Part shown: positions 1-64,000 of the stretch, piece after piece
Layout: every line of letters starts with the position of its first letter
Position numbering within the stretch: the first letter of the stretch is position 1
Assembly (NCBI GenBank): GCA_020152595.1
Contig: JAIGNY010004296.1
Coordinates: 238,501-302,500, forward strand
Direction of reading: 5' to 3'
DNA length: 64,000 nucleotides
DNA from: Chiridota heheva
Lineage: Eukaryota; Echinodermata; Holothuroidea; Apodida; Chiridotidae
Notes under the pieces: generated by a model
Told to the model about the DNA's origin: nothing
Database searches by the model: none
Seen by the model: the letters and a program-made list of their open reading frames with translations, nothing else
Program-made: the position numbers and the translations under genes

Positions 1-1909
1 CCCTGGCTGGCTAAGCTAATGCTATGAGTGCTAGACCACGGAGGTCTAGTAAAGCAGGACCCCTGGCTGGCTAAGCTAATGCTATAAGTGCTAGACCACA
101 GAGGTCTTGTAAAGCAGGACCCCTGGCTGGCTAAGCTAATGCTATGAGTGCTAGACCACGGAGGTCTTGTAAAGCAGGACCCCTGGCTGGCTGAGCTAAT
201 GCTATGAGTGCTAGACCACGGAGGTCTGGTAAAGCAGGACCCCTGGCTGGCTAAGCTAATGCTATGAGTGCTAGACCACGGAGGTCTTGTAAAGCTGGAC
301 CCCTGGCTGGCTAAGCTAATGCTATGAGTGCTAGACCACGGAGGTCTTGTAAAGCAGGACCCCTGGCTTGCTAAGCTAATGCTATGAGTGCTAGACCACG
401 GAGGTCTTGTAAAGCAGGACCCCTGGCTGGCTAAGCTAATGCTATGAGTGCTAGACCACGGAGGTCTGGTAAAGCAGGACCCCTGTCTTGCTAAGCTAAT
501 GCTATGAGTGCTAGACCACGGAGGTCTTGTAAAGCAGGACCCCTGGCTGGCTAAGCTAATGCTATGAGTGCTAGACCACGGAGGTCTAGTAAAGCAGGAC
601 CCCTGGCTTGCTGAGCTAATGCTATGAGCGCTAGACCACGGAGGTCTTGTAAAGCAGGACCCCTGGCTGGCTAAGCTAATGCTATGAGTGCTAGACCACG
701 GAGGTCTTGTAAAGCAGGACCCCTGGCTTGCTAAGCTAATGCTATGAGTGCTAGACCACGGAGGTCTTGTAAAGCAGGACCCCAGGCTGGCTAAGCTAAT
801 GCTATGAGTGTTTGACCACAAAGGTCTTGTAAAGCAGGAACCCTGGCTGGCTAAGCTAATGCTATGAGTGCTTGACCACAAAGGTCTTGTAAAGCAGGAC
901 CCCTGGCTGGCTAAGCTAATGCTATGAGTGCTAGACCACGCAGGTCTGTAAAGCAGGACCCCTGTCTTGCTAAGCTAATGCTATGAGTGCTAGACCACGG
1001 AGGTCTTGTAAAGCAGGACCCCAGGCTGGCTAAGCTAATGCTATAAGTGCTAGACCATGGAGGTCTTGTAAAGCAGGACCCCTGGCTTGCTAAGCTAATG
1101 CTAGAGTGCTAGACCACGGAGGTCTGGTAAAGCAGGACCCCTGGCTTGCTAAGCTAATGCTATGAGTGCTAGACCACGGAGGTCTTGTAAAGCAGGACCC
1201 CTGTCTTGCTAAGCTAATGCTATGAGTGCTAGACCATGGAGGTCTTGTAAAGCAGGACCCCTGGCTGGCTAAGCTAATGCTATGAGTGCTAGACCACGGA
1301 GGTCTTGTAAAGCAGGACCCCTGTCTTGCTAAGCTAATGCTATGAGTGCTAGACCACGGAGGTCTTGTAAAGCAGGACCCCTGGCTTGCTAAGCTAATGC
1401 TATGAGTGCTAGACCACAGAGATCTTGTAAAGCAGGACCCCTGGCTTGCTAAGCTAATGCTATGAGTGCTAGACCACAGAGATCTTGTAAAGCTGGACCC
1501 CTGGCTTGCTAAGCTAATGCTATGAGTGCTAGACCACGGAGGTCTTGTAAAGCAGGACCCCTGGCTGGCTAAGCTAATGCTATGAGTGCTACACCACGAA
1601 GGTCTTGTAAAGCTGGACCCCTGGCTTGCTAAGCTAATGCTATGAGCGCTAGACCACGGAGGTCTAGTAAAGCTGGACCCCTGGCTGGCTAAGCTAATGC
1701 TATGAGTGCTAGACCACGGAGGTCTGGTAAAGCAGGACCCCTGTCTTGCTAAGCTAATGCTAGAGTGCTAGACTACGCAGGTCTGTAAAGCAGGACCCCT
1801 GTCTTGCTAAGCTAATGCTATGAGCGCTAGACCACGGAGGTCTTGTAAAGCAGGACACCTGGCTTGCTAAGCTAATGCTATGAGTGCTAGACCACGGAGG
1901 TCTTGTAAA
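1..1909. repeat. 60-bp satellite array, about 32 copies
   Basis: A 60-bp unit repeats head to tail from base 1, so the array probably continues to the left of the window. Units start CCCTGGCTGGCTAAGCTAAT and carry the near-palindrome AGACCACGGAGGTCT. Copies differ at a few recurrent positions (GGCTGG/GGCTTG/GTCTTG; CTTGT/CTAGT/CTGGT), and a few have lost one or two bases, which shifts the register near 950 and 1,100. The array stops abruptly at about 1,909. No open frame looks coding. Confidence 0.97.
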
Positions 1910-2452
1910 GATGAATTTATAGATGAATAGAAACCACATCAAATGATATTTGTATTCAAGGTCTTCTAGTAAAAAAACCAACACATACTTTCCATCAATT
2001 GATCAATAAATTACATCTCTTTCTTTACAACTCTTTTTCAAAGCTTTTAATTACACTAAAAGCATCAAACATTATCATTTTACTCTTATTCAAGTTCATT
2101 TCAAAAATTTCATTTTGTTGCCTAAGTCAAAGATATTTATAAAAGCCTGATTTAAACATATCTTGTGTTCCCTTGCAAGCCTTAAACTCAATGCTATTTG
2201 TGAATGTTCGTACCACTTTTGAAAAGAGAGAAATGAATAATAACTAAAATAGATTGATGTAAAAGAAACTCCCATTCAATCAGCCCCATATGTACTGTAT
2301 TGTTAATAATTTATTACAGCAATATATGCCTAGGTAAAGCCGTGCCCTCTCTATTCTTGTGTTCACAGCTTAAAATGAACAACCTTTATCACATTATAAT
2401 ACAATACCAGACAGCGGATACCTAACATACATGCACTGAACAAAATGCAAGA
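1910..2452. other. unassigned AT-rich DNA
   Basis: Single-copy-looking AT-rich sequence between the satellite and the next repeat array. I see no coding frame, RNA gene or clear repeat. Confidence 0.5.
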
Positions 2453-3720
2453 ACCAGAACCAAAACGCTTTGTGATTCCGATGCTTTTTTTATATCCTGA
2501 TTGATTGGTAAGTTTTGTATCAACTGTCATGCATATCATGAAATATTTGTTCTATGATATTCATAAGCCACACGTACCCTGTTGTCAACCGTTTTATTGA
2601 TCTGCATGAATGCAGATCAATAAAAAGCTTGACAGCAATTAGCATTTGCACAATAACTGACAATGTAATCATGGCAAGTATGATGTAAAAATAGTTGCTC
2701 ATTTATCCTATTTCAAGAATTTTTCAGTAAGCCCCGCCTACACATTAATTCATAACATCACTAATACAACATTAGAACATACATAAAGACCATAACCCAT
2801 CTGTATACTGTACATGTGGCATTAATACGATATACCGTTCATGAGATATGGTGTTTACACTGTCACATATGATTAAGCCACGCCCACCATGCATATTAAT
2901 GACATCTGTTGATAACATAAGCTTGTACACAATAACCAACAATATTATCATACCCAGTTGCTCACTTATCACTTTTTATAAATATTCACATTAAGCCCCG
3001 CCCACTTATTGATATGCTTGTCATTACCACTAAAAACAATAGGGTACATCTATAGATCATGGGCTATCTGTGTACCATATCTGACGTGAATCCAGTTCAT
3101 AGTTCTTGAGATATCATGTTTACAAGTTTTTTGTTTACAAAATCAAATTAAGCCTTGCCCACTGTGCATATTAAAAGTCGACGTTTTTATACCATGAACA
3201 TGTACACACTAGCTAACATCATCATTATGATAAATTAAACAAAACAGACATGATTTGTAAAATATGAGCATTTCCAGATTTTTACATTTAAGTCTTGCCT
3301 TACTCATTAATATGCATGGAATCACCACCAAAAACAATAGGGCACATCTACGAACCATGGGCTAACTGTGTACTAAATGAATCCAGTTTACCATTCTTGA
3401 GATACCGGGTTTACAAGCTCTTTTCAGAAAATCATATTAAGCCTCACCCACTATGCATATTAATGAAATTCAGTTTTTACACAATGAACATGTACACACC
3501 AGCAAACATCATCATTGTACCAAATATGAAACAAAACAGACGTGCAATTGTTAAAATATGAGCTTTCCAGATTTTTACATTAAGCCCTGCCTACTCATTA
3601 GTATGCATGACATCACCATCAAAAACGATAGGGCACATCTACAGACCATCGGTTATCTGTGTAGCACATATGACATTAATCCATTAATTGTACCGTTTGT
3701 TCTTGAGATATTGCATTTAC
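2453..3720. repeat. array A: four diverged ~290-bp tandem units
   Basis: Four diverged units, each with the core AAGCCCCGCCYACTCATTAA, then TATGCATGACATCACCA, a block AAAAACAATAGGGCACATCTA and a run ending near GTTTACAAGCTC. Unit starts fall near 2,730, 2,995, 3,291 and 3,583. The same family, in the same order and with the same leading sequence (AACCAGAACCAAAACGCTTT), recurs at 15.8-17.0 kb. Short open frames inside are accidental. Confidence 0.8.
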
Positions 3721-3783
3721 GAGCTTAGCCATCATAAACACACACACATACATACAGTACACACACACGCCATCATGATCGCA

Positions 3784-4239
3784 TAGGTTTTAAAAGCTTT
3801 TAAACGTGACTTGAAGACATTCCTTTTTAGACAGTATTTTAGTCATTACTCTTGATATTTATTCTCTCGTTTTACTTACAGATTTTTATACTTCTTAGCA
3901 TTTTTATAATTTCAGTTTTTCTAGATTTATTTTCACATGTATTTTTACTCTTTCTATCCCAAATTATATAATAACCTAAACTTTGCAACTTTATATTTTT
4001 AAGATCTTTACGCATTTAAACTTTTAAACTTGTTTTCCCTTGCTAGCTTTACATTATTCCTGTTGCCTTTATACTTTTATACTTTTTATCTTTTTTAACA
4101 TGTCGTATATCATCTATGTTTACATTATTCTTAAATTGTATGTATTTTATATTTTTATTTTGTAAAGCACTTAGAGCTTATTGTTAGAATAAGTGCTGTA
4201 GAAATAATATCTAATAATGATAATAATAATAATAGGTTC
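3784..4239 (+). mobile_element. LINE (CR1/L2-like) 3' end remnant
   Basis: The beginning translates, with breaks, to the end of a CR1-type reverse transcriptase ORF (FKRDLKTFLFRQYF). A 3' UTR follows with TTGTAAAGCACTTAGAGC, an imperfect hairpin and a terminal (TAATGA/TAA)n tail at 4,215-4,236. A similar 3' end (AAGCGCTTCGACTTATGGGA plus an AT-rich microsatellite tail) closes the better-preserved LINE at 46.8 kb. Only the last few hundred bases remain. A short CA-rich stretch lies just upstream at 3,740-3,775. Confidence 0.65.
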
Positions 4240-5389
4240 CTGATGCTATCGCAAGGGAATCGCAAGGGAACCAAAAAAATATGAAATTGTTTACCAAGTA
4301 ATATTTTAGGTGACTTTGACCTCACCTGCAAAGGTGGCACTGCTGTCTAAAAACATAGTGAAAGTTTCTCTATGAAATCAACAGTAAACAAGAATAATAT
4401 GGAATAAATCATGTACTTAGCATTTTGGCAGAATACAGATGCGCATTATACAGTCCGGTCAACGCTCCCAATTGGGAGATCTCCTGATTGGGAGATCGAG
4501 ACATGATCACTGACCATAGTTTACACCGTTGCTAATAAGTTCAGCCGCCAAACACTTGTTTGCTTTTCAAATTCCGTTCTTCTATAATTTTATAGCATGA
4601 ATAAATTTGCGACCTTAAAAATGATATTGAAATTAATACTTCTAAAACTGAAAATTATTTAGCGTATAACTTGAGGTTTTGCTGGTGACTTAAAATTTTA
4701 AAATTTGCTCACCAGAGACTATTGAAATGAATCAAAAGATTGCCGCAAAATTCCCTAGTGAAAGTCTAATTTGAGCTGGTAAAAATAGAGAAACTAATTT
4801 CATCGCTCTGTTGCACCTCTGGTGTTTGCTTTAAGGGGAAAAAATGACTGGTATCATTAAAAAGAAAATTGCACAAAAAATCTAAAAATGTAAAAAATCC
4901 TCCATTTTCATTCATTATTCACAAGAAAAACTACAAAAAATTGAGCATTTGACTTAATTTTGCCTAAAATTTGCATATTTATGTTGATGTTATCTTTATT
5001 TTGCCTTTTTTTTTTTTTTTTAAAGTTTGTCTTAGCATTCATATAAACCAAACTTGTAGTGATAGAAAACGAAAGGAAAGTTGTGAAAATTAATTTTGAA
5101 GAAAAAAAATAAAATAATTGCAGACATGTTTTGAACGATTAAAATGAGGTGAAATTGTACCCTCCCCCTTACAAAATTGTGCTTTAGTAATCTTTATCTG
5201 TAAGCAGATATTAAAAATGACTTGTAGACACAACTGAAATCAGGTTATAGTTCCACTACATCACATCCTCACATTCTTTTGAGTATTTTACTGAAGAATT
5301 TTGCAAATTAATTTGCAAAATGTACTACCTACCATATAATCTCCTTCCTACCAGTCTCTCTCATCTATCCCAGGTAGTATCCCTCCACC
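4240..5389. other. unassigned DNA with a 14-bp palindrome
   Basis: No gene is recognisable. The only local structure is a perfect 14-bp palindrome, CTCCCAATTGGGAG, at 4,465-4,478, followed by GATCTCC and a second copy of GATTGGGAGATC, which makes a small cluster of inverted repeats. Confidence 0.45.
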
Positions 5390-5670
5390 CTAATGCCATC
5401 TTTCCCTCTAATATCACCTCTCCAACCTAATAAAACCACCAACTTTCCCCATTGTTGCCATTTCTTGACCCTAGAGTCCTCTGTATCGACCACATCTCAC
5501 AATGATTCTCTGGCCCATACCACTCCTCCCTTATTTCTCAACCTCTCATTTTTACTTTTGCATCTTTCAAACACACAAGCAACATTTCAAACATTAATGT
5601 GACACATCAAAAGAAAGTTTATACAAATTTAAACATAAAATGATCTTGATGTTCATTTTCATTGATCAAC
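5390..5670. repeat. duplicated block X (copy 1)
   Basis: A pyrimidine-rich block (CCATTTCTTGACCCT, GTACCACTCCTCCCT, GCATCTTTCAAACACA) that recurs in diverged form at about 6,800-7,029. Both copies lead into sequence starting TCTTGATGTTC or TCTTGAAGTTC, directly before the 43/44-bp array and the 470-bp array respectively. Confidence 0.75.
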
Positions 5671-5689
5671 TTCTTGTTCTTCAGAAACC

Positions 5690-6730
5690 AGACATATATC
5701 TTACAGGAATAGAGCAAAAATTATTTGCTCACCCCCTATAAATTTTACAGAAATAGAGCAAAAATTATTTGCTCATCCCCTATATATTTTACAGGAATAG
5801 AGCAGAAATTATTAACTCATCCCCTATATATTTTACAGGAATAAAGCACAAATTATTTGCTCACCCCCTACATAATTTACTAAAATAGAGCAAAATATAT
5901 TTGCTCATCCCCTATATATTTTACAGGAATAGAGCAAAAATTATTTGCTCATCCCCTACATATTTTACAGGAATAGAGCAAAAATTATCAACTCATCCCC
6001 TATATATTTTACAGGAATAGAGCACAAATTATTTGCTCACCCCCCACATAATTTACAGGAATAGAGCAAAATATATTTGCTCATCCCCTATATATTTTAC
6101 AGGAATAGAGCAAAAATTATTTGCTCATCCCCTATTTATTTTACAGGAATAGAGCAAAAATTATTTGTTCAGCAAAAGAGCAAAAATTATTTGTTCATTC
6201 CTATATATTTTATTTAGAGCAAAGAAGGAATTTTACAGAAATAAAACAAAAAAATTTGCTCATTCCCTATATATTTTACAGGAATAGAGCAAAAATGATT
6301 TGCTCACCCCCTATATATTTTACAGGAATAGAGCAAAATTAAATTATTTTACAGGAATGGAGCAAAAATTGATCCCTATATATTTTACAGAAATAAAGCA
6401 AAAATTATTTGCTTATCCCCTATATATTTTAAAGGAATAGAGCAAAAAACTATTTGATCATCCCCTATTTATTTTACAGGAATAAAACACAAATTATTTG
6501 CTCATCCCTATATATTTCATAGGAGTTGGAGAAAAAATTATTCGCTCATCCCCTATATATTTTACAGGAATAGAGCACAAATTATTTGCTCATCCCCTAT
6601 ATATCTTACAGAAATTAGAACAAAAAATATTTGCTTATCCCCTACATATTTTACAGAAATAGAGCAAAAATTATTTGCTCATCCCCTATATATTTTACAG
6701 GAGTAAAGCAAAACTTATTTGCTCATCCCC
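5690..6730. repeat. 43/44-bp tandem array, about 24 copies
   Basis: The unit is built on TATTTTACAGGAATAGAGC followed by AAAAATTATTTGCTCATCCCC. Copies vary by substitution and partial deletion, and one internal part is rearranged (6,160-6,380). The core resembles the exon-like core of the 470-bp units that follow (TTTACAGGATTAAAAAAGG, then ACTCATCCTCACACC), which suggests that both arrays grew from one ancestral segment. The open frames in it simply reflect the repeat. Confidence 0.92.
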
Positions 6731-6799
6731 CCCCTCCCCTATTGCCAACTTTCATTAAATTTCTTCTGTCTGGTACCACCCCTCCCACCTCAGAAATCA

Positions 6800-7029
6800 C
6801 TATCCTCCCCGGTTAATGCCATTTCTTGACCCTTCAGTCCTCCGTATCAACCACTAGGACCACACCCCACAACATGTCACTCTCCCGTACCACTCCTCCC
6901 TCATACACTCTCACCTCTCATTTGCATCTTTCAAACACATCAGCAATATTTCAAACATTAAAATTGCTTATTGTGACACAGAAAAAGAAAGTTGACACAA
7001 ATTTAAAAACAAGATAAAACCATAAAAGT
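6800..7029. repeat. duplicated block X (copy 2)
   Basis: Diverged copy of 5,390-5,670, with matching order of the TTGACCC, CCACTCCTCCCT, CATCTTTCAAACACA and TTTCAAACATTAA motifs. It immediately precedes the 470-bp tandem array. Confidence 0.75.
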
Positions 7030-8912
7030 ATCTTGAAGTTCCTTTTAATTGAATTGAATTGGTCTTTACAGGATTAAAAAAGGTTTACTCATCCTCACAC
7101 CTGCCTCCATATGAGCAAACAATGGTAAGAGCTATACAGTTTAAAGTTGCACCATTTTTCATATTATACCACCTGCAGATATTAAACAACAAACACATCA
7201 AAGAAGAAAAACGAATTAATAAGGATTTTTTTCATATCAAATAGAAAAGAAAAAAAATGTAATTTAATATATTACTGAACCCTAAGCAACACCCAATTAC
7301 GATAGAATACAGGGAAATGTGGTAATGTAAGTATGTGTACGCACTTGTAAATTACAAATGAAAAGGATGTTATGTCAAAAAAAGGATCAGGGCATCTATA
7401 AACAGCAGTGCCCTAGCTTTGCCCCACCCCACCCCACATCAGAAAAAACAACAATATTATCGCATCACCCACATATACATATATGTGGGGATGAGATATT
7501 GTATCTTGAAGTTCCTTTTAATTGAATTGAATTGGTCTTTACAGGATTAGAAAAGGTTTACTCATCCTCACACCTGCCTCCTTACCAGCAAACAATGGTA
7601 AGAGCTATGCAGTTAAAACTTGCACCATTTTTCATATTATACCACCTGCAGATATTAAACAACAAACACATCAAAGATGAAAAACGAATTAATTAAGGAT
7701 TCTTTTCATATCAAAAAGAAAAAGAAAAAAAAGTGTAATTTAATATATTACTGAACCCTAAGCAACACTCAATTATGATAGAATACAGGGAAATGTGGTC
7801 ATGTAAGCATGTGTACGCAATTGTAAATTACAAACAAAAAGGATGTTAGGTAAAAAAGAGGATCAGGGTCACCTATAGACAGCAGTGCCCTAGCTTTGCC
7901 CCGCCCCACCCCACATCAGAAAAAAAACAATATTATTTCATCACCCACATATACATATATGTGGGGATGAGATATTGTATCTTAAAGTTCCTTTTAATGG
8001 AATTGAATTGGTCTTTACAGGATTAAAAAAAGGTTTACTCATCCTCACACCTGCCTCCATACGAGCAAACAATGGTAAGAGCTATACAGTTTAAAGTTGC
8101 ACCATTTTTCATATTATACCACCTGCAGATATCAAACAATGCATCAAAGAAGAAAAACAAATTAATAAGGATTCTTTTCATATCAAAAAGAAAAAGAAAT
8201 GTAATTTATAATATTACTGAACCCTAAGCAACATCCAATTACGATAGGATACAGGGAAATGTGGTCATGTAAGCATGTGTACGCAATTGTAAATTACAAA
8301 CAAAAAGGATGTTAGGTCAAGAAGTGGATCAGGGCTCCTATAAACAGCAGTGCCCTAGCTTTGCCTAATCCCACCCCTTATCAGAAATCAACAATATTAT
8401 CGCATCACCCACATATACATATATGTGGGGATGAGATATTGTATCTTGAAGTTCCTTTTAATAGAATTGAATTGGTCTTTACAGGATTTAAAAAAGTTTA
8501 CTCATCCTCACACCTGCCTCCATACGAGCAAACAATGGTAAGAGCTATACAGATTAAAGTTGCACCATTTTTCATATTATACCACCTGCAGATATTAAAC
8601 AACAAACACATCAAAGAAGAAAAACGAATTAATAAGGATTCTTTTCATATCAAATAGAAAAGAAATAAAATGTAATTTAATATAGTACTGAACCCTAAGT
8701 AACACCCAATTACGATAGGATACAGGGAAATGTGGTAATGTAATCATGTGTACGCAATTGTAAATTACAAATGAAAAAGATGTTAGGTCAAAAAGAGGAT
8801 CAGGGCACCCATAAACAGCAGTGCCCTATCTTCGCCCCGCCCCACCCCACATCAGAAAACAACAATATCATCTCATCACCCACATATACATATATTTGGG
8901 GATGAGATATTG
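7030..8912. repeat. ~470-bp tandem array, four copies
   Basis: Four head-to-tail units start TCTTGAAGTTCC near 7,031, 7,503, 7,980 and 8,444 (spacings of about 472, 477 and 464 bp). Each unit contains a hairpin-forming CCCACATATACATATATGTG element. Each also contains an exon-like core of about 53 bp, bounded by GGTCTTTACAG upstream and by ATG|GTAAGAGC downstream. Copies are very similar, with small indels in the A-rich parts. There is no conserved long open frame, so I do not call a gene. Confidence 0.93.
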
Positions 8913-9389
8913 TAGTCACTTTGCTGTATAGGCAAATAACTGCCTATACATCCTACACTATATGGCCACCCCCCATGATATTAGAGGGGCTGGTGGGGCC
9001 CACCAGAGGGTCTCATATGATGACCTCATATTAGAGGTTAGTAGTCATAAGTTTTGCATCTGTCCCTGGGGTTTGTGTGTGTGTGGGTGTGCGCATGCGT
9101 GTGTGTGCACATGTGTGCGTATGCAGCAATTAATTTTGTGTTACTTATAACTAGAAAAACCGTAATACACAAATGAACCAAAATTGGTGGAGGGGTAACC
9201 CTGGCTCAAAACTTCTGTCTCCAAGGTTTTGGGGTATAAAGGTCAAATGAAACAAGTTTTTGGTGATGGCTGTATCTTTTGAAGAAATTATTTGGCATCT
9301 TTACAAATTGCATAGGTGGGTAGCGTCTAACATTCTAACAAAAATTAGAAATAATTGGAGGTCAAAAGGTCAGATTCCGTAGCATCTCT
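8913..9389. other. unassigned DNA with a short GT-rich tract
   Basis: No coding sequence is recognised. A short GTGTGTGTG-rich stretch lies at about 9,075-9,125. Confidence 0.45.
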
Positions 9390-9687
9390 TCTTCCAGAAA
9401 ACTTCAAATTTCCGGGAATCTCCTTCAATTTTTGGGAAATTTCCTTCATTTTAGGACAATTTTCTTAAATTTTCTTCATTTTTGGAATATTTCCTTTATT
9501 TTTGGAATATTTTCTTCATTTTCATGAAATTTGCTTCAAATTTTGGAAAATTTTGTTCATTTTCGGAAAATCATCTTCTTATTTGGAAAAGTTTTCATTT
9601 TTGAAAAATGTTGCCAAATTTCATCAAACTTTCCAATAATTTTATGATGCCCCCCTTTACAAATAGTTTTGGACTGTCACAAGAGAC
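9390..9687. repeat. old dispersed repeat R, left part (split by a MITE)
   Basis: A run of irregular units like TTTTCTTCATTTTTGGAAAA, ending ATGATGCCCCCCTTTACAAA. The family continues after the inserted MITE at 10,747-10,830 (GTAGGTTTGTTGGGACAAA). An uninterrupted homologous copy lies at 63,245-63,590. Confidence 0.75.
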
Positions 9688-10738
9688 TAGAGCTGTGAAC
9701 GTTTAGGGATTTTAGTAAACGTGTACACGCCAAAAAAAGCGAGCGTGTATCGTGTGCACGAGTTTAGTACCGTAATTTTCAAAAATACACCAAAATTGCT
9801 CCAAAACTACGAGGAGAAGTAAAAAAAATCGCGCAACTAGTATGGCAAAAGTACTGGCTGCATTGCCAAAATAGACGCTGAGTTTTGCTTTCAAAATCGT
9901 AAAAAGTTTACTTCTACGGTACAAATCATCATTTTTATGGAAAATATGCATAGAAATTCAGTTTAGAAAGAACAGATAACTTCCTTTCAATGTCATTTAA
10001 ACTCAACATCGCGTAACTTGTTGGTCCTATTCGCTACGGCTTTCAAAGTTCTGTGAAAATCTTGCATACTGAGGCCTTTGATATACCTCGCCGTAAAACA
10101 TTTCAAAACTACCCCACCACCACCAGGAAGTTCTGAAATAATAGTCCTCTCGAAAAAATGGCCGCCTTCTTTGCGAAGCATGCAGAATTTCAGCTTTGTT
10201 AAAACCTTTTTCTGTTTATTTATTATGCAATATTTTTTCTTTCTTGCAAAATTTATTTGACTCGTCAGGTAATATTTACATGTAAATGTACTGATTGTCA
10301 CGATTCAAGTGTTTTTTGGTCGATGAAACGGGCCTTGATTGCGTGGGATTTAAAGCCTTTTGGCCTAACGTTAGGCCTATTGTTACTAGTTTCACTGTTT
10401 ACTGCTGCACATTCGCGGTGCATTTTACAAGTTAGATTACTCAGATTTCGGCGAAATTAAAGTGCATAACATCCCCATTTATTGGTGATTACTGCGCATT
10501 TGTGATTCGCACATTTAAAAAAGATTATGCTAATCGGGTTTACAGTTTGTAAAAAATCATTGATTGGAATTTTGTCAGCCGAATGTGTGTGTGATTTGAA
10601 TCATGAATATTGATTTTCAACGGCAAGACACTAGGCCTATAATGTATGAAAAAACGATTACTCGCAATGAAGTATTTAGTAAACGTTTACAAGATTTGCG
10701 AGCGTGTAGCGAGTACACGCTAAACGGTCACAGCTCTA
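9688..10738. mobile_element. hAT-like non-autonomous DNA transposon (MITE), 1,051 bp
   Basis: The element starts TAGAGCTGTGAACGTTTA and ends in the inverted form (TAAACGGTCACAGCTCTA). It is flanked on both sides by the perfect 8-bp direct repeat CAAGAGAC (9,680-9,687 and 10,739-10,746). An 8-bp target duplication together with a TAGAGNTGTGA terminus is the hallmark of the hAT superfamily. Subterminal motifs around GTAAACGTNTAC and GCGAGCGTGTA occur near both ends. There is no transposase. The 102-residue minus-strand frame at 9,993-10,301 has no recognisable domain. The element sits inside repeat R. Confidence 0.9.
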
Positions 10739-10746
10739 CAAGAGAC

Positions 10747-10830
10747 TCATACATTTTTGTAGGTTTGTTGGGACAAAAATAAAATCTGGCCCCCCAGTAT
10801 CAAATATCTTCCTACTTAATACTTTACTCT
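10747..10830. repeat. old dispersed repeat R, right part
   Basis: Continuation of repeat R after the hAT-like insertion: TTTGTTGGGACAAAAATAAA, then ATCAAATATCTT. It corresponds to 63,525-63,590, where no transposon is present. Confidence 0.7.
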
Positions 10831-11215
10831 AGACCTTTTCATATAGGAATCGGTAATTTCAGGGAATCTAATGGAAAAAATGTCACATGGCCAAATTTCA
10901 CGTGTCCATAATGGACCAATCATATACTTGGGGAATCTTGTTGACCAAATACAGGGAAAATCCTGGCCATCTGCACAATTTAAGCAAGGTATGGGACCAA
11001 GTTTATGAAGCATTAAAAGTTTTCACCCGCACGTATCATACCTGTGTTATACGTAAAGGTAATACGTGGGCATTTTCCTGCTTACAATTTTTTCCTCAAA
11101 ACTGTACCTGATTGGTTGGGAAACAAAGGAAAAATTTCTCTAGCAATTGATTGGTCAAATTACTGACGTAATCACATTTGGCTAAAATCGTTTTGAAATG
11201 GTCTATACGAAAAAG
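10831..11215. repeat. dispersed repeat Q, copy 1
   Basis: A diverged match to 15,240-15,612. Shared anchors in order are GACCTTTTCA, ATGTGTCC or ACGTGTCC, GGGGAATC, GGGACCAAG, CTGATTGGTTG and AGCAATTGATTGGT. No coding content. Confidence 0.65.
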
Positions 11216-13335
11216 TCAACATGGCCCAGATATTCCCGCAAATTGTATGACAACAGAACATTGACAGTGACATTAAATGGATACAAAAATGTTTAAAAAT
11301 AGGTGTTTACAACTGATAAACAGAAGGTGACAAACACAGGGGAATGTTAACCAACAGTTAAGTGTTCATAAAGAATGTTTGACTGACCAGTAAGTTCTAA
11401 TGATATCACAACTAGCAAGAAATACCAACATCATAAATAGCAATGTTTCACAGTACCGATGCAAGCAGTTTGACACCAGCGAGTTTTTTCAGCGTTTTAC
11501 CTGCGCTTTACTGGCGATTTACAAGCAACTTTGAAAATGACAAAATATAGAGATATTTTGTTCAGTTTCACAAGTGAAACAATTTAAATTACTGTCGTTA
11601 TAACATAGATAACCCAAAAATATTGCCTTGCCCATTAAGTAATCAATGAAAGGTCTGAATTGAGTGAAAACGTGAAAATTGGAGAGGGGACTAGATAATC
11701 TACCAAATTATGTTTTCATCAATGAGAATGCCCCCACTCTAAATTCAATAGTATGAAATATTAAATTAAACATGTAGAAGAAGGAATGACTCTGGAGTAC
11801 CCCTCCAAATTGCTTTTAACTGCTGTGATCCTCCGTCCCTTAACCGTAACCACCAAACTCAAGTTTACGTCTTTAGACATCAAATATTTGAAAGACAACA
11901 TGATCGGGGAGGGGGCATACACCTTTGTAAGTATTTCCCTTTAAATGTGCCATTTCTAATTAGGTCAAAGTCCAGATGCAGCTGTCAATTTGTAAACAAT
12001 TCTGTCAAAGGTGCTGGAAATGGGGCAGAGGCATTAATTATGATTCTTTAGAAGTTTGCCGTGTTTTTCAGAGAGATTAATGTTAATGGAGTTTAATGTT
12101 CGTAAGTTTCGGGTAAGAATTAGAATATTTCTGTTGGAAGAAAATAAATTTTCGCACGATCTAATTTATAAAGAAATAACTCAACACCTGGGCTTATCAA
12201 ATAGTGGGAGCAACATGTATGTTTCTGTTTACTTACGTCGCTGATTTCGAAGTTTTGGACAGAAGTCTACACTGAGCAAAGAGTGCTCAGTTCAGAATTG
12301 TATTTGTTCTCATTTTATTTTATTTTTTTTTTCTATTCTTTTCTTTCGTGTTTCACTTTTACTGTATATGGATCTACATATTAAAAAGTTTTAGACAACG
12401 TTTCTTAATATTTTGGTGGAAATAATTCACGAGTTAAAATTGTACCCAACTGTATGGAAAACTATATATTTCGGAATAAAACATGGAAATCTCAGTAAGT
12501 TGAACTTGTTTACTTTTATTTTGCCAATCCATTTTATTTCGCTTATCATTTTAGTTTTAGTTTATATTAATTTATTCAATTTTCATTTTATGATTTATAA
12601 AAAATGGCCGCGCCCGCCAAGATAGTGCAGACGCAAGTTGCGTTGGGGCCACGGTTCCTTACTTTTCAGGCTGTAATTTTTTGTTGAACTTATTGAAAAT
12701 AAATAATAATCCTAAATCTCCATGGTACACTCTGCATTGTCGCTATCAATTTATTGTGGGCTGAACTGTGTCCTTTAAAAAGACACAGGAAATGAAATAC
12801 TTAATTTTGCTTAAAACAGCAATTTCCATCAGTTTAAAAATATTATCTGAACTAAATACATTTGAGTGAAATCTGCAGAGTCGATATGTGTGCAGACGTT
12901 AAATATTATACACAGTAGACCGAGGACTTTTCCCGCTGAAAAAAATAAGAGTTGTGATTGGAAAATATGGCTCATGATAGTATCTTTGTTTTTAAAAATT
13001 AAATCGCAAGTTGCATGAAAACCAATAGCACGCTTTTGGCTTCGAGAATGGGTTTTTTCTCCGTGCTTACCGGCAGCTTTACCGGCAATTTACCGGCATT
13101 TTATCGGCGCTTCACTGGCACTTTACCGGCGGCTTACTGTGGTTAAAATTACCGCCGCAATCGTCAAACAGCTCGCATAGATACTGTAGGTCCAAATTAA
13201 ATTTCAATGTTATTGCAGGTAAGAGAAGAAGGCGATTATTCTAGCAATTTCAGAAGAAGAAAAACAGGGGGAAAAAAAGTTTTTCTAAAAGAATGTTAAA
13301 TGTTCTTTTACTTTTTGTAATTTTTTTTATAACGG
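11216..13335. other. unassigned DNA with a short TTTACCGGC-type tandem
   Basis: No gene recognised. At 13,066-13,140 a short degenerate tandem of units such as AATTTACCGGC and GCTTTACCGGC occurs. A related fragment, GCGTTTTACCTGCGCTTTAC, lies near 11,490. An ATG with good context at 12,604 (ATGGCCGCGCCC) opens only a very short frame. Confidence 0.45.
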
Positions 13336-13625
13336 GTGCATGCAGTGGCTCTGTGGTTAAGGAGTCATGCTCGTATACGAAAGGTACCGGGTTCAATTCC
13401 CGCCATGAACCATGCATTGTGTCCTTAAGCAAGACACTTCACTCTGCTTACTCCAGTCCACTCAGCTGTAAAATGAGTACCAGGACTGCTGGGGAGTTGA
13501 CCTGCGATGGACTAGTGTCCCGTCCAGGGGAAGTCATGTGCTCTCATCTGCTTACGTGAATGAAACTGGGGGTAGGCACCGGCCTGATGGGCCTTCCTGG
13601 CTCTAGTATGGATTTAACTTAACTT
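13336..13625 (+). mobile_element. tRNA-derived SINE
   Basis: The head carries an RNA polymerase III A-box-like TGGCTCTGTGGTTAAGGAG and a B box GGTTCAATTCCC, spaced as in a tRNA. It is followed by a conserved SINE body (GTGTCCTTAAGCAAGACACT, CCAGTCCACTCAGCTGTA, GGACTAGTGTCCCGTCCAGG) and a short AACTT-type tail. The layout (tRNA head, unrelated body, simple tail) is that of a SINE rather than a tRNA gene. It lies 50 bp downstream of the candidate transmembrane exon on the other strand, so it would be intronic to that gene. Confidence 0.85.
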
Positions 13626-13674
13626 ATTTTTTTCTTTATGAGACTGATATGTAATTCAACAATAAAGTACTTAC

Positions 13675-13824
13675 CGTGTATTTGGGGCGTTTAAAGTAGT
13701 TGTTAGATGTGATAAGGAAGACCAATAAAAGTAAGATGAACACTGGAATGGCGTAAAGATATAAGGACGTTTTATTATCATCATCAATTTCTATTTCCAC
13801 TGTGCCATCGCCATGGTAACCAGG
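13675..13824 (-). CDS. candidate transmembrane exon (50 codons)
   Basis: On the minus strand a strong acceptor (a pyrimidine-rich stretch ending TTTTCAG) precedes exactly 150 bp of open frame. This ends at a consensus donor (ACG|GTAAGT). The exon is phase 0 at both ends. Its 50 residues start PGYHGDGTVEIEIDDDNKTS and contain a membrane span (YAIPVFILLLLVFLITS) followed by a basic stop-transfer segment (FKRPKYT). This is the pattern of a type I membrane protein. There is no start codon, so it is an internal exon. The large acidic exon on the same strand (36,792-40,103) ends in phase 0, so the two could be joined. That link spans 23 kb and is inferred, and other exons may lie between. It could instead belong to an unrelated minus-strand gene. 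Confidence 0.6.
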
Positions 13825-14084
13825 CTGAAAAGATAAACAAGGAATTCAAATTATAAATTGTTATCTGAAAGTATACCTGTGAAAGAGTGATGTCACAGCC
13901 TCACTTTCTTAATACTGTTAATGAATTTGTATTGAAATTAATTTAAAATTTCCACTTATCATATAAAACATATTCCAAAATTTCTTCAGCTGGAAAATCA
14001 TATTTACTGTACTAGATTGTGATTAAGTCTTGACAAACTGTATAGCATCCAATAATAATAATAATAACATCATCATCATCATCT

Positions 14085-14325
14085 TTCGCAGCCTGTCATG
14101 GGCCATTCCGCAGTCTGTCATGGGCCATTCCGCAGTCTGTCATGGGCCATTCCTCAGTCTGTCATGCGCCATTCTGCAGTCTGTCATGGGCAATTCCGCA
14201 GTCTGTCATGCGCCATTCCGCAGTCTGTCATGCGCCATTCCGCAGTCTGTCATGGGCCATTCCGCAGACCGTCATGGGCCATTCCGCAGTCTGTCATGGG
14301 CCATTTCGCAGTCTGTCATACACGA
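14085..14325. repeat. 22-bp minisatellite, about 10 copies
   Basis: Near-perfect tandem copies of CAGTCTGTCATGGGCCATTC with a 22-bp period, varying between GGGCC, GCGCC and GGGCA. The three overlapping open frames here (81-101 residues, reading like SVMGHSAVCHGPF) are a consequence of the repeat and are not genes. Confidence 0.95.
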
Positions 14326-14639
14326 AACTGGCTAAAGAATGACCCATAAGCTGAATTAGCTTCACCACTAAACTAATTCTCTCAGACCCTGGTGTAGAAT
14401 CACAGCAATGAGGAAGTGTTGAACCAAAATCACAAATGCACCTACTATTTTTTTAATTTATGACAATGGAATGCTAACATCCATCAAAGGCAATCTGTAT
14501 CAACTTCAAATATCAACCTTGACAGAAACTACCCCCTGAAGTTAGACAAAATTGACATTTACAATATTTTGTCAGAAAAGAGTACAACATTTGGGACAAA
14601 ATGAATTTTCAATAAAATGCAGCTCCCCTTATGAAATAT

Positions 14640-15050
14640 TTGAGCTCACTGTTAGAGCACATCAGGGCTTAGCAACATTTACTAGCTTGGGAGGAGCTTT
14701 AATCTGCTTGAAGTCAGATCATACAAAATACTTCTACTAACTTTAAGGCACTTCATAGAATTGCACCCAGCTACATAAATGATCTCTCTAACCAATTTAC
14801 TGAGAACCCAGCAAACCCTGACATGGACTGTTCTATGAATACAAATATCTTATGGTGAAAAATGATTCTCCTGGGCTGCTCCTCACCTGCGGAACAATCT
14901 CCCTCCATCCATCCGATCCATCAATATACTCTCACTGGCTTCAAACATTCTCTAAAGACACATTTATTTATTCAACATTTTGACATCATAATTTATTTGT
15001 TTTATCACCATCTCGTTGATTTCTCTCCCCTGCTACAAGCTTGACATGAG
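14640..15050 (+). mobile_element. LINE (CR1-like) 3' coding remnant
   Basis: With several frame breaks the plus strand encodes the C-terminal part typical of CR1-clade proteins: FSWAAPHLRNNLPPSIRSI followed by a Lys/His segment ending KTHLF. The comparable segment of the LINE at 44.6-46.9 kb reads PRLWNNLPIAIRQAQTVYTF then KPFKTHLF. No intact reading frame remains. Confidence 0.6.
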
Positions 15051-15239
15051 ATCATCGTGCTGATCAGGGAGGAAGGGAGGGGGAGAGGGGACAAGTCCCA
15101 CCACTTTTTAGCAAAATTTTAAAACTTCAGTACATTTGAAGAAAAATTTCTCCTTGTCCCCCCCCCCCCCTTCCCTGCTGTTTGGAAAAATAGACATATC
15201 CCCCACTTACCAAATAAGAATTACGGCCCTGATGCTGAT

Positions 15240-15612
15240 AGACCTTTTCAAATCTAAATGTGCAATTTCCAGAAATCAAATTTAAATAAAGTCACATGCA
15301 TGGCCGTACTTCATGTGTCCAAAGTAGACCACTCATATGCTAGGGGAATCCTATCAACCAGTAAAATGCAGGTGGATTCTTCACTGTGTGCACAATTCAC
15401 ACAGGGTACGGGACCAAGCGAACGAAAATATGCTAATCATACATGTACGTGTGTTATGCATGAAAGTAGTATGCGCGTGCATAGTTGTGGACAACGTTTC
15501 CTGCAGCAACTACAGCTGATTGGTTGAGAAACAAGGGGGGAAATTCCCCCAGCAATTGATTGGTAGAAGTGCTGAAGTAATCCCTTTTGGTTAAAATAGG
15601 TTTCAACTGTGA
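15240..15612. repeat. dispersed repeat Q, copy 2
   Basis: Diverged homologue of 10,831-11,215 in the same orientation. Short open frames on both strands are not conserved between the two copies, which argues against coding. Confidence 0.65.
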
Positions 15613-15824
15613 GCTTACTATTAACAGAGACATCTGCACTGCTACAGGTTGACATTGTCTGTAAGGGGTTGTATATTCATGACCTAACTTTGAGTCTAAA
15701 ACGTACAAAACACTAACAGAGTTTTTCATACCCCTTTCAACCAAATAATGTTATACTCTCTGTTATTCAAACCCAACCAGGCATAAATTCATTTGATGTT
15801 CTGAGTTTTTAACACTTATCTCAA

Positions 15825-16990
15825 ACCAGAAACAAAAGGTTTTGTGGTTCCGATGATTCATTTTTCAATAGCTGATTGATTTACAAAATTTGTACTTACT
15901 TACTGCCATGTCATTGCATATCATGAAATATTTGTTCCAGATATTTATTAATAAACCACACCTACCATGCAGATCAATAAAAATGTTGACAACATTAGCA
16001 ATTTGCACAATAATTAACAACATTTTTAAAAAAGTATGATGCAAAAACCATTGCTCATTTGTCCTATTGTAAGAATTTGTCAGTAAGCCCCACCTACTCA
16101 TTTATATTCACTACCACAACATTTAAACATATGTACAGACCATGACCCATCTGTGTACCTGATATAGCATAAATCTGATGTGTTGTTAATGGAGTACGGT
16201 ATGGTGTTTACATTGTTTAGCACTTTCACATTAAGCCATGCCCACCATGCATATTAATAACATCTGCTGATAACATAAGCATGTAAACAATAACTAACAA
16301 AATTATCATGCCTAATATGACACAAAACAGACATACAACTTGCTCATTTATCACTTTTTTAAATTTTCACTTTAATCCCTTCCCAATTATTAACATGCAT
16401 GATATCACCATTAAAAACAGGGCACATCTACAGGCCATGGGCTAGGCCTATCTGAGTACCAAATATGACATAAATCCAGTTTACTGTTTTGAGATACAGT
16501 GTTTACAAGCTCTTTTCAGCAAAATTATATTAAGCCCTGCCCACTATGCATATTAATATAATTAAACGTTTTTACATCATGAATATAAACACATCAGTTA
16601 ATATCATAATTATCCTAAATATTAAACAAAACAGACATGCAGTTGTTAAAACATTAACATTTCAAATTTTTACTTTAAGACCTGCCTACTCATTAATATG
16701 CATGATATCAACACCAAAAACAATAGGGCACATTTACAGTCCATGGGCTATTGTGTACCACATATGAACTGAATTTTTTTCAAGATACTGTGTTTACAAG
16801 CTCTTTTCAACAAAATCAAAATCATATTAATGAAATTTAACATTTTTACATCATAAATATGGACACACCAGCTAACATCATAATTACACCAAATATGAAA
16901 AAAACTAGACAAATGTTGTTAAAATATAAAAATTTCAAGATTTTTACATTTAAGCCCCGCCTATTCATTAATATGCATGATATCACTACC
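15825..16990. repeat. array B: four ~290-bp units homologous to array A
   Basis: Starts with AACCAGAAACAAAAGGTTTT and carries four units with AAGCCCCRCCYACTCATTAA near 16,085, 16,375, 16,677 and 16,958. The order of subrepeats matches array A at 2.45-3.72 kb, so the whole array was copied rather than single units. Confidence 0.8.
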
Positions 16991-18640
16991 TTGCCTTAAA
17001 TAGTATTTTCCTTACTTCAATGCGCTAGAAAACTGCATCAATTACGGGAGTGTAATAAGACAAAGAAAATTCCCGCTAATGAAAAGTAGTGTCCCACTCC
17101 CCACCAAATTCATATTTTCTCCATCAAAATGAAAAAAATAAAAGTGTATTACTTGCAATCTCTGTACGACTAATATAATACATGATTTGAATGCATCAGG
17201 ATTGAAAATTAGACTGAAATACGTTGTATTACGTACTTAAACCAGACCTTGTTTCAGCAAGGAGCTGTTAAAACATTTTCTTTTTACAACACATGCCACG
17301 AACCCAAGCAAAAGCAATTCTTCAGCAATCTGCAGATATAAGCTCAACATTAATTTAAAACATTTAACGATAAACAATATTTGTGGTCATTTAAAATCGT
17401 ACAAAACAGCCAAACACATCTGTATTAAACATTCTGTTTGTACTTTCTACTTGTGAAACAATATGCAGAGCAGAATGCAGAGATAATATTATTATTTTAT
17501 GCATATCAACAGGGTATCACCTAACGGGTCCGTAAAAAAACCACATAAACTCGCTCCACTTTAAACCAATGAAATAATTTCAGATTGTACCCAAGTGAAT
17601 AACATGTGGTATGTGGTCAATTACATAAAACACATGATTGGAACGGAAGATTCCGTCGCTCGTAGGCTACGACTATGAGTAAACATAATTAATAGAAAAC
17701 GGAAGACATTTTCAAAACGAAATGCAAGAAATCTTTCGTTCTTTTTAAGTGTGAACAATTTTGACCGGGACTGTTCTTCAGAGGTTTATCATATACATGG
17801 AAATGAGATGAGGGGAAGGAATACAAACATACAAACTTTTTGAGGGAATTGACAAACTTTTTGAGGGAATGAATGGTCGTTTTCACTTGCGACCTCATTG
17901 TGAAATGTGGATAATACTAGTATGGTTTGATTCACAAACCAACCTGGTGATAGCACGGGGATAATTAATCTTCATTTTACAGTGCATTGTTATTCCATAA
18001 CAATCACGCAATTAATTTACCCTCCTTTACGCCATGCTACAGCTATTTATAGCGACAGTTTTTCCTGGCATAAGCTGCTGAATTCTAACTAAAAAAACAC
18101 TTTAAAAAATGATACAACCCTTGAAAACCCAATCATTAATCATGTTACTATGACAACACGTGAATCTAGGGTCATTCACACAAAGTTTTATTTGTATCCA
18201 GGGGCCCGTATACACATCGAATATGTTTAAACTTGTACTAGCCTTATGCAATACATGCATAAATTCAATCAGTACAGTATGGCGTGGTTGGATGTGAATT
18301 CGTAAATGGTTTTGTAATACTTCGTAATGGTCTTGTAATACGATTTGCGATATATTTGTCGGGATTTATAACGGATTCCCAGGTATTCTAAAAGACAAAA
18401 GGACTCAGGAGAGAATGGACATGACTTCAAATAAAGAAATTATACAGGGGTAAAGGTACATTTATTGTGGTCAGGGAAATATTAGCCCGGAAAGAAGTCG
18501 CAATATTATGACTATTTATTTCCAAACATTCTCAATCGTATTTAATTGATTGATTCTGCATAATTCTCACATATTTTCACAAATATATCAAAAGATACTA
18601 AAAACTAGACTTAGTTTGTGTGTCCATGCAAATTGACACA
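16991..18640. other. unassigned DNA
   Basis: No gene, RNA or transposon recognised. A 23-bp segment containing AACTTTTTGAGGGAAT is tandemly duplicated near 17,835-17,870, inside a 69-residue minus-strand frame with no recognisable domain. Confidence 0.45.
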
Positions 18641-18671
18641 AATATCATATGACCCATCCAACTATAAAAAT

Positions 18672-19735
18672 GGCATCTTCCACTAAGTCCCACATGGCAT
18701 CCCCTGTCCAACATGGCATATCATGTCCCACATGGCATCCCATGTGCCACATGGCATCTCATGTCCCACATGGCATCCCATGTCCCACATGGCATTCCAT
18801 GTCCCACATGGCATACCATGTCCCACATGGCATCCCATGTCCCACATGGCATCTCATGTCCCAACATGGCATATCATGTCCCACATGGCATCCCTATCCC
18901 ACATGGCATCCCATGTCCCACATGGCATCCCATGTCCCACATGGCATTCCATGTCCCACATGGCATACCATGTCACACAGGGCATCCCATATCCCAAATG
19001 GCACTCCATGTCCCACATGGCATCCCATGTCCCACATGGCACCCTATGTCCCACATGGCACCCCATGTCCCACATCCCATGTCCCTCATGGCATTCCACC
19101 ATATCTCCCATATGGCATCCCACCCTATGTCCCACATGAAATCCCATCCCATCCTTTGTCTCACATGGCATTCAACCATGTCCCATATGGCATCCCATCC
19201 TATTACCCATATGACATCCCAACCTATGACCCACATGGCATTCCTCCCTATGTCCCACATGGCATCCCTCCCTGTGTCCCACATGGCATCTGTCTCCCTA
19301 TGGTCCCCATGGCATCACACCTGTCTCGCATTTGTGGCTTGCTACCTGATGTCTCACATGGCATCCCACCTTATGTCCCACATTGGATCCCTCCATATGT
19401 TCCATATGATATCTCTCCCAATGTTCCAATGACATCCTACTTCATATCCCACATGGCATCACATCCCATGTCCCCATGGCCTCCCACACTATGTCCTACA
19501 TAGGCTCCTACCCTATGTCACACATGGCATCCTAACCTATGTCACACTCTGTGTTACTCGTGGCATCCCACACCATGTCTCACATGGCATCCCGCACCAT
19601 GTCTTACATGGCATCCCACCCCATGTCCCACATCACATCCCATGTCCTACATCACATCCCATGGCATTCCACCCTATGTTCCCATGGCATTCCACCCTAT
19701 GTTCCGCATGGCATTCCTTCCTAGAAGGAATCCAT
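18672..19735. repeat. 20-bp minisatellite, degenerating rightwards
   Basis: The left part (18,700-19,080) consists of near-perfect 20-mers CATGTCCCACATGGCATCCC. To the right the period lengthens to about 24-27 bp and copies diverge. The unit length of 20 gives long open frames in several phases (up to 284 residues, His/Met/Pro-rich). These are repeat artefacts. The right half is paralogous to 32.38-32.66 kb. Confidence 0.95.
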
Positions 19736-22330
19736 CAATTTTCTAACAAACCGTGACACAGTACAAATTTAACTGACTCTTTCACCAATACCTATCACCT
19801 GAGCCATACTGATGTATTTACAGCTTGCAGTTCATTAATAAAATTGCTTTGGAAATAAAAGAAAAACCTTAGCATTGCTTATCCAAATAATGCTTTTGAA
19901 GCACATTTCTTAGAAGAAATCGATCATTTTGTAAACAGATATAAACTTAACCAACTCTTTTGTCATGATCTATTCACCACTTGAACATTTATGTATTTAA
20001 GGGTATTCTATTATCATATAACCTAAATAATGCTCTTGAAGAGTTACTGTATTCGAGGTATTGAGCGCCCTCCGCTCTAATAAGCGCCAATCCAGCAATT
20101 TTTGACTGATAACATAATTCATTTGATTAAGATGAAGACTTAAAATACTCGTGTTTTGTTACATTCTTTGCTTATTTTGTGTCTGACGCTCGCAATGTTT
20201 TTTCATGGGAATATTCCTTTACAGATTTTTCTTGACTGCATAAGAGAGATTGCTGGGGGTCTGAGTCTATAAGTCATCATTATGATGTCATCACAGCACT
20301 TCTGTACTATTCTTGATATATTTCTGTGAAAATTAATTTGGTATTTTCTAAATGATAGGGAACATTTTTATCTTCAAAAATTATTAAGAATAAAGTAGAA
20401 TGAAATTTACAAATATGTTTTCCAATCTGTTCTTGTAACTTACAGTATATTTGAATTATGAAAAATTGGTGATTAATTTTCGAAGAAATACATAAAGATT
20501 AGTACAGGAAGTGCTGTGATGAAATCATAATGATGATGTAATGACTCAGTACAGAAGTCGTTTTTAAGTGGGCAAATTTTCTTTTTAAAGTTTAATAACT
20601 TCTTCTAGGAATGAGATATCAACATGGTTTTTTTTTACCAATCTGTTTCTTATATTTTTCTCTATCAGATACATAAAAATGAAACTCCATGGGAATATTC
20701 CTTTAATGACATGGTGTATGTATTCTATAGTTTCCAGTAATCAATTAATTAGGAAATAAATATCATGGTGCCCGGTCATCAATTTCATTTGAGACCGAGT
20801 GCGACATCATTTACTAAAAGATATCTATCAGTTTTTTCTATTTTTAAATTGGGACATCTTTTATCAATTCACCATGTAGGCAAAATTAATGTTTTTATTA
20901 CTTTGGGTATAAGGAAAGCTTGCAGGTTGATCATTAGGAAAAAGAAAAGAAAAAACAACAACTTGGAAATGCAAAGAGCCTTAGCAAAACTTACGCAAGC
21001 AGTCAGTACTTTTAAGCACATTTCCTAAAAGGAATCCATCAATTTTCTAACAAACCGGGACACAGTACAAATTTAACTGACTCTTTCACCAATACCTATC
21101 ACCTGAGCCATACTGATGTATTTACAGCTTGCAGTTCATTAATAAAATTGCTTTGGAAATAAAAGAAAAACCTTAGCATTGCTTATCCAAATAATGCTTT
21201 TGAAGCACATTTCTTAGAAGAAATGGATCATTTTGTCCAAATTGGGACATGCCATAGATAGAAACTTAACCAACTCTTTTGTCATGATCTATTCATCACT
21301 TGAACATTTATGTATTTAAGGGAATCCAAATTTTTAACAAAGAACAAAAAATTTTATTGTATTCTATTATCATATAACCTAAAATCACATAACCTAAACA
21401 ATGCTATAACCTAAATAATGCTCTTGAAGACTATTATTTGTATTTAAGCACCCACCCAGCATTTTTTGACTGATAACATAATTCATTTGATTAATATGAA
21501 GACTTAAAATTCTCATGGAAATGCAAAGAGCCTTAGCAAAATTATCATATAACCTAAATCAAATGCAGTACAAATTTAAGAGTTACAATGTATTCCTGAG
21601 TCATACTTGTAGCTTGCAGTTCATTAATAAAATTCTTTGAAATAAAAAACCTTAGCTAATAATGCGCCCTTAGAAGAAATAATCCAGCAACTCTTTTTTT
21701 GACTGATAACATAATTATGTATTTTGATTAACCTAAATAATGCTCTTGAAGACTTAAAATACTCATTTTTGACTGATAACATAATTCATTTGATTAATAT
21801 GAAGACTTAAAATACTCATGGAAATGCAAAGAGCCTTAGCAAAACCTACGCAAGCAGTCAGTACTTTTGAGCACATTTCCTAGAAGGAATCCATCAATTT
21901 TCAACAAACCAGGACAAAGTACAAATTTAACTGACTCTTTCACCAATACCTATCACCTGAGCCATACTGATGTATTTACAGCTTGCAGTTCATTAATAAA
22001 ATTGCTTTGGAAATAAAAGAAAAACCTTAGCATTGCTTATCCAAATAATGCTTTTGAAGCACATTTCTTAGAAGAAATCGATCATTTTGTAAACAGATAT
22101 AAACTTAACCAACTCTTTTGTCATGATCTATTCACCACTTGAACATTATGTATTTAAGGGTAATTTATTATCATATAACCTAAACAATGCTCTTGAAGAG
22201 TTACTGTATTCGCCTCTCACTCTAATAAGCTCCAATCCAGCAATTTTTGACTGATAACATAATTCATTTGATTAAGATGAAGACTTAAAATACTTCGTGT
22301 TTTGTTACATTCTTTGCTTATTTTGTGTCT
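19722..22330. repeat. three-copy segmental duplication with scrambled middle
   Basis: A segment of about 450 bp starting GGAATCCATCAATTTTC (with ACTGACTCTTTCACCAATAC and ATTTTTGACTGATAACATAA) occurs at about 19,722-20,170, 21,000-21,480 and 21,860-22,320. Copies 2 and 3 also share upstream sequence (GAAATGCAAAGAGCCTTAGC). Between them, 21,480-21,830 is a mosaic of short pieces of the same unit in jumbled order. The DNA at 20,170-20,960 is an unrelated spacer with no gene. Confidence 0.85.
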
Positions 22331-22654
22331 GATGCTCGCAATGAATTTGTGTTGGTTATTGTGGGCTAGTATAGAATCAATTCACATATATATATGTACA
22401 GGGCAGTTAGAATAGCACTCTGTATGCAGCCCCTGAGTATCATGCACGCTTATCAGAAAGAATTGTTGGGCCTTTTTGGGCAATTGTATTTATTAATTGT
22501 GGTACATCAATTTTCAATACATTTATAAAAATTGATGTAAGAAACTGTTGACAAAAGGATTGTTTTGATCAGGATACACTGGGAGAGAGAGAGTTCAAAT
22601 ACATTAAGTACATAATCTTATACTGATATTGATGTAAGAAACTGTTAACAAAAG

Positions 22655-22752
22655 ACATTGACAACCAAGTCAATGTCCATACCCACCCCAGAATTGAACC
22701 GGGGCCTCGTGGTCTGTAGACAGGTATGATAACCGCTACACCACAGTAGGTA
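22655..22752 (-). mobile_element. short tRNA-like SINE insertion
   Basis: The minus strand reads like a tRNA 5' half (GTGGTGTAGCGGTTATCATA, A box) and T arm (CCCCGGTTCAATTCTGGGG, B box). The outer 7 bp can pair as an acceptor stem. However, there are two extra bases before the D arm and the anticodon stem pairs poorly, so a working tRNA is unlikely. The flanking DNA is a duplicate of 22,531-22,580, which lacks this segment. Confidence 0.65.
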
Positions 22753-22759
22753 GATCAGG

Positions 22760-25700
22760 ATACACTATCAGATATAAGGCTTTTATATTCTAACTTAACC
22801 ACTAATATATAAAATAATATCCATTATATTTGAAAAAGCATAGAAAACCTTTGTTTGTCTGACAAGACTGATTGTTTTCAAGAAATTAGATTGGTTTCAA
22901 GTATACTGGACTCTAAAGTAACCTTGTATGCTCACTTTGTACGAATATTGACAGCGAGAAACATGAAGAGAATTAGACAAATTCATTTATTAATAATTGC
23001 AACTGCGAAGTTTGAAGTTTTATGAACATGGACAGACCACATTGGTTACATTGCTTCAAAATTTATCAAAAACATATATTCATATTTATTTTCATCAAAA
23101 TCACTTAAAAATCCACCATTTTTGAGTTTTTTTGCTAATCATTGAACAGTAATTTGATAATTTTCTATGCATAGAATTTCATTTTAATATATTTGATACA
23201 GGACAATAGAAGAAACAGATTGGTGAGGGGAAAAAAAAACAAGTTAATATCTTATTATTACAATAAGTTACTGAATTTTAAAGGAATATTCCCATGTTTT
23301 TTCATAACCTTTTCATAAGAAAGAGACATTTTTAGAAACAATTTAGTTCAAAATTCATGGTGATATGTTATTTCTTACCACATGTGCTGGTACAGTAAAG
23401 GTTAATGGTCTTTGAATTTTGAAAATAGCATGAGTAGTTTTCAAGTTAAGGGTAATGAAAGTTTGATCATTTTTTTATTTATTGAAAAAATGTGATGCAT
23501 GAACAGGAAAATGCCCCAAAATGCTTTTACATATATTCATATTTCTTCCCTTAATTTCAGACCTTGAAAATGTTCAAAATGCCTTTTCCAGTTTGAAATT
23601 GGTAGGGTGTAATATAGATCAAATCCTCTTTATTAGAATTATCTTCGCTTTTTCCAAGAGAAATAGCAGAGGGTTAAAAAACAATAGATTTACATAAGAG
23701 AATAAAGATATGTCCTGTTCCTACATCACAAAAGTAACACAAAGATTTGCATATTTGCACAAAAATCTTCAAAAAGCGGTAAAATGACCAATTTTTAATT
23801 GATTTTGATGAATTTTTTTTGCTTTCTTCGTTTTTTAGCAGATTTCAAATCAATTTAGTTAATTATGTTGCCTCTACCTGTCAATATATCTTTCAGATTT
23901 TTCAGTGACTAAGATTCATGAAAGAAATTTAATCTACATGAAGATTTTGATGGGTCTGCCGTCAGTACATTACACATGTTCCACACGAATTAAAAAACTA
24001 ATCAAACTCTCAAAATTCAGAAACTGATTTGCTCATATTTTTTAGCTCATATTTTAATGATTTGCTCATATTTTATAGCTTATATTTTAATACTTTTTTA
24101 ACTAATATAGAATTGTTATATGCAGTTTTCACACTAAAGCTTAAAATTTGCATGCCGAAAAGTTTTTGTCTACAGCTTTCCGTACCCGACACCAGACTTT
24201 TCATATAAAAATGTCCGGTGTAATAATATCCCAACCTGACTTCCGTTATCCCGTGCTTCTTTACACTCATTTACAAAGAGCCTCTACACAGAGCACTGTA
24301 GAAGACGCCTTCGTGCTATCCAATTATCATTGTACCGTGCATTGCATGTAAACAGTTGTCATAGTGTGCGCATGTGGTCAACGTTTATGTGAGTGAGGAT
24401 GATGAGCAGGGGATTGGGTTGCATACTGCTCTGGCAAGCTGGTTGCTTGTGTGGTGTAGTGTGAAATTGGCAGTCTGGATACTTCAGGCAAATTTGATTA
24501 ATTCTCTTTATAGAGAGGAATTTCTCCATGTGGGGGATTTCTTCCCCCCTCCCTTTCTTTGTGTTATCTTTTTGGGAGAAGAATTTAAAAAAAAAAGAAG
24601 GCGAACTTGAAACGCTAAAATCATCCAACATACAAAGTTTTCTTTATCGTCATTAATTATTGCTCAGCAACTCCTTCACACTCTAATGTTACTTGCTGAA
24701 ATCTGAAAAGTAACCATCATGGGTAGAAAACAGGTTCAAAGTTAAATACATGTAGCATGCAAAAGAGAAAGAAAAGTTAAATATGTCAAACTAAAGGTAA
24801 GTACTGCTTGTGTGTCTTTTTAATAAGAATAAATTTACATTTTAAAAATAACACCAATCTGGAAAGATAAATTAGACTTGTCCTTTAGTCTTAGTTGCAG
24901 CAGAGGCATTCCCCCTCAATAGCAGAGGTACCCCCCCCCCCACCACCCCTCATTGCCTTCCTTTTGTGGTGTCTTTTTATTGTTCATCAGTAAAAAAGCT
25001 TGAATCTGATAGTTGTTATTTAGTAAAGTTCAACTTAGCTGCAATACATTGTGTTATAAGTCACATCATTCCCATCACCATTATATGGTGTACACCACAT
25101 GCACTACACACTACACAATCTAGATTAGATATCTAGCAGATAACATGATCACAAGCATTACTATTACGTGTTGTATTTCATCCCGTTCATGGCATATTTT
25201 GTAACACCAATGACAACAGCATGAATGGTCCAACATCTGGAGTTACAGGCCTTTACTAAGCCCGTTTTTTTGTTCTTTTTGCCCACTGACATCAATGTTT
25301 TCCAGTGCAGGGTGTAGAAACTATGTTTTTAATTTCTTTTTGTTCTTTTACGACATTTTAGCACATTTTATATTTAAATTTATGCCTCAAAAATCATGGC
25401 TTAAGCTCTAGCATACAATTGTTAAGTATGAAGTGGTATATCATACTATATTTCAGTTTTGTGTCATTCAGTTTTCTTTGAGGGAATTTCCCCTTACAAT
25501 TATTTGGATGGGAGGGGGGGGGGGTGGGGGGAGATTTAAATATTTTTGCAGGAATACTGCATCTTAATGTAAACACTGGTTACATCCATAGACGTTTAAA
25601 AGAATATCATACTATACATATATAATACAGTACATTAATTGAAACTTAGAAATGAATGCACAAATTACCACACAAGTTGAAAGTAATGATGCGTCACCAT

Positions 25701-27122
25701 TCAGTTAACACTGGCACATGTGATTATGAGAAATAATCAATAAGACAACTGAAAGTATTGATTATGTGATGGAAATTTGTTAAATTCAACATGTGTTTCC
25801 TCATGTCTGAAAATTTCAAAGTTATTGTTGTTGAATCTGAGTACTTAATTGACCAAATAATTTTATTATTCAATTACAATTATGACATTTAGCCAGAAAA
25901 CCAAAGGTTTCAAGGTTCTGAAGCACAATATGAATTTTAAGTTTTAATTACTCATATAATTTTTGGTAAAACCTGTTATTTAAAACATGCAGACTAATAT
26001 TTATGCTTATGATGCAGTGTAAAGCATATTGCAGTGTTCAAGCTAAAGTTCAAAAAATTTGGAAGGGAGGGGGTGGGGAGATTTCCCTCCATGTGTAATT
26101 TTTTAGGGGGTGATTTAGAAAAAAAGGGAGGGGGGACTTGTAAGACAATCACTAAAATCGATAATTCAACTTATGCAGTTTCAATGTTCATCACTACAGC
26201 AGAAGATCAGATGATGTACAAGACATTATATTTCGGGCTAAATCAGAATCCATGCATTTTCAGTCCTGATAAAGTTCCCAAAATAAAGATGATCTAGCCT
26301 GTGCATGGTATTTGAGGCTTATGTCCATCACTAAAGCAGAAGATTAGATAACGTACAAGACATTATATTTAGGGTTAAAACGGGATCCAAGCATTTTCAG
26401 TCTCGGTAAAGTTCCCCGAAAAAAGATTTTTCCTGGCCCATTTCGTGATGATCTTTGAAAAGGTAAGGTTCGTCAATCGTTTTTCTGATCTGTCAAAGTA
26501 ACTTTTCCTCATAGCAGACAATTTTTTATTAGGCTGAATGTGCTTTTATGAAGTGAACTATTAGTGTCGTTAAATTTAAGCCAACTTCAAGTACTTTTAG
26601 TTGATCAAAATGCTCAGGAAAAATGCCAGTCCAAATTCTCACTTCTTAGACCTAATTTCCTTCCTAATGTGATTTTTCTGTAACACTAGGTTGTTATTAT
26701 GGTAATGCATTGGCATTGAGACATAGGCTAGGACAGAATTATGCAAACTAAAATGAATTTGGTTGTACGATTATTGACAGAGCTTACGGATATAAACAAA
26801 TAATATTCTTGTTACTGTTATCCACAATTTTGGATTTGCTGGTACTACTGTATGTTTAGGCCTACCAAAGAACGATCTGTTTATGTACCAAATATTTAGG
26901 TCCTAGGCCTAACGATAGTGGCACTGGCTGTAGGCATAGGCCTACTAGGTGTTAGTACTAAGGCCTACTAGGGCCTATTACTGTAGTATGACCCAAATTT
27001 GTTACCCACCTTAACAAAGTCGGACAAAATTGTTTTGTAAAAAAGTCCATTTTCATGATTAATGAGTACAGAGTAGGCATATGAAGGTGCATGAGAGAGA
27101 CATAAGCCTCGAATACCATGCA
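22760..27122. other. non-coding DNA with old dispersed repeats
   Basis: No gene recognised. At 23,600-23,900 there is a diverged repeat also seen at 35,420-35,710 (shared AAAANNGNTAAAANGNCCAAT and TTGATGAATNTTTTTTGCT). Another G-rich family occurs at 24,480-24,625, 25,460-25,550 and 26,034-26,160 (GAGGGGGTGGGGAGATTTCC and relatives). A consensus-like plus-strand donor, AAAG|GTAAGTACT, at about 24,794 has no open frame in front of it. Confidence 0.45.
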
Positions 27123-27390
27123 CTGGCTAGGCCTATAAGCCTATTCCATTGATTGCCTTACTCAGTCAGACCAATAACTGAATAGTTCTGCTTAGAAGCT
27201 GGGCTAGACCAGTATTATTAAGAATCACCCCACAAAATAATTTCCGACATAGGGCCCTGGCTAGGCCTATAAGCCTATTCCATTGATTGCCTTACTCAGT
27301 CAGACCAATAACTGAATAGTTCTGCTTAGAAGCTGGGCTAGACCAGTATTATTAAGAATCACCCCACAAAATAATTTCCGACATAGGGCC
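27123..27390. repeat. exact 134-bp tandem duplication
   Basis: Bases 27,123-27,256 and 27,257-27,390 appear identical by eye. Both begin CTGGCTAGGCCTATAAGC and end TTCCGACATAGGGCC. Identity implies a very recent duplication or an assembly duplication. Confidence 0.95.
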
Positions 27391-29169
27391 TACCAGCAGT
27401 TGACCATATCAATTATAACATAACAGAACTTCAGAAGACAAAAACTGATCCAAGTGAATGCTGGAAATGGCAGTACCATAAATATAATAGATAAAGCATA
27501 CACTCACAGCCCGCATCATCCCCATGTTAGATTGCCCTTAGTATTGATATTCTTATTTAAATCTACCTTATGATTGATATTCTTAGTGTTTTAAAATGTA
27601 AGCATACAACATTGATAATAATTTGCTAAGTTCTAATATTACTCATTCTTTTTGAGCAACTGCAGATTCTAACACAATTTAGGAAGCATCCCCCTTTAGT
27701 TTGCGATTCCCGAAGTGTTGGAAATTTGGTAATATTCACTGTCTTCTCTAGAACAGTATGTCCTAACTAAAATAACAGTTTAATATACTGTAGTCATACT
27801 AAGTTTGTTGGAGTAGTCATGGTCATACTCAGATAATTTCAGACTAACTAAGAAATATTTGAAAATTATGATGTTATCTTTGACATCAAGAATCTAAATA
27901 TGCAACACAAATCTCTGTTTCAATATTGACAAGAAGTTATACTTGTGCAAATATTGGCCATTTGTTGACAAAATTTAGCCCAAAATTGCTTAATTTGCTT
28001 ATTTTTGCCAAATATTTCCTAATTTGGCTTTCATTACTCAAAAAATAAATATCTTAGTTTCTACTCCAAACAATTACCTTTTACAACACCTTGATATAGA
28101 AAGTTTATAAACTGTTAACTAGTTAAAATTACAACACAATGTTTTTTGTTTGTTCCAAAAACAATTTTATCAAAAATCTGGCTTGTTGAAAAGTTAAGCA
28201 CATAGGTCTGCAGGTAGAGCTGTTTTTCTGAGCTGATTTGAAGCATACTCTTTATCATTATCTACATTAGCTAGACCAGTATAGAGTATTAATGCAGAAA
28301 TAACTCTGTTTTTTTTCTGAGTGAGGAACAAGCTACAGTACTATACACTATTGTAATGTTCTTGTTCTCAGTCTTGTTCTCACTTCAGAACTGATATCAT
28401 CTGAAACATTCTATGCCTGTTGTTCTACATTGCAGATTTGTGATTATTTCATGCTTTCACAGGCCCCACAAACCAATCTTAAGGTACATGTAGATCTGAA
28501 AAACTTTTTTTTTCTTCAGCAATACTGAGATAGACAACAAATTTTGTTAACTCTGTTAATTCTCAGTTTGACCCCTTAGATACATTATATATATAAAGCA
28601 GTGCACTGTTGACAGGACTTTACAGTAACATTATGTACTGTCTTCAAAAATCTTGTCGTTATAGTTCATTTATTCTGTGATATTGTTTTTGTAGATTAAA
28701 AAGAGTATAAATTGAATGTAGTTCAGTTCCATATGGAGTGTTACTCTCTTTTATATTCTGCTATTATATTGCAGCCATTTTTCTCACCTTCATACATTCA
28801 TTCTTAAAAAAGCTAAGAACTGATTTACACAAAATGCGTTCATGCATGTTGCTTCAAGGCCCCTATACTGTATATCTAGAAATAACAAATCGTATTCATT
28901 TCAGAACAGTGTATATTAGGGGAAACAGATTTAAGATTTTGAATATAAATCACTGATTTTTGCAGCCCAGAATGTAAGGGTCAATATTTACATTGTTAAA
29001 ATGCTGTCTTGTCTACTTGAAATTACTCTTTGTGCTACTTGCACAAATATTTGAATTCTGCTTCTGCTCAAACACTGAAAGAACTAAAAACTTCAACAAA
29101 AAACACATTTGGTCAAAACAAAATTGTATAGCAAAACCGAAATGATTTGTATAGCAAAACCATCACAAG
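27391..29169. other. unassigned DNA
   Basis: AT-rich sequence with no supported gene, RNA or mobile element. Confidence 0.45.
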
Positions 29170-30670
29170 TTTTTTTTTTTTTTTTTTACCTCACATGTCA
29201 TATTTGTATTCATAACTTACAGTATCATTTGATGTAAAATGTTTTCAAGTATCCCTCAGTTGTTTGAGAGGAAAGTACTGCAGCATCACATTGTCTTGAT
29301 ATTCTAGGAGCACCAACTTTCCTTCTCCCTTCTGGTTTCCACATCATAGCTGTCACAGTGCTTAATGCTCATCACATAACCAATCCACCTCCACCTTCTT
29401 CTTTTTACATCAGTGCTGATTTTGTCATGTTTAGTGATTCTCAGTAATTCATCGTTAGATATTACATATGGCCATATGATCTTCAAAATTCTCCTGTAGC
29501 ATTTGAACATAAATGTATCCAGCTTTTTATTATCTGCTACATTAACTCTCCATGTCTCGCAATCATTTGAGAGTACAGTCTTATTAAACAAGAGAGTTAA
29601 ACAGTCGTATTTTTGTATATATTGAGAATGTGCTTGAGTTTCATATCTTATTTAATTTCATAAATGCTACTCTTGCTTTAGAGATTCTGTTTTGGATATC
29701 TTCCTCGTCACCACCGTGTAAGCTTATTGTTGCACCAAGGTATCTAAACTTGTTTACTTCATTTAGTCGTTGGTTATCAATATAACTTTGTTTAAACATT
29801 TGCTGTTAACTTTCATGAGCTCTGTCTTATCCTTATTAATTCTTATTCCAGTTTGTGCAGCATTCTGATTGAGCCTGGTCACTTTAATTTGCATGTGTTG
29901 ATATGTAGATGAAAGTAGAGCAATATCATCAGCAAAATCTAAGACCTCAAGGGTTGACATGAACTTTTATTTAATTCCATTCCTGTTATCATCAGTCGTT
30001 TTTCTCATTACCCAGTCTACCACCATTAGAAAAAAGAACCCTGACATTACATCACCTTGCTTTACACCACTATTGACTTGAAACCATTCAGATTCCACAC
30101 CACCATCTAAAACGGCACATTCACTGTCTTCAAATAACGCTTTTATCAAACATTTTATCTTTTGTGAAATACTATAGGCTGCCATTATTTTCCAGAGGCT
30201 TTCTCTGTGCACCGAGTCAAACGCCTTCTGAAAGTCAACAAAGATTTGGTTGACTGCCATTCAGCCACCTGTTCTAGAATGTTGCACAGGATGAAAATTT
30301 GCTTGGTGGTACTCCTTCCTCTTCTAAATCCAGCCTGTTCATCTCTTATCTTACTGTTAATATTGTTTCTAATTCTGTCGAATAAAACTCTTCCAAATAC
30401 TTTGCTTGGTATAGATATTAAGGTTATTCAGCTCCAATTATCGCATACAGTAGTATTGCCTTTTTTAGGTATTTTTGTTATCAGTCCTTGCTTCCATGAT
30501 TTTGGTATAACTTCCTTTTCCCATACAATTCTGTACAGCTCTTCAAGCCATGATACTGATGTGCATATATCAGCTTTTAACAACTCTGGCAGTTATATTA
30601 TCCTTGCTTGCAGCTTTGTTATTCTTTAGCTTCATCAATGCCTCATTTATTTCAATTGTAATATAACCGG
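29170..30670 (-). pseudogene. 5'-truncated non-LTR retrotransposon, reverse transcriptase remnant
   Basis: On the minus strand, broken frames show consecutive parts of a LINE reverse transcriptase. The start, EINEALMKLKNNKAASKDNI, lies near 30,650. It is followed by an FRRGRSTTKQIF segment, motif A (FVDFQKAFDSV, near 30,220), motif B (SGVKQGDVMSG), motif C (FADDIALLS, near 29,930) and a C-terminal region (CETWRVNVADNKKLDTFMFK, then RRRWRWIGYV). The element ends in a poly(A) tail at 29,170-29,187 (T run on the plus strand). The endonuclease domain is missing, and a frameshift falls just before motif A along with several stops. The C-terminal region suggests an RTE-like element, but I cannot assign the clade firmly. 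Confidence 0.88.
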
Positions 30671-32244
30671 TGCTGATTTATATACTTATATATACAAAGT
30701 GTTCAATGCATTGCTTATTTGTGATGAAGTTGAAACAAGACTTACATTTGAACCAAAAGAAATAAATAAATTGTTATCAAATAAAGTTTTTTTTTTTTTA
30801 ACTTTTCGTAAGCGTTATGTGAATATTATATTATATGTTTGTATTTGTGTACCATTTATCCCCTAATTATTTATCTATAAAATCATCTGCCTCAAACAAG
30901 GATAGAAATACCAGTTTTGTATGTATTTTGTCTTTTAGGTTACTGTAGATCTGATGGAGCCACTTTTTTAATTGAAATAGCAGACAGGCTTATTGTAACT
31001 GACCTGCAAGGTACACATAAATGTCCTGCATTAACAAAGTAATGTGTTGTGTAACACTTTGTGTAACACTAAACCAATCCAATACATTATTCATTTATTT
31101 TTTGTCAGAAACAAGAATGGAAAGTATAAAAGTAATATCGAAAAGACTTTCTATGCAATCAGACAGCCCAGAGAAAAGTTACGCCTAATTTTGAAATGCT
31201 TATTCTTGAAATGATTTAACAGATAATGGGGAAAAGAGTAATGCACCATCTGTTGTAAAATTTAATTGGATTTGAACAAACAAAAAGTGCTACAATGATT
31301 TCATTGAAAAGTGTGAGGCAGATTTTCCAGGGGGGAAGGAAAACCACATTGTGTTCAAAGTTACCTTTTATTCAAATATTGATGTATGTCTTAGATGTTA
31401 CAGAGGTACATTTTCCATTAAAAATGAAAAATTGTTATCATGATCTTAGTTTAGATATGCTCATTGGGTTGGGGACTCTCTAGTGCTGTGGTGGTGCCAC
31501 ATTTGTTATTTATTGGGTTATACCACTCATGTGAAGCCTGTGATAAGACCCTGTATTAAGCATTCAGCCTTTCCTGAAAACGGTTCATTCACACACAAGA
31601 GGGGATGGAATTTGGTGAGTGGAAAATTTACAGTGACTTAAAATAACTCGATTTTCTGTTAGAAACTTGGAAGCACCTTGGATCATTCAAATTATCTTCA
31701 AGCACATCCATATGAAAACAGAATCACAACATTGACAGACTGACAGTTAGAGACAAGGAAACACAGCACAGCCCTCTGACTACATTACTTGTGTGCCTTA
31801 TAGTCATTGATTCCCTCTCATTTTACTCCTCTCAGGCCTTTCCCATAATTGTTTGCGATAGGTTGCCCCAGCCCTCATAATAGCGCTCTTATATTATAGG
31901 TTATCCGAGCTCCCGTGGTGTGGACTGCTCCTCAGCAGTGTTATGTATACCCCTTATGTGCAACTATTCACAACATGCTATTGGTTAAGAGTTGTATTCT
32001 CCAATGGATTGCTTAGTGACAGTGCCCTTCATGTCCCACCCTATTCACTCCCAACTGACACTTTGCTCCATATTGCACAGAAGAAGAACCACTTGAATTC
32101 ATGACAAACAAACAGACTTATTTAAAGCTGAAATGTTAATTCAACCAAGTCTGGAGTTCCATGTTACACAGGTGAGTTATAAAAGTTTCACAGGTAAACA
32201 TTCCTACCAGGTATGTAAAAACATGGTTGTTAAGGAGCCGAGGC
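30671..32244. other. unassigned DNA
   Basis: No coding region recognised. A T run at about 30,787-30,800 could be the tail of another decayed retroelement. Plus-strand donor-like motifs near 32,170 (CACAG|GTGAGT) lack an associated open frame. Confidence 0.4.
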
Positions 32245-33360
32245 GTCACTCCATTCCACCATATGTCCCACATGGCATTCCACCATGTCCCACATGGCAT
32301 CCCATGCTATGACCCACATGGATCCCATTCTACATGTATGTCTCACATTAATCCAAATATATATACCACATGACATCCCTCCCTATGTCCAACATGGCAT
32401 ATCTCCCTGTGTCCTGCATCAGTGGCTTCCCACCTGATGTCCCACATGACATCCCACCATGTTCCACATGGTATCCCTCCCAATGTCCCAATGACATCCT
32501 ACTTTGTCCCACATGGCATCACATCCCATGTCCTCATGACCTCCTACCCTATGTTCCACATAGCCTCCTACCCTATGTCACACATGGCATCCTACCTTAT
32601 GTCACACATGGCATCCCAACCTATGTCACACTCTGTGTTACTCGTGGCATCCCACCATGTCCCACATGGCATTCTACTCTGTTCCACATGGCATCCCACC
32701 CCATGTTCCACCCCACCCCATGTCCCACATGGCATCCCACCCCATGTTCCACATGGCATCCCACCCCATGTCCCACATGGCATCCCATCCCATGTCCCAC
32801 ATGGCATCCCACTCCATGTCCCACATGACAACCCAAAGGTTCCATAAGGAGTCTCATCCTAGTTATCAATCCCCAATTGAGCATACTATGTATAAAAGTG
32901 TCAGTTTAAATAACTTATATGCAAATGACTTGTTGAAATGGGGTGGGACCCCATGTCCCAATGACATCCCATGTCCCACATGACATTCCATCCCATGGCA
33001 TTCCACCCCATGTCCTGCATGGCATTCCACCATATTTCCTACATGGCATTCCACCCTGTTCCACATGGCACCCCACCCCATGTCCCACATGGCATCCCAC
33101 CCTATGTCCCACATGACGTCCCATAGGCTCCATAAGAAATCTCATCCTAGCTATCACAGTTCCTGATTGAGCATACTATGTATAAAAGTGTCAGTTCATA
33201 TAATAACTTATATGGAAATGAGTTGTTGATTAAGGAAAAAAAAGTGCGAGTCAAATAATTATGCCTGATATAGCCCTTGGTGTGTACCACATGGTATATA
33301 TTATATCATGTGTCCCTCATGGCCCCCATCTTTGTCCCACATGGCATCCCTCCCCATGTT
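32245..33360. repeat. second CATGTCCCACATGGCATCCC minisatellite array
   Basis: Degenerate 20-27-bp units of the same minisatellite as at 18.7-19.7 kb. The stretch 32,384-32,660 aligns unit by unit with 19,250-19,570, including the odd spacer CTCTGTGTTACTCGTGGCAT. Two spacers of about 105 bp (32,830-32,940 and 33,120-33,235, with TTGAGCATACTATGTATAAA) are copies of each other. A third diverged copy lies at 33,365-33,450. The frames of up to 152 codons are repeat artefacts. Confidence 0.93.
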
Positions 33361-35720
33361 TATATGCAATCACATCCTGTCACACTCCCTGACAAAGCAT
33401 ACTAAATAAAAAAAGTCTGGTCAGTTCATATACTGTAGCAACTTTATGCAAATGGCCACAATAATAAAGGTGGAGTGTAATAATCATGCCTGATACAACT
33501 GTTGGTGCCCAAATATTTTGAAGAATTTTAAATCTCAAGTGCTACAAGAGAGACGCTTGAGGATCTCTGAAGAATATTGGAAAATTAAATCATTTTACAG
33601 TAATCTTTTAAGAATATATCAAATATTTTGTAGACTTTTTAAGGAAACTAGTCTTTTATCTTGTCTTGAGTGTCTCTAAAAAACTTTAACATTTTGTAAG
33701 GAAATTCTAACCTTCCATAAAGATATCTGAAGAAGCTTTTAACTTTTTCTGAGGAAGTCAGAAGATACTTTAACATTTCCTAAAGGAATTCTCAAAAAAC
33801 TTTAACATTTCTGAGGAAATCTCAGGAAAAAACTGTGGATGGCCAGACGTAATCGCCATTACATAGGTTCACATTATGCTTCGCATGCAAACCAAAAAAT
33901 GACCAAATTTGTAATAAATGTTACCTCATATTATTAAATTGGGTAAATTGGGTCAAAATACTTATACGGCCTACTTATCTATCTAAACTTGACAGTTATA
34001 AAAATTGGGAGGTATCTAGCTTTTCAAACACTAAAGCTGATATGACGGGTACACATCTCAAAATTAGGTATGAAATTACTCTTATAAATCACTAAATAAA
34101 CTCTTTCTTTTGATATTAGGATGTACAATCGAATCTAAGAGTATTTTGTAAACCTCGAGTGTTTATTTCACCTCCAGTAGCATCAGTTGTTCTTGAGAGG
34201 CAGGAGCGCTGTAGACCGTCTATTGGTGATATACATCCATTTTACGGACATACACTCAATGCACATGCATTATAATCATGGTCTCCAATTCAAGCTGACA
34301 GCGGGTCTAATCGAATTGTGACAGAACTTTTCTGAGGCTCTTGGTTTGTGATTTGTCCTAAGATGAATTTGAAATTGTTTTTTTCATAGTTTAAACAACA
34401 TTTGGTTTTACTTCACTAATTAGTGACTTGTTTTTTCATGATTTTCATCCTTTTTTGTATCGGTCTGTTGTCAATTTTATCATGGTTTTTATCTTTAATA
34501 GGGTGTTGTGCAAAAAGTAGTGCTCACATTGTGACATAAAACGATGTCGTTAATTCTTAAAAGTTTATCATGTATCCATACGATAATTATGTGTTCTTCG
34601 GTTTTAGAGCAAATTGCTCTGATCTAGAACAGAGATTAAATGGAAATTCATCACTCAAATTCAAATTGATTATTACGTGATTTTGATTAAAGTTTTCGGG
34701 TCAATTGAGGTCATGTATCCGACTGATAGGGGCAGACAAAATTTGAACAGAATTGGATGCATTGATGTCTTTGAGAGTTTCTCTAGGTTTTTCAAGCAAA
34801 AGCTAGGTCTGGAAGTATGGCAAGTAATTCATTGAAGAAAACAATTGTGACATAACTCATGGGACATGCACTTTTCAAAAACTTATTTTGCTATGTCAAA
34901 TAGGCCCACAGCAGTGATCCTGTTATCAATTGAAAGAGCTTTAATAGTTTTTTAAATAAATTAACATTTTTAATGAGGATTATATTGAGAATTTTTGAGT
35001 AAAACTCGTTTGAAAATAGATAAAAAGAAAAATTCATTCATATTTTTTCCTGCATTGTAGCTTAAAAACCATGGGACATGTCAAAAAAGTAGTAACACTG
35101 AATCTAGGGTATTTATAATATACCGCCTGAAGAAAGTTTGAGGAAAACTAATTCAAATAGTGAAAAAATGTAATAGACTTTCTTTTAAATATATAAAGAC
35201 TTTGAGGAATCTGAGGCTGTGACATCACAACTAGTCTGTTTTAGTCGTTTCTACAGAAATAATACCAAACTCTAAACTTGAACATCTCCTTAATGGAATA
35301 AGATTTTGCAATGTTTTCTTCACCATTTTGTTTCTTTTTTAGGTCCTCTTTTATATAAGATGGACATGCTTGACCACTGAACTAATCCTTTAAAATTCTG
35401 TCGTAACTTTCACTCACTAAAAATCATTAGACTTCTATCTCCTGCTAAATTTTGATAGAGTGTATGATGGAAATTCAAAATATCTTGGCCATATTCAAGT
35501 TCTCCCGCTCAAAGGATGGTGGTTAAGAATTGAAAAACAATAGGTTAACATAAAGATATTCAGAGGTTTTCTTGTTGTGATGTCACAAAATTACAATAAA
35601 ATTGGCCAAATTTATTATAAGAAAGCTCTAAAATTCAAAATGCTGTAAAACGGTCAATCTTTAACCAATTTTGATGAATGTTTTGCTATTTTCATGGTTT
35701 ATAGCATATTTTCTTGCAGG
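33361..35720. other. unassigned DNA with old repeat at the right end
   Basis: No gene recognised. The part from about 35,420 to 35,710 is a diverged copy of the repeat at 23,600-23,900. Confidence 0.45.
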
Positions 35721-35826
35721 TAACCATTACTCTAACACGCGGCGATATTACCGCCATTTTGGATGCCCAATCTTTGACACCGCCTCCCCACATATTTTCA
35801 AAAAAGTGCTGGTAGAGTAAGGGTTA
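35721..35826. mobile_element. 106-bp inverted-repeat element (MITE-like), copy A
   Basis: Begins TAACCATTACTCTAACA and ends in the inverted form TGCTGGTAGAGTAAGGGTTA, giving inverted repeats of about 17 bp. The interior has GCGGCGATATTACCGCC and CCCAATCTTTGAC. It carries no coding capacity. A second copy lies 137 bp further on. I cannot read a clear target-site duplication. Confidence 0.65.
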
Positions 35827-35963
35827 TCAACCAGCCACAAGTGTGCCAACTTAAAAATATATCCAGCATGATCCCAGTGGGCGGCCCAGCGGGTCACTGA
35901 AGCAGAACGAGTCTGACTCTGCTGCTTGGAAAACAGAGGACCCTTCAATAATCAGCCTGTGCT

Positions 35964-36070
35964 TAACCCTTACTCTACCACGCGGCGATATTATCGCCGT
36001 TTTGGGTGCCCAATCTTTGACCCCGCCTCCCAAGCGCATTTTTAACAAAATGCTGGTGGAGTAAAGGCTA
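35964..36070. mobile_element. 107-bp inverted-repeat element (MITE-like), copy B
   Basis: Begins TAACCCTTACTCTACCA and ends GGTGGAGTAAAGGCTA. The interior is near-identical to copy A, with the palindrome GGCGATATTATCGCC. Its right end abuts or overlaps the start of the next inverted-repeat element. Confidence 0.65.
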
Positions 36071-36452
36071 TAACACACCGAACGCGACGCGGCGAGCGAT
36101 TGTTTAAATAATCTACAAGAAACAAATATTATAAGATGCTTTAATTTTCTGTTTACACACAATGAAGTTTACAATTAAGGCTTTTTGATGATACTGGAAA
36201 ATTTCTTAGAAATGCTTTTTTGTTCAAACTGTGGAAAAATTTGCTTCAGTGGGGCGCGATTTTCTGTCGCGACGCGAATTTTGCTTTAATGCATAGAAAG
36301 GTCCTTTCAATCAATTTTCATTTATCATCTGAATAGCCATGTGATGACAATGCTTGTCTGAAAACAAGAGGTCAAAATGTTCATTTTCCTTTGTTTTATT
36401 AAATTTTGTATAAAAAATCGCTCGCCGCGTCGCGTTCGTGTGTAACGGCCTT
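36064..36452. mobile_element. ~389-bp MITE with GC-rich terminal inverted repeats
   Basis: The left end reads ACACACCGAACGCGACGCGG followed by CGAGCGAT. The right end is its inverse (ATCGCTCGCCGCGTCGCGTT, then CGTGTGTAACGGCCTT), so inverted repeats are about 35-40 bp. The interior is AT-rich with no coding frame. No target-site duplication is obvious, so I do not name a superfamily. Confidence 0.75.
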
Positions 36453-36791
36453 CAGTGTTAAGCTCAAGTTTTTGTTACCTGTCCATAGATCTTTCAAGGA
36501 AACACTGACTGGCGAAACATGTTCATATTACAAGAAAGGCAAGAACAGGAACAAAATAGTGTTATCAAATTTCAATGTTTGTATCTAAATTTACAGTTGC
36601 ATGTATTTTGTGTAGTAGAAATGACTAAAATGACTGTTTTTGTTTTCTCAATGAAATATTTTCTGAATATTTTAACTAAATGCTTTCATTACTTTGTGAG
36701 ATATGTTGAAAACAAACAAGCAAAGGCAAAAACATAACCTCTGTCCAACCTTGTTGGCAATGAGGTAATGATATTATACAGTAGTACTTAC

Positions 36792-39700
36792 CCGTGGTTT
36801 CAGATTTATCTTTGGTCTTGGCACTGGCTGCTCTATTTTACCATTTTCTTCGAAGACTGAATCCCAACTCGTTTCTTCATACTCTGCAGAATCCGTTTCG
36901 CTGCTGAACTTCCAACCAGTCGATGAATCACCTTCTGAAGAATCTTTTGGAGAATCAAAAATATGTTTCAAAATCTGGTCCCTCAACCTTGCCTCTAACT
37001 TGTCATTCCCATCATCTTGGCTGCCACTTTCCTCCAGGCTATTTGAACCGCTTTTTGACTTGCCATCCCCACTCAGACCAATATCGGACTCCTGTATTGA
37101 TTCAGAATTTGAGCTCCCCAATTCAGCGGCAAAACTGTTCACTGCAAAAGGATTCTCGTCCCCATTTTCTACCTCATCACCGTACAAATAGTTTATAATC
37201 CCTAGAGATTGCTTGGATGACTCAAACCCTCCATTCCCATGCCCCCCATCCACATTAACATTATTTTCCGAATATGATTCAATCATACTAGGGGAACTTT
37301 CATCCAACTTGCCTTCTGAATCAGACCCCTGATCTGAACTTCCTTGCTCAATATTTTCTTGTCCTAAGGAGTAACTATAGGAGGGAGATAAATCGGCACT
37401 TTCACTATTTTTGGAATCTAGATCTACAAAATCACTCAATTGAGAATCAGCCCCAACTTCTCGATCACTAGAGAACAGGTCAGAATAACTATTTTCATAA
37501 CTATTTTCATTCTTACTTTCCGACCGATCAAACCAACCTTCTAAATTCCGATAGCTCTCACTACCACTGAGAGATGAGTCATAATAACTACTCTCACTTT
37601 GGTCGTTTTCACTTTCCGATTGATCAGACCAACTACCATCAGAGGAACTCTCACTACTGCCAAACAGCAAACTACTACTTTGCAGAAAACTGTCATCCTC
37701 ACTTTTACTATCAGAGCTGTCCCAATCAAGAGAGCTGCTTGGGCCGCTACTATCATCCACACTACTAGAATAGTAACTGCTTTCAAGGATACTCACAGAA
37801 GACAGGTTAAACCAACTACCATCAGATGAACTCTCACTACTGCCAAACAGCAAATTACTACTTTGCAAGAAACTGTCATCCTCACTTTTACTATCAGAGC
37901 TGTCCCAATCAAGAGAGCTGCTTGGGCCACTACTATCATCCACACTAATAGAATAGTAACTGCTTTCAAGGACACTCACAGAAGACAGGTAACTGCTATC
38001 AAGGCTACTTACAGAGGGCAGGTGACTGTCTGAGTTTTCAAGGTCACTACTACCGCCAGAGCTACTCAAAGGGTAAGTTGTTTGGACAGGTGATTCTACA
38101 TAAGGAAAACGGGCCACTGAGATGTCATGAGCACTTACTTCATGAGTGACACCCTCCCCCTCATTTTCTGAAAGAATCTTAACCTTGCCCTGTTCTGCAA
38201 ACTTACCTTGGCTAGCATCATCATCATCATCATCATCATAAAAACTACTTTCCTCGCTTTCAAAATGCCAATTTGTACCCCCCTCCCCCTCTTCATCACT
38301 GTAATCTGAATCCCCCCAACTGTCAAAGCTTTGCTCTCCATCCGTGACGTAATCAGTGCTCATGGTACTTTCACTATCAAGTTCATTCAAACTCTCCCAA
38401 AAATTCAAAGATTCGCTGTAAGAATCATCTGTGCTGTAATCAGGAGAGCTTTCCTCCGATTGCAAGCTTTCCCCAGTGGTAAGCTTTCCTCTGATAGAGA
38501 GCTTTCCTTTGGCAAGGTCGTGGAATTATTGTCCGTCATATTTTTTGCCATTGCTGTCACTGATTGCTTGCCTTTGTCCGGAGGATTAATCGGCTCAAAG
38601 GTTTCTTCCGAATCTTTCGCCAAATATGTGTTACTACCAATAATGTTATTTGCATTTGCCAATTGGTCTGGTTTAAGACCTTCAAGCTGCTGCGGATCAA
38701 AATTAGGCAAATTGAGAGGGTTTACATTTTGGATTTGACCTTGCTGTACAGGAGTGTACACTGGCATTCCTGCAGCCTCTTCTGGCATTCCTGCAGCCTC
38801 TTCTGGCATTCCTGCAGCCTCTTCTGGCATTCCTGCAGCCTCTTCTGGCATTCCTGCAGCCTCTTCTGGCATTCCTGCAGCCTCTTTTGGCAAACTTTGT
38901 GTTCCTAGATTGTTGATGGCAACATTTTGTACAGAATTAATACTCTCTGGTGCATTTATAGCATTTTGACCAGCATTTTGGGGGATCCCACTTTGTACAG
39001 GTAAATTATTTCGGGGAACTACAGGAAGAGCCTGAGCTTCTACTTCTTGGGAAGGAGCATTTTGGGAGATCCCATTTTGTACAGGTAAATTATATTGGGG
39101 AATTGCCTGAGTGTCTAGTTCTTGGGAAGGAGCATATTGGGGGATTCCAATTTGTACAGGTAAATTATATTGGGGAACTACAGGAAGAGCCTGAGCATCT
39201 AGTTCTTGGGAAGGAGAATTTTGGAAGATACCATTTTGTACAGGTAAATTATATTGGGGAAGTGCTTGAGTGTCTAGTTCTTGGGAAGGAGCATTTTGGG
39301 AGATCCCATTTTGTACTGGTAAATTATATTGGGGAATTGCCTGCGTGTCTAGTTCTTGGGAAGGAACATTTTGGGGGATCCCACTTTGTACAGGTAAATT
39401 ATTTTGGGGAACTACAGGAAGAGCCTGAGCTTCTACTTCTTGGGAAGGAGCATTTTGGGAGATCCCATTTTGTACAGGTAAATTATATTGGGGAACTGCC
39501 AGAGTGTCTAGTTCTTGAGAAGGAGCATTTTGGGGATCCCACTTTGTACAGGTAAATTATATTGGGGTACTGCAGGAAGAACCTGAGCGTCTAGTTCTTG
39601 GGAAGGAGCATTTTGGGGGATCCCACTTTGTACAGGTAAATTATATTGGGGAACTGCAGGAAGAGCCTGAGCATCAAAACCTTGCGAAGGAGCATTTTGG

Positions 39701-40103
39701 AGGATCCCACTTTGTACAGGTGAAATATATTGGGGAACTGCAGGAAGAGCCTGAGCGTCAAAACCTTGCGAAGGAGCATTTTCGGGGATCCCACTTTGTA
39801 CAGGTAAATTATATTGGGGAACTCCCTGAGCTTTAAGACCTTGGAAAGGCACCTCGGAGAATATTCCCACCAACATCATTTTTTTCTGAACTATCCTGTT
39901 CTCCAGGGCCCTGAGAATTTGGGAGAGCCCCTCTGTTGGGTTTTGAATATCGGCTGCTGGAGGTAGCATGCCATCTTGTCCTATTATGTCTCCACCATCA
40001 GGAACATTTGCAATTTGATCAAGTGATGCTAGCTCTTTGATTCCTGTCTGTTCCACGGGTGGCTGGAATCCATATTCTCTATTGGCCACATCATATGGAA
40101 AGC
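36792..40103 (-). CDS. large exon of a secreted Q/P-repeat and Ser/Asp/Glu-rich protein
   Basis: The minus strand is open, apart from two single-base frameshifts, from a good acceptor (pyrimidine-rich, ending CCTGTAG|GC) to a consensus donor (CCACGG|GTAAGT). It enters in phase 1, matching the signal-peptide exon at 42,686-42,782, and leaves in phase 0. In order it encodes a unique start (FPYDVANREYGFQPPVEQTG), about 10 repeats of 25-28 residues of the type PQYNLPVQSGIPQNAPSQEL, six MPEEAAG heptads, a linker, and then about 550 residues extremely rich in Ser, Asp and Glu (e.g. DDSSGPSSSLDWDSSDSKSE). Such SxE-rich acidic proteins are typically disordered, phosphorylated and often calcium- or mineral-binding; that role is inferred. 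The shifts lie at 39,532-39,535 and 38,471-38,474, both in four-base G/C runs. I recognise no named family. Confidence 0.82.
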
Positions 40104-42685
40104 CTACAGGTTGAATAAAAAAGAATAACACAAGGAAATATTATACAAAGCGACCAAAAAATGTGCTATTTATCTGCCTGTATATAACTGCATCAGATTG
40201 CAATTCACAAGTACTGTAAATCTTTCCACAGGCTAGCTGCTGTAACACAGTATTTCAAAAAATTATACTTATCTCAGAATCTAATTTGAATTCAATTTGA
40301 ACATCTTTTATCCTCTTAATATTTGAAGGTCTATGGATATCCTTAGTTTGATATTCCAATATTTGAATTTGAACAGAACAGTCTTTGATGTTATAACCAA
40401 TACAAATTAATTCATTATCTGCACACAAAAATTGTTGTCTTTGCAAAAAATCAACCTGCAGTTTCGTGGAACATTCTAAAACTTATTTTGTGCATATTTC
40501 ATAGTTAAAATCAAATATGCGGTGACTAGGCCAAGATGGCCACCAAAACCTGATATGGAAAAACTTATATCCTGTCGTGGTAGCAAATAGCTAAAAAGCT
40601 TTGTTCAAGAAAAGATGCACATGATATATGTTTGACTTATCATATATAAAATGTAAGTATATCAAAAAAGAAAGTTTATTTTCTACAACATGTAAAACAT
40701 ACAGAAGGATGATGGGAATAATCTTCATACAGCAATCCCAATGTGAACCATACGGAGGGTCCCTCTTTACAATGGAACTGTCATACAACCAGCAATCACT
40801 AATAAAGCTGGCATCAGTACGACGGTACCACTACCACACAGTAACACACTACACAGGAACCGAGGGAGTTGGCCTACTACCTACTATCAAATTTTGATCG
40901 CTAAAATTGTTAAGTTACTTGCCAGTACAAAAACCTGTTTTAAAATATAATTTTGATTGAAAAACCCCCTTCTTCCCTAATGGTTTACCTGCATGAAAAA
41001 TTTAACTTCATACTTTTTATTTAAAACGCGGCCATCAACTCAAGCTCTTTTTGCCTAAAGCCAACACAGAATTGAACAAATCGAACCACTAGCATGTGTT
41101 CTAATAATAACAAAGCTTGGATGTTGAAAGTATCAACAAGATCTGACAACTATACATAACATATACCACATGGTGAATGTAAAAGAGAATATTAACCATA
41201 TTGGTCACCATTATTCATGTACACAGGCGGAATTTGAGAGGGAAATTGAAAGGAAGCCTCCCCCTCTTCCTTCTCCACACAGACACACTATTCCAGATTT
41301 TGTACCTTTTGTGAGATTATTTTCTGCATCTTAGCATGATTTTGTCCCCCCAAACTTTTGACTTTGCCCCACTTTCGGTAGGAAAATTCCTCCCACTTTT
41401 CATGTTGGTATGCGCCATACAAGGCTAAATTGGTCAGGGGTAAGGGGTATGGCAATTACTGAGCCAAAATATATTAATTTTGTTTGAACAAAATATTTTG
41501 TTACAGCCCTACAATTTAATTGACAAAACATTTATCGTCTTAATTTCAGTCATTTTAATAAATGAAGACCCCTCCCGCCCCCCCCCCCCTAGTAGATGGA
41601 ATCGCTGAGCCCATGCAGTATTCATTTTGAAAAGGCACTTTTGTAATATTTGTTTAAAAGTGTCCGCAAATTCCATCCCAAATTCTCGAACCTTTGACAG
41701 TAATTGAGATGAACTTTTCATTTTCAAAAGAGGCACTTTATTCATTTTTGTGTGGGGCACGTTTCCCTACCCTCTCCGCTGCTACACTTATGTATCGAGC
41801 ATCAGATGGACATGAAATTCATTAAAACAAATATGAAATAAATGCCTGAAGAACAATTATTGACTAAGCTAGACTTTCTTTTGGCTGTATAGGCCTGAAT
41901 TCTTTTCCCAAATATTTTTTGACCGTTTTGCCACATATATTTTCTTTCGCTCAAATGATATTTTATTGCATATCAAACATGCTCCTTCATCGTATTATGT
42001 GATTTAAACGTTTTCTCACGCTGGTGATTTGTTGTCTTTTGAGGAAGATCGTAAGTGTGAATATCTGAAAACTAACACTCGCCAGCATAATCTGGCATAA
42101 GCTGTGCGTTACTTATGTACGCCCATCGTGAGTCAGACGGACAAAGTTGTCAAGGTAAACGATTAGCTCCGAAAATCATTCAATTTTATTCTTTTTTGTT
42201 GTATATAGGAGATAAAAATGTATTTTGTAAGTTTACATTATTGTCATTAAATTGGTAGCTCAACAGTACTAATTTTATTGATTTTGCCATCATAATTTGT
42301 AAAAGCGTTGGTCGTATGATAGGTCCAAATGAAAATCCCAGTGGAAGTTTTTTTTTTTGTACATGATCCTCCCTTAACGTCCCCTACGGAACTGCAAACA
42401 ATGGCAAGACTTCATAATCTTGAACCAGGTACATCTCAGTTGTCTCACTCATTATTGCAAGTAGTGTGTAGCATGTAGGGCATACTGAATGAGATGTTTA
42501 TCTCACTAACTACTACTTGACCCTCGTGGAAAATCTAACAAAATGTAATAGAATTGAGGTGCAAACAGAAAGAGAAAATATTTAGCCTAAAGATCAAGGA
42601 AAATGGTGGAATGCAGTTGAAATTCCTGTCTTTTAATTTTTTTTTTTATCTAACTAAGGATGTTCGAGAATAAAATGGAGCTCAC
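40104..42685 (-). other. probable intron of the acidic protein gene
   Basis: The interval is bounded on the minus strand by a donor, AATG|GTGAGC, and an acceptor, CCTGTAG|GC, with matching phase (1). Inside, I see no long open frame and no recognisable element. Short C runs and T runs occur (41,578-41,589; 42,348-42,358). Confidence 0.6.
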
Positions 42686-42782
42686 CATTTAGGCCTATTC
42701 CATTTGCAACTTCTGGCTGTCCAATTTCGAAACAGCATACTGTACTTAGTATCATCAAACTACAAATCTTCACAATAATCAT
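42686..42782 (-). CDS. first coding exon: signal peptide of the acidic protein
   Basis: A minus-strand ATG at 42,782 opens 32 codons plus one base, then the consensus donor G|GTGAGC. The first residues, MIIVKICSLMILSTVCCFEI, have a short positively charged start, a hydrophobic core and a likely cleavage region after the Cys pair, i.e. a classical signal peptide. The single leftover base (phase 1) completes a Gly codon with the first two bases of the 3.3-kb exon, keeping its frame open. The exon was found by splice-site and phase reasoning. It is too short to stand out as an open frame. The product would enter the secretory pathway. Confidence 0.78.
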
Positions 42783-43374
42783 GTTCGTTGTTTTTAATGT
42801 TGTCTGCCTACGTGGTGTAATTCAGTACAGCCTAAGGTTATAATAGCATACCGCATAACAATCATTAACAAAACATTCAGCCTAACACAAACAGTACGCC
42901 TTTCACTGGCGACACACAGGCCGATGTCAATCCAAAGTAAAAGACCGCAGTTTCTTAATTCAGTTCTATTTGTCTTTTTCACCAAATATATAAACACAGA
43001 AATATAAAATAATATGAGTTCACTGAAGTGTGGAGAGTTATAAAAGAAAAGAACAAGAGCAAGTTGTCACGATCGCGAATGGAGAGCTACACTGTACGAC
43101 AGTTTGTTACGGTCGAGTACGCATAGCAGTATTAAAAACATACAGTAACTCACCAGTTTTGTTTTGTTTGGACTTTAGACCATATTGACAATCGGGGATC
43201 GAACCAAGAGCCAGAACGCTAAATTGGCCCATTCCAGAAAATGTTCATAACCCTCTCGTTGAGGAACTAAAATCTAGACACCCGGGTCCTAAATTTCCCA
43301 CCCAAATTCGGATCCCCCGAGTGACTTCCCACATTCGGAACTGGCCTTCCTTACAAGAAGTCCAGATTTGGCTT
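42783..43374 (-). promoter_or_regulatory. possible 5' UTR/promoter region of the acidic protein gene
   Basis: Upstream of the minus-strand ATG there is a TATA-like TTTATATATTT (about 42,985-42,995). Further up is a donor-like ACTG|GTGAGTTAC at 43,153-43,154 that could end a non-coding first exon. These two readings are alternatives. Neither is proven by the sequence. Confidence 0.25.
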
Positions 43375-44350
43375 TAATCAAGTTTATATCTGGGAAAATA
43401 AAGTTTGAATTGGCCAGATAAAACCAGATATAAACTTGATATTAAGAAAACTTGATAAACAAATACAGTTTTAAATGACCAAATAAAGCCAGATATAATC
43501 TTTGATTCAAGCAAAATTGAAATAAAGTTTGATCTGGTCAGATAAAGCCAGATGTAACCTTGATTAACGTCAATTTGATATACAAATAAAGTTTGATCTG
43601 GCCAGATAAAGCCAGATATAACCTTGATTAACGTCAATTTGATATACAAATAAAGTTTGATCTGGCCAGACAAAGCCAGATAAAAAGTGGATTAAATGCT
43701 ACATTTGATATACAAATGAAGTTTGATCTGGCCAGATCAAGCCAGATATAAAGTGGATTAAATGCTACATTTCATATTTAAATAAAGTTTGATCTGGCCA
43801 GATCAAGCCAGATATAACCTAGGCTAAAGTCAATTTGATACACAAATAAAGTTTGATCTGGCCAGACCAAGTCAGATATAAACTTGATTAAAGTCAATTT
43901 GATACACAAATAAAGTTTGATCTGGCCAGATCAAACCAAATATAAAGTGGATTTAATGCTCAATTTGATATACAAATAAAGTTAGATCTGGCCAAATAAA
44001 GCCAGATATAACCTTGATTGACATCAATTTTATATACATATAAATTTTGATCTGGCCAGATAAAGCCAGATATAAAGTGGATTAAATGCTACATTTGATA
44101 TACAAATAAAGAATGATCTGGTCAGATCAAACCAGATACAGCTTTGATTAAAGTCAATTTGATATACAAACTTCAACTTTGATCTGGCCAGATCAAGCCA
44201 GATATAGCCTTGATTAAATACGATTCGATATACAAATGAAGTTTAATCTGACCAGATAAAGCCAGATATAAAGTGGACTTAATGCTACATTTGGTATACA
44301 AATAAAGTTTGATCTGGCAAGATCAAACCAGATATAACCTTGATGTAATG
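43375..44350. repeat. ~68-bp tandem array with palindrome GATCTGGCCAGATC
   Basis: About 14 diverged units, each containing AAAGTTTGATCTGGCCAGAT, then AAGCCAGATATAA and either CCTTGATTAACGTCAATTTG or GTGGATTAAATGCTACATTT. These alternate as two sub-types. The core GATCTGGCCAGATC is a perfect 14-bp palindrome in many copies. The same motif recurs at 47.17-47.54 kb. The 99-residue minus-strand frame is a repeat artefact. Confidence 0.92.
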
Positions 44351-44635
44351 CTACATTGAAAGGAAATTTACATATATATAAATTTGTAATAATTATGAAA
44401 AAGTACTTTCAAGATAAACAAGCACATAGAATTGATATAATGTGATTTAGCATAGAAATATTAAGAATCAGTTCTTTTGTGCGGCTCTGTATGGACTAAA
44501 GTGCTTCCTTAAGCATTTACCAATAAAGTTTCAAAATGTGATAGGCGGAGTCACAATAATTGACACCAATAAATGTTCATGTCGAAATAGAAATTGATAA
44601 CCGCATTAATATTTTTATTTTTCAAATACATACGA

Positions 44636-46885
44636 TCAATCTAGTAAATGTCCTAAATGGTTCAACGATGATGTCCGGTCGGCCCGAACAGAACGCCGCA
44701 AATATGAGCGTAAGTGGAGAAAACCCCTTAGTGATACTGATCGCTTGAAATGTCTTGAGCAAAATATAATTGTAAATGAACTTATTGTTAAATCCAAAAC
44801 AGAGCATTTCAAAGGTGTTTGGCAAATGCTGATGCAGATATAATGTACCGTACAGTTAATTCACTTCTCAATAGTTCCACCAAGGCTTCACCAATCTGCC
44901 GCTCAAATGAAACTCTCAGTAATAATTTTGCCAATTTGTTTACTGAGAAAGTGGCAAAAATAAAGTCTGAACTTGACGTTGAATGTGTTGATGTATATAT
45001 CTTCTCTTGATACCAGTACACAATGTAATGATGATGTATTTCTGCTTGATTCTGACGATAATTGATAGTTTACATATGCACAGTACTGATATCTTTGCAA
45101 ATTTCCACCCTGTAGATGAAGCTGAGATTCGACATATAATTTCTAAAATCCCAAACAAGACAAGTTCTCTTGACCCACTGCCCACTTGGCTCTTGAAGGA
45201 ATTTGTTGACATAGTAGCTCCTAGAATCATGTCTCTTGCAAATAATTCATTTAGGTCTGGTTGTTTTCCATCCATTCTTAGGAACGCAATTATTTCTCCT
45301 CTGATCAAGAAGTCCACCCTCAATCCGGACGTTTTGAAAAATTATCGACTTGTCTCCAATCTTCCCACCCTTGGCATGATCCTTGAATATCCAGCAGTCT
45401 CTAGGTTTAATAAACAGTTTCATTCAAAACATCTTACTGAAGATTTTCAATCTGACTACAAACCGGCACATAGCACTGAAACTGCTTTATTGCGTGTTCA
45501 GAACGATATATTAAATGAGTTAGATTCGGGTAGAGTTGTTTTACTTGTACTTCTAGATATGTCTGCAGCCTTCAATACCATTGACCACACTATTCTTATA
45601 AATAGGCTTCAGTGTGAGTATGGTATCGGAGGTTGTGTTTTAAACTGGTTTAGATCTTATCTCAGTGATCGCAAGAGTTCAGTTAGTATCTCTGGTAGTT
45701 ATTCTACTCCCATCCTCTGAAATATGGTGTTCCCCAAGGATCTGTTGCAGGTCCTCCGATTTTCAATGCCTATTCGCAGCCTGTTACCCGTATTTTCAAA
45801 CTCTTCAATGTTGCTTACCATATATATGCTGATGACACTCAGCTATATGTTAGCTTCGATCCTAAAAAGCCGGGTGATAGGGAAGCTGCCCAAGTTCGCT
45901 TGTCAAATTGCATTGCGGCGGTTAAAGGCTGGATGCTTCATAACAAACTTAGACTTAATGACACCAAAACTCAATTTTTGATCATTTTATCTAAAAAACA
46001 TATGCATTCAATCCAGTCCATTGATTTGAAGATCGGTGGGTCTGTGATTGTTCCTTCATCATCCGTTACAAATTTAGGTATCATGTTTGAACCTTGTATG
46101 AATATGAATTCCCAGATCTCTACAATATGTCGTACTGTTAATTTTCATTTGCGTAATATTGATAGAATCCGGCGGTACATTGATCGAAATACTTGTGCTC
46201 ATGCAGTGCGATCTCTCGTCCTTTCTCGGCTGGATTATGGCAACTCCGTACTTGGTGGTATATCACGTGAAAACCTTCAACGCTTGCAAATCGTGCAGCG
46301 CGCATGATTTTTTTTTTGTTGGTAGACGTGCAAGCGCCCTCCCTCCCCCCTCCCCCCACTCTTCCTCTTGCGTGTTCTTCATTGGTTGCCCATCCAGCAG
46401 ATAATCGATTTCAAGATCATACTGCATGTGTACAACTGCATTAAAAAAAAATGCGCCTTCATACCTTCAAGATTTGCTGCATATTTATGACGCGTTGGTT
46501 TAAGATCCAACAAGGATGTCACTCGCCTTATGGTGCCAAGAACTAATCGTGTCAGTGGGGACTGCGCCTTTTTCTGTTCTGGGACCACGTTTGTGGAATA
46601 ATCTACCTATTGCAATCCGTCAGGCTCAAACTGTTTATACTTTTAAGAAGCCTTTTAAGACTCATCTTTTTCCTACTGATTTAGTTTTACGATATCTATA
46701 ATATTTAATTTCTTGTTTTATTTATCTAGTTTTTGATTTTTACAAATTCTGTTATGCTTGTATATTGTTCTGCAATTCTTTTATTTTTTGATATTGTATA
46801 TTAAGAGTTTGTATTATCAATTCTATTGTAAAGCGCTTCGACTTATGGGAGAGGCGCTATATATGAATAAGTGCAATAATAATTA
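44636..46885 (+). pseudogene. CR1-like LINE remnant (reverse transcriptase)
   Basis: Broken plus-strand frames cover the region between endonuclease and RT (CPKWFNDDVRSARTERRKYE, 44,650-44,820). Next comes RT proper (AEIRHIISKIPNKTSSLDPL near 45,120; motif A LLDMSAAFNTIDHTIL near 45,555; motif C YADDTQLY near 45,830), then the thumb (KGWMLHNKLRLNDTKTQFL). The CR1-type C-terminus (RLWNNLPIAIRQAQTVYTFK) ends at about 46,701. The 3' UTR ends in a hairpin (AAGCGCTTCGACTTATGGGA then GAGGCGCT) and a short AT-rich tail. The endonuclease is missing, and frameshifts near 44,818, 45,005, 45,718 and 46,305 make it inactive. Confidence 0.92.
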
Positions 46886-47164
46886 ATGATATTGATAATG
46901 TTATGTATTTACTTAATTTTGTGGCTTAATTCCTTAACTATTTTGTTTCAAACATTTGTTTTTTTCAATTTTCTAGGAATTTTTGTCCTCATAGCGAACC
47001 TAAAAAGTAGAAGAAAAAAAAGCTCATGCTCAATTTTCATTAATTTCTGTCAAAGGGTCTCATTCGGCATGTTCAGTTATGACTAGACAACTTTGTACAA
47101 ATGAAAGTCATATAATTTAGAGCTGGCTCACAAATACCACATATTAGTGAAGTGCTCTGACAAT
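46886..47164. other. unassigned DNA
   Basis: No supported feature between the LINE 3' end and the second GATCTGG cluster. Confidence 0.4.
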
Positions 47165-47545
47165 TTATGAAAATTCCAATTTGTGGCAGATTTATAGTTC
47201 CCAGATCTGGGAATTATATCTGGATTAAATATAAATCCCAGATCTGGGATTAATTTCAAACCGAGATCTGGAATTTATATATGGGCCATATCTGGCCAGA
47301 TAAAGAATTGGGCAGATATAAATTCAAACTTGATCTGGCTCGGATCAAGTTTGATTTGATCTGGTCTAGATATAATATCCAGATCTGGAAATTCCAGATC
47401 AATTTTCATCTGACCAGATTAAATTTGAATTTATGTCTGCCCAATTCTTTATCTGGCTAAATCTGCATTTAAAATATATCCCGATCTGGAATCTAAATCT
47501 GGGCCAAATATGGAATTTATATCTGGGCCAGATATGGAATTTTGG
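47165..47545. repeat. GATCTGG-rich cluster with a long inverted repeat
   Basis: Many copies of CAGATCTGG and ATATCTGG occur. The stretch GCCAGATAAAGAATTGGGCA continuing to ATAAATTCAAACTTGATCTGG (about 47,294-47,340) is repeated in inverted form at about 47,408-47,457, so the region can fold into a hairpin of about 47 bp per arm. It is related to the palindromic array at 43.4-44.35 kb. Confidence 0.8.
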
Positions 47546-50001
<2,456 letters not shown>

Positions 50002-50996
50002 TGTAACCCTTCTGTCAACTGTCAGATAGAAGAAAAGAAAATCCACTTGTATAATATACTGCTGACTTGTATTTCTTGAAACAGGTGTGTTATACAATAC
50101 ATGTACATGGTTCATTACACAACCGCAATAGATAAGGCATCTTAAATAGCATCTTCGATCATATATCACTGACTTGCTTCTGACTTTCACGTATATACAC
50201 ATTCCGACACACACACACACACATTCTGACTCACTCATGCACAAACACACATACTAACACTTCTCTCAGAAATGACCACACACAGCCATACGACCAAACC
50301 TCTCATTCCAACCTTTCTTCATGTAAACAGTTCACCAAGATTTAGATAAAACTAGCAATATAAAGAACTGTAACATGATATTCCTACTCTGCAAGTCTAG
50401 AGATCTCGTCCTTATGATGGTAGTCATGGTGACAGAGAGCTGACCAATCATGAGTAAGCATCACTATCTGTGTGCAATTAACATTGGGAAAATCCTAGGT
50501 TCCTACAGAATAATGGATCAATCCTATCATTAATTAAATTTCACCACCACAGTATTGCCTTCTCAGGAGTCTGCTATGGTGCCAATACACTACCCCTGTG
50601 TGACCAGGGAGCTGTTACTTTGATCAGTATAAACCTGTGGTATATAACATGTATGTGGTACTGCTGCTGTTTTAGAGACTGACGCTTGCTGTAGGTCTAG
50701 TTGGTAAATCTCTTGAAATATGAGTGATGAGCAGCAAGATAAACAACTTAAACTATATCATAAGTATCTAGGAGGTTACCTGGTTATATACATCTATAGG
50801 CAAAAGTAAATGGAAGCTACATACCTGTCAGATAGAAGAAAAGAAAATCCACTTGTATAATATACTGCTGACTTGTATTTCTTGAAACAGGTGTGCCAGC
50901 AGGCTCCTTGGCTGTTTCAGCTACCAAGCGGATCATTCCATTTTGCAAAGGGTTCTTTTTGCAATTATACCCCATTTTTATTTTAGACCCTTCACA
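50002..50996 (-). repeat. 3' LTR (left copy)
   Basis: In element orientation it starts TGTGAAGGGTCTAAAATAAA and ends AGAAGGGTTACA, so it has TG...CA ends. It matches 58,371-59,361 almost base for base. Within it a 71-bp segment occurs twice (50,019-50,089 and 50,825-50,895), separated by 735 bp. Confidence 0.93.
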
Positions 50997-51010
50997 CACT
51001 CCCCTGCGAG
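50997..51010 (-). promoter_or_regulatory. polypurine tract of the LTR element
   Basis: Directly before the 3' LTR in element orientation lies GCAGGGGAGTG. This purine-rich stretch is the expected primer for plus-strand DNA synthesis, and its position against the LTR start TGTGAAGGG supports the LTR border. Confidence 0.7.
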
Positions 51011-51558
51011 AAAATGAGTGCCCAATTTTAAGGAAATTGGCATCATTTGAAATTTTGCATTACTGGAAGGTCACGTTCAGGTAATTTTCTTCTATCCAAC
51101 CTAGTCTATCAAATTTTGTACAATTATTTACATAAGGCCAACCACATCTTTCGTTGTCCCTCAAAGGTTTGCTTTGATAAATCACAGAAAATACTCTCAA
51201 CATTTGGTTATCTTGGTAACGTTATCAATAGGAATCGGTGTAAGGGAAACATGAGTATGATAATTCATTGATAAGGAATAATCCTTATACGAGTCATTAC
51301 AGTTTCTTCCCATAACTGTGACTGTTCGAGATCAGTTTCAACAAGGAATTGCGCGGTTCCACAGAAATTGACACTCTAGATACTCTGTATCTTTACCAAT
51401 GAATACTCATAAAAAAAATATTATGTCACACCAGTGCTCAAATGGGTATCACACAATTATCTCAACATCACACAAACAAGCTGTCAACCCATTTCATTCA
51501 CATCAGTTACCTTCATACTTGATATTATCACTTTAAGGGTCACGTTCTCAACATTACA

Positions 51559-52125
51559 CTATAATTGATGTGGTTGTTGTTGGTACCACTGGCTGTTCGG
51601 CCACTGGAGTAAGTTCATCTGGTGCCAAGGGTATCCCACGGTGGGCAGGTACAGTGGTTCATACCACTGTTGGGATGATCCTGGGAACAGACTGCTTCTA
51701 GTATCATAGAGAGCATCAACCTGTGGGTTGTGGTACTGCTGAACACCTGGTCGGTCATATTGCAACCTTGTAACAGGACGCCGGTTCCTCGTGGGGTGTG
51801 TGTTTCCACGGAATTCTTCATTTGCCAGGATAGGTCGCTCTAGTTCTGGTGTCGAAGGACTGTAAGAATTCCTTTCTCTGGTGACAGTAGGGTGTTGCTG
51901 ATTACTAGTTGGTTGATTGTCAGTGTTACTAGAAACAATGGTGTTAGACTCTGAGGGTGGTTCTTCATGCTGATCTGGTGAAGAGTCAAATGCACTTCCT
52001 TCTTGGTCTCCTGGAATTCTGGTGCTCGGCGATGTAAGGGGGGAAGGGATCTTTGATTCACTGTCCACTGCACTACAAATTTCTGCTGCTGCTGCCTTGG
52101 TTATCGTGGGTTTAGAATTAATCAC
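51559..52125 (-). CDS. pol: C-terminal tail of pol, split off by stops
   Basis: A 188-codon frame in the same reading frame as the integrase segment, separated from it by two in-frame stops within about 45 bp. It is rich in Ser, Pro, Thr and Gln and contains RNRRPVTRLQYDRPG. Basic Arg-rich segments of this type are common at the C-terminal ends of Ty3/gypsy pol proteins. I see no signal peptide or membrane segment, so an envelope gene is unlikely. The interval 51,011-51,558 beyond it is the element's 3' untranslated region. Confidence 0.55.
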   Translation of the reverse strand: MINSKPTITKAAAAEICSAVDSESKIPSPLTSPSTRIPGDQEGSAFDSSPDQHEEPPSESNTIVSSNTDNQPTSNQQHPTVTRERNSYSPSTPELERPILANEEFRGNTHPTRNRRPVTRLQYDRPGVQQYHNPQVDALYDTRSSLFPGSSQQWYEPLYLPTVGYPWHQMNLLQWPNSQWYQQQPHQL

Positions 52126-52167
52126 CTGTTAAGCCTCTGCTGGGTTATTCCTAAACGGAGGAAGAGA

Positions 52168-53757
52168 TTACAGCTGAATGAAGTCACACGGGAGAAGGAG
52201 ATTACGATGAACCACTCGAAGCCTTCCATTTCCCTTTTCGGGTTGCACTTCGTAAACGGGCGAGTCTGGATTCATCTGTTTCACAACCACATGTACCGCA
52301 TCTTCCCAAAAGGATTTTAACTTGCTTGGACCTCCCAAAGTGGCAGAGTTGCGCACAAGGACCCTATCGCCTACTTGAAGACCTCCACAGTTTGCTTTCT
52401 TGTCGTAATAGGTTTTGTTTTTGACCCCTGATTGTTTGGTTCTCTTGCTCGCAAGAGCGTAGGCTTCTTTTATTTGATTTCTCCATCTTTCAGCAAGTTC
52501 CGTGGGGTTCTTGGCTGTGGGCTCGTTCGAAGAAAGTCCAAACATGAGATCAACTGGGAGTCGTGGTGATCTTCCAAATAAGAGGAAGAATGGGGAAACC
52601 CCTGTGATGTCGTGGCGCGTACAGTTGTAGGCATGTACAACCTTGTTCAGGGAGTCCTTCCAGTTTGACTTTTCTGACTCTGGTAGTGTACGCAACATGG
52701 ATAGAAGTGTTCGGTTGTAGCGTTCAGCCTGTCCGTTCCCCTCTGGATGGTAAGGGGTTGTGCGTGATGACGAAATTTTTGAGTATTCGTGTAACTTCTT
52801 GAAGAGTTTATTCTGGAATTCCCCACCTTGGTCATGGTGAATCCGCTGTGGGAATCCAAACCTCAGAATAAAGTCATTGAAAATTTTGTCTGCCGCTGTC
52901 TTGGCTGACTTGTTACGGGTGGGGTATGCTTGGCTAAACTTTGTAAAGTGGTCGGTAATCACGAGTATGTATTCAAAGCCACCACTGCTTCTCTCCAAGT
53001 GCAGGAAATAAATGTTGATCAGTTCAAATGGTTGGGTTGTAGTGATTGGTAATAAAGGAGCTTTGTTTTGTCTATTTGGTTTCTTCTGCATCACACATGG
53101 GCAAACTTTCATAGTGAAATGCTCGATATCTCTTTGCATTTTCGGCCAGAAGAATCTGTCTCTTGTCAGAGCCGTCACTCTCTCAGATCCCAGATGTCCC
53201 ATTTCCTGGTGAAGTTCCTTATACACCAAATAGCGGAAGCATTTGGGGAGCACTAACTGTTTTCGCACTGTTGTCTGCCTGTAAAGGATACCATTGTCGT
53301 CCACCACCAGCTTCTTCCATTCACGCAACAAATTTAAAACACTTTGCGGGAGTTTTCTAATATTCCTTGGAGATGGTCTTTTGTTCTCATTCTTGAATCC
53401 CAATACTGGTCCAATGACTGGGTCATTGCGTTGAGCTTCCAAAATATCCTTGCGGGTGAAGGATTCAATAGGTGGAGCACCAGCTAATTCTGGGATGCTT
53501 GGATTCACGGTGACTGCCTCAATCCAAGCAACCTCTCCATCTCTCTGGGCCATTACTGCTTCTATCACTGCCGACATCTCTACAGGAGAAACTTCTTTTG
53601 TGCATTGGTCTGAGAAGTCGTCAATATTTCTTGGTAATCTAGACAAAGCATCTGCTTCTTTATTGGCTTTCCCTGGAAGGTAACGTATTGTGAAATTATA
53701 ATCTGATAGCTGGGCAACCCACCTTTGGCCAGTTGCATTGAGCCGTGCTGAGGTCAT
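52168..53757 (-). pseudogene. pol: pol, RNase H end and integrase
   Basis: This frame (529 codons) begins inside RNase H (ADALSRLPRNIDDF marks its end, about residues 35-48). It continues with the integrase zinc-binding region (HQEMGHLGSERV ... CPC, around residues 185-230) and the catalytic core, with Asp in ITDHFTKF, Asp in HHDQGGEF and Glu in GNGQAERYNR. The C-terminal module has VGDRVLVRN, and the frame ends LLLPCDFIQL. The catalytic triad is intact. It joins the preceding RNase H segment only through a one-base frameshift near 53,793, so it is not translated from the normal pol message in this copy. Confidence 0.93.
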
Positions 53758-54098
53758 GACATATGTAAGAGGGTTGTTATCTGTGAGAACTTAAAGAATG
53801 GTGCGTAGTACAAATAGTCGTGAAACTGTTCTGTAATGGCCCATTTGAGAGCCAAGAATTCCAGCTTTCCGGAGTGAAGATGATAATTGTTTTCCGCAGC
53901 GGATAGTGTTCTGGAGCCATATCCAATTACCTTCATGTCATTTCCTTGCTTCTGGTACAGAATAGCTCCGAGGCCTTCATTTGACGCATCCGTATATAAC
54001 ACAAATGGCAGGGAGAAGTCTGGGAAGCCCATGATTGGTGGTGTAATCATGTAATCAATCAGCTTACCCAATATTTGCCTGTGCCCTTCAGTCCACAT
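53754..54098 (-). pseudogene. pol: pol, RNase H start (frame-shifted segment)
   Basis: A 114-codon segment between two frameshifts. It contains the RNase H motif FVLYTDASNEGLGAILYQKQ and LKWAITEQFHDYLYY. A frameshift near 54,135 separates it from the RT segment, and another near 53,793 separates it from the rest of RNase H and integrase. In an active element all three would be one polyprotein. Confidence 0.9.
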
Positions 54099-54126
54099 TA
54101 CGGGAGATCTAGACGGTGTTTGGTTG

Positions 54127-56082
54127 TTACGTTTTCGTTCTGTTAATCTTGACGTTTTTCTTGAATTGTCTTTCAGGTATTCTTGCGACTTCGGGATCAG
54201 GTTTCCTCAACAGTTCATACAAAGGTTTGGCTATCTTTGAAAAATTTGGAATGTAACGACGGTGTGAGCCTATAAGTCCCAGAATTTGTCGCACTTCGCC
54301 AACTGTTTTCGGTATTCTATCTTTCAGAGCCACCAGAGCTTCGACATCGCTCAAATCTGCTCTGTACCCTTCAGCTGAAATGATTCTTCCAAGATATTTC
54401 ACTTCTTTTTGGAACAATTTACATTTGCTTGGACGGAGTTTCATTCCATATTGTCTCATCCTTTGGAGTACCGTTCGTAATCTTTCAACCTGTTCCTCGA
54501 AAGTAGAGCTGTACACTAGTACATCGTCTAAGTAGGTGATGCAAATGTTGTGGTTCAATCCTTCCAGTGTGTTTTCCATACATCGCTGAAATACAGCAGG
54601 TGCATTTTTTAAGCCAAATGGTATGCGGACCCACTCATAAAGTCCCCATGGATTAACGAATGCTGTGAGTGGTCTGCTACTTGGATGCATGAAACCCTGA
54701 TGGTATGCCTTACCTTGGTCGAGTGTTGAAAACCAGGTGTTGCCTCCAAGGGAATTCAGAACATCCTGCACCCTTGGTATCGGTGGTCGGTCAGGAATAG
54801 TTTTAGCATTTAAGCCTCTGTAATCAACACACAGCCTAAGGTTTCCGTCTTTCTTCCGAACACATACAAGTGGTGAGGAATAGGGCGACTGTGATTTTGC
54901 AATCCAACCCCTATTGATTAAATCAATCAAGTAATCTCGCACTTCTTTATGGAGGGGACGAGGTACTGATATATAGTTCTTCTGGACAGGCTGGTTATCC
55001 GTTAGTTGTATGTGCATCTGAAGATTCTCGATACAACCCAAATCACTATCATCACGTGCAAATGCCTCTGACTCCTCTCTTATCATTTCCTGAGCAATTC
55101 TTTGTTGTTCCTTGTTCAAATTTGTTAGGTCAACCGGTGGGTCCCACTGTCCCTGGGTAGTGTTTACATCAACAGAGCAGACATTTGCTGTCTCTACCTC
55201 TGGAACTTCCTTTGACAACCCGGGAAGAACAGTTTTTACTGACCGCAATGTTCCAAGTACTGTTCTTGCAGGAAGTACAATTTCATGGTTGCTGTCATTA
55301 CTAGAAGCTATTGTGATGGTACAGGATAAACCTCTAGGAATATCAACAAGTGTTTCGAAAATCTCAAGTCCTTCCGGCCATGGATGGGAGAGGTCAGGTT
55401 CGAACATGGCAGTCAGACTCTTTGGACTCCTCGTGTATACATGGCATTTCAAGAGATATGGTTGCCCCTTTGGTATTTTGACTGGCATCCGTGGTGATCT
55501 GACCAATGCAATGTCGTCATTAGCAGTTGACAAAAAATTGATAAGAGGTTTTATATTGATTGGTGCTACATTCCTGAAGGTATTCCTCATTGCAGATTGG
55601 AGTATAGAATCTTTACAGTTGTTCTGCATCAGTAATTCACTGATGACGTTAAATCCTATGATAGGCATGTCCATGGGTTCCCTCGTTATCAGGATGGGTA
55701 CAGTGAGTGTCGGAGTGTTTTCCTGATGAGATGCTAGCTGGAAAGTGGCTTCAATGTAGCCCTCGTAAGGCAACTCCATTCCATTCGCCATTCCTAGTTG
55801 CAAATCTTCTTCTAGCAGTTCCCTTACTGGTCTAATATTTGCCTTTGACGTAGTTTGGAGAAGCCAAGAATATGGGATAATTGACACTTGAGCGCCAGTA
55901 TCCCATAATGCTTCTGTAACTTTCCCATCAAGGAGACACTGAACTACACACTTCTTTCCAATGAGTTTAGTAAGTTTTGCATCTTGCTTTGGGGTGAGGA
56001 CATCTCCTGTCGAACATGTACTCTCTCCTGTCGAACATGTACTCACAGATACTCCTGTTAGTCCGGGGAACATTCCATTCAC
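54127..56082 (-). CDS. pol: pol, protease and reverse transcriptase
   Basis: A 651-codon frame. The aspartic protease motif [17 protein letters not shown] is near residues 58-75. RT follows: [17 protein letters not shown], motif [25 protein letters not shown], and the catalytic YLDDVLVYS. The frame overlaps the end of gag and lies in the -1 frame relative to it. It is open through the overlap ([15 protein letters not shown]), so translation probably uses a -1 frameshift. The nominal first codon at 56,082 is GTG and is unlikely to be a real start. The frame ends prematurely just before RNase H. Confidence 0.94.
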
Positions 56083-57143
56083 TAGGGCGACACCCGGTCC
56101 CCTTGGGGCGCCCTCGGTCCGTTTCCCTGTCTGCGTTGCTTACAACCTCTGGCTATGTGGTCATCCTTACCACAGATGAAACAATGTCTGCATTTATCCC
56201 CCTTGCCTTGTTCTCTACAGGAGGGACAGCCTCTCACTCTGTGCCTAAACTGTTGTCCAGGCAAATTGTTGTTTTTCTGCGGTTGGAGCGCAGCAAGCTC
56301 AGCTCTTACAATCCTTGTAATTTCTTCAGATATTTCACTTAAAGCCTTTTCTGGAAATGAGGCATGAGGGGTCGTTTCAACAGGACACACTTTCATTTTC
56401 TTGGTCCCCTTTTCAAGCTTCCGGGTCCTTACCTCCTCTTGGCTGGAAGCTAGTTTCACAGCCTGAAGAAGTTTCTCATCGGTTGTCTCTGTATCCTGAA
56501 GCAATGGCTTAAGGTCTTGTCTAATATTGTCATTTCTCAAACCTGTTTGAATGGAAGTAAGGAGCATCTGTTGAACTAAGGTGGGATCGTACACAACATT
56601 TGAATTAGGATTGCCATCTGCAGTGAGAATTTGTTGTTTGATATCAAGGACCCTTAGCAGGAAACTGTAAGCATCCTCACTGGCAGACTGGGTTGCCGTG
56701 GATAACTCTTGATACAGCTCTGTGGTGTCTTTTTCCTTGCAGTAAGATCGCAGAATTTGAAGCAGGGCCGTAAGAGACAAATCTGGTCTCCTTTCCAGAT
56801 AATTCTTAAGGTCCCCTGGGGCAATAGACCTGATGACTTCATCTTTAATTTCCTTGTCAGGATAATTTTCCCTCAATCCTGCTTCGATTTGATAGTTCAA
56901 ATTACCAAAGGAAAGTTTGTCTTTTTTGATTTGGGAGCCCAATTTGTCCTCTGATTCTGAATTCTCTTCGAAGGAGCAAAGGAGAAGTATCCTGGGATTT
57001 GCCTCTATGATCGGGTCAATGAGTATCTGAATGCTGGGATTCAAGATCTCATCACATACAAAGAAATGCACTGCAGAATTGTAAAGATCATTCCATCCTG
57101 TGCTATTGCATCCATTCTCAGGGACTGCGAGAAGGTTCTCCAA
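56082..57143 (-). CDS. gag: gag, with a foreign N-terminal end
   Basis: A 353-codon frame. From about residue 72 it has typical gag sequence ([36 protein letters not shown]). It ends with a CCHC zinc knuckle, [14 protein letters not shown] (CX2CX4HX4C), for RNA binding. The first 61 or so codons are the reverse strand of the viral L fragment, so the usual gag N-terminus seems to be missing or replaced. The true start may be internal. It lies downstream of the PBS, separated from it by about 1.2 kb. Confidence 0.88.
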
Positions 57144-58363
57144 AACACGTTTATCTCACACATGAGGAGAGAGGCCAACATCTATCCTCTGTCCCAGACC
57201 CTAGAGATCATAAATAGGCCAATTCAGTCGTTCCTTGAAGGTCACATTCGATTAGAACTAAGCGGCCTTTGGAAATCTCATGGCTATCCTATAATTGACG
57301 CTCAGGCATCAGCAAAGAATCTAATAGCTGAGTTACGGCATCCATCTGAGGTTGATTCGAGTGCTGCTTGGAGGGTTCGTTGTATGGCAGTTTATACGAT
57401 CTGTCGCAGTTACTACAGAGAGCACAGAATATGGCCACCAGTGTTCTTGTCATCGGAGGTCCGTGCAGACATCTTAGAATCTATTAAGACAAATCGCTGG
57501 CTTGAGCAAGAGGAGTATGGCTGGAATGTATTAGAATTCGGTCCAGTATGTTTCACCAAGTTCTTAGACTATGACTATCATGTAGATGCAATTGACCTGA
57601 TGGCGGACAAAGCTATTAATGCAGGGAGAAGCAGTAGCATTGACAACTTTGATAAGACAGCTTATTAGGCTTACTATGGGAGAGCTCCACCAAAGGGGAA
57701 GAAGAGAGAGACACGAGTCATACCCCAATTTCTGTTCCATCCCAACATTGCGGCAAAAGATATCATTGATGCAGTAGAGAATGACTCTCTGCCTGAGGAG
57801 TTTTATGAGATGGAGGCTGTGTTTAAGGAGAAAGAGGCTAAGGATTTCAAGGCAAGGGCGTTCTGTAAGCTCACCTACGAGATGAGGATGTATCAAGTCT
57901 CTACAGAGAAGAACTTAGGTGAACAATTATTCCCCTATGTCAAGTCCCAATCGATGACCAAGAGTGAGAAAGAGCTGATGGATTCCGTGTTACAAATGAC
58001 AAATCCATTTTCTGCCTGGTCTCCTATGCATATATTCTTCAATTTTGACTATAGGCATTGATGTCTCACGATGAGCTTTGCAGCACTCACTCCAACCTTC
58101 CAGGTCATTGATGACATGTTCGGATTCACTCGCACCTTTCAGTTCACGCAGATTCTTCCATACAGATGTCAACTGGTGATCCAGGATAGATATCGTCCTC
58201 CACTCTATGATGGTGACTACCCTCTCGACAGTGTACTGTCAATCAAGTCCATCTTTCATTGGATGGAAGGGTTACGTCAGAAAGGATGGGCTTTCTTCAC
58301 AATACTTATCCTGCAGCTGGTAGCTCGTGACCTACGAACACCGCTAACCGTCCTGGCAGGGTC
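56961..58363 (+). pseudogene. L: endogenous mononegavirus-like L polymerase fragment
   Basis: The plus strand, antisense to the retrotransposon, holds one continuous frame (about 465 codons) interrupted only by TAG at 57,666-57,668 and TGA at 58,059-58,061. Its sequence fits the RNA-dependent RNA polymerase of rhabdo- or chu-like negative-strand RNA viruses. It has a Trp/Glu/Asp-rich upstream block (FLDYDYHVDAIDLMADKAI), FCKLTYEMRMYQVSTEKNLG, a motif A region (FFNFDYRH, broken by the TGA) and the block EGLRQKGWAFFTI at 58,266-58,298. Similarity stops at the retrotransposon's PBS, just before where the family has its GDN active-site motif. The fragment is non-functional: it lacks both ends and the GDN motif and has two stops. 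Exact virus family is not resolved. Confidence 0.85.
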
Positions 58364-58367
58364 GCCA
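58350..58367 (-). promoter_or_regulatory. primer-binding site of the LTR element
   Basis: Three bases inside the 5' LTR, the minus strand reads TGGCGACCCTGCCAGGAC, which starts with the TGG complementary to a tRNA CCA end. A tRNA ending GGGTCG-CCA would match, and several arginine tRNAs have this kind of end, so tRNA-Arg is a possible primer (inference). The same bases form the end of the viral L reading frame on the other strand. Confidence 0.75.
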
Positions 58368-58370
58368 AAT

Positions 58371-59531
<1,161 letters not shown>

Positions 59532-59540
59532 TAAAAAAAA

Positions 59541-61165
59541 TGAAAAACAATGTCTCTAGCCAACAGATTATTTTAAAACCAAATATTTCGAAAACTCCTG
59601 TTTCCTTCTTCAGTGGTATGAAGTTAAATGACGCTAGAAGATAACAGCGATGATAGCTTGCACGTTAGCAAATTTCAAAGAGCGCCAAAAATCGTACGCG
59701 TAAAATAGTAGGCGCAAAAGGGGAAAAGCGCGCAGAAAAAAAAAAAAAACCGGCGCCAAAATGCGCTGAGGCACAAAAAAGAACTAATGAGACGAAGTGG
59801 AAACATTTTCCCTAAAAACAGAAAAAGGAGAAAGGTTATATCGACGATATCTTCATGATTTGGCAGCATGGCGAGGTTTCATTGCGGGAATTTATTGGTT
59901 TTGCGAATACGTATCACCCGTCCATTAAATTTACTGATGATTTTTCCAGGGATGAATTACCTTTTTTGGATGTTCTGGTCAAAATCCGTGAGGGTTCATT
60001 GGTTACCTCCTTATACACCAAGCCCACTGATAGTCATGCTTACCTAGTTTATAATAGCAATCATCCCCAACACACTAAGGAATCTATCATTTATAGCCAG
60101 TTTCTTCGTCTTAAGAGAATTTGTTCTGACCCTCTTGGTCTAAAGATCCAACTTAACGTTATGTCGGGGCACTTCCTTAAAAGGGGCTATCCCTTGAAAC
60201 TGTTAAGGAAATTCATGGACAAGGTTATTCCTGTCAATCGCAGTGAGCTTTTAAAGTATCGGATCAAGACTAAGACCGCACGCATTCCCCTCGTAGTTTC
60301 GCACAGCACACAGATACAGCCTCTCTTGAAGTGTATTAAATCGTCATGGGGGATATTGAAACACGCCCCAGAGGTTGGAGGAATTTTCTCTGCACCACCG
60401 GTTGTGGCACTAAAACAGCCGCCGAGTCTTAGGAATTTGTTGGTACGTTCCAACATATCGCGCAGGATGCCTGGACGAGGCAATAAACCCTGCAGGAAGC
60501 CGCGTTGTCAAATCTGCATGCACATAGTCACGGATGAGACGGTATCTCTCCCGAGGAATCACGTGATCAAACCGGGAACTTTTTCCTGTGATTCTTCTAA
60601 CGTGGTTTACTGCGTGATGTGTTCGAAATGTCCGGAAATTTCTTATATTGGTGAGACTGGAACCTCTTTCCGATTGAGGTTCAATAACCACAAGCAGTCT
60701 ATTCGCGATTTTGATGGTGACAGTGAGGGTTATCTCGTGGCAGGGCATTTTAATTTGCCTAGACATAAGTTGGAACATTTGAAGGTGGTTCTCATCAGGG
60801 GGAACTTTAGAAGCACGGAAGACAGAAAGTTGTTTGAATTACAATTTATGATTAAAACTAAGAGCCACATCCATGGACTTAATAAAGATCTGTCTTATCT
60901 TTCTCCTTCGTCTCATTAGTTCTTTTTTGTGCCTCAGCGCATTTTGGCGCCGGTTTTTTTTTTCTTTTCTGCGCGCTTTTCCCCTTTTGCGCCTACTATT
61001 TTACGCGTACGATTTTTGGCGCTCTTTGAAATTTGCTAACGTGCAAGCTATCATCGCTGTTATCTTCTAGCGTCATTTAACTTCATACCACTAAAGAAGG
61101 AAACAGGAGTTTTCGAAATATTTGGTTTTTAAAATAATCTGTTGGCTAGAGACATTGTCATTTTT
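59541..61165 (+). mobile_element. 5'-truncated Penelope-like element with long inverted ends
   Basis: A partial Penelope-like ORF (59,834-60,919) is flanked by inverted repeats of about 257 bp. The left arm is at 59,541-59,797 and the right arm at 60,906-61,165. The arms match almost throughout and share CAATGTCTCTAGCCAACAGA and CTCCTGTTTCCTTCTTCAGT (right arm with a C/A change). The left arm includes the inverted end of the ORF itself (its last codons and stop), so it arose as an inverted copy of the element's own 3' end. Penelope-like elements often carry such partial terminal repeats. Flanked by (TA)n on both sides. Confidence 0.9.
59834..60919 (+). CDS. Penelope-like protein: RT end plus GIY-YIG endonuclease (5' partial)
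   Basis: The frame opens exactly at the RT catalytic motif GYIDDIFMIW, so the fingers and most of the palm are missing. It continues through the RT thumb (SLYTKPTDSHAYLVYNSNHP). A Cys-rich linker follows (CRKPRCQICMHI, near residues 215-226 counting from the ATG at 59,855). The GIY-YIG endonuclease comes last (NVVYCVMCSKC, SYIGETGTSFRLRFNNHKQS, ELQFMIKTK, near residues 250-340). It ends with TAG at 60,917-60,919. The retained part has no stop or frameshift, so truncation happened recently or at insertion. The endonuclease suggests the EN-containing Neptune/Poseidon/Penelope group. Confidence 0.93.
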   Translation, partial: GYIDDIFMIWQHGEVSLREFIGFANTYHPSIKFTDDFSRDELPFLDVLVKIREGSLVTSLYTKPTDSHAYLVYNSNHPQHTKESIIYSQFLRLKRICSDPLGLKIQLNVMSGHFLKRGYPLKLLRKFMDKVIPVNRSELLKYRIKTKTARIPLVVSHSTQIQPLLKCIKSSWGILKHAPEVGGIFSAPPVVALKQPPSLRNLLVRSNISRRMPGRGNKPCRKPRCQICMHIVTDETVSLPRNHVIKPGTFSCDSSNVVYCVMCSKCPEISYIGETGTSFRLRFNNHKQSIRDFDGDSEGYLVAGHFNLPRHKLEHLKVVLIRGNFRSTEDRKLFELQFMIKTKSHIHGLNKDLSYLSPSSH

Positions 61166-61208
61166 CCTATTTTGTTTTGTTTGTAATGGCCAATGCATGG
61201 GACTTATC

Positions 61209-63244
<2,036 letters not shown>

Positions 63245-63590
63245 GCGCAATATCCTCCATTTTCTAAATATTTTCTTCAATTTTTGAGAAGTTTTCTTGA
63301 ATTTTCTGAAAATTTCCTTAAATTTTTGTAAAATTGTATTCATTTTTGTGAAGTTTTCTTCAATTTTCGAGATTTTTTTTCATTATCGGGATTTTTTCGA
63401 TATCGGGATTTTTTCAGTGTTCTCAAAATGTTGCCAAATCTTACCAATTTTTCAAAATAAATTTATGACTCCCCCTCGCCTACTTCCCCCTCCATGCCAT
63501 TTACAAATAATTTTTAGACCGTGATATGTTTGCAGGTTTGTTGGGACAAATAATAAAATCTGCAGCCTCCAATTTCAAATATCTTATAGC
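63245..63590. repeat. dispersed repeat R, uninterrupted copy
   Basis: Homologous to 9,390-9,687 plus 10,747-10,830: irregular TTTTCTTGAATTTTCTGAAA units, then TTTATGACTCCCCCT, TTTACAAATAATTTTTAGAC and TTTGTTGGGACAAATAATAA. It lacks the hAT-like MITE and so shows the pre-insertion arrangement. Confidence 0.75.
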
Positions 63591-63669
63591 TACGCCGGTG
63601 GGCGTATGAGACACAGGAGCACATGTGTAGGTGTTGAAGTATACCCCTTTGCCCCGCCTTTGCTCAACA

Positions 63670-64000
63670 GCTTATGTTAAGAAGGCATGCACATGTTAAG
63701 AAGGCATGCACATGTTAAGAAGGCATGCACATGTTAAGAAGGCATGCACATGTTAAGAGGCATGCACATGTTAAGAAGGCATGCACATGTTAAGAAGGCA
63801 TGCACATGTTAAGAAGGCATGCACATGTTAAGAAGGCATGCACATGTTAAGAAGGCATGCACATGTTAAGAAGGCATGCACATGTTAAGAAGGCATGCAC
63901 ATGTTAAGAAGGCATGCACATGTTAAGAAGGCATGAAACATGTTAAGAAGGCATGCACATATTAAGAAGGCATGCACATGTTAAGAAGGCATGCACATGT
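63670..64000. repeat. 19-bp minisatellite running off the right end
   Basis: About 17 near-perfect copies of AAGAAGGCATGCACATGTT. Rare variants include one missing base near 63,755 and GCATGAAACAT near 63,935. The array continues to the last base, so its full length is unknown. Confidence 0.97.

Follow-up and report, generated by a model that had tools for sequence, protein, structure and literature searches.

An LTR retrotransposon with a mononegavirus L fragment

The window, a 64,000-nt stretch of a contig from the holothurian Chiridota heheva, holds a 9.36-kb LTR retrotransposon on its minus strand. A fragment of a mononegavirus L (polymerase) gene lies between the gag and the 5' LTR of this element, on the opposite strand. 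The parts of the locus, in window coordinates, are as follows.

50002..50996, minus strand: 3' LTR, from local alignment to 58371-59361; on the plus strand it starts TGTAACCC and ends CTTCACA
50997..51008, minus strand: polypurine-tract-like stretch adjoining the 3' LTR, GCAGGGGAGTG in element sense, read by eye
52168..53790, minus strand: pol, integrase part, in a separate frame (Pfam rve and Integrase_H2C2)
53754..54206, minus strand: pol, RNase H part, in a separate frame, pol being broken here (Pfam RT_RNaseH_2 and RT_RNaseH)
54127..56139, minus strand: pol, protease-like and reverse transcriptase part (Pfam RVT_1, E 7.7e-35; gag-asp_proteas only below cut-off)
56082..56979, minus strand: remaining gag, lacking the start codon and the first ~108 codons (homology to gag-like proteins P0001-P0007; copies without L match up to 56979)
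56980..58349, plus strand: mononegavirus L fragment, antisense to the element (PF00946 in three collinear pieces; alignment to VSV L 680-713)
58350..58358, plus strand: nine nucleotides translated as V-L-A in the L frame, forming at the same time the leader-side end of the primer-binding site (PBS); putative microhomology for the join
58350..58367, minus strand: PBS, 18 nt, complementary to the 3'-terminal 18 nt (with CCA) of tRNA-Arg(ACG)
58371..59361, minus strand: 5' LTR, from LTR-LTR alignment, with a (TA)n tract outside
49690-50001 and 59362-59530: tracts flanking the element, the basis of the (TA)n observation below

Alignment of the two LTRs gave 15 mismatches in 991 aligned bases and one 4-nt indel, in agreement with the similarity of about 98.5% reported in a preliminary description of this DNA. 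Two LTRs, a PBS, a polypurine tract and a pol in the Pfam order RVT_1, RNase H, integrase are the features of Ty3/Gypsy (Metaviridae) elements. Judged by sequence, the element belongs to this group and not to Bel/Pao, on the basis of its Pfam RNase H models and of motifs that we take to separate the two. The same polypurine-tract-like stretch lay beside the LTR in all four fetched copies in which that end was found (L011, L012, L016 and L017). The window copy is not autonomous, with its pol split over three frames and its gag truncated; a 406-aa gag frame is kept in four of the eight copies that carry no L sequence (hereafter, L-free copies).

Each LTR contains a 71-nt repeat twice, identical in all four occurrences in the window (50019-50089, 50825-50895, 58388-58458 and 59190-59260). 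A (TA)n tract lies outside the 5' LTR in seven of ten copies (the window, L011, L012, L015, L016, L017 and the copy on contig C958 described below) and is absent there from L013, L014 and L019; these tracts perhaps reflect a target preference.

The viral fragment is 1370 nt long and reads as three stop-free pieces that matched PF00946 separately and in profile order: 56961-57665 (profile 322-464, E 4.6e-16), 57669-58058 (profile 476-579, E 1e-15) and 58062-58370 (profile 609-711, E 4e-10). Among solved structures the best matches were L chains of several types, presumably from different families, at corresponding places and with weak E-values, the best per piece being 0.0076, 2.5e-6 and 2.2e-5; they point to no single virus family. 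These matches confirm the earlier suggestion of a mononegavirus-like L fragment inside an LTR element. The limits proposed for it, 56961..58363, had to be redrawn: 56961 is only the limit of an open frame, and the bases there still belong to the element, 58363 falls inside the PBS, and the viral part is 56980-58349, with up to 9 nt (58350-58358) common to it and the PBS. The fragment ends just before what we take to be the place of the GDN catalytic motif. The source virus was not found by viral_contigs scans, which returned no match for any of the three pieces, or by a protein search with the first piece.

Other parts of the window hold unrelated features. Outside the 5' LTR, at 59571-61133, a 367-aa open frame lies between long inverted repeats (179 nt, 98%); it had no Pfam match and, from its motif, resembles a Penelope-type RT/GIY-YIG piece. 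Overlapping long open frames at 36774-40140 on the minus strand, Ser/Asp-rich and with QYNLPVQ-type repeats, had Pfam matches only below cut-off and are perhaps exons of a repetitive secreted host protein. At 44992-46307 on the plus strand lies a reverse transcriptase broken over two frames, with RVT_1 in both, which we would guess to be of non-LTR type. A 19-nt tandem repeat, in about 15 or more units, occupies 63674-64000, up to the window end.

Two insertions with the same junctions

We searched the searchable part of the assembly (1.1 Gb, 3744 contigs) for related sequences. With window positions 56700-58500 as query, 40 of 156 first-look candidates were scored, and the whole stretch was present in two places, the window and C958:441742-443543 (99%). 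In all 38 other scored matches, gag similarity ended at or before window 56982, and among the same 40 candidates matches on the PBS/LTR side began at or after 58349. A search with L alone gave two matches (both first-look candidates scored), and a Pfam-family search recovered the same two loci (five of five candidates scored), with no match in any of 14 control genomes. Homology to Mononegavirales L, with PF00946 in three pieces, is therefore found at two loci in the genome, and neither the L-only nor the Pfam-family search detected L outside this element family in the searchable part of the 1.1-Gb assembly.

The preliminary description had proposed looking for the fragment at the same two junctions in other copies of the element. 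The only other L copy found in the searchable assembly has both junctions, with identical bases at each. Its surroundings are different: on the one flank compared, similarity to the window was limited to 194 nt at 75%, 63 nt at 76% and 25 nt. This second hybrid also carries a 2.3-kb internal deletion. A viral piece inside LTRs with the same joins in two insertions, in different surroundings on the side compared, makes it most likely that the hybrid has gone through one or more rounds of copying via RNA, and its presence at another site with both junctions supports capture by template switching, as first suggested, over an independent integration. Both hybrids lack the gag start and leader, so the copying was probably done with Gag and Pol proteins supplied in trans. 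The earlier statement that the piece can now be copied with its element is better put as that it has been copied: with its broken pol and missing gag start, the window copy would need such help for any further copying.

Stop codons in the L frame differ between the copies, with two in the window and one, elsewhere, in C958. This pattern indicates that the frame was open at capture and decayed afterwards, and an open frame is what would be expected for capture from viral RNA. The 15 L differences between the copies fell 3, 5 and 7 at codon positions 1, 2 and 3; they give no sign of coding constraint and are too few to test it well. Across the element the differences between the two hybrids were uneven, at 2/409 in gag, 15/1371 in L, 28/1323 in pol and 33/982 in the LTR (Fisher tests: LTR against L, p 1.7e-4; L against pol, 0.045; LTR against pol, 0.068). 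In trees of nine copies (L018 and L019 left out) the pol parts of the hybrids were sisters (support 0.959) and their LTRs were not. This suggests recombination among element RNAs or family members after the capture, with unequal rates as a possible alternative.

The location between PBS and gag given in the preliminary description is correct, but the piece was not simply inserted there: it replaces the leader and the first ~108 gag codons, including the ATG. In all seven L-free copies compared (L011-L016 and L019), the L piece stands in place of 443-448 bp, and the base matching 56982 is separated from the PBS by 440-445 nt. In L017, kept out of this comparison by a match that ended 4 bases earlier, the distance from 56976 to the PBS is 450 nt, in line with the other L-free copies; L018 was also outside it, its readable part lacking the PBS. 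The last base common to the window and the L-free copies is 56979. The gag ATG, which lies 119-124 nt from the PBS in all eight L-free copies (L011-L017 and L019), is among the sequence lost from the hybrid; measured on L012, the loss amounts to a 123-nt leader and 324 nt, or 108 codons, of gag. Comparison with the L-free copies revealed no recognisable homology at the gag-side join. The marks of a LINE-type insertion are absent, in that element sequence is missing and not duplicated and neither join has a poly(A).

A minus-strand frame at 56082-57155 opens from gag into L. We rejected it as a gag-L fusion: it is open only through a single-nucleotide difference from the L-free copies, and the first Met of the frame is well inside gag.

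The primer-binding edge and a tRNA piece in L-free leaders

Three bases separate the PBS from the 5' LTR. We predicted the T-arm and acceptor string of the primer tRNA from the PBS and searched the genome for it. The string occurred in two places, with none in a reversed control, and both were tRNA-Arg(acg) genes by ARAGORN; the match identifies tRNA-Arg as the predicted primer of the element.

The right junction of the L fragment falls at the edge of the 18-nt PBS, at 58350. Here the L frame enters the PBS, its first nine nucleotides reading V-L-A, and the match ends there, at profile position 711 of the Pfam model in both hybrids. VSV L has VLA at residues 709-711, followed by QG (to 713; alignment E 0.011). 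A second aligned L chain has ILA at this place (E 0.25), and ILG is found in three of the five L chains displayed. Assuming equal codon use, nine random bases would encode V-L-A with a chance of 3.7e-4 and [VI]-L-[AG] with a chance of 1.3e-3. From the continuation into the PBS as in VSV L, from its low chance and from the conservation of these amino acids, which is not universal, we infer that virus and element shared the 9-mer GTCCTGGCA. In a retrovirus-like scheme this 9-mer is the complement of the last nine bases of plus-strand strong-stop DNA. The junction at 58350, the identity of the primer as tRNA-Arg and the tRNA sequence joined at the same edge in L-free copies (below) all place the join at a step of reverse transcription, and the PBS edge would mark plus-strand transfer.

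L-free copies carry a trace of their own at this edge. A search for PBS sites with the uncommon third base outward found nine places: the two hybrids, the L-free copy L030, in which a few bases are missing at the PBS edge and the 9-mer plays no part, and six short-leader copies, one of which (L033) is also rearranged further up. The common, longer leader has 35 nt more than the short one, bounded by the same 9-mer as the L join, and six of the seven L-free PBS sites with the uncommon base lack exactly these 35 nt. In two copies the inner 9-mer has one changed base. The extra 35 nt reproduce, in sense orientation, the primer tRNA-Arg from nt 21, with 31 of the first 33 positions identical and an alignment score of 62, against a maximum of 37 in 2000 single-base shuffles. 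This piece lies beside the PBS in, for example, L012 (7399-7433), and is also present in the other copies of L011-L016, in L019 and in others.

The anticodon ACG of the tRNA gene appears in the leader piece as GCG. A pattern allowing either base matched 20 places. The gene base was present in six, all of them tRNA-Arg(acg) genes, and the changed base in 14, of which 13 adjoined element matches. Reverse transcriptase acting on inosine-34 gives an A-to-G change at that position. The same change at the first anticodon position here suggests that the leader piece was probably copied from mature tRNA; one inherited point mutation would look the same. The remaining changed-base place (L039, C688:31501-34500, around 1360) belongs to a related leader whose tRNA-Arg piece, likewise with GCG, is longer and lies close to the gag start and not beside the PBS; it is perhaps a second tRNA capture.

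The 35-nt difference between leaders could have arisen by ordinary slippage between the 9-nt repeats, and trees did not settle whether it had a single origin (LTR tree, 16 rows, two of only 182-184 nt; gag tree, 14 rows, C958 and L033 having been dropped for short gag matches). Whichever leader is older, the PBS edge with its 9-mer is where two unrelated foreign RNAs joined this family.

Proposed routes of capture and their meaning

On balance we favour capture of a mononegavirus L RNA during reverse transcription, with strong-stop DNA landing on a 9-nt viral match and the product later being copied in trans. On the PBS side, the 3' end of plus-strand strong-stop DNA, its last 9 nt copied from the tRNA, would have paired with viral GTCCTGGCA, the viral 9-mer acting as a surrogate landing site instead of the element's own PBS complement. 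On the gag side, a second join showing no clear homology would have connected L to gag, and the leader and gag start would have been lost through the two joins. The hybrid would then have integrated, been transcribed from its LTR and been copied to a second site with Gag and Pol in trans. The preliminary description had already invoked template switching during reverse transcription; we retain this and refine it, in that the PBS-side junction points to plus-strand (second) transfer and not to two free jumps.

Two histories would give this same product, both using the match at the PBS end. In one, plus-strand synthesis would start straight on positive-sense viral RNA, either mRNA or antigenome, and then switch to the gag minus strand; in the other, the minus strand would first switch from gag to viral negative-sense RNA, and strong-stop DNA would then land on the viral part. 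Element RNA carries the piece antisense to L mRNA, in the polarity of the viral genome as first described, and either template is compatible with this polarity. Since mononegaviruses encapsidate their genomic RNA and not their mRNA, priming on positive-sense RNA deserves attention. These routes assume a retrovirus-like plus-strand scheme, whereas yeast Ty1 and Ty3 do not derive their PBS from the tRNA copy (PMC5371799). Minus-strand L extending beyond the 9-mer would also leave a 3' flap needing removal.

The tRNA join at the same edge in L-free copies suggests that the PBS edge is special, and we tentatively propose a distinct route, in which the tRNA-copied 3' end of strong-stop DNA primes on foreign positive-sense RNA by the 9-nt match. 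If true, this route would always put the captured RNA antisense and directly at the PBS, deleting the leader and gag start. Its product would be a non-autonomous, remobilisable element whose transcript, antisense to viral mRNA, would be a ready piRNA precursor, and the primer-tRNA piece of L-free copies would be the trace of a switch at this same point.

The main rival to landing by strong-stop DNA is ordinary copy-choice in and out: during minus-strand synthesis, reverse transcriptase would leave gag RNA for the viral genomic RNA and, by a second switch of RNA template, re-enter element RNA within the PBS. The polarity, the replacement and the two copies fit copy-choice equally well, and we nevertheless consider it rather unlikely. 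Its return jump would have to fall at the PBS edge by chance when anywhere in the ~445 nt lost would have served, at an edge marked out by joined tRNA sequence in L-free copies, and encapsidated genomic RNA would be a poor template. Copy-choice between an LTR element and an RNA virus is also the model put forward in two earlier reports (PMC6797480, PMC5177903).

In an event at the DNA level, viral cDNA or an older endogenous L would have been end-joined into an integrated element that later transposed. Such a hybrid could still be transcribed and copied, and short or no homology, as at the gag side, is presumably typical of end joining as well. We regard this origin as improbable: the exact PBS-edge join with its putative 9-nt match would be a coincidence, an old DNA donor is hard to square with a frame still open at capture, and we discarded another L locus as donor when searches of the searchable assembly found none. 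Independent viral integration into one element copy, or an assembly chimera, is scarcely tenable, since a second copy at another place has identical joins and its own 2.3-kb internal deletion, a chimera would require both loci to be assembly errors, and the missing element sequence, the lack of a target duplication and the second L copy rule out a one-off insertion with a target duplication of its own.

Events of this kind are already known. The aspects that look new are the base-level resolution of both joins, the copying of the hybrid to a second site and the proposed mechanism at the primer edge. Geuking et al. 2009 reportedly observed, in mouse, recombination of LCMV, a non-retroviral RNA virus, with the LTR element IAP by template switching; that was an acute experiment with an arenavirus and not a germline copy that spread. 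A similar structure is eBxnv-1 of Bursaphelenchus xylophilus, a nodavirus RdRp in a Bel/Pao LTR element, where a non-retroviral RNA-virus polymerase lies between two LTRs with a PBS and polypurine tract and copy-choice was proposed; in that case the virus is positive-strand, the copy described as single, the element degenerate with no gag seen, and the RdRp is said to keep its catalytic sites (PMC5177903). Here, in contrast, there are two insertions, with joins resolved against L-free copies. The present element is Ty3/Gypsy and the virus negative-strand, with an antisense piece that presumably ends before the catalytic motif.

In Aag2 cells, a CFAV NS2A piece lies between the LTR and gag of a Ty3/gypsy element, with virus-LTR hybrid reads, and copy-choice capture was inferred there too; in the available part of that report the recombination is called sequence-independent, and base-level joins, a PBS or spread of the hybrid are not given (PMC6797480). 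AeBunya1 of Aedes aegypti is likewise an RNA-virus piece in an LTR element, a full-length Pao-Bel element, and differs in element group and virus, with no join analysis in the part of the account available (PMC5497376). Bdelloid rotifer LTR elements with a paramyxovirus-like fusion protein also contain negative-strand virus sequence, which is a coding env-like ORF3 and not an antisense piece beside the PBS (PMC5408684). In the open-licence full-text literature, judged by title and abstract start, we recognised no PBS-edge join or leader tRNA piece, and found no case that combined L-free sister copies, remobilisation and a primer-binding-edge join.

The hybrid at two places suggests a route by which copying errors turn viral RNA into inherited, mobile DNA. 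Germline entry of non-retroviral RNA viruses is difficult to reconstruct when there is only a single old copy and nothing to compare it with; here the L-free sister copies, the two hybrid insertions and the host primer tRNA genes allowed both joins to be placed at base level. The joins point to plus-strand transfer at the PBS as a single identifiable step, and yield a general prediction, that such captures would abut the PBS, lie antisense and lack the leader. An element without its whole leader and gag start was apparently still copied once more, as the two insertions suggest, which bears on where the packaging signal lies. A mobile antisense copy of a viral polymerase gene in the genome may also be of interest for antiviral memory of the piRNA type.
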